The translations under genes and the position numbers were made by a program. The notes under the pieces are model-generated. The model saw only the letters and a list, made by a program, of their open reading frames with translations, was not told the DNA's origin and searched no databases. Shown here one piece after another: positions 1-64,000 of a stretch of DNA of 64,000 nt (position 1 is its first letter; every line of letters starts with the position of its first letter). The stretch comes from Solwaraspora sp. WMMA2056 (lineage in GTDB: Bacteria; Actinomycetota; Actinomycetes; Mycobacteriales; Micromonosporaceae), in contig NZ_CP128360.1 in the NCBI RefSeq assembly GCF_030345095.1, positions 1,116,001-1,180,000 of the forward strand. Direction: 5' to 3'.

Positions 1-727
1 TCTGGGTGAGCTCGAAACTGGCCCGGCCGGAGACCAGCAGCAGATGACCCCGCAGCGGCAGCAGCCCTTCCCGGGCGGCCCAGCCGATCACCTTGTCGAC
101 GGCGTTGTGCCGGCCGACGTCCTCGCGGACCACGCGTACCTGCCCGTCGGCGGTGAACAGACCGGCGGCGTGCAGCCCGCCGGTGCGGTCGAAGCCCTGC
201 TGGGCGGCGCGCAGCCGGTCCGGCAGCGCGGCGAGCAGCCACGGGTCGAGTTCGAACCGGTCGGCGGCGACGTCGAACCGGGACCGGGTGCGCACCGCGT
301 CGATGCTCGCTTTGCCGCACACCCCGCACGAACTGGTCGTGTAGAAGTTGCGGGCCGGGTCCGTCTCCGGCGGCGGCACGTGCCCGGCGAGGGTCACGTC
401 GACGACGTTGTACGTGTTCGGCGTGTCGGTGCCGGCGCACAGTTGAGCGGTCACCACGTCGTCGGCCGCCCCGATCAGCCCTTCGGTGAGCAGAAAACCG
501 ATCGCCAGGTCGATGTCGTTGCCCGGCGTACGCATGGTGACCGCCAGCGGACGCCGCCGGGCCGGTCCGGCCGGCCCGACCCGGATCTCCAGCGGCTCCT
601 CCCCGGCGACGGTGTCCATCCGGCGTACCTGCCGCGTCGATCTGCCCGTGCCGGCGGCGCCACTGCCGTCGCCGACCTCGATCCGCAGCACCGTGCGGCG
701 CTCACTCGCCCTGCCCATGCCACCCAT
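1..727 (-). CDS. fdhD: Formate dehydrogenase accessory sulfurtransferase FdhD (3' end outside window)
   Basis: Translating the minus strand from ATG 727 (or in-frame ATG 718) gives about 242 residues before the window edge, so the C-terminus is missing. The FdhD hallmarks are visible: a CGVCG-type cysteine motif (SSCGVCGKAS) and a later DVGRHNAVDKVIG stretch. FdhD passes sulfur to the molybdenum cofactor of formate dehydrogenases in the cytoplasm. A candidate client, the FdhF/YdeP-like oxidoreductase at 12959-15229, lies in the same window with a MobA-like gene. All conspicuous plus-strand frames here are shadows. Identification is firm; only the choice between two starts is open. Confidence 0.93.
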   Translation of the reverse strand, partial: MGGMGRASERRTVLRIEVGDGSGAAGTGRSTRQVRRMDTVAGEEPLEIRVGPAGPARRRPLAVTMRTPGNDIDLAIGFLLTEGLIGAADDVVTAQLCAGTDTPNTYNVVDVTLAGHVPPPETDPARNFYTTSSCGVCGKASIDAVRTRSRFDVAADRFELDPWLLAALPDRLRAAQQGFDRTGGLHAAGLFTADGQVRVVREDVGRHNAVDKVIGWAAREGLLPLRGHLLLVSGRASFELTQ

Positions 728-989
728 CCTGCCGCCGACCTCGGTCGACAGCCCACCGGTCCGACGCGTCCCGGCTGGCGGGACACCGGCGGCGGATGTG
801 GCCGGCGGTGTCCCGCCGGCGGTGCGATGAGGCATCTGTGGTGCATCTGTGCGGCAGAGAGCCTCGCTCGGTGCCTCTCCCGTACGCTGGATCGCAGTCC
901 GTGGATGCGTCGAGGTGCAGGACCGCTGGAGCGAGTCGAGGCCAAATCCGGTGGCCGACGTCGCAGCCCTGAGGAGAGTCAAGCCGATC

Positions 990-1346
990 ATGAGTGACGA
1001 AGCGGGTCGTCTGTTCCGGGAAGCGTGGATCGCCGGAGTCCGCAGGCACTACCCGGGGGAACCGAAGCCCGGGTACGTGGCCTCGTGGGACACCACCCCG
1101 GAGTGGGAGCGGCAGGCGGCGGCTGCCGTGTGCGGTCAGATCCGTGACTTCGTACGGGTCAGCTCGGGGGCGACCGCGAAGCTGAGTCGGGAGCAGAAGG
1201 GCCGGTTCGTCGCTCTGTGCTGGATCGCGCAGATTCACAAGCACTTCGACGACCCGAAGCCGTCGTACGTCGCCGACTGGGACGCGCTGCCTCGCTGGCA
1301 GCAGGAGACCGACGCCGACATCTTCGAGTACGTCGCGGCGAGTTAG
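990..1346 (+). CDS. Small protein with two copies of a W/PKPxYV repeat, function unknown
   Basis: ATG 990 follows a GAGGAG ribosome site and gives 118 residues; the longer upstream frame lacks such a site. The protein is an internal duplication. Residues 8-51 and 72-114 align, sharing a WIA core, PKPxYVAxWD, P-x-W and an acidic helical end. No membrane segment or signal peptide is seen. I do not recognise the family and assign no function. It stands alone between fdhD (divergent) and the antitoxin gene at 1401, with a 54 bp gap downstream. Confidence 0.8.
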   Translation: MSDEAGRLFREAWIAGVRRHYPGEPKPGYVASWDTTPEWERQAAAAVCGQIRDFVRVSSGATAKLSREQKGRFVALCWIAQIHKHFDDPKPSYVADWDALPRWQQETDADIFEYVAAS

Positions 1347-1400
1347 CTGGCAGCACGCCGCCGGAAGCGCTGGCGGTATACCTACCGAAGGGCTCGGGCG

Positions 1401-1652
1401 ATGACGGTGAAACGCTCAATCGACATCCCCGACGATGTCGCCCAGTGGCTCGACGGACAACCCAACGCCAGCGCCGCCATCACCGCAGCCCTACGCGCTC
1501 AGATGGCCGGCACCCAACTTGACGAGGTGCTGCGCCGCGCCGGCATCGAGGTCACCGGTGCGGGCAAGAGCCGCTGGCGCGACCGCCTGGCGGCACCCAT
1601 CTCTGTCGAAGCCCTTGCCGAGGGACGGCGCATGCTCGACGGGGCGGTGTGA
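1401..1652 (+). CDS. Ribbon-helix-helix antitoxin-like protein, apparently without its toxin
   Basis: 83 residues. It opens with a strand (KRSIDIPDDVAQWL) and a helix typical of VapB/RHH antitoxins, and it resembles the antitoxin at 2099-2383 along its length, including a shared GIEVT segment. A toxin would be expected next. A GTG at 1649 overlaps the stop in a GTGA arrangement, but that frame carries no PIN domain and runs straight into the converging toxin gene at 1683. It is best read as an orphan antitoxin whose toxin has been lost. The DNA-binding role is inferred from the fold. Confidence 0.75.
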   Translation: MTVKRSIDIPDDVAQWLDGQPNASAAITAALRAQMAGTQLDEVLRRAGIEVTGAGKSRWRDRLAAPISVEALAEGRRMLDGAV

Positions 1653-1682
1653 GCGTCGAGCCGATCGCCGTGGCCAGCCGGG

Positions 1683-2099
1683 TCAGATGTCGTCGGCCGG
1701 AATGGAGTGGACCTGGTCATCGGGAACCACCGTCGGCGTCAGGTGCGGTTCGCTGGTGAGGTAGTAGGCGCCGTGGTCGAGCGCGGCCCACACCGCGTGG
1801 GCGCGGGCGAGGTCGCCCTTGACGAGAGGGGCGATCGCGGCCGCGTCGGACGCCTCACCGGCGTCCAGCGGCAGCACCGCGACGCTGGGCAGGGTGGCCA
1901 GCACCCCGAGCCGGGCGCGGGCGGGCGCGTCGGTGACCCGGGTGTAGGCGTCGAGCAACGCCACGGCGGGCAAACCGGTGTACGCGCCGTCGTCGGCGAT
2001 CTCGACCAGCAACTCCCCGACGTGCACGTGCCCTCGGGCGTAGGACAACATCGCGGACGTGTCGAGCACGGCGCGGATCTCGACCTCGTCGTGGGCCAT
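1683..2099 (-). CDS. PIN-domain toxin (VapC-like)
   Basis: 138 residues. Near the N-terminus is AVLDTSAMLSYARG, the first acidic motif of PIN ribonucleases, and near the C-terminus DLARAHAVWAALDHGAYYLTSEP, matching the later acidic and T-x-E/D motif. VapC toxins cleave tRNA or rRNA, and the paired antitoxin blocks this. The start codon overlaps the stop of the antitoxin gene by one base (TGATG), the usual operon form. It converges on the orphan antitoxin at 1401. The toxin class is fairly sure; the RNA target is unknown. Confidence 0.85.
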   Translation of the reverse strand: MAHDEVEIRAVLDTSAMLSYARGHVHVGELLVEIADDGAYTGLPAVALLDAYTRVTDAPARARLGVLATLPSVAVLPLDAGEASDAAAIAPLVKGDLARAHAVWAALDHGAYYLTSEPHLTPTVVPDDQVHSIPADDI

Positions 2100-2383
2100 C
2101 AGGCGGCGGTGTCGTCGGCCGGCCAGGTGCCTGCGCGCACCATGTCCCGGCGGCGCTGATTCTCCGCCCGCTGCTCAGCGGTCAGCTGCGGCAACGCGCC
2201 CCGGACCCGGTCACGGCCGGCGTCGGTGACCTCGATACCCACCGTCCGCAGCATCTCTACCGTCGCGGCGGCCCGATTCATCCGTGCACGCAACGCTTCA
2301 GTCACCGCAGCCGAAACGTTCTCCTCCCGGTCCAGGTACGCGGCGACGTCGTCGGGCAGGCTCACCGTCACACGCTTAGTCAT
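2099..2383 (-). CDS. Ribbon-helix-helix antitoxin (VapB-like), partner of the PIN toxin
   Basis: Starting at ATG 2383 (a TTG at 2389 is possible) it gives 94 residues beginning MTKRVTVSLPDDVAAYL, a clear RHH strand-helix start. The C-terminal half is charged and probably wraps the toxin. It overlaps the toxin start by one base. Two copies of an 8-base word lie across the start region (2380-2398), which suggests the protein represses its own operon. It is a paralogue of the 1401-1652 protein. Confidence 0.85.
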   Translation of the reverse strand: MTKRVTVSLPDDVAAYLDREENVSAAVTEALRARMNRAAATVEMLRTVGIEVTDAGRDRVRGALPQLTAEQRAENQRRRDMVRAGTWPADDTAA

Positions 2384-2398
2384 ACTCAAATCATACTC
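2380..2398. promoter_or_regulatory. Direct-repeat operator candidate of the toxin-antitoxin operon
   Basis: TCATACTC occurs at 2380-2387 and again at 2391-2398, separated by AAA, so the copies are 11 bp apart and face the same side of the helix. They overlap the antitoxin start codon. RHH antitoxins usually bind short repeats of this kind in their own promoter. Autorepression is inferred. Confidence 0.5.
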
Positions 2399-2422
2399 GC
2401 GTCGGGAGCGTTGCCGAGGTCG

Positions 2423-2776
2423 CTAGTCGAATTCGAGGCAGAACGGGTGGCCGGCGGGGTCGGCGTACACCCGGAAGCCCGGCTCGACGTCGGAGAGCTT
2501 GGTGGCACCGAGCGCGAGCACGGCCTGCTCCGCACGGTCGATGTCGTCGACCCGCACGTCCAGGTGGATCTGCTGCGGCCGGGCCGGGTCCGGCCAGCGG
2601 GGCGGCTGGTGGTCGGGGGCGTGCTGGAAACTGATCCGTGGGCCGTCGCCGGCGGAGATGTCGATCCAGCTGCCGTCGACCCGGGTGATCTCGTACCCGA
2701 GCAGCTCACAGTAGAACCGGGCCAGCCGCTGCGGGTCCGGGCAGTCGAGCACGATCGCCGAGAGTCGTCCGATCAT
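2423..2776 (-). CDS. VOC (glyoxalase/bleomycin-resistance fold) family protein
   Basis: 117 residues with the family pattern: SAIVLDCPDPQRLARFYCELLGYEI at the start, IHLDVRVDDIDRAEQAVLALGA in the middle, and RVYADPAGHPFCLEF at the end. This is one VOC module of two beta-alpha-beta-beta-beta units. Such proteins form cytoplasmic dimers that bind a metal and small electrophiles or drugs. The substrate cannot be told from sequence. It lies alone, 24 bp from the antitoxin operon, on the same strand. Confidence 0.85.
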   Translation of the reverse strand: MIGRLSAIVLDCPDPQRLARFYCELLGYEITRVDGSWIDISAGDGPRISFQHAPDHQPPRWPDPARPQQIHLDVRVDDIDRAEQAVLALGATKLSDVEPGFRVYADPAGHPFCLEFD

Positions 2777-2827
2777 CGGGTCAGGCTACCGCCGCCGCCG
2801 GGGCTGCGCTGCGCAAGCACGCGCGGC

Positions 2828-3301
2828 CTACCCGGCCCGCCGCCGAGCCCGGTGCAGCGTCAGCCGGGCGGCGGCCAGCAGGCCGCTGGCGGCGAACATC
2901 GCCGCGCTGACCAGCAGCCAGCGGCGTAGGTACGGCTCCTGGGTCAGGCCCGTGGCGCGGGTGAAGGCACCGTCGCCGAGCCGCAGGATGCCCGGCAGGT
3001 ACACGAGGAACAGCAGCGCCGTGCCGAGCGTCGGGACCCGGACGTGGTTCACTATCGCCCGCCGTACGGCCGGTCGGAGCCGGCCGCCGATGCCGGCGAC
3101 GGCGACCAGGACCCGGTCGGCCGCTGCCGCGAGCGGATAGAGGATCAGGTCGTGGGCGACGACCGCGGCCACGAACCAGACCGCCATCCGTACGGCGGTG
3201 GCCTCACCGGACAGGCGCGCGACGACCCATCCGGTGACGGTGAAGCAGCCGACCAGCAGCGGCAGCTGCCAGAGCGGTGCGCCGTACCCGAGCCGGGTCA
3301 T
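2828..3301 (-). CDS. Small integral membrane protein coupled to the sulfite-oxidase-like gene
   Basis: ATG 3301 overlaps the upstream stop by four bases (ATGA), so I prefer it over the longer frame; this gives 157 residues. About four hydrophobic segments are seen: near the start (PLWQLPLLVGCFTVTGWVVA), residues around 38-60, around 97-115 and near the C-terminus, which ends in a basic tail. The overlap indicates translational coupling with the cytochrome b/molybdopterin protein, so it may help anchor or serve that enzyme. No family is recognised. Confidence 0.75.
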   Translation of the reverse strand: MTRLGYGAPLWQLPLLVGCFTVTGWVVARLSGEATAVRMAVWFVAAVVAHDLILYPLAAAADRVLVAVAGIGGRLRPAVRRAIVNHVRVPTLGTALLFLVYLPGILRLGDGAFTRATGLTQEPYLRRWLLVSAAMFAASGLLAAARLTLHRARRRAG

Positions 3302-4602
3302 CGGCGCGACCCCTGGAACTCGATGGCGCGCACCCACTTGGTGCACCGCACCCCGGGCAGGGCGGGCACGATGATCCGGGCCGGGAAGCCGTGGTCCGCC
3401 GACAGATCGACCCCGTTGACCCGCAGGGCCAGCAGCGAGTCACCGTCGAGGACCTGGTTGCGCTGCAGGATCGCCGTGTTGAACAGCCCGCCGCGCTGGA
3501 TCGAGCGGACCAGGGCCGCCGTCGGCTCCGGCACCCCGGCGAGGGCGGCGAGGTCACGCAGCCGTACGCCGGTCCAGGTCTGCAGCGTCGACCAGCCCTC
3601 CACGCAGGCGATCGGCAGCCGGGCGGTGTGCAGCGGCATGGCGAGCAGCTGGTCGCGGTCCAGCCGTACCGTCCGGCCGGCGGCGTCGCGCAGCTCCAGC
3701 CGCCACGCCGGGCCGGTGTCGGCGGGCCGGATGCCGGCGGCGACCGCCGTCCGGTTGACCGGGAAGCCGTTCGGTCCGTCGTCGGGTTGCCGCCCCCGGG
3801 GCAGTAGGAACGCGAGTCGCCGCCACGGGCCGTCGAGGCTCTGCCCGACCGTCGTCACGCCGAGCAGCAGCGACCCGCCGCCGGTCAGGGCGAGCAGCCC
3901 GCGCCGGCTGATGGTCGCCGGACCGGGGCGCGGGGCGACCAGCTCGTCGGGCTCGACCCGGCCGGTTCGGGACCGCAGTACGGCGATCATCCGGGGCAGT
4001 TTGAGTGCGACGTGGACGACGAACGCGGCGGTGAACACCCAGGCCCCGAAGTAGTGGGCGGTGTAGAAGTCGAAACCGAACAGGTACGCGTACTGCACGT
4101 TGAGCACGCCGGTGACGGTCTGGAACAGGATGCCGCCGACGAGCAGGAGCAGCGAGAGGCGTTCCAGCGCGTGTGCCGCCGAGCGGACCGGCGGCCAGGC
4201 GAACAGCTTCGGAATCACCGACCAGAGTTTGACCAGGATCACCGGGATCAGTGCGATGCCGAGGGCGACGTGCAGGCCCTGACTGACCCGGAACAGCCAG
4301 GAGGGTCGGGTCGGCCAGTCGACGTACGGCAGCCGCAGCCAGCCCACGTCGGCCGGCATCGCCTGCGGCCCGTAGGCGACGTGGTCGAGCAGCCCGGTGA
4401 CGACGACCAGCGGCAGACCGACCAGCAGTACGGCGCCGAGGACCGAGGTCAGCCAGGCACCGCGCAGCGGGCTGCGCCACCGGACGAGCGCGGTGCCGCC
4501 GGTGGCCTCCGTGCCGCCGGTGGCCTCCGTGCCGCCGGTGGCCTCCGTGGTGCCGGCCGCACCCACGGGCGGCGGTGCGGGTGCGGGTTCGTCGACGGGC
4601 AC
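3298..4602 (-). CDS. Cytochrome b-type membrane domain fused to a sulfite-oxidase-like molybdopterin domain
   Basis: 434 residues from GTG 4602, preceded by GAGGAG six bases away. Residues 15-37 hold a TEATGG repeat. Four membrane segments follow (about 50-75, 105-130, 148-170, 178-200), with histidines at 74, 111, 183 and 197 that could bind b hemes. A fifth hydrophobic stretch after ISRRGLL (231-253) leads to the catalytic part. PIACVEGWS supplies C333, the expected Mo-binding cysteine, and FPARIIVPALPG is typical of the family. The catalytic domain probably faces outside and passes electrons to the hemes. The substrate is unknown. It shares a control region with the divergent epimerase gene. 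Confidence 0.85.
   Translation of the reverse strand: MPVDEPAPAPPPVGAAGTTEATGGTEATGGTEATGGTALVRWRSPLRGAWLTSVLGAVLLVGLPLVVVTGLLDHVAYGPQAMPADVGWLRLPYVDWPTRPSWLFRVSQGLHVALGIALIPVILVKLWSVIPKLFAWPPVRSAAHALERLSLLLLVGGILFQTVTGVLNVQYAYLFGFDFYTAHYFGAWVFTAAFVVHVALKLPRMIAVLRSRTGRVEPDELVAPRPGPATISRRGLLALTGGGSLLLGVTTVGQSLDGPWRRLAFLLPRGRQPDDGPNGFPVNRTAVAAGIRPADTGPAWRLELRDAAGRTVRLDRDQLLAMPLHTARLPIACVEGWSTLQTWTGVRLRDLAALAGVPEPTAALVRSIQRGGLFNTAILQRNQVLDGDSLLALRVNGVDLSADHGFPARIIVPALPGVRCTKWVRAIEFQGSRR
4495..4552. repeat. In-frame 18-bp tandem repeat in the sulfite-oxidase-like gene
   Basis: Three nearly identical 18-bp units (GTGGCCTCCGTGCCGCCG type) encode TEATGG three times in the cytoplasmic N-terminus. 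The unit is a multiple of three, so gain or loss of copies would keep the frame. Confidence 0.8.
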
Positions 4603-4684
4603 GATGGTCTCCTCGGGACGGTCTCGGTACCGACCGGTGCCTGCAGGCTATGCGCCGCAGCCGGCGACGATGGCCGTTCCGGCG

Positions 4685-4700
4685 CTTACGGATTCCTTAC
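4685..4700. promoter_or_regulatory. GTAAG direct-repeat box between the sulfite-oxidase-like and epimerase genes
   Basis: CTTAC occurs at 4685-4689 and 4696-4700, an 11-bp spacing. Read on the minus strand the site is GTAAGGAATCCGTAAG, which differs by one central base from the site at 7295-7310. The geometry (two 5-base half-sites one helical turn apart) is that of OmpR-family response regulators. It lies between two divergent start codons (4602 and 4752). Confidence 0.6.
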
Positions 4701-4751
4701 GCGGCCCCGTTGGCAGTGCTCGCCGACCGCGACCGGCCATACGGTGACCGG

Positions 4752-5816
4752 ATGCGGATTCTGCTCACCGGCGCGGCCGGGTTCATCGGCTCGCACATCG
4801 CCGACCTGCTGGCCGACGACGGGCACGACGTGCTGGCGGTGGACGCGCTGCTGCCGCAGGCCCACGATGGCGAGCCTCCCGAGTGGACCAGCCGGCACGA
4901 CCTGGTGCGGGGCGACGTCCGCGACGGCGAGCTGCTCGACCGGCTGCTGACCGGCGTGGACGCCGTCTGCCACCAGGCGGCGATGGTGGGCCACGGCCTC
5001 GACCCGTCGGACGCGCCGGGCTATGCGGGCCACAACGACTACGGCACCGCCGTCCTGCTCGCCGCGATGCACCGGGCCCGGGTGACCCGGCTGGTGCTGG
5101 CCAGTTCGATGGTCGTGTACGGCGAGGGCCGGTACACCTGCGCCCGGCACGGCATCGTACGGCCGCAGCCACGCCGCCCGGCGGACCTGGCCGCCGGCCG
5201 GTACGACCCGGGCTGCCCACACTGCGGCGACGCGTTGTCGTGGGCGACGGTCCCGGAGGACGCCCCGCTGGAGCCGCGCAGCACGTACGCGGCGACGAAG
5301 CTCGCCCAGGAGCACCTGGCGGCGGCGTGGGCCCGTCAGACCGGCGGCGGCTGCTGGGCGCTGCGCTACCACAACGTGTACGGCCCTCGGATGCCGCGCG
5401 ACACCCCGTACGCCGGGGTGGCCTCGATCTTCCGGTCGGCGCTGGCTGACGGCCGGCCGCCACAGGTGTTGGAGGACGGTCGGCAGCAGCGTGACTTCGT
5501 CCACGTCGCCGACGTCGCGCGGATCAACGTCCGAGCGTTGGTCGCCGAGCCGCCGGTGGGCGACCTGGTGCCGTTGAACGTCTGCTCCGGCGAGCCACGG
5601 ACCGTCGGCGAACTGGCCGGGACGCTGGCGACCGCGATGGGCGGACCCGCACCGGTGGTCGTCGGCGGCGCGCGGGCGGCCGACGTACGGCACGTGGTGG
5701 CTGATCCCCGCCGGGCCACCGAGCTGCTCGGCTTCACCGCGAGCGTCCGGTTCGCCGACGGGGTGGCGGCGTTCGCCACCGATCCGCTGCGGGCACCGGC
5801 GGTCGGCGTCGGCTGA
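4752..5816 (+). CDS. NAD-dependent epimerase/dehydratase (extended SDR), possibly dTDP-rhamnose 4-epimerase type
   Basis: 354 residues from ATG 4752; the frame is open further upstream without a better start. MRILLTGAAGFIGSH is the GxxGxxG nucleotide site, SSMVVYGEG and YAATK supply the catalytic Ser and Tyr/Lys. An insert between them contains CARHG and CPHCG, a cysteine-rich loop that, as I recall, is seen in dTDP-L-rhamnose 4-epimerases; it could bind zinc. The enzyme would change a nucleotide sugar for the glycosyltransferases next door. The exact substrate is uncertain. Confidence 0.8.
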   Translation: MRILLTGAAGFIGSHIADLLADDGHDVLAVDALLPQAHDGEPPEWTSRHDLVRGDVRDGELLDRLLTGVDAVCHQAAMVGHGLDPSDAPGYAGHNDYGTAVLLAAMHRARVTRLVLASSMVVYGEGRYTCARHGIVRPQPRRPADLAAGRYDPGCPHCGDALSWATVPEDAPLEPRSTYAATKLAQEHLAAAWARQTGGGCWALRYHNVYGPRMPRDTPYAGVASIFRSALADGRPPQVLEDGRQQRDFVHVADVARINVRALVAEPPVGDLVPLNVCSGEPRTVGELAGTLATAMGGPAPVVVGGARAADVRHVVADPRRATELLGFTASVRFADGVAAFATDPLRAPAVGVG

Positions 5817-5831
5817 GCCGCCGCCCGCTGG

Positions 5832-7211
5832 TCAGGAGAAGGTGAGCAGCAGGTGGTTGACCGCCAGCGCGGTCGCCGCCTGCCCGGCCAGCCACCAGCG
5901 GTGGGTACGTGCCGGCAGGTGGGCGGTGGCGATCAGCAGCCAGACGACGAACGGCAGCCAGATCCGTTCGACCTCGGCCTTGCTCAGCCCGGACAGGTCG
6001 GCCGCGACGATCGCCAGCGCGGCGGTGAGCGGCAGCAGGATCGTGGGCCGGGTCGCGGCGTACCGCCATCCGCGCGCCACCGTGCCGTCGCCGGCCGGGC
6101 CGCGCCAGGCGTGGCGGGCCGCGACGATCGTGCGGCGCAGCGCCGGGCCGGTGACCAGCCCGGCGGAGAGCAGCATCGCGGCCAGGTTCGCCCACACCCA
6201 GTAGGCGTACGGACGTTCGGCGGCCCACCCCTGGTAGTAGCGCACCACGACCAGCTGGTAGCCGTCCCACCACCAGAAACCGGCGGCGGTGAAGGCGGCG
6301 ACCACGGCGGCGACCCCGGCTGCGGCGGTGAGCAGCGCCGGCAGGAACCGGCCCGGCCGTAGCACCAGCACCGCGACGGCGAGCAGTCCGATCAGGACGA
6401 ACCCGTACGACAGGTAGAGCGCGAAGCCGAGCAGGATGCCACCGGCGAGCGGCGCGACCGGATGCCGGGCGGCGAGCAGCGCCAGCCCGGCGGCGACGAC
6501 ACCGGTGAAGACGCCGTCGCCGGAGGCACCGATCCAGACCGCTCCGGGCAGTAGCACCAGGAACGGCAGTACGGCGCGGGCGGCGTCGGCCGCACCGAGC
6601 CAGCGCAGCGCCGCCGGGATCGACACCACCATGGTCGCGCCGATCAGGATGCAGGCCATACCGGCGGCGGCTCCACCGCCGAGGCCGATGCGGTCCAGCC
6701 AGACGAAGACCAGCAGCGCGCCGGGGGGATGGCCGGCGGTGTGCGTCGACCACGATTCCGGCTGGAAGTCGACGATCCGGCCGCTGAAGCCGGCCAGCAT
6801 GGCCGGGATGTCGGTGATCCGGTGTACCTCGTGCAGGTACTCCGCCTGGTTGGTGAGCCGCCTGGCGACTCCGGCGGACCAGCCGTCGACCAGGGCCAGG
6901 GCCAGGGTCCAGGCGACGGCGGCGAGGTAGCCGGCCCCGAGCAACGGACCCCAGCGGGCGGTCCGCGCCCACCGTACGCCCCAGATGATCACCACGGCCG
7001 CGACCGCGACCGCGACCGGCGTACCCCAGCCGACGTGTGGCCGCCAGAAGGCGTAGATCGGGGCGGTCTCGGCGTAGAGGCCGACGCCGCGCCGGTTGAG
7101 GACCACCCCGACGACCACGGCGGTGGCGATCAGGGCCAGTTCGACACCGAGCACGATCCAGTCGGCGCGGGCGGGCCGCCGCGCGGCGGTCGGCGAGGAA
7201 GACGAGGACAT
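5832..7211 (-). CDS. Multipass membrane protein, GT-C glycosyltransferase-like
   Basis: 459 residues from ATG 7211; a longer frame to 7313 exists but crosses the promoter boxes. At least ten hydrophobic segments are seen. A loop after the first segments carries THTAGHPPG, a pattern found in polyprenyl-phosphate-dependent GT-C mannosyl or arabinosyl transferases (GT39/ArnT-like). It is divergent from the GT2 gene and probably works with it on a lipid-linked or cell-wall sugar at the membrane. Enzyme activity is inferred from topology and this loop only. Confidence 0.7.
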   Translation of the reverse strand: MSSSSSPTAARRPARADWIVLGVELALIATAVVVGVVLNRRGVGLYAETAPIYAFWRPHVGWGTPVAVAVAAVVIIWGVRWARTARWGPLLGAGYLAAVAWTLALALVDGWSAGVARRLTNQAEYLHEVHRITDIPAMLAGFSGRIVDFQPESWSTHTAGHPPGALLVFVWLDRIGLGGGAAAGMACILIGATMVVSIPAALRWLGAADAARAVLPFLVLLPGAVWIGASGDGVFTGVVAAGLALLAARHPVAPLAGGILLGFALYLSYGFVLIGLLAVAVLVLRPGRFLPALLTAAAGVAAVVAAFTAAGFWWWDGYQLVVVRYYQGWAAERPYAYWVWANLAAMLLSAGLVTGPALRRTIVAARHAWRGPAGDGTVARGWRYAATRPTILLPLTAALAIVAADLSGLSKAEVERIWLPFVVWLLIATAHLPARTHRWWLAGQAATALAVNHLLLTFS

Positions 7212-7265
7212 GATTGGCGCACCGTACGGCCTGCGGTGGGCCCGTCGGCGGGTGGCGACGCGGCC

Positions 7266-7310
7266 GTAAGCAAGCCGTAAGAACCGACCGTCGCGTAAGG
7301 ATTCCGTAAG
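7266..7310. promoter_or_regulatory. Two GTAAG direct-repeat boxes between the GT-C-like and GT2 genes
   Basis: GTAAG occurs four times: 7266-7270, 7277-7281, 7295-7299 and 7306-7310. They form two pairs, each with exactly 11 bp between copies. The second pair, GTAAGGATTCCGTAAG, is the near-identical mate of the 4685-4700 site. The boxes lie between the divergent starts at 7211 and 7358, so one regulator could control both directions. Confidence 0.65.
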
Positions 7311-7357
7311 CACTGACGGGCCACCGTACGGTGGTGGCGCGCCCTAGCGTCGGCGGT

Positions 7358-8032
7358 ATGCCGACACCGATCGACGTGGTGCTGCCCTGCCTCGACGAGG
7401 CCGCCGCCCTGCCCGGCGTGCTCACCGCCCTGCCGCCCGGCTACCGGGCGATTGTCGTCGACAACGGTTCCCGGGACGGTTCGCCGCAGGTGGCGGCGGC
7501 GCACGGGGCCCGGGTCGTGCACGAGCCCCGCCGGGGTTACGGTGCCGCCGTCCACACCGGGCTGTTGGCCGCCGAGACCGAGCTCGTCTGCGTCCTGGAC
7601 GCGGACGGCTCGTTCGATCCGCAGCAACTTCCGGCGCTGGTCGAGCCGGTGGCGGCCGACCGGGCGGAGCTGGCCGTCGGCCGTCGCCGACCGGTCTCGG
7701 TGTCGGCCTGGCCCTGGCATGCCCGCGTCGGGACCGCGCTGGTCGCGGCCCTGCTGCGGCACCGGGGCGTACCGCTGCGTGATCTGAGCCCGATCCGGGT
7801 GGCCCGCCGGCGGGCGCTGCTGGACCTCGGGGTCGCCGACCGGGCGTTCGGCTACCCGTTGGAGCTGCTGGTCCGGGCGGCCGGTGCCGGCTGGCGGATC
7901 GTCGAGCTGGATGTCCGGTACGCGCCACGGGCGGCCGGCACCCGGTCGAAGGTCTCCGGCTCCGTGCGGGGCACGTACCGCGCGACCCGCGACTTCGTCG
8001 GGGTGCTGCGTACGGTGGGCAACTCCCGGTGA
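7358..8032 (+). CDS. Glycosyltransferase family 2
   Basis: 224 residues from ATG 7358. It begins IDVVLPCLDEAAALPGVLTALP and has VVDNGSRDGS and LDADGSFDP, the nucleotide and metal (DxD-like) motifs of GT-A family 2 enzymes. No membrane segment is seen, so it is probably a cytoplasmic enzyme charging a lipid carrier or a sugar acceptor. It is the first gene of a tight plus-strand operon: its stop overlaps the next GTG (GTGA), and the same overlap joins the following pair. Confidence 0.85.
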   Translation: MPTPIDVVLPCLDEAAALPGVLTALPPGYRAIVVDNGSRDGSPQVAAAHGARVVHEPRRGYGAAVHTGLLAAETELVCVLDADGSFDPQQLPALVEPVAADRAELAVGRRRPVSVSAWPWHARVGTALVAALLRHRGVPLRDLSPIRVARRRALLDLGVADRAFGYPLELLVRAAGAGWRIVELDVRYAPRAAGTRSKVSGSVRGTYRATRDFVGVLRTVGNSR

Positions 8033-8730
8033 CCGTGCTGCTGGTGATGGCGAAGTCGCCGGTCGCCGGGCTGGTGAAGACCCGGCTCTGCCCACCGGCG
8101 ACGCCGACCGAAGCGGCCCGGATCGCGGCGGCGGCGCTGCTGGACACGATGGCTGCGGTACGGGACACCGCCGGGGTCGAGCCGGTGCTGGCCCTGGCCG
8201 GCCGGTTCGCCGACGCCGACGTCACCGCCGGAACGGCCGCCGAGTTGACGGCGGCGACCGCCGGCTGGCGGGTGCTGGTGCAGCGCGGGTCGGGGCTCGC
8301 CGACCGGTTGGCGAACGCGCACGCCGACGTGGCGGACGCCTGGCCGGGGCGGCAGGTGCTGCAGATCGGGATGGACACGCCACAGCTGACGCCCGCGCGG
8401 TTGGCGTCGGCCGTCGACCGGTTGACCGAGGCCGGTGCGGTGCTCGGCCCGGCCGCCGACGGCGGCTGGTGGGCGCTGGGCCTGCGGGATCCACGCGACG
8501 CTGACGCGCTGCGGGCCGTACCGATGTCCACTGCCCGGACCGGACGACGCACCTGGCTCGCCTTGGTCGGGCGCGGCCTGGCCCCGGTACGCCTGCCGGT
8601 GCTGCGCGACGTCGACGAGTGGCCCGACGCGGTGGCGGTGGCGCGAGGTGTCCCCGGCAGCCGGTTCGCCCGCCAGGTCGCGGCGGTGCGGCGGTGCCGG
8701 CCGGCGATGTCCGCCGAGGCCGATCGGTGA
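8029..8730 (+). CDS. DUF2064 / TIGR04282-type nucleotidyl- or glycosyltransferase-like protein
   Basis: 233 residues from GTG 8029. The N-terminus MTVLLVMAKSPVAGLVKTRL and the later GMDTPQLTPARL and GPAADGGWWALGL are the signature of DUF2064, a GT-A/nucleotidyltransferase-like fold. Some databases name such proteins for arsenosugar synthesis, but nothing here supports arsenic chemistry. It is translationally coupled on both sides (GTGA overlaps) to the GT2 and the methyltransferase, so the three should act in one pathway. Confidence 0.85.
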   Translation: MTVLLVMAKSPVAGLVKTRLCPPATPTEAARIAAAALLDTMAAVRDTAGVEPVLALAGRFADADVTAGTAAELTAATAGWRVLVQRGSGLADRLANAHADVADAWPGRQVLQIGMDTPQLTPARLASAVDRLTEAGAVLGPAADGGWWALGLRDPRDADALRAVPMSTARTGRRTWLALVGRGLAPVRLPVLRDVDEWPDAVAVARGVPGSRFARQVAAVRRCRPAMSAEADR

Positions 8731-9392
8731 CCGTCGGCGTCCGGCAGCGGGCCGGCGACAGCGGCTTCGTGGCCCCGCTCGGCGCCGTCGTGCCCGGTGG
8801 GCACTGGCTGGTGCAGGGCGACGGGACACGGTCACGGCTGCCGGTACGGCGGTGGCACGGTGTGGCCGAGCCGGCGGTCGACGCGGTGGTGGCCCGCTGC
8901 GGCGGGCCGACGGTCGACCTCGGCTGTGGTCCGGGTCGGGTCACCGCGGCCCTGGCGCGGGCCGGAGTGACCGCCCTCGGGGTCGACGTCTCGGCGCAGG
9001 CGGTCGCCGCTACCCGGTCCCGTGGGGTCGTGGCGGTCCGTCAGGACCTGTTCGACCGGCTGCCCGGTGAGGGCCGCTGGGCGCACACCGTCCTGCTCGA
9101 CGGCAACATCGGCATCGGTGGCGACCCGGTCGCGCTGCTGCGCCGCTGCCGCGCGCTGATCCAGCCACAGGGGACCGTGCTGGTCGAGTTGGAGCCGCCC
9201 GGCGTGGGGTTGTGGCGTGGGCAGGCGTACGTGGCCACTGTGGCCCGGCGGGGCCGGCCCCGGCCGGGGCCGGTCTTCCAGTGGGCGCGCCTGGACGTCG
9301 CGGCGGTACGGGACACGGCCGCCGACAGCGGCCTGACCGTGGGCGACCTGTTCAGCATCGACGGACGGTGGTTCGGGGAGCTGCGGCCCTAG
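8727..9392 (+). CDS. SAM-dependent class I methyltransferase
   Basis: 221 residues from GTG 8727, which overlaps the preceding stop. VDLGCGPGRVTAALARAGVTALGVD is the SAM-binding motif I with the acidic end of motif II, and LLDGNIGIGGDP sits where motif IV is expected. It ends the GT2-DUF2064-methyltransferase operon, so it may methylate a sugar or a lipid-linked intermediate. A single CTTAC half-site follows at 9406-9410. Confidence 0.8.
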   Translation: MTVGVRQRAGDSGFVAPLGAVVPGGHWLVQGDGTRSRLPVRRWHGVAEPAVDAVVARCGGPTVDLGCGPGRVTAALARAGVTALGVDVSAQAVAATRSRGVVAVRQDLFDRLPGEGRWAHTVLLDGNIGIGGDPVALLRRCRALIQPQGTVLVELEPPGVGLWRGQAYVATVARRGRPRPGPVFQWARLDVAAVRDTAADSGLTVGDLFSIDGRWFGELRP

Positions 9393-9519
9393 GTATTCCC
9401 GGGTGCTTACGTGCCGCCGGATCACCGACCCCCACACCTGCCCACCGCGTACCCACCAGCGCAACCGGCAGCCGTCGCGGCTGCCGGAGACATGCGGCGC
9501 AAGGTAGGGAGAAGCGCGA

Positions 9520-11277
9520 ATGAGAACATCACCGGGCCGGTTCCGATCGATCGGAACCGGCAAGGCCCGAGCCGTCACGTTGTCGATCGCCGTGGTGAGC
9601 CTCGGCGCTGTCGCGACGGTCACCTTCGTCTCCGGTGGCGGGCGCAACACCGCCGCCGCCGAGGTCGGCCTGGACGACTTCGTCCGCATCCAGAACGTCG
9701 CACCGAACGTGGTCGCGATCCCGCCCGGCCGCAACGCGTCCACCGGGGTGTTCACCGTCGACTGCGGAGTGAACGCCAACGGCAAGTTCAGCTCCGACAA
9801 CCCGGTGGCGCAGCCCGGCATCAGCCACGGCGCGGAGCACCTGCACGACTTCGTCGGCAACCTGGCGATCACCGCCGACACCAGCGACGAGGCGTTGGCC
9901 GCTTCCGACACGACGTGCCGCAACGGCGACCGGTCGTCGTACTTCTGGCCGGTGGTCCGGATCGACCGGTCCGTCCGGGACCAGGCCGCAGAACCCGGCC
10001 CGGCGACGGTCGCCTGCCCACGGGCCATCGACCGGCTGCCGTCGGTGCCGTCCCCGGCGGTCGTCGAGGTCCGGCGTGGCCTCATCGCGCTCGACGAGCA
10101 GATCGCCGAGGCGAACCGGCGGCTGGCCGGCAGCGAGGGCATCGACGTGCGCCGCAACAACGCGGTGCTGGACTGGCTGCGGGTCCGCCGCGCCGAGACC
10201 CTGAAGCGGATCGCCACCGAACTCGGCCGGCACGGTGCCCGGCCGACCGGGATGGTGTCGATGGTCGACTGTGCCGTGTACTACGGCGGGACGCACGGCG
10301 GATACTCCGGTGGCGTGGCGACGGTGAGTCCACTCGCCACGCCTACGGTGGACTGCCCCGGGGTCCGGGACCGGCTGCCCGCGGTGCCGCCGCAGGCGGT
10401 CGCCGAGGTGGACCGGAACCTGCAGCTGCTGGACCAGCAGATCGCCAAGGCCAACGCACGTCTGGTCAGCACGGCCGGGCAGGGCGGCCCGAACTTCATC
10501 GACAACGCGATCCTGGGGCCGCTGCGGGACAAGCGGTTCGCCACGCTCGACCGGATCGAGATCGCGATCGGCCGCAACGCCGCGCGGCCGACCAACCTGA
10601 CCCCACTGGCCGGCTGCACCCTGGCCGGCAACCCCAACGGGGGCGGCAACGGCAACAACAACAGCAACGGCGGCAACCCCGGGCAGGGCGAGGAACCAGC
10701 GGAGCTGCCGGTGCCGTCCGGTCCGAACCTGGAGCTGCCCGGTAACACCGGCGAGATCGTCCGCCCCGCCGAGGTACGCATCGAGTACCGGGGCAACCCC
10801 ACCAGCAAGGTCACCCCGATGCCCCGGTTCCTGCGCGCGCTGACCGGTGACTCGAAGCCGATCAGCCGGGGCCCGGCGAACGCCCGTAACAGCTGGACCT
10901 GTGCCGGCTTCGCCGACCGGCTCGCCGGCAAGTACCCGATCTGCCCGGACGGCAGCCAGGTCCTGCGGGTGCACGACTTCCCGGGCTGCTGGGACGGCGA
11001 GAACATCGACAGTGAGAACCACCGGTCGCACCTGTCGTTCGCCGACGCCACCACCGGGGCCTGCCCGAGCGGCTTCGTGGCGATCCCCCAGCTGCGCATC
11101 ACCATCGCGTACGACATCCCGCGCGACGTCCAGCTCAACGGCCAGTATCGGCTCGACTCCTTCCCGGAGGAGGACCACAACCCGTTCTCGGACCACAACG
11201 ACTTCATCAATGTGAACTCCGAGAAGCAGATGCGGAAGATCGCCAAGTGCATCAACACCGGCCGTAGCTGTCGGTGA
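9520..11277 (+). CDS. Exported DUF1996 protein with a duplicated helical insert
   Basis: 585 residues from ATG 9520 (GGGAGA upstream). An N-terminal hydrophobic segment (about 18-39) indicates export. The DUF1996 domain is split. The first part holds HGAEHLHDFVGN and CRNGDRSSYFWP (to about 160); the second (about 415-585) holds CWDGENIDSENHRSHLSF and HNPFSDHNDF. Between them, residues 163-251 and 277-366 are two copies of a unit with a C-P start, DRLP-VP, a long charged helix and a closing cysteine, then an N/G-rich linker (370-390). It stands alone. The function of DUF1996 is unknown; histidines suggest metal or glycan binding. Confidence 0.85.
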   Translation: MRTSPGRFRSIGTGKARAVTLSIAVVSLGAVATVTFVSGGGRNTAAAEVGLDDFVRIQNVAPNVVAIPPGRNASTGVFTVDCGVNANGKFSSDNPVAQPGISHGAEHLHDFVGNLAITADTSDEALAASDTTCRNGDRSSYFWPVVRIDRSVRDQAAEPGPATVACPRAIDRLPSVPSPAVVEVRRGLIALDEQIAEANRRLAGSEGIDVRRNNAVLDWLRVRRAETLKRIATELGRHGARPTGMVSMVDCAVYYGGTHGGYSGGVATVSPLATPTVDCPGVRDRLPAVPPQAVAEVDRNLQLLDQQIAKANARLVSTAGQGGPNFIDNAILGPLRDKRFATLDRIEIAIGRNAARPTNLTPLAGCTLAGNPNGGGNGNNNSNGGNPGQGEEPAELPVPSGPNLELPGNTGEIVRPAEVRIEYRGNPTSKVTPMPRFLRALTGDSKPISRGPANARNSWTCAGFADRLAGKYPICPDGSQVLRVHDFPGCWDGENIDSENHRSHLSFADATTGACPSGFVAIPQLRITIAYDIPRDVQLNGQYRLDSFPEEDHNPFSDHNDFINVNSEKQMRKIAKCINTGRSCR

Positions 11278-11347
11278 CCCGTACCGCCGGTCGGCCGCCC
11301 GCCCAGCAGAACCTCGACGGGGCGGGCGGTCGACTACGGTGGACGGG

Positions 11348-11968
11348 ATGACCGGATTCGCGGCGGTGGTGCTGACCGGCGGGGCCGCGCGCCGGATGGG
11401 CGGCGTGGACAAACCAGCCGTACCGGTGGGTGGGGTGGCCATGCGGGACCGGGTGCTCGCGGCCGTCGCGGCCGCCGACCCACGGATCGTCGTGGGCCCG
11501 CTCGCCGACCCACCGCCGGGTGTCCTGGCGGTACGCGAGGAGCCGCCCGGCGCCGGTCCGGTGGCCGCCACCGCCGCCGGCCTGGCCGCGCTCGCCCCGA
11601 GCACCGCCACCACCAGCGGCGACCTGGTCGCGGTGCTCGCCGGTGACCTGCCGCTGCTCACCCCGCACGCGGTGGAACTGCTCGTCGTCGCCGTCCGGCA
11701 ACGCGACGTCGACGGGGCGCTGTACGTCGACGACACCGGCCGACGGCAGCTGCTCTGCGGAGTGTGGCGCACCGCCCGGCTGTGCGACGCCGTCAGCCGG
11801 CTCGCCGTAGCGCGCGGTGGCGTACTTGCTGGGGCGTCGATGCGGGCGTCGTTCGCCGACCTGGCCGTCGCCGAGGTGACCTGGCGCGACACCGGCCCGC
11901 CACCGTGGTTCGATTGCGACACCGACCGCGACGTCCGGCAGGCGCAGGAGTGGACCGGATCTAGCTAG
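11348..11968 (+). CDS. MobA-like molybdenum cofactor guanylyltransferase
   Basis: 206 residues from ATG 11348; an in-frame GTG at 11339 is the alternative. AAVVLTGGAARRMGGVDKPAVPVGG is the LxGGxxxRMGxxK nucleotide-binding loop of MobA-type transferases, and VLAGDLPLLTPHAVELL supplies the metal-binding Asp. MobA adds GMP to molybdopterin, which the nearby FdhF/YdeP-like oxidoreductase needs. In many actinobacteria a DUF6457 domain is next to this gene or fused to it; here the DUF6457 gene starts 710 bp away, after an inserted block. Confidence 0.8.
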   Translation: MTGFAAVVLTGGAARRMGGVDKPAVPVGGVAMRDRVLAAVAAADPRIVVGPLADPPPGVLAVREEPPGAGPVAATAAGLAALAPSTATTSGDLVAVLAGDLPLLTPHAVELLVVAVRQRDVDGALYVDDTGRRQLLCGVWRTARLCDAVSRLAVARGGVLAGASMRASFADLAVAEVTWRDTGPPPWFDCDTDRDVRQAQEWTGSS

Positions 11969-11971
11969 GGC

Positions 11972-12199
11972 TCACTTGGGTTCGGCGACGAACACGCCGA
12001 CGCCGTGAGCGCTCTCGACCAGGCCCTCAGTGCGCAGGGCATGCATTGCGTAGCGGATCACCGAGTCCGAGATGTCGTGCTCGGCCTTGAGCTGGGCAGT
12101 TGACGGGAGCTTGTCGCCTGGCTGCAACTCGCCGCTCCTGATCTGAGCGCGAATGTGGTCGGCAAGCTTCTCCCACGCGCCCTCGTGCCGGCCGGGCAC
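11972..12199 (-). CDS. Solo GntR-type winged-helix regulator (copy 1)
   Basis: 75 residues from GTG 12199: only a GntR winged helix, with no effector domain. The core WEKLADHIRAQI, GDKLPSTAQLKAEH and ISDSVIRYAMHALRTEGL is almost the same as in the gene at 22992-23210 on the other strand. Small GntR proteins of this kind occur in integrative elements of actinobacteria. It follows the excisionase-like gene at a 27 bp gap and ends 3 bp from the stop of the MobA-like gene, which fits an inserted block. Confidence 0.8.
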   Translation of the reverse strand: MPGRHEGAWEKLADHIRAQIRSGELQPGDKLPSTAQLKAEHDISDSVIRYAMHALRTEGLVESAHGVGVFVAEPK

Positions 12200-12226
12200 A
12201 AGTAAGGATGTCGGTTTCCTGCCGGA

Positions 12227-12421
12227 TCAGTCCTCGCGCTGGCTCGGCCGGTTGGCAGCGATCCAGGCCGCCACCTCGTCGCGACTCCAAATGCGCATCC
12301 GGCCGTTGCCCACCACATCGATCGGCTCGGGGAATCCCGGCCGGCGGACGATCTCCACCGTCCTGGTTCGCGACACGCCGCCGAGCATCGTAGCGATGTC
12401 TGCCAGGGCGACGAGCTTCAC
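12227..12421 (-). CDS. Excisionase/AlpA-like helix-turn-helix protein
   Basis: 64 residues from GTG 12421. VALADIATMLGGVSRTRTVEIV, PGFPEPIDVVGNGRMRIW and SRDEVAAWIAANR form the MerR-like helix-turn-helix, wing and closing helix of AlpA/Xis proteins. Such proteins bend DNA at attachment sites or activate excision genes. No integrase is seen nearby. It is read together with the solo GntR gene. Confidence 0.75.
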   Translation of the reverse strand: MKLVALADIATMLGGVSRTRTVEIVRRPGFPEPIDVVGNGRMRIWSRDEVAAWIAANRPSQRED

Positions 12422-12436
12422 GCCCTGAACGTAGCG

Positions 12437-12622
12437 GTAGACCGGAAGTGGACGTATCAGGGCTGGTGCTGGCTGACCGGCTATGCGATCGACATCGACG
12501 GAAACGCCGCCGAGCGGCGGGAGATATTCGTACAGCGTCGTGGGCTCTACCGACTGCCCGCACGCCAGACGTCTGAGCATCGATCGAGGAGTGCAATGAT
12601 CACCGAGAGGAAGCACGGATGA
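12437..12622 (+). pseudogene. 5'-truncated copy of the gene found at 55563-55820
   Basis: The frame reading VDRKWTYQGWCWLTGYAID and AAERREIFVQRRGLYRLPARQ matches the C-terminal half of the 85-residue protein at 55563-55820 (VDRKPTYDGWVWLTGY, AAERREIFVQRDGLYRLAKRQ). It has no start codon or N-terminal half; the missing end abuts the excisionase-like gene head to head. The tail runs on to TGA 12620-12622. This looks like the remnant of a recombination or insertion event. Confidence 0.75.
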
Positions 12623-12678
12623 CGTGGACGGGCCACACCTCGATGCTCCGTAGCCGAACCGGTGACAGGGAGTCAGGG

Positions 12679-12981
12679 ATGAGTGACACGATGGACGAGT
12701 GGGTGGCGGTTGCCACCGCCGAACTCGGGCTCGACCCGGGTGACGTGCCGGTGCCGGTGGTGCTGGACCTGGCCCGCGACGTGGCGCACAACGTGCTGCG
12801 CCCCGGCGCGCCGGTCACCGCGTACCTGCTGGGGTTGGCGGTTGGTCGTGGCGCCGACCCGGTCGAAGCCGGCACCCGGCTGGCCGCGCTGGCCCGCGCC
12901 TACGGCGGCGGCGAGGCCGGGCCGAGTCCAGGTGAGGTCAGTCCGGCGCCAGGTGAGGTCAGGCCCGCTCCAGGCGGATGA
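12679..12981 (+). CDS. DUF6457 small protein
   Basis: 100 residues from ATG 12679, preceded by a GGGAG stretch; the open frame extends upstream to 12619 without a good site. The core MDEWVAVATAELGL, LDLARDVAHNVLRPGAPVTAYLLGLAVG is a short helical domain found beside molybdenum enzymes in actinobacteria. The C-terminus is a PSPGEVSPAPGEVRPAPGG repeat tail. Its 3' end overlaps the 3' end of the FdhF-like gene by 23 bp on the other strand. It probably helps the molybdenum genes, but its role is not known. Confidence 0.75.
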   Translation: MSDTMDEWVAVATAELGLDPGDVPVPVVLDLARDVAHNVLRPGAPVTAYLLGLAVGRGADPVEAGTRLAALARAYGGGEAGPSPGEVSPAPGEVRPAPGG

Positions 12982-15229
12982 TGATCTGCTTCGACGTCGG
13001 GGTGTTCGAACCTGCGGCCGTCGAGTCCAACGGCACCAGCACGTTCGCCTCCGGGAAGTACGCCGCCGCGCAGCCGCGCGCCGTCGGGTAGCTGACCGCC
13101 CGGAACGCCTTCGCCCGGCGTTCGACCTGGTCGGACCACTCCGATACCAGGTCGACGACGTCACCGTCGGCGACCCCGAGCGCGGCCAGGTCGTCCGGGT
13201 GCACGAAGACCACCCGCCGTCCGCCCCGGATGCCCCGGTAACGGTCGTCGAGCCCGTAGATCGTGGTGTTGTACTGGTCGTGGCTGCGCATCGTCTGCAG
13301 CAGCAGCCGACCCGGCGGCACCTCGATCACCGTCAACGGGCTCACCGTGAACGCGGCCCGGCCCGACGGCGTGGCGAAGGTGCGCCGGTCGCGCGGCGGG
13401 TGCGGCAGGACGAAACCGTCCGGCTCGGCGACCCGGCGTTCGAAGTCGGCGAAGCCCGGCACCGCCCCGGCGATGGTGGCCCGGATCGTCGCGTAGTCGG
13501 CCTGGTACGCCTCCCACGGCACCGGCGAGTCGGGCAGCGTGGCGCGGGCCAGCCGGGCGACGATCGCCACCTCGGAGAGCAGGTGGTCGCTGGCCGGGGC
13601 GAGCCGGCCCCGGGAGGCGTGCACCGCCGACATCGAATCCTCGACGGTGACGAACTGCTCGCCACCGGGCTGCCGGTCCCGTTCGGTGCGGCCCAGGCAG
13701 GGCAGGATCAGTGAGGTCCCACCGGGCACCACGTGCGAGCGGTTCAGCTTCGTCGACACGTGCACGGTCAGCGCACACGAGGCCAGGGCGGCCTCGGTCA
13801 CGGCGGTGTCCGGGCTGGCGGCGGCGAAGTTGCCGCCGAGGGCCATGAAGACGCGGACGTCGCCGTCGCGCATCGCCCGGATCGCGCCGACGGTGTCCAA
13901 CCCGGTCGCGGTCGGCATCGGTACGCCGAGTTGCCGGCCCAGCGCCGGCAACCAGGCCGGCGGCTCGTGCCAGATGCCCATGGTCCGGTCGCCCTGCACG
14001 TTCGAGTGCCCACGGACCGGGCACAACCCGGCACCGGGCTTGCCGATCATGCCGCGCAGCAGCTGCACGTTGACGATCTCGCGGATCGCGTCGACCGAGT
14101 CCTGCCGCTGGGTCAGCCCCATCGCCCAGCAGACGATGGTCGCCTCGGAGTCGGCGAACAGCTTCGCGACCTCGACGATCTGGGCCCGGTCCAGCCCGGT
14201 GGCGGCGGTCACGGTCGGCCAGTCCACCTGGGCGCGGGCGGCACGGTAGTCGGCATACCCGCTGGTGTGGGTGTCGACGAAGTCGGTGTCGACCGCGTCG
14301 GTGGCGACCAGCAGCGCGCCGATCGCCTGGAACAGCGCCAGGTCGCCGCCGATGCGGATCTGCAGGAAGTGGTCGGCCAGCGGGGTGCCGGCACCGACCA
14401 GGCCGCCGGGGCGTTGCGGGTTGCGGAACCGGATCAGCCCGGCCTCGGGCAGCGGGTTGACCGCGACGATGGTGGCCCCGTCGCGTTTGGCCCGTTCCAG
14501 GGCCGACAGCATCCGGGGGTGGTTGGTGCCGGGGTTCTGCCCGACCACCACGATCAGCTTGGCCCGGTGCAGGTCGTCGAGGGTCACCGAGCCTTTGCCG
14601 ATGCCGATGGTGCTCAGCAGTGCGACGCCGGACGACTCGTGGCACATGTTGGAACAGTCCGGCAGATTGTTGGTGCCGAGTGACCGGGCGAACAGCTGGT
14701 AGAGGAACGCGGCCTCGTTGGAGGTGCGGCCGGAGGTGTAGAAGGCGGCCCGGTCCGGAGAGTCGAGTGCCCGCAGCTGGTCGGCGATCAGCCCGAACGC
14801 CTCGTCCCAGTCGATCGGCGTGTAGTGGTCGGCACCGGGCCGGCGGACCATCGGGTGGGTGAGCCGGCCCTGCTGGCCGAGCCAGTGGTCGGAGCGGGTG
14901 GCGAGTTCGCTGATCGGGTGGGCGGCGAAGAACTCCGGGGTGACCCGGCGCAGGGTCGCCTCCTCGGCGACGGCCTTGGCTCCGTTCTCGCAGAACTCGG
15001 CGTGGGCGCGGTGCTTCGCGGCCGGCTCCGGCCAGGCACAGCCGGGGCAGTCGAAGCCGCCGGGCTGGTTGACCCGGGCCAGGGTGAGCGCGGTACGGCG
15101 TACCCCCATCTGTGCGACGCCGGCGCGCAGCGCGTGGGTGACGCCCGGCAGCCCGGCCGCGCTGGTCGCCGGCTCACCGACGGTCAGGTCGCGGTCACCG
15201 GCGTCGTCTCGAGGGGCGGAACGGGCCAT
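12959..15229 (-). CDS. FdhF/YdeP-like molybdopterin oxidoreductase alpha subunit
   Basis: 756 residues from ATG 15229. The N-terminus has GFDCPGCAWP (C61, C64) and FCENGAKAV (C80), the reduced cysteine set of the YdeP/TIGR01701 branch, which differs from the four-cysteine motif of classical formate dehydrogenases. YTSGRTSNEAAFLYQLFAR, CSNMCHESSG, VVGQNPGTNHPRML and the C-terminal molybdopterin-dinucleotide-binding domain (LLLQTMRSHDQYNTTIYG) are all present. Full length. YdeP proteins are linked to acid or redox stress, and the substrate is not settled. fdhD and the MobA-like gene supply sulfur and guanylate for its cofactor. Confidence 0.88.
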   Translation of the reverse strand: MARSAPRDDAGDRDLTVGEPATSAAGLPGVTHALRAGVAQMGVRRTALTLARVNQPGGFDCPGCAWPEPAAKHRAHAEFCENGAKAVAEEATLRRVTPEFFAAHPISELATRSDHWLGQQGRLTHPMVRRPGADHYTPIDWDEAFGLIADQLRALDSPDRAAFYTSGRTSNEAAFLYQLFARSLGTNNLPDCSNMCHESSGVALLSTIGIGKGSVTLDDLHRAKLIVVVGQNPGTNHPRMLSALERAKRDGATIVAVNPLPEAGLIRFRNPQRPGGLVGAGTPLADHFLQIRIGGDLALFQAIGALLVATDAVDTDFVDTHTSGYADYRAARAQVDWPTVTAATGLDRAQIVEVAKLFADSEATIVCWAMGLTQRQDSVDAIREIVNVQLLRGMIGKPGAGLCPVRGHSNVQGDRTMGIWHEPPAWLPALGRQLGVPMPTATGLDTVGAIRAMRDGDVRVFMALGGNFAAASPDTAVTEAALASCALTVHVSTKLNRSHVVPGGTSLILPCLGRTERDRQPGGEQFVTVEDSMSAVHASRGRLAPASDHLLSEVAIVARLARATLPDSPVPWEAYQADYATIRATIAGAVPGFADFERRVAEPDGFVLPHPPRDRRTFATPSGRAAFTVSPLTVIEVPPGRLLLQTMRSHDQYNTTIYGLDDRYRGIRGGRRVVFVHPDDLAALGVADGDVVDLVSEWSDQVERRAKAFRAVSYPTARGCAAAYFPEANVLVPLDSTAAGSNTPTSKQIIIRLERA

Positions 15230-15397
15230 GCTGCCAGCCTCTCACGGCCGGCGACCGGCGGGCTACATCGGAAAGCGCAGGCCAGCGGCGGTACGGCGGG
15301 GTCGTCGTGACGATGGCGGCAATCCGACCGCCGCTGGGGCTAGCCGGCATGGTGGCTCACCTGGGTAGGGTGTGCGCACAGTGGGACTGAGTTGATC

Positions 15398-16516
15398 ATG
15401 GTGGGGGAGCAGGTGCCGGGGACAGCAGACCAGGTGAGCGGGGACCAGACGACTGGGGACCAACCAGCGGCGCCCGAGCCGCTCCTGCTCGACGAGCCGA
15501 GCACGGCCGACCTGCGGGAGAAGGTGACCCAGGCGTGGCGTGACTTCGCCGCCGCGCTCGCCGCGACGCTGCCGACCCTGCCGGCCGGCGGCCAGGTGGA
15601 GCTCACCCTCGACCCGACCGCGTCCGGCACCGGGGACGCGATCTACTCGGTGGGCGTACGGATCGGCCTGCAGGACCGGCTGAACGCCTCGGCGGTCAGC
15701 AACGCGACCCTGCCGGCGGAGTACCGGATGAACCGGGACGCGGTGGCCGAGCTGGTCGCGCTGGGCTGGTCCCCGCCGGGCGTGGTGGCCGGGTCGGGGG
15801 ACAACTTCGGGCTGACCACGACCACCGCCGACGTGAGCCGGCTGGCCTCGGTGATCACCCACACGCTGCGTCAGGTGTACGGCGCACCGCATCCGGCGTT
15901 CGTCGTCTACGCGGTGCACGACGCCAACGACGAGCCGATCGAGGTGGAGCCGCTGGGTACCGCCCGGCCGCAGTCGTCGATCGGTGACACCTTCGGGCTG
16001 CCCACCGACGACGATCTCGTCGGCACCGGCGACGACGTCGACCCGGCCGACGCGCTGCCACTCGACGACCAGGTCCGCACGGTCGTCGCGACGATGATGC
16101 GCAGTACGCCGGAGCACCTGCACGTCGACGCCGACGGCGACATCGGCATCCGGGCCGGCTCGGCGATGGTCTTCGTCCGGATCCGCGACAATCCGCCGCT
16201 GGTGGACGTCTTCTCGCCGGTACTGACCGAGGTGGAGCCGACCGAGCAGCTGTACGTGAAGCTCTCCGAGTTGACCAACCGGATGCCGATCGGGCGGCTG
16301 TACTGCACCAACGACACCGTCTGGGCGTCGATCCCGGTGTTCGGCCGCAACTTCCAGGCGACCCATCTGATGCTCGCCGTCCAGGTGATGACCGGGCTGG
16401 CCGACGAGCTGGACGACCGGCTGCATGGCGAGTTCGGCGGCAAGCGGTTCTTCGGCGACGGGGACAAGCCGTCGCGCGGCGACACCGGCGGTCACCGTAC
16501 CGGCATGTATCTCTGA
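15398..16516 (+). CDS. YbjN/TY-Chap-like protein with a C-terminal GMYL tail
   Basis: 372 residues from ATG 15398 (TTG 15392 also in frame). The N-terminal third (about 30-185) looks like the TY-Chap domain of actinobacteria (AWRDFAAALAATLPTLPAGGQVELTLD); the C-terminal part (about 215-350) is a YbjN-type module (EVEPTEQLYVKLSELTNRM, ACxV-like AVQVMTGLADELDD). These are predicted peptide-binding chaperones. The protein ends RTGMYL, close to the RTGQYL end of Bpa at 20102. Three copies of a 19-bp unit begin at the stop codon (16511-16566). Confidence 0.75.
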   Translation: MVGEQVPGTADQVSGDQTTGDQPAAPEPLLLDEPSTADLREKVTQAWRDFAAALAATLPTLPAGGQVELTLDPTASGTGDAIYSVGVRIGLQDRLNASAVSNATLPAEYRMNRDAVAELVALGWSPPGVVAGSGDNFGLTTTTADVSRLASVITHTLRQVYGAPHPAFVVYAVHDANDEPIEVEPLGTARPQSSIGDTFGLPTDDDLVGTGDDVDPADALPLDDQVRTVVATMMRSTPEHLHVDADGDIGIRAGSAMVFVRIRDNPPLVDVFSPVLTEVEPTEQLYVKLSELTNRMPIGRLYCTNDTVWASIPVFGRNFQATHLMLAVQVMTGLADELDDRLHGEFGGKRFFGDGDKPSRGDTGGHRTGMYL

Positions 16517-16566
16517 CGCCGGCGTGTGTCTCTGACGCCGGCCGGTGTCTCTGACGCCGGCCGGTT
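16511..16566. repeat. 19-bp tandem repeat spanning the stop codon of the TY-Chap-like gene
   Basis: CTCTGACGCCGGC occurs three times with a period of 19 bases, allowing one change. The first copy includes the last codon and the TGA stop. Confidence 0.7.
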
Positions 16567-16585
16567 GCCGCCGCTGGCGGACAGG

Positions 16586-17068
16586 TCAGGCCGGCTGGTC
16601 GGGGACGGCCACCGGCGGCGGGGCGTCGACCAGCCGGGACAGCACGATCATGCTGCGCGTGGAGGTGACGAACGGCTCGGCGCGCAGCCGTTCGAGGGCC
16701 TGTTCCAGGTGGGCGATGTCGGCGGCGCGCAGGTGCACCAGGGCGTCGGCCTGGCCGCTGACCGTGTAGGCGCCGACGACCTCCGGATGGCGGCGGGTGG
16801 CGGCGGCGAGCTGCGCCGGGGTGGTCCGTCCGGTGCAGTACAGCTCGACGAACGCCTCGGTGGTCCAGCCCACCGCCGCCGGGTCGACCACGGCGGTGAA
16901 ACCCCGGATCACGCCGGCCGCCCGGAGCCGGTCCACGCGGCGTTTGACCGCCGGCGCGGACAGCGACACCCGGGCCCCGATGTCGGCGTACGAGGAGCGG
17001 GCATCGGCCATCAGCGACGCAATGATCCGCTGGTCCACGGTGTCGATCTGCAACGTTCGACCCTTCAC
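16586..17068 (-). CDS. Lrp/AsnC-family transcriptional regulator
   Basis: 160 residues from GTG 17068 (TTG 17074 possible). The N-terminus IDTVDQRIIASLMADARSSYADIGARVSLSAPAVKRRVDRL is the Lrp helix-turn-helix; VVGAYTVSGQADALVHLRAADIAHLEQALERL is the RAM effector domain. It is divergent from the dimethylargininase gene, which it may control in response to an amino acid. GCAACGWTCG occurs twice in the shared region (17050-17059 and 17071-17080), 21 bp apart, a possible binding site. Confidence 0.88.
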   Translation of the reverse strand: MKGRTLQIDTVDQRIIASLMADARSSYADIGARVSLSAPAVKRRVDRLRAAGVIRGFTAVVDPAAVGWTTEAFVELYCTGRTTPAQLAAATRRHPEVVGAYTVSGQADALVHLRAADIAHLEQALERLRAEPFVTSTRSMIVLSRLVDAPPPVAVPDQPA

Positions 17069-17121
17069 GCGCAACGATCGTGGCTTCTTATTGTGTAACA
17101 GCGTACCTACTCTTGGTTCCC

Positions 17122-17952
17122 GTGACCGTCGCGCGTGCCGCCACCGACCCGTCGCGGGTCTACCTGATGTGCCCGCCCGAGCACTTCGGCGTCGAGTACG
17201 TGATCAATCCCTGGATGGACCCGCAGCAGCCGGTCGACGCCGAGCTTGCCCTCAAGCAGTGGCAGTGTCTGCGGGAGACGTTGACCGGGCTCGGCCACGA
17301 GGTCCACGTACTGCCGCCGCGACCCGGCCTGCCCGACATGGTGTACGCCGCCAACGGTGCGTTCACCGTCGACGGCACCGCGTACGGAGCCCGTTTCGCC
17401 CATCCCCAGCGGGCCGCCGAAGCGGGCGCACACCGCGACTTCTACCAGGACCTCGGCTGGCGCTACGTCCGACCGACCGAGACCAACGAGGGCGGAGGCG
17501 ACTTCGCCTACCTGCCGACGGCGTACGGCGGAACGATCCTCGCCGGCTACGGCTTCCGCACCGACCCCGACGCGCACCGACGGGTGCAGGAGACGCTCGG
17601 CCGCCCGGTGGTGTCGCTGCGGCTGGTCGACCCGCTCTTCTACCACCTGGACACCGCGCTGGCCGTCCTCGACGACGAGAACGTCGCCTACTACCCTGCG
17701 GCCTTCTCCCCCGCCTCCCAACGGGTGCTGCGCCAACTCTTCCCGGACGCCCTGCTGGCCAGCCGTGCCGACGCGCTCGCCTTCGGGCTGAACCTGGTCA
17801 GCGACGGCCGGCACGTGGTGCTCAACGACGCGGCGACCGCGATGACCGCGAAGCTGGCCGCCGCCGGCTACCAGCCGGTCCCGGTGGAGTTCACCGAGCT
17901 GCACAAGGGCGGCGGCAGCGTGAAATGCTGCGTCGCCGAGCTCCGCGGCTGA
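17122..17952 (+). CDS. Dimethylargininase/amidinotransferase-fold hydrolase (DDAH-like)
   Basis: 276 residues from GTG 17122. CPPEHFGVEYVINPWM opens the pentein fold. The catalytic set is visible: PTETNEGGGDFAYL, FYHLDTALAVL (active-site His) and KGGGSVKCCV (nucleophilic Cys near the C-terminus). DDAH converts methylarginines to citrulline. In actinobacteria this gene often sits beside an Lrp regulator and rocD; here only the Lrp gene is present. The neighbour arcA at 30687 has the same fold but is a different clade. Confidence 0.82.
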   Translation: MTVARAATDPSRVYLMCPPEHFGVEYVINPWMDPQQPVDAELALKQWQCLRETLTGLGHEVHVLPPRPGLPDMVYAANGAFTVDGTAYGARFAHPQRAAEAGAHRDFYQDLGWRYVRPTETNEGGGDFAYLPTAYGGTILAGYGFRTDPDAHRRVQETLGRPVVSLRLVDPLFYHLDTALAVLDDENVAYYPAAFSPASQRVLRQLFPDALLASRADALAFGLNLVSDGRHVVLNDAATAMTAKLAAAGYQPVPVEFTELHKGGGSVKCCVAELRG

Positions 17953-17967
17953 GCCGTCGCGCTGCCA

Positions 17968-18013
17968 CGACCCCGCTGCGGCCGGGTCGCCGACCCCGCT
18001 GCGGCCGGGTCGC
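17968..18013. repeat. 23-bp tandem duplication after the dimethylargininase gene
   Basis: A 23-bp unit starting CGACCCCGCTGCGG is present twice without change, directly after the stop at 17952. It lies between convergent genes. Confidence 0.75.
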
Positions 18014-18022
18014 CGGGCCGGC

Positions 18023-19228
18023 TCAGCCGAGAGTGGCCAGCTCGGTGATCAGGACGTTCGACAGCACCGGGCCGTCGCGGAGCACCTCGCGCAGGTACCA
18101 CTTCTGCTGCGGCGTACGTGGCTGGTTGAACTGCCACGGTCCGCGCGGGCTGTCGATCTGCCCGATCCGCCCGAGCGCCAGGTTCAGCTCCTGCGCCGTC
18201 ACCCCGGCGCCGGCGGTACGGATCGCCTTGTCCAGCACGTGCGCCGCGTCGTACGACGCCATCGCGTACGTCGTCGGCGACGCCCCGTACCGCTTGCGGT
18301 AGCCACTGGCGAACCGCAGGTTGGCCGAGTTGTCCAGGTCGGCGGAGTAGTTGAGCGCGGTGATGATCCCACTGGCCTCGTCGCCGAGCTGATCCACGAC
18401 GTTGCCCTCGGTCAGGAAGCCCGGTCCGTAGATCGGCCCGTCGTAGCCGGCGTCGCGCAACTGCCGGACGAACTCGACAGCGGCGGTCCCGGTGAAGAAG
18501 CAGTACACCGCCTCCGGATCCCGGTCGACGACCTCCTCGATCGGTTCGGAGAACGTGTCCCGGCCCGGGTTCGGCGTCGAGTCCGCCCAGATCACCGGAG
18601 CCGAGATCCGCTCGTCACCGGTGCCGAAACCCTCCCGGAAACCCTGCACCAGGTCCCGGCCGGCCGGCTGGTCGGCAGCGACGATCGCGACCTCGCCGTC
18701 GTCGCTGATCTCTCGGGCCAGGTACGCGCCGAGGGCCAGACCGGCCTCGTCGGCCACGTACGACGTGCGCCAGATGTAGACGACGCTCTGCAGGTTGCGT
18801 GGGGAGGCGTTGGACCCGATCAGCGGCACCCGGGCCTCCTCCACCCGGTCCCGGATGGCGAGCATCACCGCGGAGTTGGCCACCCCGGTCAACGCGAGCA
18901 CCTGCTGGCTCAGCAGCGACTCCACCGCCGCCAGCCCGGACTCTGCGGTCTCCCCCTCGTCGGCGATCACCAGGTCGACCGGCCGACCGCCGAAACGCCG
19001 ATCGTTGTTGTCCAGGAACAGCTGGAAGCCGTTGAGCATCTCGTCGCCGATCGGCTTGTAGCCGCCGGTCTGCGGGACGATGAGGCCGATCCGTACCGGA
19101 ACGTCGCTGACCAGGCCGTCATCGTCGGCCGAGTCGTCGCCCGTGCCGATGCTGCACGCGCTGGCCAGCCCGGTGGCGCCGAGCGCGGCCAGCAGCTTCA
19201 GAGCTTGCCGGCGGTCGATGTGGGGCAC
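18023..19228 (-). CDS. Branched-chain-amino-acid-type ABC substrate-binding lipoprotein
   Basis: 401 residues from GTG 19228; the much longer frame upstream is non-coding read-through. RRQALKLLAALGATGLASAC is a signal with a twin-arginine and a lipobox cysteine, so it is an exported lipoprotein. VRIGLIVPQTGGYKPIGDEMLNGFQLFLD and VALTGVANSAVMLAIRD-like stretches are typical of periplasmic binding fold type I (LivJ-like). No permease or ATPase gene is adjacent, so the ligand and the transporter are unknown. Confidence 0.85.
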   Translation of the reverse strand: MPHIDRRQALKLLAALGATGLASACSIGTGDDSADDDGLVSDVPVRIGLIVPQTGGYKPIGDEMLNGFQLFLDNNDRRFGGRPVDLVIADEGETAESGLAAVESLLSQQVLALTGVANSAVMLAIRDRVEEARVPLIGSNASPRNLQSVVYIWRTSYVADEAGLALGAYLAREISDDGEVAIVAADQPAGRDLVQGFREGFGTGDERISAPVIWADSTPNPGRDTFSEPIEEVVDRDPEAVYCFFTGTAAVEFVRQLRDAGYDGPIYGPGFLTEGNVVDQLGDEASGIITALNYSADLDNSANLRFASGYRKRYGASPTTYAMASYDAAHVLDKAIRTAGAGVTAQELNLALGRIGQIDSPRGPWQFNQPRTPQQKWYLREVLRDGPVLSNVLITELATLG

Positions 19229-19350
19229 GGGGGGTCCTCTCGCAAGGGGTGCGACGGGGCTGGTCGACGGCCCATCCGGCGTTCTACCCGCTCGGCCGGG
19301 CGGCGTCAATGCTATGTGACTGACCAGGCGGCGCGGCCGACAGCCGGGGC

Positions 19351-19411
19351 CCGGGGCGGACCCGGCCAAGGCTAGCCGGCTTCCCCGGGGCGGACCGGTC
19401 AAGGCTAGCCG
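19351..19411. repeat. 33-bp imperfect direct repeat upstream of bpa
   Basis: CCGGGGCGGACC followed by CAAGGCTAGCCG occurs at 19351-19378 and 19384-19411. The two copies lie in the 235-bp gap between the divergent lipoprotein and bpa genes. No promoter could be fixed with confidence. Confidence 0.6.
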
Positions 19412-19463
19412 AGGCGGCGGGATCGGGGGACCGCCGAGCGGGCGGTGCGGATGCTGCGTCAAG

Positions 19464-20102
19464 ATGGATGGCATGACCGATACACCAGAGGCCCCGGAAG
19501 TGACCGAAGAGTCCGCTGCGACCGGTGGCCGGCCCGGTGCGGTGGTGGTGGTCGGCCCGGACGGCCGACCGATCGGCACGGTCGGCACCGGTGCGGCCGG
19601 CGGTGCGGACGACGATGCCGCCGATCCGGACGACCCGTCGCGGCTGATCGAGCAGCCGGCCAAGGTGATGCGGATCGGCAGCATGATCAAGCAGCTGTTG
19701 GAGGAGGTTCGGGCCGCCCCGCTGGACGAGGCCAGTCGGCAACGGCTGCGTGAGATCCACCAGCGGTCGATCACCGAGCTGGAGGACGGGCTCGCCCCGG
19801 AGCTGCGCGAGGAGCTGGAGCGGATCTCCCTGCCGTTCGAGGACGGCGCGACGCCGAGCGAGGGTGAGCTGCGGGTCGCCCAGGCGCAGCTGGTCGGCTG
19901 GTTGGAAGGGCTGTTCCACGGCATCCAGGCGGCGCTGATGGCCCAGCAGATGGCGGCCCGGCTGCAGCTGGAGCAGATGCGTACCGGCAACCGGCCGGCG
20001 CTGCCGATGGGGCCGGGCGGGATGATCCCCGGCATGCCGGGTCAGCAGGGGCAGCCCGGGCAGCCCGGTGACGGTAGTTCCCGCACCGGCCAGTACCTCT
20101 GA
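19464..20102 (+). CDS. bpa: Bacterial proteasome activator Bpa (PafE)
   Basis: 212 residues from ATG 19464 (in-frame ATG 19473 possible). The central part SRLIEQPAKVMRIGSMIKQLLEEVR, the helices ELREELERISLPF and LVGWLEGLFHGIQAALMAQQ, and the C-terminal RTGQYL match Bpa. Bpa forms a dodecameric ring that docks to the 20S proteasome through its GQYL tail and opens the gate without ATP. The N-terminus is acidic and disordered; a P/G/Q-rich linker precedes the tail. The proteasome genes are not in this window. Confidence 0.93.
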   Translation: MDGMTDTPEAPEVTEESAATGGRPGAVVVVGPDGRPIGTVGTGAAGGADDDAADPDDPSRLIEQPAKVMRIGSMIKQLLEEVRAAPLDEASRQRLREIHQRSITELEDGLAPELREELERISLPFEDGATPSEGELRVAQAQLVGWLEGLFHGIQAALMAQQMAARLQLEQMRTGNRPALPMGPGGMIPGMPGQQGQPGQPGDGSSRTGQYL

Positions 20103-20140
20103 GCCGGCCGCCGCTGCTGCTGCCGCTGCGCCGCTGCGCC

Positions 20141-20974
20141 TCAGGCTGACCGACGCTGCTGCCGCTGCGCCATGAGCTCCTCCAGGTAGGCGGCGACGCC
20201 GTCGTCGGCGTTGGACGCGGTCACCGCGTCGGCGAGGTCCCGTACCGTCGGGTGGGCGTTCGCCACGGCGACCGCCCGCCCGGCCCAGGTCAGCATCGGT
20301 ACGTCGTTGGGCATGTCGCCGAAGGCGACCACCTCGGCGGCCGGCACGCCCAGCCGGGCACAGAGCCAGGCCAGCCCGGCGGCCTTGGTCACGCCGGCCG
20401 CCGAGATCTCCACCAGCCCGGACTTCGACGAGTGGGTGGCCTCGGCGATGCCGGCCAGCGCGCCGGCGACGATGCGGACGAACAGGTCCGGGTCGTCGTG
20501 ACTGCTGCGGACCAGCAGTTTCACCGCCGGTGCGGCGAGCAGTTCCGCCGGGTCGGTGACGACCCGGGCGGTCGGATGGTCGCTGTTCCAGTGCTCCGGC
20601 CAGTCGACGCCGTGGCGCATCAGCCGGCCGTCCTCGACCTCGACGGCGAAGACGACGTCGGGCACCTCGGCCCGCAGCCGGCGGGCGACCTCGGCCATGA
20701 TCTCCGGGGCGAGCGGGTCGGCGCGCAGCACCGTGTCGGTCTGCGGGTCGTAGACCACCGCGCCGTTTGCGCAGACCGCCGGTACGGGTTCACGCAGCTG
20801 CTCGTACACGGCGGGCAGCCAGCGCACCGGACGGCCGGTGACGAGCAGGATCTGCCCGCCGCTGGCCCGGAAGGCGTCGAGCGCAGCCGCGGTGCGGGCG
20901 CTGAGCGACTTATCGGGCCGCAGCAGTGTCCCGTCGAGGTCGGTGGCGACCACGCGTGGATGCACTTCCATCAC
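20141..20974 (-). CDS. HAD-superfamily Cof-type phosphatase (second of two)
   Basis: 277 residues from ATG 20974, or ATG 20971. ATDLDGTLLRPDKSLS is motif I with the nucleophile Asp, LLVTGRP is motif II, and VAFGDMPNDVPML is motif IV with the metal-binding acids. Cof-type HADs remove phosphate from sugar phosphates and cofactors. The start lies 65 bp inside the preceding HAD gene, so translation is coupled. It is related to that gene, but not closely. Confidence 0.85.
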   Translation of the reverse strand: MMEVHPRVVATDLDGTLLRPDKSLSARTAAALDAFRASGGQILLVTGRPVRWLPAVYEQLREPVPAVCANGAVVYDPQTDTVLRADPLAPEIMAEVARRLRAEVPDVVFAVEVEDGRLMRHGVDWPEHWNSDHPTARVVTDPAELLAAPAVKLLVRSSHDDPDLFVRIVAGALAGIAEATHSSKSGLVEISAAGVTKAAGLAWLCARLGVPAAEVVAFGDMPNDVPMLTWAGRAVAVANAHPTVRDLADAVTASNADDGVAAYLEELMAQRQQRRSA

Positions 20975-21791
20975 CGGACATTAACCGATCCAGGTAAATC
21001 GCTACGCCGTCATCGTCATTACGCAGTGTAATCTCATCGGCGGCTCGGCGTACTGTCGGATGGGCGTTCGACACCGCGACCCGTCCCCACCCGGCCCAGG
21101 CGAACATCGGCAGGTCGTTCGGCATGTCGCCGAAGACCAGGACGTCCGCCGGGTCGACGCCGAGGGTCTCGGCGACCACCGCCAGCCCGCTGGCCTTGTC
21201 CACTCCGGGTGGGCAGATCTCGATGAAGCCGAGACCGGCCTGGGTGACCGTCGCCAGCGTCGGCGGGATCAGCCGGATCGCGGCGGCGAGCAGCGCGTCG
21301 ACATCATGTGACGGGGTCCGCGCGAACGCCTTGATCACCTCCCCGGACAGGCACTGTTCTCGGGTGCGGGCCTCGAACCGCTCCGGGTAGCGCCAGTGCG
21401 GGTCGAAGTCGCCCCACAACGGGGCGTCGTGCTCGTCGGACGCCTCGACCATGACGGTGAGCGGGCCGACCGCCGCCTCCAGGTGGGTGACGATCTCGGC
21501 CAGGGTGTCACCGGGCAGCCGTTCGTCGCGCAGCACCCGTACCCCGGTCGGGTCGCTCTGGTCGACCACCCGGCCGCCGCCGGCCATCACCAGGTAGTCG
21601 GCGGCCCGGATGTCGTTGCGGGTCAACTCGATCAGCCGCGGCCCGCGCCCGGTCGCCCCGACGACCGGGATGCCGAGCGACCGGGCCCGGTCGAGCACCT
21701 CATGGGTGTACGCGGAGACGGTCTCGTCGCTGCGGACCAGTGTGCCGTCAAGGTCCGTGGCGATCAGCTTGGGTAGGCCGGGGCGCGGCAT
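20910..21791 (-). CDS. HAD-superfamily Cof-type phosphatase (first of two)
   Basis: 293 residues from ATG 21791. Motif I is ATDLDGTLVRSDETVS, motif II VVGATGRG, motif IV VLVFGDMPNDLPMF. The family end (DDGVAIYLDRLM) is followed by about 20 extra basic residues that read through the start of the next gene, giving a 65-bp overlap. This suggests an original stop codon was lost. A cytoplasmic phosphatase; substrate unknown. Confidence 0.85.
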   Translation of the reverse strand: MPRPGLPKLIATDLDGTLVRSDETVSAYTHEVLDRARSLGIPVVGATGRGPRLIELTRNDIRAADYLVMAGGGRVVDQSDPTGVRVLRDERLPGDTLAEIVTHLEAAVGPLTVMVEASDEHDAPLWGDFDPHWRYPERFEARTREQCLSGEVIKAFARTPSHDVDALLAAAIRLIPPTLATVTQAGLGFIEICPPGVDKASGLAVVAETLGVDPADVLVFGDMPNDLPMFAWAGWGRVAVSNAHPTVRRAADEITLRNDDDGVAIYLDRLMSGDGSASTRGRHRPRRDTAAAR

Positions 21792-21999
21792 GCTGTCCTC
21801 CTTGATCCCCAAGGTCGACGATCTCCAAGGCGACGCTCTCCTTGGTCGATGATCTCCTCGGTCGGCGGGGCAGCAACCGTACCTCGCGTACCGTGACCTG
21901 ACCATGACTTCCGCGCGAAGACCGCGTGCACACTGACCAGGCATCGGTGTCCGCCGTCACAGCACGATCCAGTACCGCTGGACCGACCCGAACGCGGCA

Positions 22000-22168
22000 T
22001 CACACACGCCTTCGAGGACCCCGCCACACCGTGAGCATCCGGCTCAGCGCCCAGGTGGCCAGCTCACGCCCCCGCGCGGACGGTCGGATGCCGCAACCCA
22101 CGTGCCCGGCCCACTGCACGTAGTCGTCGTCGCCGTGCCGGGCCAGCCTGGGTCCCCATTCGGCATGA
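22000..22168 (-). pseudogene. GNAT acetyltransferase fragment
   Basis: A minus-strand frame reads EWGPRLARHGDDDYVQWAGH and then VGCGIRPSARGRELATWALS before a stop at 22000-22002. This is the acetyl-CoA-binding region of a GNAT enzyme (usual form AGHIGYGIRPSARGRGLA), but the N-terminal half and the end of the domain are missing and the conserved G of RGRG is E. The 430-bp stretch from 21792 to 22220 holds this relic and a hairpin, and I see no intact gene in it. Confidence 0.6.
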
Positions 22169-22170
22169 CG

Positions 22171-22229
22171 TCGAGGTGAGGCTCATCCACGTCAAACTCG
22201 ACAGATGACGTGGATGAGCCTCACCTCGA
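22171..22229. terminator. Perfect 24-bp inverted repeat with 11-nt loop
   Basis: Arms at 22171-22194 and 22206-22229 are exact reverse complements, starting TCGAGGTGAGGC. The right arm contains the stop codon and last codons of the DivIVA-like gene. No T-tract follows. It may end transcription from that gene and shield the region beyond. It resembles the hairpin at 57205-57264. Confidence 0.65.
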
Positions 22230-22583
22230 TGCTGCCTCAACCTGGCTGGACTGCCAGCGGCGCAGGGCGTCCTTGATCCGGTCGTTCTGTTCGTAGGTGC
22301 GGTCGAGTTCGGCGTACAGGATGCCGAGGTCGTGGGCGACCCGTTCGAGGAAGGCGGCGACCTCGCCGGGGTCCAGGCCGCCGCCGCGCCGGGGGACCGT
22401 CGGGAAGCGGTGGCTGCGCACCTGCCAGGGCCGGATCGGCCGGTACGCAACCGGTCGCTGGTTGCGGCTGCGATCGGCCGGTACGCGGTACACGCCGCTG
22501 CCGTTCGGCCAGTCACGCGGTGGCGTGCCGGCCATCGTGCGGCGTTGCCGCCTTAGTCGCCAGCGTCGCCAGAGCTCTCGCAT
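22221..22583 (-). CDS. Small DivIVA-domain-like protein
   Basis: 120 residues from ATG 22583 (GTG 22586 also fits), with a strong AGGAGGT ribosome site. The N-terminus is basic (ELWRRWRLRRQRR). The C-terminal part GGGLDPGEVAAFLERVAHDL and LDRTYEQNDRIKDALRRW matches the N-terminal membrane-targeting segment and coiled coil of DivIVA-like proteins. Such short forms occur next to mobile or regulatory genes in Micromonosporaceae. Its function is unknown. Confidence 0.7.
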   Translation of the reverse strand: MRELWRRWRLRRQRRTMAGTPPRDWPNGSGVYRVPADRSRNQRPVAYRPIRPWQVRSHRFPTVPRRGGGLDPGEVAAFLERVAHDLGILYAELDRTYEQNDRIKDALRRWQSSQVEAASR

Positions 22584-22647
22584 CACGTGTTACCTCCTGT
22601 CGGTGGGCTTCCTCGCTCGTGCTTGTCTCGGGCGTTCGTCGGCCTGG

Positions 22648-22728
22648 CCGGTGGATGGAGTGGCCGGTGGATGGGGTGGCCGGTGGATGGGGTGGCCCCG
22701 CCGCTTGCCGATCCGGCGGGGCCACCCC
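22648..22728. repeat. 16-bp tandem repeats running into a perfect 15-bp stem-loop
   Basis: GGTGGATGGGGTGGCC is repeated about three times (22650-22697, with one A/G change). The last copy forms part of a stem: arms 22689-22703 and 22714-22728 are perfect reverse complements with a 10-nt loop. The 400-bp gap between the DivIVA-like gene and the second GntR gene holds this element and a short palindrome but no gene. Confidence 0.75.
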
Positions 22729-22882
22729 GGCCGCCGATCACCGCAGCCCTCCTCGGCAGTACGGCGACCAGGGCACATCTTCGGGGCCGGGACGCCCGAC
22801 GGCGTGACTCGCCGACCGCCCCGACCTGCCGCGTGGTGTCCTCTGCGGGTTGGAGACCAAGGAGGAAACCTCGCACCAGGAA

Positions 22883-22902
22883 CCTAAGCGAAGTAGTTCG
22901 CT
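22883..22902. promoter_or_regulatory. Palindrome upstream of the solo GntR gene
   Basis: TAAGCGAA, a 4-base spacer (GTAG), then TTCGCTTA: a perfect palindrome 90 bp before the GntR start at 22992. The surrounding 60 bp are poorer in G/C than the rest. It is a plausible operator for the GntR protein itself. Confidence 0.45.
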
Positions 22903-22991
22903 TAAGTCACCAGCACTAGTCCGCTGTACCGGCATCTTGCTGCCTGTACTGCGAACGTGTTCTCATGGTCGGCGGAGACCAAGGAGTGCCC

Positions 22992-23210
22992 ATGCCCGCC
23001 ACCAAGTGGGAGAAGCTTGCCGATCACATCCGCGCTCAGATCAAGAGCGGCGAACTACGACCCGGCGACAAGCTCCCGTCAACTGCCCAGCTCAAGGCTG
23101 AACACAAGATCTCGGATTCGGTGATCCGCTACGCAATGCACGCCCTGCGGACCGAGGGCCTGGTCGAGAGTGCCCACGGCGTCGGCGTGTTCGTGGCTGA
23201 ACCGAAGTAG
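22992..23210 (+). CDS. Solo GntR-type winged-helix regulator (copy 2)
   Basis: 72 residues from ATG 22992 with AAGGAG eight bases before it; the frame opens earlier at 22965 without such a site. It consists only of the GntR winged helix and matches the gene at 11972-12199 almost residue for residue, except at the very N-terminus. The DNA is also highly similar, so the copies arose by recent duplication or by arrival of the same element twice. It probably binds DNA as a dimer. It stands without an excisionase gene here. Confidence 0.82.
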   Translation: MPATKWEKLADHIRAQIKSGELRPGDKLPSTAQLKAEHKISDSVIRYAMHALRTEGLVESAHGVGVFVAEPK

Positions 23211-23257
23211 GACGTTTACGTCAGCGACCCCTGCCGCCTTCTGGCGCCCGGGCCCGC

Positions 23258-23324
23258 CAAGATCAGTTGTTGTGAATACGGACGACACGCCGGTGCCGCT
23301 CTGGTTTTACATCAACTGATCTTG
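23258..23324. repeat. 12-bp inverted repeat flanking the end of the esterase gene
   Basis: CAAGATCAGTTG at 23258-23269 and its exact reverse complement at 23313-23324, with a 43-nt loop. The right arm covers the last codons and stop region of the esterase gene. It lies between two convergent genes and may act as a weak bidirectional terminator. Confidence 0.45.
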
Positions 23325-24242
23325 AAACGCGGGTCGCCAGAGCCAGCGCAGCGCATCCGGCAGCAGCGCGCCGGGGTGGTTCGGGCTGTGCCCACCGTCG
23401 CCGAGCACCAGCCGGAAGTCGTATCCGGACTGCGCCAGGGCGGCCGCGACGTGCAGGTTGCTGGCGAGCCAGTTGCGCTCCGGCTCGTTCCAGTTGATGT
23501 CCCGGTGCGCGGCCTGCAGGAAGATCCGCAAAGGCTTGCGTGGGATGTCCCGGATCAGCTCCGGATAAGGGTTGCCGCCGGGCATCTGGGCGAAGCTGGA
23601 CAGGCAGCAGAGCACCCGGCGGAACCTGTCCGGGCGCAGCCAGGCGACAGTGAAAGCGCAGTTGCCGCCGCTGCTGATCCCGCAGATCCCCCACTGATCC
23701 GGGTCATCGGTGATCGAAAAACGCCCTGTCACCTGGGGGATGATCTCGCTCAACAGGAAGGTGGCACAGCGGTCGTCGAAAGCGTCGTACTCGACGTTGC
23801 GCTGCTTACGCCTGCCGCCGCCAGCAGCGCCACCGTCACCAGCGCCGCTGCCGCCGTCACCAGGGCCGTCACCAGCGGCAGCGCCGTCAGGCATGGACCC
23901 AGGGTCGACGAACACACCGATCATCGGAGGGAGGTCGCCGTTGTGGATCAGGTTGTCCAGGACGACGGCGCCACGGACCTCGCCGGCCGGGTCCAGGTTC
24001 CACCAGCCGTCCTGGAACACCAACAGGGCGGCAGGGCGGGACGGGTCGTACTGCGCCGGCAGGTGCACCCAGAACTTCCGCGCCGTACCCGGGTAGACGG
24101 CGCTGTCCGCCCAGTCGAACTCGATGGTCCGGCCGACCGGGACACCGGGTAGGCGTACCGAGTCGGGGCCGTGCCGGTAGCGGACGTCGGACTGGTCGAC
24201 CGGCAACTGCCGGTACGGCACGTCCACCCGCAGCCGATTCAC
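23307..24242 (-). CDS. Enterochelin-esterase-like alpha/beta hydrolase
   Basis: 311 residues from GTG 24242; the longer frame lies inside serS and is a shadow. The fold is seen in KFWVHLPAQYDPSRPAALLVF, the nucleophile elbow WGICGISSGGNCAF (Ser in GISSG), and LGDGGHSPNHPG with the catalytic His. A low-complexity insert (G/A/D-rich, then RRKQRN) interrupts the middle, about residues 117-150. The relatives hydrolyse siderophore or other esters; the substrate is not clear. It runs the same way as serS, 29 bp downstream of it. Confidence 0.8.
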   Translation of the reverse strand: MNRLRVDVPYRQLPVDQSDVRYRHGPDSVRLPGVPVGRTIEFDWADSAVYPGTARKFWVHLPAQYDPSRPAALLVFQDGWWNLDPAGEVRGAVVLDNLIHNGDLPPMIGVFVDPGSMPDGAAAGDGPGDGGSGAGDGGAAGGGRRKQRNVEYDAFDDRCATFLLSEIIPQVTGRFSITDDPDQWGICGISSGGNCAFTVAWLRPDRFRRVLCCLSSFAQMPGGNPYPELIRDIPRKPLRIFLQAAHRDINWNEPERNWLASNLHVAAALAQSGYDFRLVLGDGGHSPNHPGALLPDALRWLWRPAFQDQLM

Positions 24243-24271
24243 TCCGTCGCGCCCAGCAGAGCGGGTAGCGG

Positions 24272-25537
24272 TCAGGCGGTGGCCAGGGGTTCCAGGACGT
24301 CGCGGCCGCCGAGGTAGGGCTGCAGCGCCTTCGGCACCCGTACCGAACCGTCCGGCTGCTGGTGGTTCTCCAGGATCGGGATCAGCCACCGGGTCGTCGC
24401 CAGGGTGCCGTTGAGGGTCGCCACCGGCTGGGTGCGGCCCTCGGCGTCGCGGTAGCGGATGTTCAGCCGGCGGGCCTGGAAGGTGGTGCAGTTCGACGTG
24501 GAGGTGACCTCGCGGTAGCGGCCCTGCGACGGCACCCACGCCTCGCAGTCGTACTTGCGGGCCGCGCTGGTGCCCAGGTCGCCGGCGGCGACGTCGATCA
24601 CCCGGTACGGGATCTCGACCTTGGCCAGCATCTCCTCCTCCCAGGCGAGCAGCCGCAGATGCTCGTCGTGGGCCTGCTCCGGCGGGCAGAAGGAGAACAT
24701 CTCCACCTTGTCGAACTGGTGCACCCGCAGGATGCCGCGCACGTCCCGGCCGTACGACCCGGCTTCGCGCCGGAAGCACGACGACCAGCCGGCGTAGCGG
24801 ACCGGGCCGTCGAGGGTCAGGATCTCGTTCGAGTGGTACGCCGCCAGCGGCACCTCGCTGGTGCCGACCAGGTACAGGTCGTCGGCTTCGAGCCGGTAGA
24901 CCTCGCTGGCGTGCTCGCCGAGGAAACCGGTGCCCTCCATCGACTCCGGCTTGACCAGCACCGGGGTGATCGTCGGGGTGAGGCCGTACTCGACGGCCTG
25001 GGCGATGGCCAGCTGCAGCAGGCCAAGTTGCAGCAGCGCGCCGACGCCGGTCAGGTAGTAGAACCGGCTGCCGGAGACCTTCGCGCCGCGTTCGACGTCG
25101 ATCGCGCCGAGCGCCTCGCCGATCGCCAGGTGATCGCGGGGGTTGTCGATGTCGGGCCGGTCACCGACCTCGCGCAGCACGACGTAGTCGTCCTCGCCGC
25201 CGGACGGCGCCCCGTCCTCGACCAGGTTGGGGAAGGCCAACTGCGCCCGGCGCAGCGCCTGCTCGGCCTCGGTCACGGCCGTTTCGGCCGCCTTCACCTG
25301 GGCCGACAACTTCTTGGTACGGGCGAGCAGCTCAAGCTTCTCGGCCGGTTCGGCCCGGGACAGGCGCTTGCCGAGTTGCTTCTGCTCGGCACGCAACGCC
25401 TCGAACGCCTGCACGGCCGTCCGTCGGGCCTCGTCGGTGGCGATCAGATCGTCCACCCGGGACTCGGACTCACCGCGGGCACGCTGGCTGGCACGGAAGA
25501 GGTCCGGGTCGTCACGGAGCAGGCGGAGATCGATCAC
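24272..25537 (-). CDS. serS: Seryl-tRNA synthetase
   Basis: 421 residues from GTG 25537 ([18 protein letters not shown]). The N-terminal coiled-coil arm spans about 30-100. Class II motifs follow: motif 2 [18 protein letters not shown], motif 3 [24 protein letters not shown] and the [18 protein letters not shown] stretch bind serine and ATP. It attaches serine to tRNA-Ser. Full length and typical. serS lies close to the replication origin in several actinobacteria, in agreement with the parS site of this window. Confidence 0.98.
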
Positions 25538-25666
25538 AGCAGCCAACGATACCGGCAGCGCCGGCCACCTCGCGCGCAGGTTTACGCCAGGCCGGTGTGC
25601 GCACTCCAGGTGGGTCCACCTTTGCACCGGGCTTCGTCGCAGCGGCCATCGCCGTGAGCTAGCGTC

Positions 25667-26104
25667 ATGGCCATGCCTATCCGTACCGCATCAGCCCGCT
25701 GGCAGGGCAATCTGACCGAGGGTTCCGGCACCATCCGCACCGGCAAGGGCGGATACGAGGGGAACTATTCGTTCAAGTCCCGTTTCGAGGAGGGCGAGGG
25801 CACCAACCCGGAGGAGCTGATCGGGGCGGCCCACGCCGGCTGCTTCTCGATGGCGTTCTCCAAGGGGCTGGCGGACGCCGGCTTCACGCCGACGTCGGTG
25901 CAGACCACCGCGTCGGTGCACCTGGACAAGATCGACGCCGGGATGACCGTCACCCGCATCGACCTGGAGACGGTCGGTGAGGTCCCGGGCATCGACCCGG
26001 ACACGTTCCAGAAGCTGGCCGAGGCCGCGAAGGCCAACTGCCCGATCTCCCGGCTGCTGTCGCCGGGCGCCGAGATCACCTTGAACGCCAGCCTGTCCGT
26101 CTGA
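25667..26104 (+). CDS. OsmC-family peroxiredoxin
   Basis: 145 residues from ATG 25667 or ATG 25673. [18 protein letters not shown] and [31 protein letters not shown] hold the first reactive cysteine and the active-site Glu; [22 protein letters not shown] holds the second. OsmC proteins reduce organic hydroperoxides with a thiol pair. It is divergent from serS, 129 bp away, and forms its own unit. Confidence 0.92.
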
Positions 26105-26182
26105 CGAACCACATCGAAGCGCACGATCCGATTCCACGTCCAAGGTCGTCCCCGGCGACGAGCGGTGCGGCAGAATGGACCG

Positions 26183-26536
26183 ATGCCGGTCGAGATGAGC
26201 CGCGAACGCTTCGAGGAGCTCGTCGGGGAGGCCCTGGATGAGGTGCCTCCGGAGCTGCTCCGGTTGATGAGCAACGTGGTGATCCTCGTCGAGGACGACA
26301 CCCCGGCCGGTGAACCGGAGCTGCTCGGACTCTACGAGGGGCACGCGTTGACCAGCCGGGGCTGGGACTACGCCGGGGTGCTGCCGGACCGGATCCTGAT
26401 CTACCGCAATCCGATTCTGCGGATCTGCGACACCGAGGCCGACGTGGTCGAGGAGGTGGCCATCACGGTGGTCCACGAGATCGCCCACCACTTCGGCATC
26501 GACGACGAACGGCTGCACGCCCTCGGCTGGGGTTGA
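26183..26536 (+). CDS. Minimal zincin-type metallopeptidase family protein
   Basis: 117 residues from ATG 26183. The hallmark VVHEIAHHFGID is HExxH with a third ligand nearby, and VVILVEDD, GLYEGHALTSRGWDY and ILIYRNPILRICDTEADVVEEV are typical of the minimal MMP-like domain. It has no signal peptide. Its position between serS and pheA is also found in mycobacteria, as far as I recall. The role is unknown and could be an intracellular protease or a metal site only. Confidence 0.88.
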   Translation: MPVEMSRERFEELVGEALDEVPPELLRLMSNVVILVEDDTPAGEPELLGLYEGHALTSRGWDYAGVLPDRILIYRNPILRICDTEADVVEEVAITVVHEIAHHFGIDDERLHALGWG

Positions 26537-26540
26537 GCCC

Positions 26541-26593
26541 CGCCTCCGACCTTTCGAGCTGGCCTCCGACCTTTCGAACCGGCCTCCGGCCGG
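26541..26593. repeat. 20-bp tandem repeat after the zincin gene
   Basis: GCCTCCGACCTTTCGA occurs twice with a 20-bp period and a third time in part (GCCTCCGGCC), directly after the stop at 26536. Confidence 0.7.
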
Positions 26594-26664
26594 TTCGGCG
26601 ATGACCCTCCTTGCGCTGGTCACCTACCCTTCGGGGCGATCGACCTGACCAGGAGGGACCCCCC

Positions 26665-27357
26665 ATGCGCAGTGCCCTGTTCTCCGCCGAGCACCTGGAG
26701 AAGGAGTCGGCCCAGCCCGGCATGCGGCTGCAGAACTCCAAGATGCTGAAGATCGAACTCAACGGGGAGGCGATGGCCCGGACCGGGTCGATGGTCGCCT
26801 ACCAGGGCCACGTGCAGTTCCAGGCGCTCGGTTCGGGCGGGCTCGGCAACTTCATCAAGCAGCGGCTCACCGGCGAAGGCGTACCGCTGATGAAGTTGAC
26901 CGGTCAGGGTGACGTGTTCCTCGCCAACGAGGCCAGCGACGTGCACATCATCGACCTGGAACCGGGCGACGCGCTGTCGATCAACGGGTCCAGCGTGCTG
27001 GCCTTCGACTCGACCCTGCAGTACGACATCCGGATGGTGCAGGGGATGGGCTTCGCCTCGTCCGCCGGGCTGTTCAACTGCGTCTTCACCGGTCAGGGCC
27101 GGCTCGCCATCACCACCAAGGGCACCCCGGTGGTGCTGACCGTGGACCAGCCGACGTACGTCGACCCGCAGGCGGCGGTCTGCTGGTCGGCCAGTCTGCA
27201 GACCGGCTACCACCGGGCCGAGCAGTTGGGCATCGGTACGCTGCTGGGCCGCCGTACCGGTGAGGCGTTCACGATGAGCTTCGCCGGGCAGGGCTTCGTG
27301 ATCGTCCAGCCGTCGGAGGAGCCGCCGGTGCGCGGCGCCGGCCACCAGCAGCAGTAG
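26665..27357 (+). CDS. AIM24-family protein
   Basis: 230 residues from ATG 26665, with AGGAGG upstream. The protein is rich in beta strands: MLKIELNGEAMARTGSMVAYQG, GDVFLANEASDVHIIDLEPGDALSINGSSVLAFD and GLFNCVFTGQGRLAITTKG are the repeated strand-turn motifs of the AIM24/TIGR00266 family (jelly-roll-like). It carries no signal. Bacterial members are widespread and of unknown function. It stands alone and ends in a Q-rich tail. Confidence 0.88.
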   Translation: MRSALFSAEHLEKESAQPGMRLQNSKMLKIELNGEAMARTGSMVAYQGHVQFQALGSGGLGNFIKQRLTGEGVPLMKLTGQGDVFLANEASDVHIIDLEPGDALSINGSSVLAFDSTLQYDIRMVQGMGFASSAGLFNCVFTGQGRLAITTKGTPVVLTVDQPTYVDPQAAVCWSASLQTGYHRAEQLGIGTLLGRRTGEAFTMSFAGQGFVIVQPSEEPPVRGAGHQQQ

Positions 27358-27398
27358 CCGGCACCGGCACCGGCACCGGTAGCGGTAGCCAGCGTCCG

Positions 27399-28355
27399 TC
27401 AGCCGGGCTGGCCGGAGCGGATCCGGGCCAGCCATTCGGCGGCACGGGCGTACCCGTCGTCACCGCGCAGGGCCGGGCCGTCGACGGCCCGGCCGCTGCC
27501 GGCCGGCGGCCAGTCGTGCCGTGGGTAGGACCCGAGGAACCGGACGTCGGCGCAGACCCGGTGCAGACCACGCAGCGCCTCGCCCATCCGGTCGTCGGCG
27601 ACGTGCCCGGAGCAGTCGAGAAAGAACGCGTACCGGCCGAGGGCCTCGCCGGTGGGGCGGGACTCGATGCGGGTCAGGTTGACCTCGCGTACCGCCAGCT
27701 CCATCAGCACCGCGAGCAGCGCGCCGACCCGGTCGTGGGCGATGTAGACGGCCAGCGTGGTGATGTCGTCGCCGGTGGCCGCCGGCAGCGGGCCGGGCCG
27801 GCGGACCAGCACGAAGCGGGTCACGGCGTCGCCGTGGTCGGCGATCTTGTCGGCCAGTACGGTCAGCGCGTGCCCGCTGGCACCGATCGGCGCGCAGATC
27901 GCCGCGTCGAACTCGCCGTTGGCGACGCCGGCGGCGGCCGCCCCGTTGGACAGTACGTCGACCACGGTCGCGTCCGGCACCTGCCGGCGCAGCCAACCAC
28001 GGCACTGGGTCGACGCCTGCGGGTGCGCGGCGATGCTGCGGACCCGCTCCAGCGCCACCCCGTCGCGGGCGGCCAGCACGAACTCGACCGGCAGCACCAC
28101 CTCCTGGGTGATCATCAGCGGGTCGCCGCCGGTCAACTCGTCGAAGGTGACCCCGACCGCCCCGCCGATCGAGTTCTCCAGCGGTACCAGGGCGGCGTCG
28201 ACGGTCCCGGCACGGACCGCGTCGAGCGCCTCGGGCACGCTGCGGGCCGGGATCCGCTCCGCGCGTTGCGCCGCCGGGATGCTCCGCAGCGCCTGTTCGG
28301 CGAAGGTGCCTTCCGGGCCGAGGTAGGCGAACCGGGTCGGTGTGGCGACGGACAT
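27399..28355 (-). CDS. pheA: Prephenate dehydratase
   Basis: 318 residues from ATG 28355. The catalytic domain has FAYLGPEGTFAEQAL, VPLENSIGGAVGVTFDEL and a TRFVLV motif (conserved T-R-F). The regulatory ACT domain (about 203-285) has ESRPTGEALGRYAFFLDCSGH, the ESRP motif of the phenylalanine site. It converts prephenate to phenylpyruvate and is feedback-inhibited by phenylalanine. No chorismate mutase domain is attached. The lipoprotein gene 28366-28965 is 10 bp upstream on the same strand. Confidence 0.96.
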   Translation of the reverse strand: MSVATPTRFAYLGPEGTFAEQALRSIPAAQRAERIPARSVPEALDAVRAGTVDAALVPLENSIGGAVGVTFDELTGGDPLMITQEVVLPVEFVLAARDGVALERVRSIAAHPQASTQCRGWLRRQVPDATVVDVLSNGAAAAGVANGEFDAAICAPIGASGHALTVLADKIADHGDAVTRFVLVRRPGPLPAATGDDITTLAVYIAHDRVGALLAVLMELAVREVNLTRIESRPTGEALGRYAFFLDCSGHVADDRMGEALRGLHRVCADVRFLGSYPRHDWPPAGSGRAVDGPALRGDDGYARAAEWLARIRSGQPG

Positions 28356-28365
28356 GCCGGCCAGC

Positions 28366-28965
28366 TTACGGAGTGGTCGGCGGGATCGGCACCGACTCGC
28401 AGGCGAGGGTACGGATCCCGGCCGGCGCGCCGACCCGTACCGGGATGACACAGACGTCGGTGCCGGCGGTGACCAGCGTGATCGACTCCGGCGATCCTTC
28501 GGTGACCACCTGCAGCGGCTCACGCGCGGGGATCTGCACGACGGTGTACTGCCAGCTGCCGGCGCAGCGTGGCGCGACCCGTACGGTCGTCCGGGCGCCG
28601 GCGGGCAGCAGCCCGTCGGCGCGCAGTACGGCGATCACCCGATCGGCGCTGGGCCGGCCGGCACAGTCGACGGCGATTGCCACCGGGAACCCGGTGGCGG
28701 TCGGGGTCGGCACACGTGGCGGGGTGGCGGTCGGGGTCGGCGTCCGCGTCGGTGTGGCGGTCGGGGTCGGCCCGTCCGGCGGCGTGCCGGTGTCGCCGAC
28801 ACCGGCCGGCAGGGAGATCTCGGGCGCGGGCTCGGCGAGCCCGGGTGGCCGGCCGCAGCCGGCGACGGCGACGGCGCTGATCAGCAGCAGACCGAACCAG
28901 GCCGGCAGGTTGCGCCGCGACCGCTGCGGCCCGCTGCCCCGACGTGGCCGGAGCGCGGATGTCAC
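28366..28965 (-). CDS. Secreted lipoprotein with a Thr/Pro linker
   Basis: 199 residues. A basic N-terminus, hydrophobic stretch and lipobox VAVAGC (near residue 37) indicate a lipoprotein. A T-P repeat linker (about 64-90, PTPTATPTRTPTPT type) leads to a globular domain of about 100 residues with four cysteines that could form two disulfides. The domain family is not recognised. It lies directly upstream of pheA, but a functional link is unlikely. Confidence 0.75.
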   Translation of the reverse strand: MTSALRPRRGSGPQRSRRNLPAWFGLLLISAVAVAGCGRPPGLAEPAPEISLPAGVGDTGTPPDGPTPTATPTRTPTPTATPPRVPTPTATGFPVAIAVDCAGRPSADRVIAVLRADGLLPAGARTTVRVAPRCAGSWQYTVVQIPAREPLQVVTEGSPESITLVTAGTDVCVIPVRVGAPAGIRTLACESVPIPPTTP

Positions 28966-29014
28966 CGGCTCATCGTAGGTGCTGCGACGGTGCCTGTCGG
29001 CCCCGGCGAGCCGG

Positions 29015-29112
29015 CCGGATCAGGGCCGGCCGGATCAGGGCCGGCCGGATCAGCTGGCCGGATCGAGGCCGGCCGGATCGAGGCAGGCCGGATCAGGGCA
29101 GGCCGGATCAGC
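29015..29112. repeat. 15-bp minisatellite, seven copies
   Basis: GGCCGGATCAGGGCC-type units start at 29015 (counting from CCGGAT), 29030, 29045, 29058, 29073, 29088 and 29103. All steps are 15 bp except one of 13. The array begins at the stop codon of the PAS gene and runs toward the lipoprotein gene. All units carry CCGGATC with small changes between CAGGG, CAGCT and GAGG. Confidence 0.85.
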
Positions 29113-29590
29113 TGGCCGAGAAGGCGGTGGAGATGGGGGCGAAGAAGGTCAGCGACCCGGCCACCTTGTTGCCGCTCCACACCGGCGTGGCGACGGCGTC
29201 GACGGTGCCGTCGCCCTGGCCGTCGACGATGGCGGTGGCGACGCGCAGCAGCCCCCGGGCGAGTCGACCCGAGGTGAGCGCGAGCAACGGCGGGATCTTG
29301 TCGATTTCGGTCTCGTCGAGTTCGCTGCGGGCGGCGGTGAAGTCGACCAGTCGCAGGCCGGCCAGCAACGGGCTGCCCTCGACGGTGCCGGGATCGCCGA
29401 GGCCCAGCAGCTCGCAGCAGGAGCGTGACGCCGCGACGATCCGGTAGTCCTGGTCGATGACCAGGCACGGCTCCAGCGCGACCGCAGCTGTGGCGACCCA
29501 GAGCTGGAAATTGTCGGCGCGCATCGGCTCCATCGGCTCGCGGGCCTGCGGCACCAACGGTTCCGAGATTGAGAGCTCGACGTGCGCCAC
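29108..29590 (-). CDS. Single PAS-domain protein
   Basis: 160 residues from GTG 29590 with GGGGAGG upstream. ACLVID-type start EPCLVIDQDYRIVAASRSCCELLGLGDPGTVEGSPLLAGLRLVDF is a PAS fold with the usual helices, and VSGNKVAGSLTFFAPI supplies the closing strands. No output domain is attached. It would sense a ligand or bind a partner. The minisatellite starts at its stop. Confidence 0.75.
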   Translation of the reverse strand: MAHVELSISEPLVPQAREPMEPMRADNFQLWVATAAVALEPCLVIDQDYRIVAASRSCCELLGLGDPGTVEGSPLLAGLRLVDFTAARSELDETEIDKIPPLLALTSGRLARGLLRVATAIVDGQGDGTVDAVATPVWSGNKVAGSLTFFAPISTAFSAS

Positions 29591-29766
29591 CGCGCCTCCC
29601 CTGACTCCGCCGGACACCCGCAACGCTAACCGGTCTCTGCGGCGTCCGTCGACTGGTGCCGGTCAGGGCCACCAAGGGGACGGGAAGCGGCAAACACGCG
29701 CGGTCGTCACATGTCCGATTTCAGCGGATGTACGTCGCAGAGAGGCGGTCAGCGCCTGCGCCGAGG

Positions 29767-30519
29767 CTACCGCCGGCCGGCAGGCTTGTCAGCCGCCGTT
29801 CGGTCGGCCCCGTACCACCGGTAGTCGGCGGCCTGGCGGTACGGAGCGTTGACCCAGGTGCCCGGATGGCGGGCGACCTGGGACAGCTTCTCCGCGGTGG
29901 CGGCGCTGATCCGGGTGCCGCCGGCGATGAGCAGCCGGTCCAGCTCCCGGTGGGTGGTGACCATGCACTCCTTGGGCAGCCCGTAGACGCTGATCACGCC
30001 CGAGCCGACGAAGGTGAGCACCGGGGCGACCGGGATGGTGTGCCCGATGGCGGCGGACATCGCCTTGCTGGCCCGCTTGGCGTCGCGGCGGGCCTCGGCG
30101 ACGTACGGCGGGCGCTTGCCGTTGATCTGCACGACGTCGCCGGCGACGAGCACCCGGCTGCGTCCATGGTCGACGACGGTGACCGCGAACAGCCCGCTCG
30201 GGCCGATGGCGAGGAAACCGGCGCGCTCACCGCGGCCGACGGTGTCCAGACCGAGTACGTGGTCCGGGCTGTCGGTACGCGGCCAGTTGACCACGTGCCA
30301 GGCGGGCCCGAGATGGTCGAGGCGGTGCAGGGCACGGGCCCCGGCGGCCTCGATACGGCGGGCGCCCCGCTCGGCGCGGCGGCGGCGGGCCCACTCCATC
30401 GGCGAGGGCCGGATGGCCTCCAGCGTTCCGGGCGGAGACTCCTCCATGGGCCGTGCTTCTGCTTGGCGGGGCAGGGCCCGCTGGGCGGGCAGTACGCGGC
30501 GCTCATGGAACACAGTCAT
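29767..30519 (-). CDS. NERD-like nuclease-related domain protein
   Basis: 250 residues from ATG 30519 with GGAGG five bases before. The N-terminus is basic (EWARRRRAERGARRIEAAG). FLAIGPSGLFAVTVVDHG, RVLVAGDVVQINGKRPPYVAEARRDA and VAPVLTFVG form the NERD core. The usual second-strand D/E and E-x-K are replaced by VTVVDHG, so nuclease activity is doubtful. It is divergent from arcA. Function unknown. Confidence 0.7.
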   Translation of the reverse strand: MTVFHERRVLPAQRALPRQAEARPMEESPPGTLEAIRPSPMEWARRRRAERGARRIEAAGARALHRLDHLGPAWHVVNWPRTDSPDHVLGLDTVGRGERAGFLAIGPSGLFAVTVVDHGRSRVLVAGDVVQINGKRPPYVAEARRDAKRASKAMSAAIGHTIPVAPVLTFVGSGVISVYGLPKECMVTTHRELDRLLIAGGTRISAATAEKLSQVARHPGTWVNAPYRQAADYRWYGADRTAADKPAGRR

Positions 30520-30608
30520 CACGACCTCCGGCAAAAGGTCCCCTGGACGATGGACTACCCACTACCGTACGTGGCGACACCGGTACTGAAGCAAGACGCC
30601 GAGCCGGA

Positions 30609-30635
30609 GTGAGTAGGGATGAATGCCCTATTCAC
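30609..30635. promoter_or_regulatory. Inverted repeat in front of arcA
   Basis: GTGAGTAGGG, a 7-base spacer, then CCCTATTCAC: 9 of 10 positions pair. The centre also reads TGAAT-N5-ATTCA. It lies 52 bp before the GTG start of arcA. Likely an operator; an ArgR or CRP/FNR-type factor would fit the form, but neither is shown. Confidence 0.5.
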
Positions 30636-30686
30636 CCAACGACTCTTTCGACAGATGGTGCCAAACGACTGCCCTAGGCTGCGAGT

Positions 30687-31895
30687 GTGACGCACTACGT
30701 CGACAGTGAGGTCGGCCACCTTCGGACCGTTCTGCTGCACCGCCCCGGCGCCGAACTCGCCCGGCTGACCCCGCGCAACAGCGGCAGCCTGCTCTTCGAC
30801 GCGATCCCCTGGGTCAGCCGCGCCCAGGCCGAACACGACGCCTTCGCGGCGGTGCTGCGCGAACGCGACGTGGAGGTGCTCTACCTGGAACAGTTGCTCG
30901 CCGAGACCGTCGCCCACCCGGACGCCCGCGCCGAGGCCGTGACGACCGTCCTCGACGGCGCCCGACTCGGCGTCAGCCTGCGGCAGCGGGTCGCCGATCA
31001 GCTCGGCTACCTCGACCCCGCCGGACTCGCCCGGGTCCTCGTCGCCGGCATCGCCCGCGGCGAACTGCGGATCCGCGCCGACCAGCCGCCCGGTCTGGGC
31101 TACACCCTGATGGACCCCCACGACTTCGTCATCGCGCCGCTGCCGAACCTGTTGTTCACCCGGGATTCATCCGTCTGGATCCGCGACCGGGTCGCGGTGA
31201 CCAGCCTCGCGATGCGGGCCCGACGACGGGAGGGCCATCTCACCGACCTGATCTACCGGCACCACCCCCGGTTCGCCGGCACCGAACTGCTGCACCGCCC
31301 CAGCGGCGCCCACGTCGAGGGCGGCGACGTCCTGCTGCTGGCACCCGGGGTCCTCGCGATCGGCGTCGGCGAACGCACCACCCCCGCCGGAGTGGAGCAA
31401 CTGGCCCACCGGGTGCTGTGCGCCGGGCTGGCCCACACCGTCCTGGTGGTGCCGATCGCCCAACGGCGGGCCACCATGCACCTGGACACCGTCTGCACCC
31501 TCGTCGACGTGGACGCCGTACTGATGTATCCGCCGATGGCCGACAGCCTCCGCGCGTACACGGTGATCCTCGACAGTGCCGGTGAGCTGCAGGTAGACGG
31601 CCCGGCACCGTGGCTGCGGGCCGCCGCCGACGCCATGGACCTGGACCGGCTGCGTCTGGTCGGCACCGGCCTGGACCCGGTCACCGCCGAGCGGGAACAG
31701 TGGGACGACGGCAACAACACCCTGGCCCTGTCGCCCGGGGTGTGCGTCGCCTACGAACGCAACACCGCCACCAACGCCCAGCTGCGCCGGGCCGGCATCG
31801 AGGTGGTCACGATCCCCGGTGCCGAACTCGGCTCCGGGCGGGGCGGCCCCCGGTGCATGTCGGCCCCGTTGGTCCGCGACCCGCTCACCCGCTGA
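30687..31895 (+). CDS. arcA: Arginine deiminase
   Basis: 402 residues from GTG 30687. The pentein catalytic set is present: [33 protein letters not shown] and the C-terminal [13 protein letters not shown] with the nucleophilic cysteine. It hydrolyses arginine to citrulline and ammonia, the first step of the arginine deiminase route. No arcB or arcC is adjacent, so it may serve citrulline supply or pH defence. The inverted repeat upstream suggests specific control. Confidence 0.95.
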
Positions 31896-31898
31896 GCC

Positions 31899-31941
31899 GC
31901 TGTCCGTGCCGGACCGCTGTCCGTGCCGGACCGCTGCCCCG
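31899..31941. repeat. 17-bp tandem repeat after arcA
   Basis: CCGCTGTCCGTGCCGGA occurs twice in a row and a third time in part, in the 72-bp gap between the convergent arcA and DUF5926 genes. Confidence 0.75.
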
Positions 31942-31967
31942 GCGGCCCTCGGCGGGGGCGGAGCGGG

Positions 31968-32849
31968 TCAGCGCAGCGTGAGTTGCCGGCCGAGCAGGCC
32001 CTGTCGGGCCCGCCGGGCGGCCGCGTCGAGCGCGCCGGAGTCGGTGGCCGCCTCGGCGTACCGCTTGGCGAACTCCGCCAGCGGACCCTCCCACTCGTCG
32101 GCCGACGGCGCCGCCGGCAGATCCCAGACCGGCACCAGCATCCCGTGCGCCCGGAACATGCCGGCGAACTTGGTCTGCGGCCCCAACGGCAGGTCCCCGG
32201 CGGCGCTCAGCCGGGCCAGGGTGTCCAGCGCCCGGTCCTCCTCGTCGCCCAGCACCCAGCGCACGTGCGCCCGGTCACCCACCCGGCACCAGTACGCGGC
32301 GGTCGCCGCCGCCATCCGGGTGGTCGGGTAGACCGACGCGTCGGCGCGCTCCAGCGACGCCTGCACCGCCGGATCGTCGGCCGCCTCGGGGGTCACCCAG
32401 AAGCTGAAACCGTCGTGCACGGTCACCGACAGCGCCCCGTCGGCCAGCACGTCCTGCAGTCGAGGGCCCGGCCCGGGCAACGGCGGCACCACGACGGTCT
32501 CGCCCGGCGCGGTCTCCAACGCCGACAGCAGCGCGGCGGCCAGGTCCCGGGACACGTCACCGGACTGGGCGTGCCGCTGCAGTCCGAGCATGACGTGCCC
32601 GTCGGCGCGCACCAGCGCCGGCACCGCCATCGGCAGGACGGTCGCCAGCGTGACCGTCCGGTCGGCGTACTTCTCGGTCAGCTCCGCAGCCAGGACCAGC
32701 GGGGCGGTGCCGGCCGGGACCAGCTCGCGGAGCGCGACCCAGTCCGGTTCGTCGGCCAGCCCGGCGAACGGCCGGGGCACGAATACGTCGCGGATCTTCT
32801 CCCGCTTGCCGCCGCTCGCGGCCCGGTCCTGCTTTCGGCGCTTGCTCAC
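31968..32849 (-). CDS. DUF5926 family protein
   Basis: 293 residues from ATG 32849. It starts MSKRRKQDRAASGGKREKIRDVFVPRPFAGL, a basic tail then a conserved motif of this actinobacterial family. The rest is a cytoplasmic alpha/beta protein (LPMAVPALVRADGHVMLGLQ, RVGDRAHVRWVLGDEEDRALDTLARL). No catalytic motif is evident. Function unknown. It lies on the same strand as the histidine kinase pair, 35 bp after the HATPase gene. Confidence 0.82.
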   Translation of the reverse strand: MSKRRKQDRAASGGKREKIRDVFVPRPFAGLADEPDWVALRELVPAGTAPLVLAAELTEKYADRTVTLATVLPMAVPALVRADGHVMLGLQRHAQSGDVSRDLAAALLSALETAPGETVVVPPLPGPGPRLQDVLADGALSVTVHDGFSFWVTPEAADDPAVQASLERADASVYPTTRMAAATAAYWCRVGDRAHVRWVLGDEEDRALDTLARLSAAGDLPLGPQTKFAGMFRAHGMLVPVWDLPAAPSADEWEGPLAEFAKRYAEAATDSGALDAAARRARQGLLGRQLTLR

Positions 32850-32884
32850 GGCCAGTCAGCCTAGAGGATTCCACCGCTTCGCGG

Positions 32885-33295
32885 TCAGCGGAGTTCGGCC
32901 CAGACACACCGGCCGGCACCGGACTCGGCCACCCCCCACCGCCGTGCGAGCGCCGCGACGATGCCCAGCCCCCGGCCGTTGAGCGCCTCCGGCGTCGCCG
33001 GGCGCACCTGCGGTGCGTCGGCCGAGCCACCGTCGGTGACCTGGATGCGTACCGTCCGGCCGGGTTCACGCAACATCAGTTGACAGGTGATCCGGACCAT
33101 CCCGTCGGGCAGCGGTCGGGCATGCCGTACCGCGTTGCCGACCAGCTCCGCGACGACCGTCATCACGTCAGCCAGCAGACCGGGTCGGATCCGGTCGGTC
33201 AGGCAGGTGGTGAGCCGGTGCCGGGCGAGCCGTGCACCACTGGGATGGTGCGGCACCAGGACGCTCCAGGTCCGTCCCACCAGTGCCGCCTTCAC
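32885..33295 (-). CDS. HATPase_c anti-sigma-factor-like / serine kinase protein
   Basis: 136 residues from GTG 33295. VVAELVGNAVRHARP is the N box, and ITDGG-type IQVTDGG and GRGLGIVAALARRWG are the G boxes of the GHKL ATPase fold (RsbW-like). It lacks a phosphorylated histidine. Such proteins bind sigma or anti-anti-sigma factors. It is 12 bp downstream of the kinase gene, so the two probably act on one stress circuit. Confidence 0.85.
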   Translation of the reverse strand: MKAALVGRTWSVLVPHHPSGARLARHRLTTCLTDRIRPGLLADVMTVVAELVGNAVRHARPLPDGMVRITCQLMLREPGRTVRIQVTDGGSADAPQVRPATPEALNGRGLGIVAALARRWGVAESGAGRCVWAELR

Positions 33296-33307
33296 GCCTG
33301 TCTCCTC

Positions 33308-34768
33308 TCACCCCCGGGGCAGTCGCACCTCCGCGACCGTCCCCCCGCCGTCGCGGGGTCGTAGGGACACCCATCCGTGTTGTCGCTCGACGATCTGCCG
33401 CACGAGGTAGAGCCCCAGGCCGGCACCCGGGTAGCGGCGCTGATCGCCCTGTTCGCCCTGCCAGAACCGGTCGAACGCTCGTTCCACGTGCTCTGGACGT
33501 ACCCCGATGCCACGATCGCTAATCCGGAACACCACGGTGCGTTCGTCGGCGTCGGCGGTCAGCTCGACCGCCGTGCCGGGTGGTGAGTACTTGTCGGCGT
33601 TGGTGGCGAGCTCGGTCACGACGGTGGCCAGGCTGCCCCGGTCGCCGCACGCCTTCGGCAGGTCCTCCGGCAGGTCGATGGTGAGCCGGCGACGCAGCCC
33701 GGCCGGCAGGTGCTCGGCGGCCGTGCGCAGGGTTTCGACGAGGTCGAACGGGGCCGGCGGGCTGCCGACCGCCGGCCCGGCGTCGTTCGCCGCGGACAGC
33801 AGCCGGTCGACGAGCCGGGCCAGTTCGGTGGCGCGTTGGCCGAGCACCCGGGCCGCGTCGCGGCGGTCCGCGTCGGTGAGCTGATCCCAGTGCTCGCTGA
33901 GCGTCTCGGCGTAACCCTTGATCACGGTCACGGGTGTCCGCAGCTCGTGGCTGGTGACGGAGATGAACAGGTCGACGTCGTGGTCGCGGCGGTGCTGGTC
34001 GGTGATGTCGCGGAAGGTGACGACCCGTGAGGCGACGACGCCGGGCAGGTCCCCGGAGGTCAGCCGCAGCCAGCGGCCGTCCGACAGCTGGTGGTCGACG
34101 ACCTGACCCGGTGGCGGCACCGGGAACGGGATCGGCCGGTGCAGTCGCTGCGCGGCCGGGCTGCCGGTGAGTCGTTCGGCGGCCGGGTTCCACAGTCGTA
34201 CGCAGGACTCGTCGTCGATGATCGCCAGTCCGTCGGCGAGCGCGGCGACCACCGGGCCGTCGCCGTGCACCGGCAGGCCGGTCTGGTCGCCGTACATGTG
34301 CGCGATGCAGGACGACAGGTACGCGATCAGGGTGTGGTGGTCGGGGCTGGCCTCGCCGTCGGCGTCCGGATAGTAGGCGTGCAGGCTGCCGATGAGGACG
34401 CCGCCGATCTCGGCGCGGGCGGTCAGCATCCGGTGCAGGCCCCGCCCGGTGATCTGGTCGGCCTGCTCGGCGGCGAGGGCCGAGACCGGAAATTCGATCG
34501 TACGGGGGCCGGTGAGCAGCCGCGCGGTGGCCGGGTTCGCCAGGTCGACCGGGCGGCCGATGGACCACTCGGCGGCCCCGGCGGCGGCGATGATCCGGCC
34601 GCTGGTGGGGCCGTACTCGGCGAAGGAGGTCCCGGCGGCACCGAGCGCCCGCTGTGCCAGGCGCAGCAGGTGGTGCAGCACCGGCAGGCCGGACTCCCCG
34701 TTGTTGATCATGTCCAGGACGACGGTGTGTCCGGCGATCAGGCTCGGGTAGTCGGGGCGTTCCGGCAT
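33308..34768 (-). CDS. Cytoplasmic sensor histidine kinase with GAF-like and PAS domains
   Basis: 486 residues from ATG 34768. An N-terminal GAF-like sensor (about 15-180) is followed by a PAS domain (VVAALADGLAIIDDESCVRLWNPAAERLTG). SVTSHELRTPVTVIKGYAE carries the phosphorylated His. N, G1, F and G2 boxes are seen (ATNADKYSPPG, ISDRGIGV, PGAGLGLYLVRQIVE). No membrane segment is present, so the signal is internal. No response regulator gene is adjacent, but the HATPase gene follows at once. Confidence 0.9.
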   Translation of the reverse strand: MPERPDYPSLIAGHTVVLDMINNGESGLPVLHHLLRLAQRALGAAGTSFAEYGPTSGRIIAAAGAAEWSIGRPVDLANPATARLLTGPRTIEFPVSALAAEQADQITGRGLHRMLTARAEIGGVLIGSLHAYYPDADGEASPDHHTLIAYLSSCIAHMYGDQTGLPVHGDGPVVAALADGLAIIDDESCVRLWNPAAERLTGSPAAQRLHRPIPFPVPPPGQVVDHQLSDGRWLRLTSGDLPGVVASRVVTFRDITDQHRRDHDVDLFISVTSHELRTPVTVIKGYAETLSEHWDQLTDADRRDAARVLGQRATELARLVDRLLSAANDAGPAVGSPPAPFDLVETLRTAAEHLPAGLRRRLTIDLPEDLPKACGDRGSLATVVTELATNADKYSPPGTAVELTADADERTVVFRISDRGIGVRPEHVERAFDRFWQGEQGDQRRYPGAGLGLYLVRQIVERQHGWVSLRPRDGGGTVAEVRLPRG

Positions 34769-34821
34769 GCCTGTGAGTGTGCCGTGTTCGGGCCGATTTC
34801 GGCAGTGGCCGCCGACCGCCG

Positions 34822-34881
34822 TGCGTCCGGTGGTGTCCGCCCGTCGGCGTACGGTGGTGTCCGCCGCCTGTCGGCGTACGG
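34822..34881. repeat. Direct repeat between the rhodanese and kinase genes
   Basis: GGTGGTGTCCGCC with a following GTCGGCGTACGGTG occurs twice, 25-28 bp apart. It fills most of the 125-bp gap and lies just upstream of the kinase start. Confidence 0.6.
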
Positions 34882-34893
34882 TGCTTCGGCCGG

Positions 34894-35229
34894 TCAGAGC
34901 ACCTGGGCCGGCTGTCCGGTCTCGCTGACCATCGCCCGGCCGTTCGCCGCCCAGCTCTGCATGCCGCCGTCGAGGTTGCGGACGTTGTCCCACCCGTGCT
35001 GGCGCAGGTACGCGACGACTTTGCCGGAGCGGCCGCCGGAGCGGCAGACGACCACCACGTCGCCGTCGGAGGGCACGTCGGCGAGCCGGTGCGGGATCTC
35101 CATCATCGGCAGGTGGTGGGCACCGGGGGCGTGCCCGGCGGCCCACTCCTCGGGCTCGCGGACGTCGAGCAGATAGGCGTCGTCGGCGACGTCCGGGGCG
35201 GCGACGACGGGCACAGCAGGTCCGAACAT
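34894..35229 (-). CDS. Single-domain rhodanese
   Basis: 111 residues from ATG 35229. YLLDVREPEEWAAGHAPGAHHLPM and the active loop VVCRSGGRSGKV (catalytic Cys) are typical; NLDGGMQSWAANG is the closing motif. It transfers sulfane sulfur in the cytoplasm. It is 9 bp after the LCP gene, but a shared pathway is not evident. Confidence 0.92.
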   Translation of the reverse strand: MFGPAVPVVAAPDVADDAYLLDVREPEEWAAGHAPGAHHLPMMEIPHRLADVPSDGDVVVVCRSGGRSGKVVAYLRQHGWDNVRNLDGGMQSWAANGRAMVSETGQPAQVL

Positions 35230-35238
35230 GCCGTCAGC

Positions 35239-36489
35239 CTATTGCTGACCGGCGAGGACGGTGGGATTGGCCAGGATGAAGTCGTCCAGAGTGTCGTTCT
35301 TCACGGCGCGGAACATCTCCATGGACAGCGGGGTCAGCTCCTCACGGCCGGAATCGTTGCCGTTGAAGCTGCCGTCGTTGGTGCGCAACATCACCAGGTC
35401 GTTGGCGGCCACCCCACGCATGGTGAAGACGAAGTCGGCGACCGGTACGGGGCCGGTGTCCAGCACGAAGGCCTTGCCGGCCGACTCGATCAGCTGGGTC
35501 AGCTTCAGCGGGTTGGTCATCACACCGTCGGCCATCGCCTTCTTGGCCATGCCCTTGAGCAGCTTCTGCTGGTTCTTCTGCCGGTCGTAGTCGCCATTGG
35601 CCAGGCCGTACCGCTGCCGGGAGAAGTCCAGCGCCTCCCAGCCGGCCATCTCGCGGCAGCCCTTCTTGTGCACGACCTGCTGCTTGTCGCCGTTGGTCTG
35701 CTCGGCGTCGGAGTTCCACATCGGCTTGCCGTCGACCAGGGTCATGTGGGCCGACGGGGTGTCCTCGTCGACGCAGATCGGGATGGTGCCGAGGCTGTCG
35801 ATCACCGACTTGAAGCCGCTGAAGTTGATGATCGCGGCCCCGTCGAAGCTGATCCCGGTCATGTTCTTGATCGTCTCGGCCATCAGCTGCGCACCGCCGG
35901 CGTGCCCGGCTCCGTTCTGGGCGCCGTGGAAGAAGGCCTCGGTGGCCTTGGCGACCCCACCGGGGTACCCGCTGGCCGGGAAGGCCGGCACCTCGACCTC
36001 GGTGTCCCGGGGGATGGAGATCAGGTAGGCCTGGTCGTGAGTGGCCGGGATGTGCAGGATGATGATCGTGTCGGCGCGGGTGTCCGACTCCTCCCAGCTG
36101 GCCCGGTGGTCGATGCCGAGCAGCAGCATGTCGATCGGGCCTTCGAGGTTGTTGCCGCCCTCGGCCTCGGTCTTGCCGGCCACCCCGAGCAGGTTGGACT
36201 GCTCGATGCCACCGGTCGCCCGGTCGATCAGCCACTTGCTGCCGACGATGGTGGTGCCGCTGAGCATCATCAGCAGCGCGCCCATGATGACCATCGTGCG
36301 GGCCCAGATCGGGTCCTTGCGGCGCGGCCGCTTACCGCCGGTGGTGGTGCCGCGGCCGGAGCGTGCGGCCGGGCCGCCGCGGCCGGCCGGACCGGTCCGC
36401 GCGCCCGACTGCCGCACCGACGAGGCCCGGCCGGAGACGGCTCCGGTCGACTCGTTCGACGCCGAGCGTCGGCGGGACTGAACCGGCAT
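35239..36489 (-). CDS. LytR-CpsA-Psr (LCP) family protein, first copy
   Basis: 416 residues from ATG 36489; an earlier ATG at 36513 is in frame. An R/G-rich cytoplasmic tail (1-60), one membrane segment (around 65-85, MVIMGALLMMLSGTTIVG), then the LCP domain: NLEGPIDMLLLGID, DTRADTIIILHIPATH, LISIPRDTEV and GFDRQ-type DFSRQRYGL. LCP enzymes attach glycans such as arabinogalactan or teichoic acid from lipid carriers to peptidoglycan outside the membrane. A second LCP gene lies upstream, 133 bp away. Confidence 0.9.
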   Translation of the reverse strand: MPVQSRRRSASNESTGAVSGRASSVRQSGARTGPAGRGGPAARSGRGTTTGGKRPRRKDPIWARTMVIMGALLMMLSGTTIVGSKWLIDRATGGIEQSNLLGVAGKTEAEGGNNLEGPIDMLLLGIDHRASWEESDTRADTIIILHIPATHDQAYLISIPRDTEVEVPAFPASGYPGGVAKATEAFFHGAQNGAGHAGGAQLMAETIKNMTGISFDGAAIINFSGFKSVIDSLGTIPICVDEDTPSAHMTLVDGKPMWNSDAEQTNGDKQQVVHKKGCREMAGWEALDFSRQRYGLANGDYDRQKNQQKLLKGMAKKAMADGVMTNPLKLTQLIESAGKAFVLDTGPVPVADFVFTMRGVAANDLVMLRTNDGSFNGNDSGREELTPLSMEMFRAVKNDTLDDFILANPTVLAGQQ

Positions 36490-36622
36490 GCCTGCTCCTG
36501 GGGGGCGTGACAATAGGGCGAGCCCACTGTACGGATGTTTGATGGATAAATCGACCCTATGAAGGTTTCAGATTCGTGTCGGATTCGATCGGTCACTCAA
36601 CGAAATTGGTGATCATGGTCAC

Positions 36623-37783
36623 TCAGTCACTGGCGCCTGGACTGGGCGTGACATTGGTCTGCACCCAGGCCGTCATCTGGTCGGCCGCCATCGCCTGATA
36701 CATGGTCAACGCCTTCTCCCGGTCCGAGACGACCACCGACTCGCCGTTGATCGTCTCGCTGCCGTTGTGCGGGCTGGTGAGGAACTGCAGGTTCTCCCCA
36801 CGCAGCTTGCGGAACTGCAGCGCCATGTCGACCAGTGAGAACCCCTCGTCGACCGTCACCGCCTTGGTCGTCGCCTGAAGAAACGCGTTCAGCTTGGCCG
36901 GGTTCGACAGTGTGCCGGAGCTCACAGCCTTGTCCATCAATGCCCGGAGGAACTCCTGCTGGTGGCGCATACGCGCGAAGTCACCGTCCGGGAACTGTTT
37001 GCGCTGACGGACCCAGTCGAGCGCCTCGGCGCCATTCATGTGATTGACACCCTGGCTGAACTGCCGGTACGGCTTGTGGATCGAGGTGACGTCCTGCTCG
37101 ACGGTCAGCTCCACCCCGCCGAGCGCATCGGTCACCTCGACGAAACCGCCGAAGTCGATCGCCATCACGTGGTCGATCCGTACGTCGGTGAAGCACTCCA
37201 CCGTGCGTACCGCCAGCGGCATGCCACCGAACGCGAACGCCGCGTTGATCTTCGCCCGCTCCCCGGTCTCGCAGGGGGCGCTCGCCTCGGCGGGAATCGG
37301 CACGTACAGGTCGCGTGGGATGGAGACCAGGTAGGCCCGGTCGTGCGAGGACGGGATGTGCATCACGATGATGGTGTCGGCCCGCCACCGGCCGGCGGTG
37401 TCGAGCGGGGCGTCCGGGTCCCGCGAGTCGGTGCCGATCATCAGGATGTTCAACGCGCCGTCGACCGCCGCCGGCGGCCGGCCCTCGGTGATCGCCGAGA
37501 ACGGGTCGGTGCGGCCCAGATCGTTGTCCAACCCCCGGGCGTACGCCCACAGCCCGCCGCCGGCGACCAGCGCCAGCAGCAGCAGCGACACCACACCGAC
37601 GAGAGCGATCCGACCCCACCGGGGGCGTGCCCGGCGCGGCGGGCCGCCGTAGGACCGACCGGTCGCACCGCCGCCGGGCCCGGGCACCCGGGCGCGCCCG
37701 GCGGTGCCGGCGGGTACGGGTCGGGCGCGCCCGGCACCGGGGACATGTCCGGGCTGGTGGCCGTGGTGACTGCTGGCTGACAT
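36623..37783 (-). CDS. LytR-CpsA-Psr (LCP) family protein, second copy
   Basis: 386 residues from ATG 37783. A G/P/R-rich tail of about 55 residues, one membrane segment (GRIALVGVVSLLLLALVAGG), then ALNILMIGTDSRDPD, WRADTIIVMHIPSSH, YLVSIPRDLYVPIP and ALDWVRQRKQFPDGDFARMRHQQEFL. These are the arginine and aspartate residues of the polyprenyl-phosphate site. It resembles its neighbour in order but is not a recent duplicate. With the UDP-xylose-synthase-like gene upstream it forms an envelope glycan group. Confidence 0.92.
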   Translation of the reverse strand: MSASSHHGHQPGHVPGAGRARPVPAGTAGRARVPGPGGGATGRSYGGPPRRARPRWGRIALVGVVSLLLLALVAGGGLWAYARGLDNDLGRTDPFSAITEGRPPAAVDGALNILMIGTDSRDPDAPLDTAGRWRADTIIVMHIPSSHDRAYLVSIPRDLYVPIPAEASAPCETGERAKINAAFAFGGMPLAVRTVECFTDVRIDHVMAIDFGGFVEVTDALGGVELTVEQDVTSIHKPYRQFSQGVNHMNGAEALDWVRQRKQFPDGDFARMRHQQEFLRALMDKAVSSGTLSNPAKLNAFLQATTKAVTVDEGFSLVDMALQFRKLRGENLQFLTSPHNGSETINGESVVVSDREKALTMYQAMAADQMTAWVQTNVTPSPGASD

Positions 37784-37879
37784 GCATCCAGCGTACGGAC
37801 TGCGCGCTCGCTGACCGCCGACTCGGCACACCGGGACCGGTACGGGCAGGTCAGCCCGGGGCCGGGGGCTGGTCGCGAG

Positions 37880-38857
37880 CTAGCCCAGCCGTTGGCGGAA
37901 GTAGGCGATCGTGCGCCGCAGCCCGTCCTGCGGACCGACCGTCGGGGTGAAACCGAGCCGGGTGCGGGCCAGGGTCAGGTCCGGGCGGCGCATCTCCGGG
38001 TCGTCCGATGCCCGGGTGACCAGGTCGACCGTCGAGGAACTGCCGACCAGTTCGATGATCGTCTCGGCGAGCCGGCGCATCGACATCTCGTGTTCGGTAC
38101 CGCAGTTGATCGGCCCGACCTCGGTCGAGTCCAGCAGCGCGACGATGCCGGTCACCAGGTCGTCGACGTAGCAGATCGACCTGGTCTGGTCGCCGGTGCC
38201 GTGCACGGTGATCGGCTCGCCCCGCAGCGCCTGGCTGATGAAGGTCGGGATGGCCCGCCCGTCGTCAGGGCGCATCCGGGGCCCGTACGTGTTGAAGATC
38301 CGCACGATCCCGGCGTCCACGCCCCGGTACCGGTGGTACGCCATCGTCGCCGACTCGGCGAAGCGCTTGGCCTCGTCGTAGACGCTGCGGATGCCGATCG
38401 GGTTGACGTTGCCCCAGTAGGTCTCCGGCTGCGGGTGCACCAGCGGGTCGCCGTACGCCTCCGACGTCGAGGCCATGATGAACCGGGCCCGGTCGGTGAC
38501 CGCCCGGTCCAGCAGGTGCAACGTGGCGACGGAGCCGACCCGCAGGATCTCGACCGGCAGGGTGCCGAAGTCGGTGGGGCTGGCCGGCGACGCGAAGTGC
38601 ATGATCGCGTCGAAGCGCTGCTGCACCGCTGGATGGTGGTCCGGCACCCCGTCGGAGATGTCCGCCTCGACCAGGGTGAACCGTGGCTCGTCGGCGAGAT
38701 GGGCGACGTTGTCCTTCGAGCCGGTGACGAAGTTGTCCACCGCGACGACCGTGCAGCCGCGTGCGACGAGCCGGTCGACCAGGTGGCTACCGACGAAGCC
38801 GGCGCCACCGGTGACCAGCACCCGGTGACCGTCGCCGAATCGGGGAACAGGCAGCAT
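37880..38857 (-). CDS. UDP-glucuronate decarboxylase (UDP-xylose synthase)-like SDR
   Basis: 325 residues from ATG 38857. [19 protein letters not shown] is the NAD site; [32 protein letters not shown] and [15 protein letters not shown] are the UXS signature with catalytic Ser, Tyr and Lys. It would make UDP-xylose from UDP-glucuronate. The LCP genes downstream suggest use in a wall polymer. The dTDP-glucose dehydratase family is a less likely alternative. Confidence 0.85.
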
Positions 38858-38891
38858 GCCCTGAGCCTAGTGGTAGCCGGACCCTGTGGTG

Positions 38892-38950
38892 CCGGTCAGC
38901 TCCCGGTAGCGGGCCCGGACGGTCCGGTCAGCTCCCGGTAGCGGCCCCGG
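38892..38950. repeat. Tandem duplication of the 3' end of the flavin reductase gene
   Basis: CCGGTCAGCTCCCGGTAGCGG is followed by a C/G-rich CCCGG in two copies with a 32-bp period (38892 and 38924). The inner copy encodes the RYRELTG end of the protein; the outer copy lies partly past the stop at 38896. Confidence 0.65.
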
Positions 38951-39477
38951 TAGTGCAGCAGCGGCCCAGGATCGGGCTGCTCGGTCACCGTCACCGACTC
39001 GACCGTCGCCTCGACCAGCATCGACCACCCGTACGGCCGGGCGTCGTCCAGCCGGCAGCCGGCCCAGCTGGTGACCTGCGGATGCACCGGGCCGAACGGC
39101 GTGTCCTGCCAGTCGACGCCGGTGAACGGGCCGCCCGGTGCCGGCATCAACCCGGCGAACCGGTCCGCCAGTTGGCGGTGGGCCGGACCCAGTGGGGCGA
39201 CAGTGAACCGCCGCGACTCGCGGAGCACCTCCCACAGGTCGGACTCCTCGTCGAGCAGGCCGATCAGCCGGGCGGGCTCCCCGTCGGCGAGCACGGTGGA
39301 GGAGACGGTCAGCCCGGCCGGCGTACCGTCGGCCGGGTCGACGGCGGTCCAGAGGGTGACCGGGGCCGCCAGCCGGCCCCGCAGCCGGCGGGCCGGCGAC
39401 CGCTGGTCGGGTGCGGTGGCGAACGGGTCGCGGTAGTGGATCTCGGCACCAGGCTCGGGATGATTCACGTGAAACAT
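38896..39477 (-). CDS. Flavin reductase family protein
   Basis: 193 residues from ATG 39477. APVTLWTAVDPADGTPAGLTVSSTVLADGEPARLIGLL is the FMN-binding beta-barrel motif; RFTVAPLGPAHRQLADRFAG follows as usual. It would reduce flavin or bind it for a partner enzyme. The start codon lies in a parS-like sequence, so the first residues (MFHVNH) are dictated by the site. It is 4 bp after the ABC permease gene. Confidence 0.85.
   Translation of the reverse strand: MFHVNHPEPGAEIHYRDPFATAPDQRSPARRLRGRLAAPVTLWTAVDPADGTPAGLTVSSTVLADGEPARLIGLLDEESDLWEVLRESRRFTVAPLGPAHRQLADRFAGLMPAPGGPFTGVDWQDTPFGPVHPQVTSWAGCRLDDARPYGWSMLVEATVESVTVTEQPDPGPLLHYRGRYRELTGPSGPATGS
39461..39476. promoter_or_regulatory. parS-like ParB binding site
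   Basis: TGATTCACGTGAAACA matches the conserved bacterial parS (TGTTTCACGTGAAACA) in 15 of 16 positions; the core palindrome TTCACGTGAA is intact. It overlaps the first codons of the flavin reductase gene, a common position for parS sites in coding DNA. ParB would load here for chromosome segregation. No other copy of this quality was seen in the window. Confidence 0.8.
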
Positions 39478-39481
39478 TGGA

Positions 39482-41179
39482 TCACCGCCGGGACGCCACC
39501 GTCGCCAACAGTTCCGGCATCCGTCGGTCGAGCAGGTCGCCGGTGATGTAGAGGCCCAGCAGCACCGCACCGAACCCGTACCCGACGCCGACCGGCAGCG
39601 CGAGCCACTGCCAGACGTCGCCGAGCAGCGCGGTGGCGACCACCATCGGTACGGCGGCCGCCGCCGACGCGATCATCGCCAGGAACGCCAGCAGACTCTT
39701 GGCCATCCCGGCCCCGCTGTTCAACGCGAACGGGTTCGACGTCTCCGGCAGCGAGTAGGCGCCGATCACCGAGATGGCCAGGTTCACCGCCAGGCCGGCG
39801 CCGTACGCGGCGAACAGCGTCCCGGCGGCGACCGGGATCCAGCCCGGCTCCTGCAGGAACAGCCCGAGCCCGGCGGAGATCACGACCAGCATCGGCACGA
39901 TGTAGAGCGAGAAGGCGACCACCCGGGCCCGCAGTTCCAGCCGACCCGGTACGCCGGCGATCACGTTCGCGGCGTACGCGCTGCCGTCGAAGCCGAACTG
40001 GTTGGCCAGGGTGACCGCGGCCAGTGCGCCGACGAACAGCATCGAGAGGCTGACCGAGACGGCCGACGCCGTCATCCGGAGAGCGTCGGGGTCGGCACCG
40101 AAGGTGAAGCCGCCGACGTTGACCATGACCGGTACGAAGACCCCGACCACGGCCACGGTGATCAGGTTGGCCCGTCGACGCATGTCCCGCCACCAGTAGC
40201 GCGCCTCGCGGGCGACCAGGGCACCGTACCGGTCGCGGGGGAGCCGGCCCAGCAGGCGGGGGAACAGCTGCGCCACCGGTGCGCCCGGCTCGCCAGCGGC
40301 GGCCTTCGCCGGGCCGGCGTTGGCGGTACCGACCATGGCCGATTCGAGCGACCGCGACCACCAGGCCAGCAGCGCGACCACGGTCACCGCTGTGATGAGC
40401 AACTTCACCGGTACGGCCCACGCCCGGCCCTCCACCACGTCGAATCCGACCGTGTACGGGGCGGCCAGCGGCGTCCAGCCGAGAACCCGGGCCACCTCGG
40501 CGAGCCGGTCCCAGTCGGCGTTGCCCAGCCCGCCGATCACCAGCAGTTGCAGCGGGCCGAGCAGTGCGGCCAGCACCGCCAGCAGGACGGCGGCCAGGTC
40601 ACGCACCTTCCGGGAGCGCAGCATCCCGGCGAAGGCGCTGGTGATGGCCCGGCTGCCGGTCACGCAGACGAGCAGGCCGGCGGCGACGCCGATCAGCTGG
40701 ACCAGCCCGGCCAGGGCTCCGCCGAGCAGCAGGGCGCTGACCACGATGCCGAGGGTGGCCAGCCCGGTGGCGATCGTCGGGGTGCCGACCAGGGCCGCCG
40801 CCAGCAGGCCGCTGACCAGGGTGCGGCGGCGCAACGGCAGCAGCGCGAACCTGGCGGGGTCGAGGGTCTCGTCGACGCCGAAGAAGACCAGGGGCAGCAG
40901 CAGCCAGCCGACCACCAGCAGGGCCCCACCGAAACCGGCGGTGAGCAGCATCCCCTGCGGGTTGTCACCGAAGCCCGGCGCGGCCAGCATGAGGAAGGCG
41001 GTGCCGGCGAACCACAGCCCGGCGAGCAGGCCGCCGATGAACAGGCCGACCCGCCAGCCCTGGCCGCGCAGGTTGTTGCCCATCACCCGCAGCTTGAGCC
41101 GGATGAAGTGCCGGGGGCGGACCGGCCGGGGCGCGGCGGTGCCGGTGCCGGTGCCTCCGGTGGGGGCGATCACAGCCAT
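39482..41179 (-). CDS. ABC transporter permease
   Basis: 565 residues from ATG 41179; the longer frame lies over the ATPase gene and is not coding there. About 12 hydrophobic segments are spread over the length (for example WRVGLFIGGLLAGLWFAGTAFLML). The pattern fits the ABC-2-type or related exporters with two copies of six segments. It starts 10 bp inside the ATPase gene. Substrate unknown. Confidence 0.85.
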   Translation of the reverse strand: MAVIAPTGGTGTGTAAPRPVRPRHFIRLKLRVMGNNLRGQGWRVGLFIGGLLAGLWFAGTAFLMLAAPGFGDNPQGMLLTAGFGGALLVVGWLLLPLVFFGVDETLDPARFALLPLRRRTLVSGLLAAALVGTPTIATGLATLGIVVSALLLGGALAGLVQLIGVAAGLLVCVTGSRAITSAFAGMLRSRKVRDLAAVLLAVLAALLGPLQLLVIGGLGNADWDRLAEVARVLGWTPLAAPYTVGFDVVEGRAWAVPVKLLITAVTVVALLAWWSRSLESAMVGTANAGPAKAAAGEPGAPVAQLFPRLLGRLPRDRYGALVAREARYWWRDMRRRANLITVAVVGVFVPVMVNVGGFTFGADPDALRMTASAVSVSLSMLFVGALAAVTLANQFGFDGSAYAANVIAGVPGRLELRARVVAFSLYIVPMLVVISAGLGLFLQEPGWIPVAAGTLFAAYGAGLAVNLAISVIGAYSLPETSNPFALNSGAGMAKSLLAFLAMIASAAAAVPMVVATALLGDVWQWLALPVGVGYGFGAVLLGLYITGDLLDRRMPELLATVASRR

Positions 41180-41955
41180 GACAGCTCCTCGCCGGTTGCC
41201 GTACGGCCGCCGACGACCTCGACGAACACCTCTTCCAGGGACCGGCCGGACCGCACCTGTTCGAGGGTGCCGACCCGCTTGATCACCCCGTCGGCGAGGA
41301 TCGCGACGTCGCTGCAGAGCCGCTCGACGACGTCCATCACATGGCTGGAGAAGATCACCGTGCCGCCGCCGGCGACGTAGCGCTGCAGGATGTCGCGGAT
41401 CAGCGCCGCCGACACCGGGTCGACCGCCTCGAACGGTTCGTCGAGGACGAGCAGGCGTGGCCCGTGCAGCAGCGCGCAGGCCAGGCCGATCTTCTTCTTC
41501 ATCCCGGCCGAGTAGTCCACCACCAGGGTCCGTCCGGCGTCGTCGAGGGCGAGCACGTCGAGCAGTTCGCGGGCCCGCTGGTCGACCACGGCCGGGTCCA
41601 TGCCGCGCAACAGGCCCTGGTAGGCGAGCAGTTCGGCACCGGTGAGCCGGTCGAACAGCCGCATCCCGTCCGGCAGTACGCCGAGCATCCGCTTGGCCTG
41701 CACCGGGTCGGCCCAGACGTCGTGACCGAGGACGTGCGCGCTGCCGGCGTCCGGGCGCAGCAGACCGACGGCCATCGACAGGGTGGTCGTCTTCCCGGCC
41801 CCGTTCGGGCCGAGCAGGCCGTAGAACGAGCCGACCGGCACGTCCAGGTGGACACCGGCCACCGCGATCTTGTGGTCGAACCGCTTGGCGAGCCCACGCA
41901 GGGCCAACGCCTGCGGGCCGGGTGCCGGGGAGGCTGACTGCTGCGCGTCGGTCAT
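41170..41955 (-). CDS. ABC transporter ATP-binding protein
   Basis: 261 residues from ATG 41955. Walker A GLLGPNGAGKTTTLSM, Q-loop region, signature VDYSAGMKKKIGLA (variant of LSGGQ), Walker B RLLVLDEPFEAVD and switch His (IFSSHVMD) are all present. It powers the permease next to it. The permease and the flavin reductase complete the operon. Confidence 0.95.
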   Translation of the reverse strand: MTDAQQSASPAPGPQALALRGLAKRFDHKIAVAGVHLDVPVGSFYGLLGPNGAGKTTTLSMAVGLLRPDAGSAHVLGHDVWADPVQAKRMLGVLPDGMRLFDRLTGAELLAYQGLLRGMDPAVVDQRARELLDVLALDDAGRTLVVDYSAGMKKKIGLACALLHGPRLLVLDEPFEAVDPVSAALIRDILQRYVAGGGTVIFSSHVMDVVERLCSDVAILADGVIKRVGTLEQVRSGRSLEEVFVEVVGGRTATGEELSWL

Positions 41956-42034
41956 GGGCCGACGGTAACCACTGGGCGGGGGTCGTCAAACCCGCTCAGG
42001 GACGAACCGTCGCTCGTACCCAGGCACGAGAGGG

Positions 42035-43678
42035 TCAACTGCGCAGGCTCTCCGGGGCGTGCAGGCGCAGCATGACTGAGTTCACGTTGCCGGGCAGCCG
42101 CCGGCGGCTGACCAGTGACACCAGCACCATCACCGCGAACGCCAGCGGCACGGTCCAGGCGGCCGGCTGGGCGACGAGGACCGCCGGCCAGCCGGTCAAC
42201 GCCGGCCCGAGCATCGTCCACAGCACCGCCCCGATGGCGGCCCCGCCGCCGGCGACGATGCCGGCGGCGGCCCCGGCGTCGGTCAGCCCCCGCCACCAGA
42301 TGCCCAGCACCAGCAGCGGGCAGAAACTCGACGCCGCCACCGCGAACGCCAACCCGACCACCTGTGACACGTCGAGGCCGGAGACGTTCAACGCCAGCAC
42401 CACCGGGACCGCACCGGAGACCAGGGTGGCCAGCCGGAAACCCCGTACCGAGGGGCGGCGCAGCACGTCGGTGGAGACGGCGCCGGCCACGCTGGTCAGC
42501 AACCCGGACGAGGTCGACAGGAAGGCCGCGAAGGCACCGGCGGCGACCAGCGCCGCGAGCAGCTGGCCGAGCAGGCCACCGCCGAGCGCGGCCTCGGGCA
42601 GCAGCACGACCACGGCGTCCGACCGGCCGGTCATCAGCAACTGCGGGGTGTACACCCGGCCGAGTACGCCGTACAGGGTGGGGAACAGGTAGAAGAGGCC
42701 GACCAGGGCGAGCACCACCAGGGTGGTCCGGCGGGCGGCGGCACCGTCGGGGTTGGTGTAGAACCGCACCAGTACGTGCGGCAACCCCATGGTGCCCAGG
42801 AAGGTCGCCAGGATCAGCGAATAGGTGGCGAACAGCCCCTGGTCGCCGCGTTCCGGGTCGCCCGGCAGCAGCCAGGCCAGCCCCCGGTCGACGTCGACGC
42901 CGGAGACCTCGGGCACCGGGTCGCCGGCGTCGAAGGCCAGGCTGGTGCCGGCGTCGACCTGTTCGGTGCGCCCGTCCGGGAAGGTCAGGGTGGCCTCCCG
43001 CTCGACGACGACGGTGGTCGCCTCGACGAAGGTCGCTCCCTGCGGCGGGCTGACCGTCGGCCGGCCGTCGGCCTGCCACTGCAGCGCGAGGAAGATCGCC
43101 GGTACGGCGAGCGCGGTCAGCTTCAACCAGTACTGGAACGCCTGGACGAAGGTGACCGCCCGCATCCCGCCGAGCGCCACGTTGGCGGTCACCACGCCGC
43201 CTACCAGCAGGGCACCGAGCGGGTACGGCGCACCGGTGACCGTCGCCAGGGTCAGCCCCGCGCCCTGCAGCTGGGGCAGCAGGTAGAACCAGCCGATGAA
43301 GATCACGAAAGCGGTGGCCAGCCGACGCAGCCGCCGCGAGCCGAGACGGATCTCACAGAAGTCCGGCAGAGTGAAGGCGCCGGAGCGGCGCAGCGGGGCC
43401 GCCACGAACAGCAGCAGGGCCAGATAGCCGGCGGCGAAGCCGACCGGGTACCAGAGCACGTCCACGCCGTACTTGAGGATCAGTCCGGCGATGCCGAGGA
43501 ACGACGCCGCCGACAGGTACTCCCCGCTGATCGCCGCGGCGTTCCAGGCCGGGCTGACGGTCCGGGAGGCGACCAGGAAGTCCGACGTCGTGCGGGCCAG
43601 CTTCAGCCCGTAGAAGCCGATCGCGACGGTCACCAGGGTGACCACCACGAGCGCCGGTACCACGTACGGATTGGTCAT
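42035..43678 (-). CDS. Sodium:solute symporter family (ActP-like cation/acetate symporter)
   Basis: 547 residues from ATG 43678 with about 13 membrane segments. SEYLSAASFLGIAGLI (sodium-site motif), RRSGAFTLPDFCEIRLGSR and HVLVRFYTNPDGAAARRTTL are typical of the acetate/ActP branch. A soluble loop of about 60 residues (205-270) is inserted between segments. It would take up acetate or another small acid with Na+. The small membrane protein gene is 9 bp upstream. Confidence 0.88.
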   Translation of the reverse strand: MTNPYVVPALVVVTLVTVAIGFYGLKLARTTSDFLVASRTVSPAWNAAAISGEYLSAASFLGIAGLILKYGVDVLWYPVGFAAGYLALLLFVAAPLRRSGAFTLPDFCEIRLGSRRLRRLATAFVIFIGWFYLLPQLQGAGLTLATVTGAPYPLGALLVGGVVTANVALGGMRAVTFVQAFQYWLKLTALAVPAIFLALQWQADGRPTVSPPQGATFVEATTVVVEREATLTFPDGRTEQVDAGTSLAFDAGDPVPEVSGVDVDRGLAWLLPGDPERGDQGLFATYSLILATFLGTMGLPHVLVRFYTNPDGAAARRTTLVVLALVGLFYLFPTLYGVLGRVYTPQLLMTGRSDAVVVLLPEAALGGGLLGQLLAALVAAGAFAAFLSTSSGLLTSVAGAVSTDVLRRPSVRGFRLATLVSGAVPVVLALNVSGLDVSQVVGLAFAVAASSFCPLLVLGIWWRGLTDAGAAAGIVAGGGAAIGAVLWTMLGPALTGWPAVLVAQPAAWTVPLAFAVMVLVSLVSRRRLPGNVNSVMLRLHAPESLRS

Positions 43679-43687
43679 CGGGCCGGC

Positions 43688-44107
43688 TCAGCGCTCCGGC
43701 CGCCGCACCAGGGCGACGAAGTCCTGCTCGTTGCGTTCGGCGAGGTGGACGTAGGCGAGTCCGACGACGACCAGGAACGGGAACGCCGCCACCCCGAGCA
43801 GCAGCCAGGCCAGGTTGACCCCGGCGACCTTCAGCCCGCCGAACGCGGGGGCCAGCGAGAACAGCAGCGGCAGCGCACCCAGGGCGATCGCCACGACGGC
43901 CGACAGCCGTACCGCCAGCGCCAGTTGGGCCCGGACCAGGCCACGGACCAGAGCCTCGCCGACCTGGCTCTGCTCGGTCAGGTCGGTACGGAGCCGGTCG
44001 GCGTCGCCGCGTCGGCTCACCTCGCCCAGCACGACCCGCACCCGGCGCGGCGGCGTCGCCGGGTGGTCGGACGTCGGCGGATCGCCGGCGCCATCGTGTT
44101 CGGCCAT
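43688..44107 (-). CDS. Small two-segment membrane protein of the symporter operon
   Basis: 139 residues. Two membrane segments lie at about 65-85 and 93-118 in the C-terminal half; the N-terminal 50 residues are charged. Its role resembles that of DUF485-type partners found upstream of ActP-like symporters, though the sequence is longer. It is 9 bp upstream of the symporter gene. Confidence 0.8.
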   Translation of the reverse strand: MAEHDGAGDPPTSDHPATPPRRVRVVLGEVSRRGDADRLRTDLTEQSQVGEALVRGLVRAQLALAVRLSAVVAIALGALPLLFSLAPAFGGLKVAGVNLAWLLLGVAAFPFLVVVGLAYVHLAERNEQDFVALVRRPER

Positions 44108-44266
44108 GCCGGCAGTCTCACGGCCCGTCGCGGATTGTCAAGCGCGGGTACGCGGTCCGTCCGGTTCAGGCCGGTTCAGCGGGATACCGCCGCAGGTTCG
44201 ACGACAAGCGAAGCGCCCAACCGCAGGAGGCGATTGGGCGCTTCGAAAGCCCGGCGAGAGGCTCTG

Positions 44267-44340
44267 TGGCCAGGGGCGGGGTCGAACCGCCGACCTTCCG
44301 ATTTTCAGTCGGACGCTCGTACCAACTGAGCTACCTGGCC
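44267..44340 (-). tRNA. tRNA-Phe (GAA)
   Basis: 74 nt on the minus strand from GGCCAGGTAGCTC to CCTGGCCA. The acceptor stem pairs fully, the loop CTGAAAA has anticodon GAA (44304-44306), and the T loop GGTTCGAC is standard. CCA is not encoded. Confidence 0.97.
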
Positions 44341-44447
44341 AGGTGTCCGGGCCATCATACCTGCCCGGAGAAGTGACCACCGGGTGGGTGGACGGCACCG
44401 AAAACGAATCGCCGCGCGAAGCGTGCCGCACGGCGATCATCGTTGCG

Positions 44448-44521
44448 CGGTCCTGACGGGACTTGAACCCGCGACCTCCGCCTTGACAGGGCGGCGAGCA
44501 CTCCGACTGCTCCACAGGACC
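44448..44521 (-). tRNA. tRNA-Asp (GTC)
   Basis: 74 nt from GGTCCTGTGGAGCAG to CAGGACCG. The loop CTGTCAA has anticodon GTC (44485-44487); the T arm is GGGTTCAAGTCCC. CCA is not encoded. It lies between the Glu and Phe genes and is probably cotranscribed with them. Confidence 0.97.
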
Positions 44522-44555
44522 TCGGTGTTGCTCCGGCCGGTCGGTCGGCCGGTGG

Positions 44556-44628
44556 TGCCCCCAACGGGATTCGAACCCGTGCTACCGCCTTGAAAGGGCG
44601 GCGTCCTGGGCCGCTAGACGATGAGGGC
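44556..44628 (-). tRNA. tRNA-Glu (TTC)
   Basis: 73 nt from GCCCTCATCGTCTAG to GGGGGCA, with CCA encoded at 44553-44555. The loop CTTTCAA has anticodon TTC (44592-44594). It is the first gene of the Glu-Asp-Phe cluster. Confidence 0.97.
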
Positions 44629-44752
44629 GGCCCCGTCATCATCGCACATCATGACTCTGACGGTAGTGCTCCCATCCGGCCCCGCCGGAAGCTTGCGAAA
44701 GCATACGTGACGAGTATGCCCCGGACCAAACCAGATCGGCGAACCGGACGGA

Positions 44753-45646
44753 TCAGGGGGAAAGGCTAGCACCGAGCAGGGTGATCCCGTACCGCTGCCT
44801 CAGGTCGTTGATCACGGCCGGCAGCGCCGCGACGGTGGCCGACCGGTCGCCGCCGCCGTCGTGCAGCAGCAGCACCGAGCCGAGCCGGACCTCGTCACGG
44901 ACGTGCGCGACGATCTCGTCCCGGGTCGGCTTGCGCCAGTCCTGCGGGTCGACGTCCCAGTCCAGCGCCGCCAGCCCCAGCTCCTCGGCGACCGCCACCG
45001 CCTCCGGGGTCCACAACCCGCCCGGGTGCCGGAAGTGCGCGACCGGCACTCCCGGGACCACCCGGTGGATCTCCTTGGTGGTCCGCGCCAGGTCGGCCCG
45101 GATCTCGGCGGCCGGCCGGGTGCCGAGCTCCAGGTCGTGGTCCCAGCTGTGGTTGCACAGGGTGTGACCTTCCCGCACGATCCGGGTGACCAGCGCCGGG
45201 TACCGCCGCACCTGGCTGCCGACCACGCAGAACATCGCCCGGACCCCGGCGGCCCGCAGCTCGTCGAGAATCAGCGGTGTCCACTGCGGATGTGGGCCGT
45301 CGTCGAAGGTCAACGCCACCTGCCGGATACCGGTACGGCGCTGCAGCAACCCAGGGTCCACGGTGGTGCGGGGGGAGGCACCCGGGTCGCCACCGGCCGG
45401 CGGTGACCCCGCCGGATCGCCACCGGCGGCGGGCGACGGGTCGGGCGCTGCCGCCGGAGCGGTCGGCTCCGGGGTTGGCCGGCCGAGGGCGTCGTCGGGC
45501 CGGACCTCGGGAGCCGGGCCGAGCCCGACGACGGCGGGAAGCTGCGGCGGTACCTGCCGGGCAGCGCGCACCGCGACGAGACTCTCGCTGCCGACCAGTA
45601 GTGCGAACACTGCCAGACCTGCAGCGAATACGGCACGTTTCGCCAT
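44753..45646 (-). CDS. Exported polysaccharide deacetylase (NodB homology)
   Basis: 297 residues from ATG 45646. An N-terminal hydrophobic segment (about 5-28) is a signal or anchor, then a P/A/G-rich linker (about 45-95). The catalytic domain has VALTFDDGPHPQWTP (motif 1), HTLCNHSWDHDLEL (motif 2), FRHPGGLWTPE (motif 3) and LLLHDGGGDRS (motif 5). It removes acetyl groups from peptidoglycan or other wall glycans outside the cell. An Arg usual in motif 3 (RxPxG) is RHPGG here. Confidence 0.9.
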   Translation of the reverse strand: MAKRAVFAAGLAVFALLVGSESLVAVRAARQVPPQLPAVVGLGPAPEVRPDDALGRPTPEPTAPAAAPDPSPAAGGDPAGSPPAGGDPGASPRTTVDPGLLQRRTGIRQVALTFDDGPHPQWTPLILDELRAAGVRAMFCVVGSQVRRYPALVTRIVREGHTLCNHSWDHDLELGTRPAAEIRADLARTTKEIHRVVPGVPVAHFRHPGGLWTPEAVAVAEELGLAALDWDVDPQDWRKPTRDEIVAHVRDEVRLGSVLLLHDGGGDRSATVAALPAVINDLRQRYGITLLGASLSP

Positions 45647-45757
45647 GTCGACTCCGAGTGAGGGGGTGGGCGGAGATCGAATGCCCCCACACGCTAGTCG
45701 ATCAACAGGTACATTTCGACCCTGTCCCCGGCAGTGGTGCCGGGCGTCGCCGGGTGA

Positions 45758-46801
45758 CTAGTGGACGGTGGGTTCGTCGGTCCGGTGACCGGCGACCTCG
45801 TCCGCCGTACGGCACCGGGCCACCGCGTCGGCCAGACCGGCGCAGTGGTCGACGCCGGCCGGCAGGTCCGCCACCGCCCAGCCGGGCCCGATCGCCAGCA
45901 CCAGCACCGGCCGGTGCCGCCCGGACCTCGCGGTCAGCAACTGGTCGGGGTCGGCCGTCGCCGAGGTGTGCGACCAGAGCACCACAGCGGACGGCCCGGT
46001 CCGCTCGATCGCGGCGGCCAACGCTGCCGGCGGAACCCGGGCACCGAGCAGCCGGCTGGTCACCCCGGCCTCGGCCAGGGCCGCGGAGAGCGCCTCCAGC
46101 GGCAGCGTGTGCTGCTCCTCGTCGGCGCAGGCCAGCAGCGCGCCCGGTCCGACCGGGTGCCGGGAGTGCCAGCCGCCAGGTGCGCCGCCGTGGTCGCCGG
46201 CACCGTCGTCGTCGCGGTTGCGGGGCCGGGCCCGGGGGCGGTTCACCAGGGCGAACGCCTCGGAGACACACCGGGACAGCAGATGCTCCACCTCGACGAA
46301 GCCGGCGGTCGCCGCGTACCGGTCGCCGACCCCGGCCAGCACCGGGCGGACCACCCGGTCCCAGGTGGCGATCACCCCGTCGGTGTGCAGCGCCCGTTCG
46401 AGGATGTCGCGCATCGCCTGGTTGTCCAGGCGTACCGCCGCCCTGGCCAGGCCACGGGCGGCCGGGCCGGCCGCCCCGACACCGATGGTGAAGCCACCGC
46501 CGGCCCGGCCCGGCTCGACGATGTCGAACGGGACCAGCTCAGTGCCGGCGGCCCCGTCCGGGCCCAGGGCAGACCCGACGCGGCGCGCCCAGCGGGCCGC
46601 CTCGGCCGGCGCCACACCCTGCGCGGTGAGCCGCCGCATCACCTCCAGGCGGGCCAGGTCGTCGGGGCCGTACCGGCGGTGGTGACCCTTGACGTGCCGG
46701 GTCGGGCCCAGGCCGTACCGCTGATGCCAGGTCCGCAGCGTGGTCACCGCCACGCCGAGCCGGCGTGCCACGCTGCCCGCGCTCAGCGCGTCATCGCTCA
46801 C
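45758..46801 (-). CDS. MerR-family regulator with B12-binding-like domain (LitR/CarH type)
   Basis: 347 residues from GTG 46801. SAGSVARRLGVAVTTLRTWHQRYGL is the MerR DNA-binding domain. Residues 112-185 form the helical cap, with VEVEH (E172, H173). The domain from about 220 has E229-Q-H231, in the place of the cobalamin ligand motif ExHxxG; the final G is P. CarH holds a Trp ten residues before the EH, here Tyr162. Such proteins repress crt genes in the dark and release in light. It starts 11 bp inside the idi gene. Confidence 0.85.
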   Translation of the reverse strand: MSDDALSAGSVARRLGVAVTTLRTWHQRYGLGPTRHVKGHHRRYGPDDLARLEVMRRLTAQGVAPAEAARWARRVGSALGPDGAAGTELVPFDIVEPGRAGGGFTIGVGAAGPAARGLARAAVRLDNQAMRDILERALHTDGVIATWDRVVRPVLAGVGDRYAATAGFVEVEHLLSRCVSEAFALVNRPRARPRNRDDDGAGDHGGAPGGWHSRHPVGPGALLACADEEQHTLPLEALSAALAEAGVTSRLLGARVPPAALAAAIERTGPSAVVLWSHTSATADPDQLLTARSGRHRPVLVLAIGPGWAVADLPAGVDHCAGLADAVARCRTADEVAGHRTDEPTVH

Positions 46802-47375
46802 CCGGCCGCTCCACGGCCGCGCCGTGGTCCGGCTGCCCCAGAGCGAACAACTGCTCGGCCACCCCGGCGAGCCACGGGGCGTACCGGTCCGGCTCGTCGG
46901 CCAGGCCGGCCCGCAGCCGCGCCGGCTCGACCCAGCGAAGCTCGGCGACCTCGGCCGGGTCGGGCCGCAGCGGGGTCCGTGGGTCGAGACTGCCCAGCAG
47001 TACGTGGTCGTACTCGTACTCGGTCCGTCCGGTGACCGGGTCGGTGGCCTGGTAGGTGTGCACGCCGATCTCGGTCAGCGCCACCGGGCCCACGCCGACC
47101 TCCTCGCCGAGGCGGCGGTTGGCCGCCACCGACAGGTCCTCGCCGGGCAGCGGATGGCCGCAGCAGGTGTTGGCCCAGCGCAACGGGAACCGGGTCTTCA
47201 CAGCGGCCCGCTGCTGCAGCAGCAGCCGTCCCGCGTCGTCGACCAGGAGCACCGAGAACGCCCGGTGCAGCTGACCCGGCGGCTGGTGGGCATCGGCGAC
47301 GGTGGCCGCGCCGACCGGCTGCCCGGCGGGGTCCACCAACTCGACGAGATGGCTCTCGCGGGACGCGACGGACAT
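46791..47375 (-). CDS. idi: Isopentenyl-diphosphate delta-isomerase (type 1)
   Basis: 194 residues from ATG 47375. QLHRAFSVLLVDDAGRLLLQQR, WANTCCGHPLPGE (catalytic Cys region), RRLGEEVG and TEYEYDHVLLG (metal and acid residues) are those of the Nudix-like type 1 isomerases. It makes dimethylallyl diphosphate for the polyprenyl synthase upstream. The start overlaps the crtI stop by one base (TGATG). Confidence 0.95.
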   Translation of the reverse strand: MSVASRESHLVELVDPAGQPVGAATVADAHQPPGQLHRAFSVLLVDDAGRLLLQQRAAVKTRFPLRWANTCCGHPLPGEDLSVAANRRLGEEVGVGPVALTEIGVHTYQATDPVTGRTEYEYDHVLLGSLDPRTPLRPDPAEVAELRWVEPARLRAGLADEPDRYAPWLAGVAEQLFALGQPDHGAAVERPGER

Positions 47376-48892
47376 CAGGCACCCTCCAGGCTGCTGCGGC
47401 TGCGGGACCGGCCACCGGTGGAACCGGTCACCCGTCCGGCGGCCAACTTGCCGGAGATCAGCACCATCGGTACGCCGACCCCCGGCTGGGTCCCGGAGCC
47501 GACGAAAACCACGTTCTCCAGTGTGGGATGCAGGTTACCGGGGCGGAACGGGCCGGTCTGGAACAGGCTGTGCGCGGCGGCGAACGGCGTACCGGCGGCC
47601 ATGCCGGCGTCGGCCCAGTCGGCCGGGGTCACCACCTCACGGACCTCGATGCCGTCGGCGAAGCCCCGGTAGCCGCGATCCTCCAGGGTGGCGACGAGCT
47701 CGTCGGCGTAGCGCTGCGGCAGGTCGCCGCGCCAGTTGAGCCGCCCGCTCTGCAGGTTGGGCACCGGTGCCAGGACGTAGTAGGTGTGCCCGCCCACCGG
47801 GGCCACCGACGGGTCGGTCCGGCTCGGGTTGGTGACCAGCAGCGACGGGTCGCTCATCAGCTCACCTCGGCGGATCACCTCGTCGAAGGTGCCCTTCCAG
47901 AGCCGGCCGAAGTGGATGTTGTGGTGGGCGATCTTGTCGTAGCCCTGCCGGGAACCGACGTGCAGCACCACGCAGGAGGGCGAGTAGCGCAGCCGCCGCT
48001 GCCGGCTGGGCGGCAGCAGTTCGGCGTAGGCGACCGGCAGGTCCGGGTTGAGCACCACGACGTCGGCGGGGATCCGCTCGCCGTCGGCGGTGCGCACCGC
48101 GCGGGCCCGGCCGGCGGAGGTCTCCACCTCGGTCACCGTGGTGCCGTAGCGGATCTGCACGCCGTGCTTCTCGGCCGCCCCGGCCAGGGCCCGGGGCACC
48201 GCGTGCATCCCGCCGCGCGGGAACGACACCCCGGCGACCGAGTCCAGGTAGGCGATGACGGTGTAGATGGCCAGCGCGTCGTGCGGCGCCAGGCCGGCGT
48301 ACATGGCCTGGAAGGAGAAGATCCGCCGGGTACGGGGATCCGCGAAGAACTGGTCGATCTTGGTCTGCATCCGGCGGAACGCCCCGGCGGCGAGCAGCCG
48401 CAGCAGGTTGCCGGTGAGCAGGTCCGGCGGGCTGTCGAGGTTCCGGTCGATGAAGTCGGCGCGTTCCAGCTGCCACAGCCGGCGGGCGTACTCGACGAAC
48501 CGCAGGTACCCGTCGGCCTCCCGGGGCCCGCAGACCCGGGACACCTCGGCGGCCATCCGGGCGGTGTCGGTGATGACGTCCAGGGTGGACCCGTCCGGGT
48601 AGTAGGCCCGGTACGCCGGCTCCAGCGGGGTCAGCTCCAACCAGTCGGTGAGCTCCTCGCCGACGGCGGCGAGCGCCTCGGCGATCAGCTCCGGCATGGT
48701 CAGCACGGTCGGCCCGGTGTCGAACTCGTACCCGGCGACCGCCCGGCGGCCGGCCCGCCCGCCCGGCACCGCCTCGCGTTCCAGCAGGGTGACCTGCCGG
48801 CCGGCGCCGGCCAGGTGCAGGGCGCAGGCCAGGCCACCCAGCCCGGCACCGACGATGACGACCCGCTCGCTCGCCCCGGTCACGGTACGCAT
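47375..48892 (-). CDS. crtI: Phytoene desaturase
   Basis: 505 residues from ATG 48892, with a perfect AGAAGGAGGT site. VVIVGAGLGGLACALHLAGAG is the FAD-binding site and PGGRAGRR follows it; the C-terminal GSGTQPGVGVPMVLISGKLAA is the carotenoid desaturase signature. It turns phytoene into lycopene or a shorter desaturated product. It is in the crtE-crtI-idi-merR operon. No lycopene cyclase gene is seen in the window. Confidence 0.96.
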   Translation of the reverse strand: MRTVTGASERVVIVGAGLGGLACALHLAGAGRQVTLLEREAVPGGRAGRRAVAGYEFDTGPTVLTMPELIAEALAAVGEELTDWLELTPLEPAYRAYYPDGSTLDVITDTARMAAEVSRVCGPREADGYLRFVEYARRLWQLERADFIDRNLDSPPDLLTGNLLRLLAAGAFRRMQTKIDQFFADPRTRRIFSFQAMYAGLAPHDALAIYTVIAYLDSVAGVSFPRGGMHAVPRALAGAAEKHGVQIRYGTTVTEVETSAGRARAVRTADGERIPADVVVLNPDLPVAYAELLPPSRQRRLRYSPSCVVLHVGSRQGYDKIAHHNIHFGRLWKGTFDEVIRRGELMSDPSLLVTNPSRTDPSVAPVGGHTYYVLAPVPNLQSGRLNWRGDLPQRYADELVATLEDRGYRGFADGIEVREVVTPADWADAGMAAGTPFAAAHSLFQTGPFRPGNLHPTLENVVFVGSGTQPGVGVPMVLISGKLAAGRVTGSTGGRSRSRSSLEGA

Positions 48893-48925
48893 GCCGCGAC
48901 CACCTCCTTCTGAGCAGTGCTCACC

Positions 48926-50149
48926 TTATGTCTGGCGGGTCGTGGCGGTCACCGCGAGGCCGGTGAGCGCGGTACGGGCGGCGTCGTCGATCGGCGCGGC
49001 GTCGATCGCGGCGACCGCCGTCGCCACCCGTTGCTCGATCATGCGTTCCACCCGGACGGCGGCACCGGTCTCGACGACGATCTCGGTCATCCGCGCGACC
49101 GCCGCTGTACCGTTCGGTCCTGCTGCCGTGTCCGGTCCGGCTGCCGTGTCCGGTCCGGTGTCGCCGGTCGGCGACACCGCGTCGAGTTCGGCGCGCTGGG
49201 CATCGGTGGCCAGCTCGCGGGCGATCAGCAGCAGCGCGGTCGGTTTGCCGGTCCGCAGGTCGTCGCCGGCGGGCTTGCCGGTGCGGGCCGGGTCCCCGAA
49301 GACGCCGAGCAGGTCGTCGCGGAGCTGGAACGCCTCGCCGACGTCGGTGCCGTAGCGCCGGTACGCCGCCCAGACCGCCGGGTCGGTGGCCGGGCCGGCC
49401 AGCGCCGCACCGAGGTGCAACGGGCGCAGCACGGTGTAGCAGGCGGTCTTGTACCGGGCCACCCGCATCGCGCGGTCGATCGACCAGTCGGCCGACTCGG
49501 CCTCACCGAGGACGTCCAGGTACTGCCCGGCGATCGTCTCGACCCGCATCTGGTCGTAGCAACGGCGTACCGCCAGCAGGGTCGACGCCGGCAGGTCGGC
49601 GGTGGCCAGCAGCCGGTCGGCCCAGACCAGGCAGAGGTCGCCGACCAGGACGGCGGCGGCGTCGCCGAACCGGTCGGGGTCGCCGGCCCGACCGGCGTCC
49701 CGGTGCTGGCCGGCGAGCCGGCGGTGTGCGGTGGGCAGGCCGCGTCGGGTGGCGGAGGCGTCCATGACGTCGTCGTGGACCAGGGCGAAGGCGTGCAGCA
49801 GCTCCAGCGCGGCCAGCGCCGGTAGGAGCGGGGTCACCGGCGGTGCGGTGCCGACCACGCCACGCCAGCCCCAGTGGGCGAACATCGGGCGTAGCTGCTT
49901 GCCGCCGCCGAGCACGGTGTCCCGCGCGACCTGGGCGAACGGCCGCAGCGACGGGTCGATCCGGTCGAGCATGGACAGTTCGGCGCTGAGGAAATCGATC
50001 AGTGTGTCGGTGACCGCGGCGGTCAGCTCGCGGCCCTCGCCGGTGGGCGTCGGCCCGGCGACGGCCGGGGCGTGCACCGTGCTGCCGACACCGGTACCCA
50101 CGGTATCGCCGGATTTCAGGGTATTGCCGGCAACGGTGTGATTGGCCAC
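48926..50149 (-). CDS. crtE: Geranylgeranyl diphosphate synthase-type polyprenyl synthetase
   Basis: 407 residues, a little longer than usual. LVHDDVMDASATRRG is the first aspartate-rich motif (DDxxD type), QLRDDLLGVFGDPARTGKP the second, and GGKQLRPM binds diphosphate. An insert near 308-330 has a GPDTAA repeat. The first 40 residues are an S/T/G-rich extension; a later start is possible. It supplies the C20 (or similar) precursor to CrtB. The gene starts 79 bp from crtB, back to back. Confidence 0.92.
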   Translation of the reverse strand: MANHTVAGNTLKSGDTVGTGVGSTVHAPAVAGPTPTGEGRELTAAVTDTLIDFLSAELSMLDRIDPSLRPFAQVARDTVLGGGKQLRPMFAHWGWRGVVGTAPPVTPLLPALAALELLHAFALVHDDVMDASATRRGLPTAHRRLAGQHRDAGRAGDPDRFGDAAAVLVGDLCLVWADRLLATADLPASTLLAVRRCYDQMRVETIAGQYLDVLGEAESADWSIDRAMRVARYKTACYTVLRPLHLGAALAGPATDPAVWAAYRRYGTDVGEAFQLRDDLLGVFGDPARTGKPAGDDLRTGKPTALLLIARELATDAQRAELDAVSPTGDTGPDTAAGPDTAAGPNGTAAVARMTEIVVETGAAVRVERMIEQRVATAVAAIDAAPIDDAARTALTGLAVTATTRQT

Positions 50150-50178
50150 GCGATCGAGCGTACCCTAGGCTGTGAAAT

Positions 50179-50212
50179 TGCGTCGATTCTTGCGTCGAAA
50201 GTTCTGCGTCGA
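50179..50212. promoter_or_regulatory. Triple direct repeat between crtE and crtB
   Basis: TGCGTCGA occurs at 50179, 50191 and 50205 (12 and 14 bp steps), followed by A/T-rich bases each time. It fills the middle of the 79-bp divergent promoter region. CarH/LitR regulators bind tandem direct repeats rather than palindromes, so this is the best candidate operator of the MerR protein at 45758-46801. Confidence 0.55.
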
Positions 50213-50228
50213 AATATGAGGGGGGCCG

Positions 50229-51209
50229 GTGGTCACGGACCTGTCAGCTGCCTACGCCAGCTGCCGCGAGCTGCACAAACGGCACGGCCGTACCTACTAT
50301 CTCGCGACCCGGCTGCTACCGCAGTGGAAACGACGCCATGTTCATGCTTTGTACGGATTCACCCGGTACGCCGATGAAATCGTCGACCGTACCGACGCGC
50401 TCCCTGCCGCCGACCGGGCCGCCGCCCTCGACCAGTGGTCCGAGCGGTTCCTCGCCGGCCTGCACGGTGCCGCCGTCGACGACCCGCTGCTGCCGGCGGT
50501 GCTGCACACCATCGCCGTGTTCGACCTGGACACCGCCGACTTCACCGCGTTCCTGCGCAGCATGACGATGGACCTGACCGTCACCTCGTACCCGCGCTAC
50601 ACCGACCTGCTCGACTACATGGAAGGCTCGGCGGCGGTGATCGGCACCATGATGCTGCCGATCCTCGGCAGCACCGACCGGGCCGCCGCCCGCGAACCGG
50701 CCCGCCAACTCGGCTTCGCCTTCCAACTCACCAACTTCATCCGCGACGTCGGCGAGGACCTCGAACGCGGCCGCACCTACCTGCCCGACGAGGACCTGGA
50801 CCGGTTCGGCCTGACCCGCGCCGACCTCGTCGAGGCCGCCCGCCGGCGTCGGGCCACCCCGGCGATCATCGAGCTGATCCAGTACGAGATCGCCCGCGCA
50901 CAGGCCCACTACACGGCCGCGGCACCGGGCATCACGATGCTCGAACCCGCCTCGCAGGCCTGCATACGCACCGCGTACGCCCTCTACGGCGGCATCCTCG
51001 ACGAGGTCGCCGCGCAGGGCTACGACGTGTTCCGTCGCCGCGCCACCGTGCCGCACCGGCGCCGCGCGGCCGTCGCCGCCCGCGCGCTGCTCACCCCGAC
51101 CGGCACGCCGGTGACGATGCCCGGCCCCACCCTCACGGTCCGGGTCGACCCGCCGACCCGGCGGCAGCCCGAACTGGCCGCAGTCCCCGTGCCACCGGCC
51201 GCGCCGTAA
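50229..51209 (+). CDS. crtB: Phytoene synthase
   Basis: 326 residues from GTG 50229. TRYADEIVDRTD holds the first aspartate motif; GFAFQLTNFIRDVGEDLERGRTYLPDEDL holds the second and the family signature. It condenses two GGPP to phytoene at the membrane surface. The last 40 residues (TVRVDPPTRRQPELAAVPVP) are a loose tail. It is divergent from crtE and 2 bp from the photolyase start. Confidence 0.96.
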   Translation: MVTDLSAAYASCRELHKRHGRTYYLATRLLPQWKRRHVHALYGFTRYADEIVDRTDALPAADRAAALDQWSERFLAGLHGAAVDDPLLPAVLHTIAVFDLDTADFTAFLRSMTMDLTVTSYPRYTDLLDYMEGSAAVIGTMMLPILGSTDRAAAREPARQLGFAFQLTNFIRDVGEDLERGRTYLPDEDLDRFGLTRADLVEAARRRRATPAIIELIQYEIARAQAHYTAAAPGITMLEPASQACIRTAYALYGGILDEVAAQGYDVFRRRATVPHRRRAAVAARALLTPTGTPVTMPGPTLTVRVDPPTRRQPELAAVPVPPAAP

Positions 51210-51211
51210 CC

Positions 51212-52528
51212 GTGCGTACCGCCGTCGTGCTGTTCACCCGCGACCTGCGGGTGCACGACCACCCGGCACTGGCCACCGCCTGCGCCACCGCCGAGCGGGT
51301 CGTGCCGCTGTTCGTGCTCGACCCCCGGCTCGCCGGGCGCAGCCCCAACCGGGACCGGTTCCTGCACCAGGCCCTCGCCGACCTGCGCGCCGTGCTGCGC
51401 GAACGCGGCGGCGACCTGGTGCTGCGCCACGGCGACCCGGTCGCCGAGACGATCCGGCTCGCCCGCGACGTCGCCGCCGACGGTGTCGCGGTCTCCGCCG
51501 ATGTCAGCCACTACGCCCGGCAGCGGCAGCGGCGGCTACGCGACGAATGCGAGCGGCACCGCATCGCGTACCGCGACTTCCCCGGCCTGACCGTCGTCGA
51601 CCCGGCGGCGCTCACCCCGACCGGCGGCGACCACTACAAGGTCTTCACCCCGTACTTCCGGGCCTGGAGCGCCGCCGACTGGCGGAGCGCCTGTGCCGCC
51701 CCGGACCGGGTGCCGACCCCCGAGGGCCTGACCGTCGGCCGGCTGCCGGCGCTGCCCGCCGGCGAGTCGCCGCAGCCCGGCACCGGCGGGTCGCCGCAGG
51801 TCGCCGTCGGGGGCGAGACCGTCGGCCGGCGCCGACTGCGCGACTGGCTGGGCAACCTCGACCAGTACGGCGACCGCCACGACGACCTGCCCGGCGACGC
51901 CACCTCCCGGCTCAGTCCGTACCTGCGGTTCGGCTGCCTGTCCCCGCTGGAGGTGGCCACCGCCGCCGGTGACCGCGACGGGCCGTTCGTCCGGCAACTG
52001 TGCTGGCGGGACTTCCACTACCAGGTCGCGTACGCCTTCCCCGACCTGGCCACCACCGCCTACCGGCGGGGCGCCAAGGAGGAGTGGCGCTACGACGCCG
52101 CCGCGCTGGACGCCTGGCAGACCGGGCACACCGGGCTGCCGATCGTCGACGCCGGCATGCGACAGCTACGGGCCGAAGGCTGGATGCACAACCGGGCCCG
52201 GCTGATCACCGCCGCGTACCTGACCAAGGAGCTCGGCCTGGACTGGCGGGCCGGCCGGGCCTGGTTCGACCGGTGGCTGCTCGACGGCGACCTGCCGAAC
52301 AACTCCGGCAACTGGCAGTGGGTCGCCGGCACCGGCAACGACACCCGGCCCAACCGGCGGTTCAACCCGCTGCGCCAGGCCCACCGCTTCGACCCGGCCG
52401 GCGACTACGTCCGCCGCTGGGTGCCGGAGCTTGCCGACGTCACCGGAGCCGCCGTCCACGAGCCCTGGCGGTTGCCGCTGGCCGTCCGCGCCGGCCTCGA
52501 CTACCCGCCGCCACTGTCCGAGCGCTGA
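51212..52528 (+). CDS. phr: Deoxyribodipyrimidine photolyase (class I type)
   Basis: 438 residues from GTG 51212, 2 bp after crtB; the longer frame reading back into crtB is a shadow. TAVVLFTRDLRVHDHPAL starts the antenna domain. FAD and DNA contacts are seen in SRLSPYLRFGCLSP, WRDFHYQVAYAF, MRQLRAEGWMHNRARLI and NWQWVAGTGNDTRPNRRFNP. It repairs cyclobutane dimers with blue light. Its place in the operon fits light control by the LitR/CarH-type regulator. Confidence 0.95.
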   Translation: MRTAVVLFTRDLRVHDHPALATACATAERVVPLFVLDPRLAGRSPNRDRFLHQALADLRAVLRERGGDLVLRHGDPVAETIRLARDVAADGVAVSADVSHYARQRQRRLRDECERHRIAYRDFPGLTVVDPAALTPTGGDHYKVFTPYFRAWSAADWRSACAAPDRVPTPEGLTVGRLPALPAGESPQPGTGGSPQVAVGGETVGRRRLRDWLGNLDQYGDRHDDLPGDATSRLSPYLRFGCLSPLEVATAAGDRDGPFVRQLCWRDFHYQVAYAFPDLATTAYRRGAKEEWRYDAAALDAWQTGHTGLPIVDAGMRQLRAEGWMHNRARLITAAYLTKELGLDWRAGRAWFDRWLLDGDLPNNSGNWQWVAGTGNDTRPNRRFNPLRQAHRFDPAGDYVRRWVPELADVTGAAVHEPWRLPLAVRAGLDYPPPLSER

Positions 52529-52578
52529 GCTTCGCCGCCCGGTCGGTGGCGGTTCGTGCCCTCTGACATGCTGGGCCC

Positions 52579-53943
52579 ATGCGTGAGCCGGAACAGGTGG
52601 ACGTCGTGGTCGTCGGGCTCGGGGTCGGTGGCGAGGAGGTCGCCGGCCGGCTCGGCCAGGCCGGCCTGACCGTCGTCGGCGTCGAACGCCGACTCGTCGG
52701 CGGCGAATGCCCCTACTGGGGCTGCGTGCCGAGCAAGATGATGATCCGGGCCGCGAACGCCCTCGCCGAAGGGCGGCGCATCGACGGCCTGGCCGGCACC
52801 GCCAGCGTCCGTCCGGACTGGACACCGGTGGCGCGGCGGATCCGCGACGAGGCCACCGCCGACTGGACCGACACCGCCGCCGTGGACCGGCTCACCACCA
52901 AAGGGGTACGGGTGCTGCACGGCACCGCCCGGCTCACCGGACCCGGCCGGGTCGACGTCGACGGGCAGTCCTTCACCGCCCGCCGGGGCGTCGTCCTCGC
53001 CACCGGCACCGTCGCCGTGGTGCCACCGATCGACGGCCTCGCCGGTACGCCGTACTGGACCAACAAGGAAGCCATCGAGGTCACCGAGCTGCCCGAGTCG
53101 CTGGTCGTCCTCGGCGGCGGCGCGATCGGGCTGGAGCTGGCCCAGGTCTTCGCCCGGTTCGGCGTACGGGTGACCATCGTCGAGGCCGGCGAGCGGCTGC
53201 TGTCCCGCGAGGAGCCGGAGTCGTCGGCGCTGGCCGCCCGGGTCCTCGGCGACGACGGGGTACGGATCCGGCTCGGCAGCCGTGCCGAGTGGATCGAGCA
53301 CCGCGACGACACGTTCGCCGTACACCTGTCCCAGGGCGGCCCGGAGAGCGGACAGCGACTGCTGGTCGCCACCGGCCGGCGCAGCGACCTCGGCGACCTC
53401 GGCCTCGACACCGTCGGCCTGGACCCGGCCGCCCGGCACCTGCCGGTCGACGAGCGGATGCGCGTCGGCGACGGGATGTGGGCGGTCGGCGACGTCGCCG
53501 GCCACGGCGCCTTCACCCACCTGGCCATGTACCAGGCGGACGTGGCGGTCCGCGACATCCTCGACCAGGGCGGGCCGGCCGCCGAGTACCGGGCGGTGCC
53601 CCGGGTCACCTTCACCGACCCGGAGATCGGCGCCGTCGGCCTGACCGAGCAGCAGGCCCGCGAGCAGGGCATCGACGTGCGGACCGCGATCACCGACGTC
53701 GCGGACTCGTCCCGCGGCTGGATCCACGGGCCGGGCAACGACGGCTTCGTCAAGCTGGTCGCCGACGCCGACCGGGGGGTGCTGGTCGGGGCGACGTCGG
53801 CCGGTCCGACCGGCGGCGAGGTGCTCGGCGCGCTCGCCGTCGCCGTCCACGGTGAAGTGCCGCTGACCAGCCTGCGACACATGATCTACGCGTACCCGAC
53901 CGTGCACCGCGCCATCCAGACCGCCGTAGCGCAACTCACCTGA
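52579..53943 (+). CDS. Pyridine nucleotide-disulfide oxidoreductase (Lpd/mercuric-reductase family)
   Basis: 454 residues. VDVVVVGLGVGGEEVAGRLGQ is the FAD site, GGECPYWGCVPSKMM the redox disulfide, and VVLGGGAIGLELAQVFARFGVRVTIVEAGERLL the NAD(P) site. GMWAVGDVAGHGAFTHLAMYQ follows, and the dimerization domain starts VPRVTFTDPEIGAVGLTE. The usual His-Glu pair near the C-terminus reads AYPTVHRA (H without a following xxxxE), as in the mercuric-reductase-like branch. No partner complex is near; the substrate is unknown. Confidence 0.88.
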   Translation: MREPEQVDVVVVGLGVGGEEVAGRLGQAGLTVVGVERRLVGGECPYWGCVPSKMMIRAANALAEGRRIDGLAGTASVRPDWTPVARRIRDEATADWTDTAAVDRLTTKGVRVLHGTARLTGPGRVDVDGQSFTARRGVVLATGTVAVVPPIDGLAGTPYWTNKEAIEVTELPESLVVLGGGAIGLELAQVFARFGVRVTIVEAGERLLSREEPESSALAARVLGDDGVRIRLGSRAEWIEHRDDTFAVHLSQGGPESGQRLLVATGRRSDLGDLGLDTVGLDPAARHLPVDERMRVGDGMWAVGDVAGHGAFTHLAMYQADVAVRDILDQGGPAAEYRAVPRVTFTDPEIGAVGLTEQQAREQGIDVRTAITDVADSSRGWIHGPGNDGFVKLVADADRGVLVGATSAGPTGGEVLGALAVAVHGEVPLTSLRHMIYAYPTVHRAIQTAVAQLT

Positions 53944-53991
53944 CCACCGACGTACTGCAATCCGGAGCCGGGCAAGGAATGATGGTCGTCC

Positions 53992-55227
53992 ATGAGATAC
54001 TTCCCGGACGGCTTCCTCTTCGGCGTCGCCACCTCCGGCCACCAGACCGAGGGCGACAACACCAGCAGCGACACCTGGTTCCTGGAGAACATCGCGCCGA
54101 CGGTCTTCACCGAACGCTCCGGCCGGGCCTGCAACAGTTGGGAACTGTGGCAGGAAGATCTGGATCTGGTGCAGGCAATGGGGCTGGGCGCGTTCCGGTT
54201 CTCCATCGAGTGGGCCCGGGTCGAGCCGCAGGAGGGCACGTTCGCCAGCGAAGCGTTGGACCACTACGCGGCGATCGTCGACGGCTGCGCGCAGCGGGGC
54301 CTGGCAGCGGTGGTGACGCTCAACCACATGACCTGCCCGCACTGGTTCGCCAAGCGCGGTGGCTGGCTCGACCCGGCCGCACCGGAGCTGTTCGCCCGCT
54401 ACTGCGACCAGGTGATGCGCCACCTCGGTGACCGGATCGCGGTGGCCGTCACCCTCAACGAGCCGAACCTGCCGCAGCTGCTCTCCTGGACCGATGTGCC
54501 CGAGTCGGACCGGAAACTGGAACGGGCCACCCTGGAGGCGGCCAGCGCGGCCGCCGGGGTGCCCCGCTACCGGGTCAGCAACATCATGCTGCCGGAGGAG
54601 TTCGACGCGATGCGCGACGGCATGACGGCCGGTCATCTCGCCGCCCGTACGGCGATCAAGGCCAGGCGGCCCGACCTGCCGGTGGGGCTGTCCATCGCCA
54701 TCGTCGACGACCGGGTGACCGGCGACGACGCCACGCTGCGCGACCGCAAGCGCGCCGAGGTGTACGACCACTGGCTGCGGCTGGCCAGCGCCGACGACTT
54801 CATCGGCATCCAGAACTACGAGAGTGCCGGCTACGACGCCAACGGCCTGTTGCCGCCGCCGCCCGGGGCCACCCTGCACCAGCTGGGCTCGGCGATCGAC
54901 CCGACGTCACTCGGCGGTGCGGTGCGGTACGCGTACCAGGTCAGCGGGGTGCCGGTCTTCGTGACCGAACACGGCGTCGGTGTCGACGACGACGCCCTGC
55001 GGGCCGACTTCATCGCACCGTCGCTCGCCGGTCTGCTCGACGCGATCGACGACGGCGTACCGGTGCTCGGCTACTGCCACTGGACGCTGCTGGACAACTT
55101 CGAGTGGGCCGCCGGCTACCGCTTCCACTTCGGCCTGCACATCGTCGACCGGGAGACCTTCGCTCGGACCCCGAAGCCGAGCACCGCCCGGTACGCCGCC
55201 GTCGCGACCAGCCGCGCCCTGCCCTGA
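53992..55227 (+). CDS. Glycoside hydrolase family 1 (beta-glucosidase-like)
   Basis: 411 residues from ATG 53992. FLFGVATSGHQTEGDN opens the barrel, VAVTLNEPNLP holds the acid/base Glu, and PVFVTEHGVGVDD holds the nucleophile Glu (usual ENG is EHG here). WTLLDNFEWAAGYRFHFGLHIVD is the family end. It is a cytoplasmic beta-glycosidase; the sugar is not clear. It is 48 bp after the flavoenzyme gene and the last member of the plus-strand run. Confidence 0.93.
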   Translation: MRYFPDGFLFGVATSGHQTEGDNTSSDTWFLENIAPTVFTERSGRACNSWELWQEDLDLVQAMGLGAFRFSIEWARVEPQEGTFASEALDHYAAIVDGCAQRGLAAVVTLNHMTCPHWFAKRGGWLDPAAPELFARYCDQVMRHLGDRIAVAVTLNEPNLPQLLSWTDVPESDRKLERATLEAASAAAGVPRYRVSNIMLPEEFDAMRDGMTAGHLAARTAIKARRPDLPVGLSIAIVDDRVTGDDATLRDRKRAEVYDHWLRLASADDFIGIQNYESAGYDANGLLPPPPGATLHQLGSAIDPTSLGGAVRYAYQVSGVPVFVTEHGVGVDDDALRADFIAPSLAGLLDAIDDGVPVLGYCHWTLLDNFEWAAGYRFHFGLHIVDRETFARTPKPSTARYAAVATSRALP

Positions 55228-55270
55228 TCATCCAGCACCCTCCACTCATCATCCGGCGGGACCCCGCCGG

Positions 55271-55540
55271 TCAGCTCACCCGGTGCGGCGGCAGCCGGTA
55301 GCCGAGTTGCTGGCCGTAGGTCATCAGTGGACGCAGCGTCGGGACCAGGACGGTAGCCTCCGTCGACCAGTGGCGTCCCCGGTTTCCGTCGAGTCGACGG
55401 TGCCGGGCCGTCGTACGGCCGCGTTGGTGTTGTCCGTGCCGTTCGCGGCGCAGGTATTCGAGTCGCCTGGACGCCGTGGACCGGCCGGAGCGCCAGTCGA
55501 GCCAGCGCAGCCACCAGTCACGTACCATCTCGGTGATCAT
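55271..55540 (-). CDS. Small basic protein of unknown function
   Basis: 89 residues from ATG 55540, with a strong AAGGAGA site seven bases before it, which makes the start credible. The sequence is rich in Arg, Trp and His (MITEMVRDWWLRWLDWRSGR). The opening resembles the MRELWRRWRLRR start of the DivIVA-like gene at 22221-22583, but the rest does not align. No function is assigned. It follows the 85-residue gene by 22 bp in an accessory block. Confidence 0.55.
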   Translation of the reverse strand: MITEMVRDWWLRWLDWRSGRSTASRRLEYLRRERHGQHQRGRTTARHRRLDGNRGRHWSTEATVLVPTLRPLMTYGQQLGYRLPPHRVS

Positions 55541-55562
55541 CTTTTCTCTCCTTGATCAATTG

Positions 55563-55820
55563 CTATGTCGACTGCCGTTTGGCCAGTCGGTAGAGTCCGT
55601 CGCGTTGCACGAATATCTCCCGCCGCTCGGCGGCGTACCCACGTTCGTCTATGACGTAGCCGGTGAGCCAGACCCAGCCGTCGTAGGTCGGTTTCCGGTC
55701 CACCGAGATGACCCGAAATCGAACTCTCCGGTCGCCGGCGAACTGCATGCGCGCTTCCTGGCCGACCAACAGCACGTCCCCTGGTTTCGGCTCCGGCGTC
55801 CGCAGCAGCCGGCTACCCAT
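55563..55820 (-). CDS. Small protein, intact relative of the 12437-12622 remnant
   Basis: 85 residues from ATG 55820 (GGAAGG before it); ATG 55832 is possible. PGDVLLVGQEARMQFAGDRR, FRVISVDRKPTYDGWVW and AAERREIFVQRDGLYRL suggest a small beta-rich domain. The C-terminal half is repeated, truncated, at 12437-12622. It overlaps the upstream membrane protein gene by 8 bp. The family is not recognised; its spread suggests a mobile accessory gene. Confidence 0.7.
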   Translation of the reverse strand: MGSRLLRTPEPKPGDVLLVGQEARMQFAGDRRVRFRVISVDRKPTYDGWVWLTGYVIDERGYAAERREIFVQRDGLYRLAKRQST

Positions 55821-55983
55821 CGGGCCTTCCATCGCCTCGTGGCCGTTGGACACCGTCGGCGCCCCGCTCCATCGGCCAGGTCGCGCGCCCGCAGCTGGGG
55901 CACCATCTGGATTTGACTTTGAACGACCACAGCCCGGCGCAGAAGCCGAGCAGCGCCGCCCCGACGAGCGCCCCCACCTCCAC
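55813..55983 (-). CDS. Tiny membrane protein with a CPSCG zinc ribbon half
   Basis: 56 residues from GTG 55983. One hydrophobic segment (VGALVGAALLGFCAGLWSF) is followed by KVKSRWCPSCGRATWPM, a cysteine pair of zinc-ribbon type, and a charged tail. It overlaps the next gene by 8 bp. The membrane position and metal site are inferred. It is the first gene of the minus-strand accessory operon, divergent from the Scr1-like regulator. Confidence 0.65.
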   Translation of the reverse strand: MEVGALVGAALLGFCAGLWSFKVKSRWCPSCGRATWPMERGADGVQRPRGDGRPDG

Positions 55984-56106
55984 CGTCGCCCCCTCACTCG
56001 TCGAGTCAATCTCCCGTCGTGATCCACCCTGGACTCCTGCCCGAACATAGGGCAATATGAAAATCGCAGAGATAAAGATGAGCCCGAGTTATTGGAGGTT
56101 ATAAAC

Positions 56107-56871
56107 ATGACTGAACTGCCTGTAGAGCTTCGACGGCTCCGGCTGTCCCAGCGCATGAACCAGACCCAGTTGGCCAAAGCGGCAGGCGTGTCGAAGTCGC
56201 TCATCGCCAGCTTCGAGACCGGCCGGCTGGTGCCCAAGGAGGACACCGCGAAGGATCTCGACAAGTTACTGAACTCCGGTGACCAGCTTCAGCAGCTGTC
56301 GAGAGAGGGCAGAGAGGACCGCCAACCTTGGCTGCGCTCCTGGGTCGACCACGAGCGACGCGCGGTGCTGCTACGGGCCTGGGAGCCGACCCTGGTTCCT
56401 GGGCTGCTGCAGACCGAGGCGTACATGCGGCAGGTCTTCACGGGCGTGCCGTCCAACCGGGGCCGGCTCGAGGAGGTGATCGCGACCCGTCAGGAGCGGC
56501 AACGCGCGGTGCTGGACCGCGATCCCCCGGTGGACCTGGTGGTCCTGGTCGAGGAGACCGCGTTGCGTCGTGGTCCGCGCGAGGTGATGAAGGACCAGCT
56601 TGCCCACCTGGTCGACCTCGGGCACCGGCCAACCATCCGGATCCGTGCGGTCCCCGAGTCGGCCGGCCTCCACGCTGGCCTCAGCGGACCTCTGGCGCTG
56701 GCCACCATGAGCGACGGGAGGCGGGTCGGCTATCTGGACGATCTGCTGCGAGGACGCCTCGCCACCACCGCTGGTGACGTACTCGAACTGGAACTAATCT
56801 GGGAGGCAGTCAACGAGTTGGCGCTGTCCGCCGACCAGACCCGAGACCTGATGTTAAGGATGATCCAGTGA
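56107..56871 (+). CDS. Scr1/DUF5753-type helix-turn-helix regulator
   Basis: 254 residues from ATG 56107 with TTGGAGG upstream. The XRE domain (RRLRLSQRMNQTQLAKAAGVSKSLIASFETG) is followed by a DUF5753 domain: RSWVDHERRAVLLRAWEPTLVPGLLQTEAYMR, VVLVEETALRRG and RIRAVPESAGLHAGLSGP. Such proteins occur in large numbers in actinobacteria next to DUF397 genes and act as antitoxin-like or morphogenesis regulators. The stop overlaps the DUF397 start (GTGA). The upstream 60 bp are A/T-rich. Confidence 0.9.
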   Translation: MTELPVELRRLRLSQRMNQTQLAKAAGVSKSLIASFETGRLVPKEDTAKDLDKLLNSGDQLQQLSREGREDRQPWLRSWVDHERRAVLLRAWEPTLVPGLLQTEAYMRQVFTGVPSNRGRLEEVIATRQERQRAVLDRDPPVDLVVLVEETALRRGPREVMKDQLAHLVDLGHRPTIRIRAVPESAGLHAGLSGPLALATMSDGRRVGYLDDLLRGRLATTAGDVLELELIWEAVNELALSADQTRDLMLRMIQ

Positions 56872-57056
56872 TCAATGAACCAGCATGGCGGAAGTCGTCG
56901 CGGTCGAACGGTGCATCCGGCAACTGCGTCGAGGTAGCCGACAACCTGCCCGGCCGGGTGCTGGTCCGGGACACCAAGGACCGCGACGGCGGCACCCTGG
57001 CCTTCGGCCCGTCCGCCTGGCGCTCCTTCGTCGAGCTGGCCAAGCACCACCACTGA
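56868..57056 (+). CDS. DUF397 protein, partner of the Scr1-like regulator
   Basis: 62 residues from GTG 56868, translationally coupled to the regulator. PAWRKSSRSNGASGNCVEVAD, VLVRDTKDRDGGTLAFGPSAWRSFVE is the whole DUF397 domain. These small proteins bind and inhibit their cognate XRE regulators or act as toxin-like partners. Function here is inferred from pairing. Confidence 0.92.
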   Translation: MINEPAWRKSSRSNGASGNCVEVADNLPGRVLVRDTKDRDGGTLAFGPSAWRSFVELAKHHH

Positions 57057-57204
57057 CCAGCCGCGCCTACCACTCCTCCGCCGACAATATCGAGAAGCGC
57101 CTGCCCTGGTCTCAGGGGATGGAGCCGTCCCGTACGCCCGCCGGACCGCTGGCGTAGCGTGACCGCAAATCGCGCATCTCGGTCTATCGAGTCTCGGTGC
57201 GCCG

Positions 57205-57264
57205 TCGAGTGGAGGGCTCAGGCACGTTATTCGCGCGAGTAACGTGCCTGAGCCCTCCACTCGA
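57205..57264. terminator. Perfect 25-bp inverted repeat with 10-nt loop
   Basis: Arms 57205-57229 and 57240-57264 are exact reverse complements, starting TCGAGTGGAGGGCTC; the loop is TTCGCGCGAG. It follows the DUF397 gene by 150 bp and resembles the 22171-22229 hairpin in arm sequence. The 523-bp gap from 57057 to 57579 holds only this element; the remaining frames look like decayed or non-coding DNA. Confidence 0.65.
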
Positions 57265-57579
57265 AGCAGCGTCGCCGATCGCGGGCGTCCGGATCTGAAC
57301 CTGCCACCACGCGCTGCTCCGGCGGTTGACGGTGTCGGGGCGGTACAGCGAGATCCGCTCACGCCGCGAACCGATCGTCCCAACGGGTGATGGCGGTGCC
57401 AGCTGCCGGCTCCGGACGCGCCGAGATCAGCACAGCTGATCATCCCGATGTTCGTACAGGTGCCCCGCTGGCAATCGTTTGCGCGACCCGACCACAGCCC
57501 ACGCCGATGGTGATGTCGTTTCTCGCTGCCGACCACCAAACCGCGATGCGCAACTCGGCGCGACGTCTTCGCGTTGAGG

Positions 57580-58800
57580 TTAGGTAAGCCGGTTCATGGC
57601 AGCCCGGATCTTCAGCCATGACGGGTCGCTGTCTGATGCGTCGGTGACCGTTTGCAGATCGCTGGGCTGCCAGATCCGGTTTCCATCGGTGAGGTCAAGT
57701 TGGTTCATGTCGATGACCGAAGCCTCAGAGGTGCCGGCAAGGAACTCGGTTACTGCGGCGGTTGATGCCTCGGCTGGGCCGGCCCGTCCCCCCGACAGCA
57801 CCAGAAGCGTGCCGTCGCGGCCGGCAACGATCAACTCGCCTGTAGCGGCGGCCGCCAGGGCCGTCACCATCGACCCGGGCAGCGCATCAAACTCGGCCGC
57901 CCGTTTCCCGTCGATCTCGAACTCGATGACGGCACCCTCCGGCGTACCGATCCAGAGAACACCCGGAGCTGGCCCGAACGCGACGTTGTGGCGCGACCAG
58001 GCGCGCATATTGTCCACCCGCTCCTGCGGGTACGGGTACTCCGGACTTGGGTCCCCGAGTGTCAGGCCGAGAACGCGACGCAGCGAAGGAAACTCGAACA
58101 CCTCCAGCGATTCTTCGTAGGCGTTGCCCCGCACTACGAAATACCGCCCATCCGGGCTGAAGATAGGTGTCTCGTATCCGTCGCAGTCGAGGACCAACAC
58201 CCGCCGCAATGGCCGCAGCACCGGCTCATCCCGAGAGAAGAGCACCAGCGTGGCACCCTGCTCGCTTTGTAGAGTGGCTAAGAGGCCACCGCCCGGATAC
58301 GCCGCGACTCCGGTGTCCCAGCGCGGGCCGACTGCGGTTGCGCCGGAGGCGAGGTCGAGCGCGATGGAGGACTCCCAGCCGTTCTCTCCGCCGCTGGGCG
58401 ACAACCAGAGCGTCTGACCGTCCGGACCGAATGCCACTTCCCGTTGGTACTCAGTCGGCGGAACGCCATCGATTGTGGTGATGCCCAAAGGAGTCCAGCA
58501 GGCCGTACTGTTACCGTCCGCTACGATCAGCTGCGGCTCGTCCGGATGCCAGGCGGCGGAGGGTGTCCGCTTGCGCCGGGCATAGTCGGGGGCGTCGTAG
58601 ACGGCCGAATCTGCACCGACACCGCCAACCTCGCGCAACTGCCCGACCGTGTACTCCCAGATCCGGATCGCCGGGCGTTCGGTCTCCCAACCGGCTATCA
58701 ACGGCAGCCTGGGATGGCAGAGCAACCGTTCGAGCGTGGTTACGGACCGCATCTGCGCCAAGATTTCCACCGGCGCATCGTACCGGTGAGAATCGCTCAT
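57580..58800 (-). CDS. Beta-propeller-like protein of unknown function
   Basis: 406 residues from ATG 58800. Repeated blade-like patterns are seen: RIWEYTVGQLREV, AAWHPDEPQLIVADGNS, VAFGPDGQTLWLSP, PIFSPDGRYFVVRGN, VLWIGTPEGAVIEFEIDG and LIVAGRDGTLLVLSGG. This suggests a seven-bladed WD40-like propeller without a signal peptide. The C-terminal 50 residues are a different domain. No function is assigned. A broken Nudix gene abuts its start with an ATGA overlap. G/C content is a little lower than in core genes. Confidence 0.75.
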   Translation of the reverse strand: MSDSHRYDAPVEILAQMRSVTTLERLLCHPRLPLIAGWETERPAIRIWEYTVGQLREVGGVGADSAVYDAPDYARRKRTPSAAWHPDEPQLIVADGNSTACWTPLGITTIDGVPPTEYQREVAFGPDGQTLWLSPSGGENGWESSIALDLASGATAVGPRWDTGVAAYPGGGLLATLQSEQGATLVLFSRDEPVLRPLRRVLVLDCDGYETPIFSPDGRYFVVRGNAYEESLEVFEFPSLRRVLGLTLGDPSPEYPYPQERVDNMRAWSRHNVAFGPAPGVLWIGTPEGAVIEFEIDGKRAAEFDALPGSMVTALAAAATGELIVAGRDGTLLVLSGGRAGPAEASTAAVTEFLAGTSEASVIDMNQLDLTDGNRIWQPSDLQTVTDASDSDPSWLKIRAAMNRLT

Positions 58801-59029
58801 GGACGGGCTACCGGGCCAGCGGATATGACCTTGAACTCGCCGACCTGCCGCTGCTGTCTGGATCTGCTGCGGATCGGGCGTTCAGGGGATCCGAGGGGGT
58901 AGACGGCGTCCGTGCTGCTGATCAGTTCGTCCAGCGGCCACCAGCGGTGTCCGACGTGGTGTCGGCCCAGCCGAGATCGGCGTACCCGGAGCGCTTCGGG
59001 TGCGTCGAGCGCAGGCGGGTCCAGCTACA
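58797..59029 (-). pseudogene. Frameshifted 3' fragment of a Nudix hydrolase gene
   Basis: One frame reads WTRLRSTHPKRSGYADLGWA then DTTSDT; a neighbouring frame continues HRWWPLDELISSTDAVYPLG. Together they match the C-terminal half of a Nudix enzyme (RWWPLDEL, VYP). The Nudix box itself and the start are missing, and the frame changes near 58958. The second frame ends in TGA overlapping the propeller start, so the genes were once coupled. Confidence 0.6.
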
Positions 59030-59032
59030 CCG

Positions 59033-59569
59033 TTACCGGGAACTGTGGTAGACGACGCCATCGAGTTCGTCGTCGGCGTAGGCGGCCGAGTTGGTGAGGT
59101 GTCCATCGTACGGTCCCACCTTGGTCACTGTGGCACCGTCGCGGAACACGATCTGCAGGCCGTGCTCAGGTTCCCAGGCACACTCGCCCCCGATCGAGAC
59201 ATAGACGCGGCGATCGTCGTAGGGGTCGCGCACGACGATCGGCTCGTTGCCAAGCTGGACATGGGCCAGGACCTCGTCGGGGCCGCTGATCCCAACGTGC
59301 CACTCGTCGTCGCCGGCGGCCAGGAGGTCATCCGCGACATCGCGGTAGTAGGCGTAGATCGATGGCGCAGCCACCGCCAACGCCGATCGGTCGAGCGCGA
59401 GGAAGTTGCGAATCGCGGCGTGGAAGTCCTCCTGCGCCGGGTCGTCGTCGTAGCCGTCGACCCGGATGCGGCAAGACCCACCGCCCAACACCGGCACCGG
59501 TATCGGCGCACTGCGATACCAGCCCGGCTCGGCGGTCTTCGTCACCGTACCGAGATGGGGAATCTGCAC
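59033..59569 (-). CDS. DUF6985 family protein
   Basis: 178 residues from GTG 59569 (GTG 59572 possible). VQIPHLGTVTKTAEPGWYRS begins the domain; VDGYDDDPAQEDFHAAIRNFLAL and RRVYVSIGGECAWEPEHGLQIVFRDG, ending DELDGVVYHSSR, match the DUF6985 pattern as I know it. Relatives are found near polymorphic toxins and immunity proteins. No toxin gene is adjacent, but the broken Nudix gene lies directly downstream. The function is unknown. Confidence 0.75.
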   Translation of the reverse strand: MQIPHLGTVTKTAEPGWYRSAPIPVPVLGGGSCRIRVDGYDDDPAQEDFHAAIRNFLALDRSALAVAAPSIYAYYRDVADDLLAAGDDEWHVGISGPDEVLAHVQLGNEPIVVRDPYDDRRVYVSIGGECAWEPEHGLQIVFRDGATVTKVGPYDGHLTNSAAYADDELDGVVYHSSR

Positions 59570-59940
59570 ACCACCACCGTAGTCCTCGCGGTGAGGCAGC
59601 CTCTGATGAAGCATCCGCACCTGCCGCCGTCGGGCGTCACACCGAGTCGCAGGCGGCAATCGAGGCACGACCTTGCCGATGGTGTCGAGTCGTCGCAGGA
59701 CGACGACGGCCACCTCCGCGAACGATTTGCGGACGTGCCCCTCCCCGCGGCCCCCTCCGCGGCCGACAAGGCGACCCTGGTCGATGAACTGGCCACCACC
59801 TTGCGAGGCAAGACGGCACGACCCGTGCTCCGGGTCAAGCTCGGGCGGCGGCCGATAGGTCCAGGCCGAGCTCAGGCGGGAGATTGTCGGTACGCGATGC
59901 TCTGCTCTTCTCGGCCTTCCGTCAGGGTACGAACTCATGC
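59570..59940. other. Stretch without a credible gene
   Basis: All six frames are open in parts, but none has a ribosome site, a recognisable domain or a consistent codon pattern. A minus-strand frame continues upstream of the DUF6985 gene (YRPPPELDPEHGS region), which may be a decayed 5' gene. I see nothing that can be named. Confidence 0.5.
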
Positions 59941-59951
59941 GGCAAGCCAAA

Positions 59952-60005
59952 CTTGTCATTGACAAGATGTCCGCCCTGGACGATATCTTGTCAGTGACAA
60001 GATAT
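59952..60005. promoter_or_regulatory. Two perfect palindromic operators over the doxX-like promoter
   Basis: CTTGTCA-T-TGACAAG at 59952-59966 (15 bp) and a 23-bp palindrome at 59983-60005 with the same core, CTTGTCA-G-TGACAAG, plus ATAT at the ends. The centres are 35 bp apart. A TTGACA-like -35 (59959-59964) and GATATC-like -10 (59982-59987), 17 bp apart, lie inside them, so a bound repressor would block the polymerase. The second palindrome ends just before the GGAGG site of the gene at 60017. Confidence 0.75.
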
Positions 60006-60016
60006 GGAGGTACGCG

Positions 60017-60457
60017 ATGGCTCCCCTGGTCGCCCTCATCGGCGGCTGGCTGGTCCTGCGCATGGCTGGACTGCTCGGCATCGACGCGCTCGACGACTGG
60101 CAGCCGGCCCTGCGTGGCGGACTGGCCCTCATGTTTGTGCTGACCGGTGTGGCCCACTTCAGTGCGAAGCGGCGCCACTCACTCATCGCGATGGTGCCGC
60201 CCCGGCTGCCCCGGGCACCGTTGCTGGTCACCGTCACCGGGGTCCTTGAGCTGGCCGGAGCCGTCGGCCTCGCGTTCCCGTCGACCGCACCGGTCGCGGC
60301 GATCTGCCTCGCGCTCCTGCTCCTGGCGATGTTCCCCGCCAACGTGTCGGCGGCACGGCGTCAGCTGACGATCGCCGATCGGCCGGTCACGCCGCTGGTT
60401 CCGCGCACGATGCTGCAGGTGCTCTTCGTCGCCTGCTGCATCGCCGCCGCGCTCTGA
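60017..60457 (+). CDS. DoxX-family membrane protein
   Basis: 146 residues from ATG 60017, with GGAGG seven bases before it. Four hydrophobic segments are seen: MAPLVALIGGWLVLRMAGLL, GLALMFVLTGVAHFSAKRR, LLVTVTGVLELAGAVGLAF and AICLALLLLAMFPANVSAARR, the DoxX pattern. DoxX proteins take part in redox stress defence and thiol balance. It is controlled by two palindromes upstream, and the cognate repressor gene is not next to it. Confidence 0.85.
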   Translation: MAPLVALIGGWLVLRMAGLLGIDALDDWQPALRGGLALMFVLTGVAHFSAKRRHSLIAMVPPRLPRAPLLVTVTGVLELAGAVGLAFPSTAPVAAICLALLLLAMFPANVSAARRQLTIADRPVTPLVPRTMLQVLFVACCIAAAL

Positions 60458-60542
60458 CCACAGGATGGCATCGAACGGAGCTGCCGCACCGAGTGCGCGG
60501 GCGTCTGGTCCCGGGCGCGGACCGGTACTGCGGCAGCCCGGT

Positions 60543-60601
60543 ATACCTGTGGGGAATATTCATACCTCTGAGGAATACTGTCCGGACGGATACCTGGTGG
60601 G
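60543..60601. promoter_or_regulatory. Tandem ATACCT repeats upstream of the Rieske gene
   Basis: ATACCTGTGGGGAATA at 60543-60558 and ATACCTCTGAGGAATA at 60562-60577 are 19 bp apart; a weaker third copy (ATACCTGGTGGG) starts at 60590. Each contains a CCT-N-AGG-like inner symmetry. The block is A/T-richer than its surroundings and lies 100-150 bp before ATG 60697. Likely an operator; a metal or redox sensor would fit the downstream gene. Confidence 0.55.
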
Positions 60602-60696
60602 TGCCCGTCACGCACAGTGATGGAGTGCGGCGGCATCCTGCGTCGCCGGCTGCGCCGCGCCGGTTTGGCTGGACGCCAGGTGGGAACGTCGCAGCG

Positions 60697-61548
60697 ATGC
60701 GGGCACTGTTGATGAAGATCGAGCAGGCGGCTGTGTTGGACCGGATCGGTGACCGGCTGCAGCGCTCCGTTCAGCGGCGGATCAGCAGCGAACGCGTCCG
60801 GGACCTGCTGCACGGGGTGTGGCTGGGGCATCCGCTGCACCCGGTGCTCATCCAGGTGCCGATGGGTGCCTGGCTCAGTGCCGCCGTACTCGATGTGCTG
60901 CCCGGCCAGCGACGGGCCGCGACCACCCTGGTCGGCGTCGGCACCGTCGCCGCGCTCCCGGCGGCAGTGGCCGGGGCGAACGACTGGGCGAGCCTTTCGC
61001 GCGACCAGCGCCGGGTCGGTCTGGTGCACGCGGTCGCCAACACGGTTGGCGTCGCCTGCTACGCCGGCTCGCTGCTCGCCCGGCTGCGCGGGCAGCACCG
61101 CACCGGCCGTACGCTCGGATTTGTCGGCCTGGCCGCGGTCAGTGCCGGCGGCTTCCTCGGCGGACATCTGGCCTACAAGCAGGCGGCCGGGGTGAACCAG
61201 GCGGCACCCGACCTGCACCGGATCTCCGCCGGCTGGCATCCGGTCGTCGACTTCGCGGGGTTGCCCGAGTCGACGATGGTCTCCCGCCGGGTCGACGACG
61301 TGCCGGTGCTGGTCTACCGGCACGGCGAGGACGTGACGGTGCTGCTGGCGCACTGCGCGCACCAGAACGGGCCACTCGACGAAGGTGCGGTCATCAGCTC
61401 GAACGGGCACGCCTGCGTGGTCTGCCCGTGGCACGGCAGCGCGTTCCGGCTCACCGACGGTACGGTCGCGCACGGGCCGGCCGCCACCGACCAGCAGGTG
61501 CTGCGCAGCCGGGTGGTCGCCGGTGTCGTCCAGGCCCAACTGCCCTGA
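60697..61548 (+). CDS. DUF2231 membrane protein with a C-terminal Rieske [2Fe-2S] domain
   Basis: 283 residues from ATG 60697. The N-terminal half has WLGHPLHPVLIQVPMGAW and about four hydrophobic segments (DUF2231); the C-terminal half has CAHQNGPL and CVVCPWHGSAF, the two Cys-His pairs of a Rieske cluster. It is thus a membrane-bound [2Fe-2S] protein for electron transfer on the cytoplasmic face. A separate start at 60715 is possible. It converges on the kinase gene with 33 bp between stops. Confidence 0.88.
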   Translation: MRALLMKIEQAAVLDRIGDRLQRSVQRRISSERVRDLLHGVWLGHPLHPVLIQVPMGAWLSAAVLDVLPGQRRAATTLVGVGTVAALPAAVAGANDWASLSRDQRRVGLVHAVANTVGVACYAGSLLARLRGQHRTGRTLGFVGLAAVSAGGFLGGHLAYKQAAGVNQAAPDLHRISAGWHPVVDFAGLPESTMVSRRVDDVPVLVYRHGEDVTVLLAHCAHQNGPLDEGAVISSNGHACVVCPWHGSAFRLTDGTVAHGPAATDQQVLRSRVVAGVVQAQLP

Positions 61549-61581
61549 AACACAAGCCCCTGAAGAGCAGGGACGCCCCGG

Positions 61582-62919
61582 TCAGGGTCGGGACCGCCAG
61601 GCGCGGCCGAGGGTCACGCCGCCGGTCAGGAACCGGCCGGCGGTCGACGCCGGGCGGGTCACGTGTCCGCCGGCAACCGGAAGCCGTACGGTGAACCGCG
61701 CGCCGGCCCCCGGATGGCCGGTCGCCTCGATGGTGCCGCGATGCGCGGTCACCACCTCGCGCAGCAGCGCCAGGCCGAGGCCGGTGTGCCGGCGGTCCGA
61801 CCCGGGACCTCGATGGAACCGGTCGAAGATGCGTTCGTCGGGGTCGAAGCCCTCGCCGGTGTCGGCGACGGTCAACTCGACGGTGTCGCCGGCGGCGGAC
61901 CGGCGTACGTCGACGTCGATCCGGCCGCCGGGGCGGGAGTGGCGCAACGCGTTGGTCAGCAGCTCGGAGACCACCCGGCGCAGTGCCGACGGAACCCCGG
62001 TAACCGGTAGCGGGCCGTCGGCGGCGGTCAGGGCGATGACGACGCCGAACTCCTGCGCCCGGTCGGTCTCGGCGTCGACCGCGCCCTCGACGACGGCGGC
62101 CAGGTCCACCGGGGCGTCGGCGACCCGGTCGGGGGCGGCGGCGAGCCGGGCGGAGAGCAGCAGGTCGTCGACGACCTCACCGAGCTGTCGGGTGGTGCCG
62201 ACCAGCCGTTCCAGGTCGGCGGCGTAGCCGGTCGGCAGCGTACCGTTGCGGGCCCGACGGGCGAGCAGTTGCGCGCGGGTGTGCACCTGTGCGATCGGTG
62301 TCCGGAGTTCGTGGCTGGCGTCGGCGATGAAGCGCCGCTGGCGCGTCAGCGCGTCGGCCAGCGGCGCGACGGTGAGCCAGCCGACGACGAGCCCGCTGAT
62401 CAGCGCGGCGATCAGCCCGATCGCCTCGGTGACGGTCAGCGCCAGCAGCAGCTGCCGGCGGTCGGCGAGGTGGTAGCGGGCGTCGAAGACCGCCTGTACG
62501 GTGTCGTCGCCCTTGGGCTGGGTCAGGACATGGTAGACGGTGCCGTTGCGTTCGATCGTGGTCGACTGCGCGACTCCGGTGGCGGCGACGGCCTCCATGG
62601 CGGTGTGCAGCGGGAACCCGGCGGGGACGGGCGGCGACGGTACGCCGCTGCGCAGGTGGTCGCCGCTGCGCAGGAACATCCAGGTGCAACCCGGTGGCCC
62701 GGCCGGGTCGACCCGGCTGGCGGCGTACCGCAGCTCACGGTCGATCTGCTTCTCCTGGCCGTGGACGAGCATGCCGTACGCGATGCCACCGACCAGGGTG
62801 ACCAGCGCGGTGACCGCGAGGCCGACCAGGACGCCGACCCGCAGCCTGGCCCGCGCGAGGACGGTACGTTCGGCGGCTGCCCAGGAGGTGCCGTACGGTT
62901 CGGCCGACGATCGTGACAT
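61582..62919 (-). CDS. Membrane sensor histidine kinase (OmpR-linked type)
   Basis: 445 residues from ATG 62919. Two membrane segments (about 25-52 and 160-185) flank an outer sensor of about 110 residues with one cysteine. A short HAMP-like linker (GWLTVAPLADALTRQRR) leads to DASHELRTPIAQVHTRA, the phosphorylated His. N box LLTNALRHSRPGG, G boxes VADTGEGFD and HTGLGLALLREVV follow. It starts one base inside the response regulator stop (TGATG). The signal is unknown. Confidence 0.93.
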   Translation of the reverse strand: MSRSSAEPYGTSWAAAERTVLARARLRVGVLVGLAVTALVTLVGGIAYGMLVHGQEKQIDRELRYAASRVDPAGPPGCTWMFLRSGDHLRSGVPSPPVPAGFPLHTAMEAVAATGVAQSTTIERNGTVYHVLTQPKGDDTVQAVFDARYHLADRRQLLLALTVTEAIGLIAALISGLVVGWLTVAPLADALTRQRRFIADASHELRTPIAQVHTRAQLLARRARNGTLPTGYAADLERLVGTTRQLGEVVDDLLLSARLAAAPDRVADAPVDLAAVVEGAVDAETDRAQEFGVVIALTAADGPLPVTGVPSALRRVVSELLTNALRHSRPGGRIDVDVRRSAAGDTVELTVADTGEGFDPDERIFDRFHRGPGSDRRHTGLGLALLREVVTAHRGTIEATGHPGAGARFTVRLPVAGGHVTRPASTAGRFLTGGVTLGRAWRSRP

Positions 62920-63602
62920 CAGAGTTCCCCGATCCGGTAGCCGAGTCCGTGCACGGTCCGGATCACCGACCGGCCGAGCTTGCGGCGCAGATAGTAGACG
63001 TACGTGTCGACGATGGACGTAGCGTGGGCATCGTCGAAGACCTGCCGGCGCAGCCCCGACCGGGAGTGCACCCGGGTCGGTGCCGTGGCGATCACCCGGA
63101 GCAGTTCGAACTCCCGCAGCGACAGCGCGACCCGGGAGCCGTCCGGCAGGACGGCGTCGCGCAGCCCGAGGTCGAGCCAGCCGGCGCCGATCCGTACCGT
63201 CTCGGCGGTGTGGACGCTGCGCCGGCACAGTGCCCGCAGCCGGGCCGCCAACTCGTCCAGTTCGAACGGTTTCACCAGGTAGTCGTCGGCGCCCGCGTCG
63301 AGCCCGGCGACCCGGTCGTCGACCGCGCCGAGCGCGGTCAGGATCAGCGCCCGGGCTCCGACCGCGCGGGAGCGCAGCCGGGCGAGCAGGTTCAGCCCGT
63401 CGATCGCCGGCAGCATCCGGTCGATGACCATGACGTCGTACGGTCGGGTCAACCCCAGATGCAGTCCCTGTTGCCCGTCGCGGGCGGTGTCGACCCGGTA
63501 GCCTTCGTCGGCGAGCATCTCGGTCAGCAGACCGGCGAGCTCGGCGTCGTCCTCGATGAGGAGCAGGCGGTGTGCCGGTGGCGACGTCACGCTTGCCGTC
63601 AT
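62919..63602 (-). CDS. OmpR-family response regulator
   Basis: 227 residues from ATG 63602; an ATG at 63623 is also in frame. LLLIEDDAELAGLLTEML and MVIDRMLPAIDGLNLLARL give the acidic pocket and phosphorylated Asp, and DYLVKPFELDELAARLR the Lys. The C-terminal winged helix has LSLREFELLRVIATAPTRVHSRSGLRRQVF and VDTYVYYLRRKLG. It pairs with the kinase gene that follows. It is the only OmpR-type regulator in the window, so it is a possible but unproven reader of the GTAAG boxes at 4.7 and 7.3 kb. Confidence 0.94.
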   Translation of the reverse strand: MTASVTSPPAHRLLLIEDDAELAGLLTEMLADEGYRVDTARDGQQGLHLGLTRPYDVMVIDRMLPAIDGLNLLARLRSRAVGARALILTALGAVDDRVAGLDAGADDYLVKPFELDELAARLRALCRRSVHTAETVRIGAGWLDLGLRDAVLPDGSRVALSLREFELLRVIATAPTRVHSRSGLRRQVFDDAHATSIVDTYVYYLRRKLGRSVIRTVHGLGYRIGEL

Positions 63603-63656
63603 CACCCGCCGAGAATCGCACACAGGGCACGGTTGCCCATAGGGTCTAATCGATTT

Positions 63657-64000
63657 CTAGGGACTTCGGTGGGGCAGGGTGGACGGTTCGGCCCGGTCGA
63701 AGTGGTTGGCGCACAACCGCAGTCGGCGCGCGTGCAGCACCATCACGGTGCCGAGCACCAGCTGGACCAGGCTGCGCCACACGTCGGCCCACCGGTCCCC
63801 GGTGCGCATCGACCACAGTCGCAGCCGGCCCGGTGCCGCGCCGGCGGCGACAACAGCGGCGTCGGCTGGCGGCCCGGCCACTGCGTCGGCCGGTGGCCCG
63901 GCCGGGACCAGGTAGCACGGGCCCCGGCTCGGCAACGACCGGTCGTGGCGCACCGAGGAGACCAACGCGTACCGGCGCAGCACCTCGCGGGCCACCGCGC
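63657..64000 (-). CDS. Unidentified protein, 5' part outside the window
   Basis: The frame runs off the right edge of the window; GTG 63995 is a possible start. The visible 113 residues include VLRRYALVSSVRHDRSLPSRG, an alanine/proline-rich stretch and a hydrophobic segment (VWRSLVQLVLGTVMVLHARRL). No family is recognised. It ends about 55 bp upstream of the response regulator start, on the same strand. Confidence 0.5.
   Translation of the reverse strand, partial: AVAREVLRRYALVSSVRHDRSLPSRGPCYLVPAGPPADAVAGPPADAAVVAAGAAPGRLRLWSMRTGDRWADVWRSLVQLVLGTVMVLHARRLRLCANHFDRAEPSTLPHRSP

Follow-up and report, generated by a model that had tools for sequence, protein, structure and literature searches.

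A two-domain TY-Chap protein of Solwaraspora with a Bpa-like G-x-Y-L end: a putative ATP-independent partner of the actinobacterial 20S proteasome

The TY-Chap3/TY-Chap1 protein encoded at 15398..16516 (+, stop included) in the 64,000-nucleotide stretch of Solwaraspora sp. WMMA2056 DNA analysed here (the window) is 372 residues long and has the C-terminus RTGMYL. On balance we favour the reading that it represents a third family of GxYL-tailed 20S interactors, beside Mpa/ARC and Bpa, and that it is probably an ATP-independent adaptor or gate-opener; docking itself is inferred. What the computations show is a protein in which tandem chaperone-type domains are followed by a tether predicted to be disordered and by a G-x-Y-L end that is kept, encoded in genomes with 20S genes. 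As the ending is kept even in distant relatives, the protein is probably a new proteasome partner. Bpa itself was discovered by the same kind of evidence (PMC4254994).

The reading frame opens with an ATG at 15398 and closes with the stop at 16514-16516, the last residues being GGHRTGMYL; an alternative TTG start at 15392 is possible. The protein, all parts of which lie on the forward strand (+), begins with a predicted disordered N-terminus (residues 1-36, 15398..15505; pLDDT < 50 in an AlphaFold2 model). This is followed by a TY-Chap3 domain (residues 45-169, 15530..15904; PF22552, E 1.1e-26), an inter-domain linker that the model predicts to be disordered (residues 194-217, 15977..16048) and a TY-Chap1 domain (residues 222-353, 16061..16456; PF22551, E 5.3e-44). 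Membership was met for both families, with 94.2 bits for TY-Chap3 and 149.5 bits for TY-Chap1 against a curated cut-off of 27 in each case; an NCBIfam search gave no match. A variable pre-tail linker, also predicted to be disordered (residues 354-368, 16457..16501), leads to the GMYL tail (residues 369-372, 16502..16513), the proposed 20S α-ring docking motif, whose G, Y and L are identical across all full-length orthologues read. Disorder is predicted throughout 354-372 (pLDDT < 50), and the tail is thus modelled as free and exposed.

The AlphaFold2 model is of intermediate quality (mean pLDDT 77, pTM 0.49). Foldseek searches with it returned 2plg and 3kxy (both with E below 0.001), 1xkp (E 0.001) and, more weakly, 6vu7 and 4h5b. 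Within the limits of such a model, the fold is predicted to resemble that of type III secretion chaperones, with likeness also to YbjN/AmyR and DR1245. These proteins are mostly single-domain dimers, and no mention of a proteasome tail for any of them was found in the literature searched. The TY-Chap domain families are predicted peptide-binding chaperones, and the same families (TY-Chap1, 2 and 3) make up the TY-Chap proteins of ADP-ribose/NAD+ systems (PMC9503650). The tailed clade is set apart from other TY-Chap proteins by its GxYL end; the tail-less relatives read end otherwise, one having a Chap-C domain and another TPRs.

Two bacterial proteasome caps are well characterised, Mpa/ARC and Bpa, and Cpa is a further proteasome interactor without the tail motif (PMC12288473, PMC6017811). 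The 372-residue protein shares with Mpa/ARC the type of C-terminus, GQYL in the latter; however, Mpa/ARC is an AAA ATPase with OB domains, and neither AAA nor proteasomal OB domains were matched in the 372-residue protein by Pfam. The likeness to Bpa/PafE is greater, comprising a G-x-Y-L end after a flexible stretch, occurrence in 20S-bearing actinobacteria, the lack of an ATPase domain and a usual position as neighbour. The Bpa fold is nevertheless unrelated, a four-helix bundle assembled into a twelve-membered ring (PMC10415612), and the BPA domain (PF10759) was not matched in the 372-residue protein, which is therefore not a Bpa member and may merely work alike.

In the window Bpa (bacterial proteasome activator) is a protein of 212 residues encoded at 19464..20102 (+; PF10759, E 1.8e-75). 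It ends in SRTGQYL, of which the GQYL docking tail occupies 20088..20099 (+; function from PMC4254994 and PMC11953334). The Tyr and Leu of this tail contact R26 and K52 of the α-subunit (PMC11953334), and the glutamine is reported to be dispensable (PMC6017811, PMC12288473). In 7/7 genomes examined, that of the window included, PrcA carries an Arg and a Lys at a spacing of 26 residues, and from this spacing the pair is inferred to be equivalent to R26/K52. In the two genomes of the distant family f35 that have the tailed protein, Bpa ends in GPYL (L166 1369-1962 (+) and L170 1228-1977 (+)), with ARC keeping GQYL. An earlier note, made from the sequence alone, had claimed that the 372-residue protein and Bpa, 3.6 kb apart, end in RTGMYL and RTGQYL, and that the change from Q to M leaves the docking Tyr and Leu in place. 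The ends were confirmed from the ORFs and Pfam, and the exchange of Q for M matters little, given the reportedly dispensable glutamine and the GPYL end of the f35 Bpa. It is likely that the GxYL end of the 372-residue protein inserts into the pockets between PrcA subunits with Tyr and Leu contacts as in Bpa; this is an inference made without binding data.

The G-x-Y-L end was present in every full-length two-domain orthologue read, with x being M, Q or G. The orthologue sets (30 loci, 80 named loci and 73 order hits) overlap one another. A relatives search over 61 genomes gave matches in 34, comprising 31/37 genomes of the same family and 3 from other families of the order, one of these full-length (G048) and two partial (G045 and G047). 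Every one of the 30 loci returned (29 within the family, the window's own included, and one outside) keeps the tail, as GMYL in 27 and GQYL in 3; the GQYL-ended orthologues (L022, L024 and L025) form a single clade in the tree. Two full-length matches without a returned locus, G013 and G032, both end in GMYL. G369, Y371 and L372 are invariant in an alignment of 25 orthologues. The end is GMYL in 80/80 named loci, these being the best 80 of 200 relatives found; the closest named homologues are from Micromonospora, Actinoplanes, Phytohabitans, Plantactinospora, Asanoa and their kin. These genera belong to the Micromonosporaceae. A sample of the order (397 genomes) gave 73 full-length matches with 73/73 ending in GMYL, 70 of the tails having been read in that survey and those of G010, G012 and G048 earlier. 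Finally, in a sample of the class (394 genomes) the two matches from the distant family f35 end in VGGYL and IGGYL and share 36 and 33% identity, respectively, with the window protein; a third f35 genome had no match. In a 29-row tree all 17 tailed two-domain rows fall on one side of one branch (100/97).

The f35 orthologues (L151 8083-9552 (-) and L152 9030-10493 (-)) have about 150 residues before TY-Chap3, which appear alike by eye and matched no Pfam family.

The linker preceding the tail varies in length and sequence, the distance from FGG to the end being 21-29 residues in the 80 named loci, and the tail codons vary silently (4 codons for G, 2 for Y and 4 for L). Within the family the HRT that precedes GMYL is fairly well kept too (His in 94, Arg in 100 and Thr in 94 of 111), so selection is not confined to the four letters. 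The set of 111 was picked by G-[MQ]-YL ends, and its 111/111 is true by construction; the unconditional tail counts are those of the 30 loci, the 80 named loci, the f35 pair and the full-length hits of the order sample. Searches of the class, order and phylum scored at most 5 candidates per genome, and weak relatives may have been missed. Retention of the tail merely through close kinship was considered and rejected, given the silent codon variation, the variable linker and the persistence of the end at 33-36% identity.

Ends of this kind are rare elsewhere. When the 7.0-Mb genome was searched in full with DNA patterns, the one for GQYL ends gave two matches, Bpa and ARC/Mpa (1 for the reversed-pattern control), and the one for GMYL ends gave a single match, the 372-residue protein (control 0). 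These patterns left out ends with other x, and that for GQYL allowed only CTN leucine codons. The window and 80 related loci contain 787 closed gene-like ORFs of at least 200 residues, of which 126 end in G-x-Y-L: 81 in GMYL (the TY-Chap3/TY-Chap1 protein) and 45 in GQYL (Bpa). None of the remaining 661 gene-like ORFs of the window and these loci has such an end, and this 0/661 is the useful figure, as the loci were fetched for holding the tailed protein. A chance likeness of the tail was rejected on the genome-wide patterns and the 0/661 other ORFs.

Tail-like ends are also found on proteins with TY-Chap1 as their only TY-Chap domain, which were drawn from a sample of the phylum (396 genomes) and from the order sample. 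These are GAYL in G833, GGYL in G814, AGYI in G847 and GLYL in G045, each following a linker of its own. Eight further TY-Chap1-only rows of the tree have no tail (G962, G393, G271, G510, G460, G536, G575 and G064). On the 30-row TY-Chap1 tree, if AGYI is taken as a tail, no fewer than 4 changes of the tail label are required, so that the GxYL end was either gained several times or is ancestral and often lost. The chance of 3 strict tails among 12 TY-Chap1-only rows is 1.7e-9, a rough figure that ignores relatedness. A model of the single-domain protein of G814 predicts the same kind of fold with a disordered end at 144-171, and the likeness to type III secretion chaperones is clearer for this model. 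The window genome also encodes a TY-Chap1 paralogue (L162 9264-10310 (-); G000 around C1:4381686-4382174), which is 59% identical in the shared domain and has TPR repeats and no tail. Scanning 10 proteins at the loci of the single-domain relatives revealed no functional link: three were the TY-Chap1 proteins themselves, and the other seven comprised a glyoxalase, a rhodanese, a molybdopterin enzyme, an M23 peptidase, an NYN protein, a weak DUF7310 match and one protein without a match.

The genome from which the window comes has a row of genes for ARC (C-terminus NTGQYL), a Pup-ligase-family protein, Pup and two PF00227 proteins. Two PF00227 genes were found in all 37 tail-bearing genomes tested (27 + 3 + 7 from three genome sets; 36 with a strict GxYL and one with AGYI), and in 16/55 genomes of the phylum not chosen for the tailed protein. 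This association is weaker than it looks, since a PF00227 match was found in 54/55 genomes of the first of the three sets, tailed or not, and most tail-less TY-Chap genomes tested carry proteasome genes too. For the same reason the link between tail and proteasome is not exclusive. The earlier note had held that its proposal would fail if the tail varied freely among close homologues or was equally common without a proteasome. Neither is the case: G, Y and L are constant in all full-length orthologues read, beside a variable linker, and 37/37 stands against a background of 16/55. Among the genomes surveyed, no orthologue was seen in one without a proteasome, so the comparison includes no case in which the tail could have been lost along with it. 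The note's central claim, a new adapter or gate-opener, is supported as an inference, both binding and gate opening being inferred. Five genomes (G609, G298, G410, G271 and G874) have three PF00227 matches instead of two, possibly reflecting an extra proteasome-like gene.

That the tail serves something else, such as a degron or another receptor, and resembles those of Bpa and Mpa by accident is an unlikely alternative. It draws support from the proteasomes in genomes of tail-less relatives and from the commonness of loose HbYX-type ends, which about 0.72% of the proteins carry in bacteria presumed to be without a proteasome (PMC11475706). Against it, the G-x-Y-L end, its x unconstrained, appears more than once on the TY-Chap1 tree, in parts that are separate from each other; every tailed genome tested has 20S genes, and none of the 661 other ORFs in the loci examined has such an end. 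ProEnd lists 982 HbYX proteins in Actinobacteria (PMC11475706), among which the 372-residue protein may possibly be included.

The gene and bpa are 3.6 kb apart from stop to stop, with an intergenic gap of about 2.9 kb. In 65/80 named loci bpa lies downstream on the same strand, its ORF starting 188-5694 nt after the gene; of the 15/80 without bpa, 3 had a shortened flank. Of the family genomes that carry the tail, 24 lie outside the window's genus. The tailed gene and bpa are no more than 7 kb apart in 15 of them, share a contig at a greater distance in 4 and sit on separate contigs in 5; G012 and G015 have the two close together with a changed orientation. bpa was absent from 9/12 fetched stretches, including those of f35 and G048 (one being the paralogue's region), but f35 and G048 have it elsewhere in the genome. 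It is possible that the nearness is inherited and not functional.

In G025 (L159 5503-6115 (-)) two overlapping frames lie at the end of bpa, both with GQYL and 88 nt apart, which could reflect tail duplication, a frameshift or an error in the assembly. In the window itself, near-identical translations at about 12030-12250 (-) and 22850-23210 (+) suggest a duplicated stretch, which holds a short GntR-like helix-turn-helix protein (family assigned by eye).

In the mechanism proposed, the body would bind client peptides or partly unfolded proteins, client binding being inferred from the fold, and would pass them to the 20S core without ATP. The tail would tether the body to the α-ring and help to open the gate, and the tailed protein would be a competitor of Bpa and Mpa, which use the same pockets. 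These steps, the competition included, are inferred, and we lean only modestly towards them. A free GTGQYL hexapeptide at 200 µM opens the wild-type gate (PMC10415612); as free tail peptide at high concentration suffices, a chaperone held on such a leash could do two things at once, opening the gate and presenting a client. There is no sign of a ring or of several tails for the 372-residue protein, whereas Mpa and Bpa are rings.

The main rival, which remains possible, is that the protein is a 20S assembly chaperone or safety cap like Pba1-Pba2. Its tail would then dock on the α-rings of immature cores, delaying activators or stopping wrong ring pairing, and the protein would leave once the core is mature, carrying no clients. 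Pba1-Pba2 are likewise non-ATPase chaperones with C-terminal HbYX motifs for the α-ring pockets. They insert at only two α interfaces, so that few tails can suffice, keep the regulatory particle out and influence the gate (PMC9065996); a chaperone-type fold whose every chain bears a single tail would agree with this. However, bacterial cores have been assembled without chaperones, and none had been identified in bacteria (PMC7210456), and the gene is missing in several 20S-bearing relatives. The folds also differ: no PAC-type domain was matched in the 372-residue protein by Pfam, and Foldseek matched it best to type III secretion chaperones and their kin, with a resemblance to YbjN.

The tailed protein is missing in 6/37 family genomes, all six of which retain the 20S genes and Bpa (one of the six being only 69% complete). 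Nor does it occur in any of the 10 listed genomes of genus g12, which belongs to the same family and in which 20S genes are present in both genomes checked (G017 and G514) and Bpa in G017, and likewise from one genome of genus g4 in the order survey. The existence of family genomes with 20S and Bpa and without the tailed protein makes it an accessory, not a core part.

A second rival holds that the protein is a competitor or regulator of Bpa and Mpa, which fills the α-ring pockets and tunes cap use without delivering clients. The near-identical end, presumably directed at the same pockets, and the usual nearness of bpa speak for it, and what controls the association of the caps is not yet settled (PMC12288473). 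Yet a kept two-domain chaperone-type fold exceeds the needs of a plug, and the free peptide opens the gate instead of blocking it (PMC10415612); this reading is considered very unlikely.

The preferred reading of an ATP-independent adaptor or gate-opener can be extended, with less confidence. TY-Chap1 domains might be repeatedly recruited proteasome adaptors in Actinomycetota, a view for which the case falls slightly short. The same hesitation attaches to a GxYL-leashed, client-binding chaperone that would deliver to the 20S core without ring or ATP. It is possible, in addition, that TY-Chap1 adaptors in immune settings deliver proteins that are damaged or ADP-ribosylated to the proteasome.

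No description of a TY-Chap or YbjN protein at the proteasome was found in the open-access literature searched, nor any paper in which ‘YbjN’ occurs together with ‘proteasome’. The screen that led to Bpa began from M. tuberculosis genes (PMC4254994) and could miss families absent there, as the tailed protein may be. How cap association is regulated has been described as unknown (PMC12288473). If the reading is true, the actinobacterial proteasome would have a partner of a kind not met in the literature searched, either a ring-less, ATP-free adaptor or an assembly chaperone.
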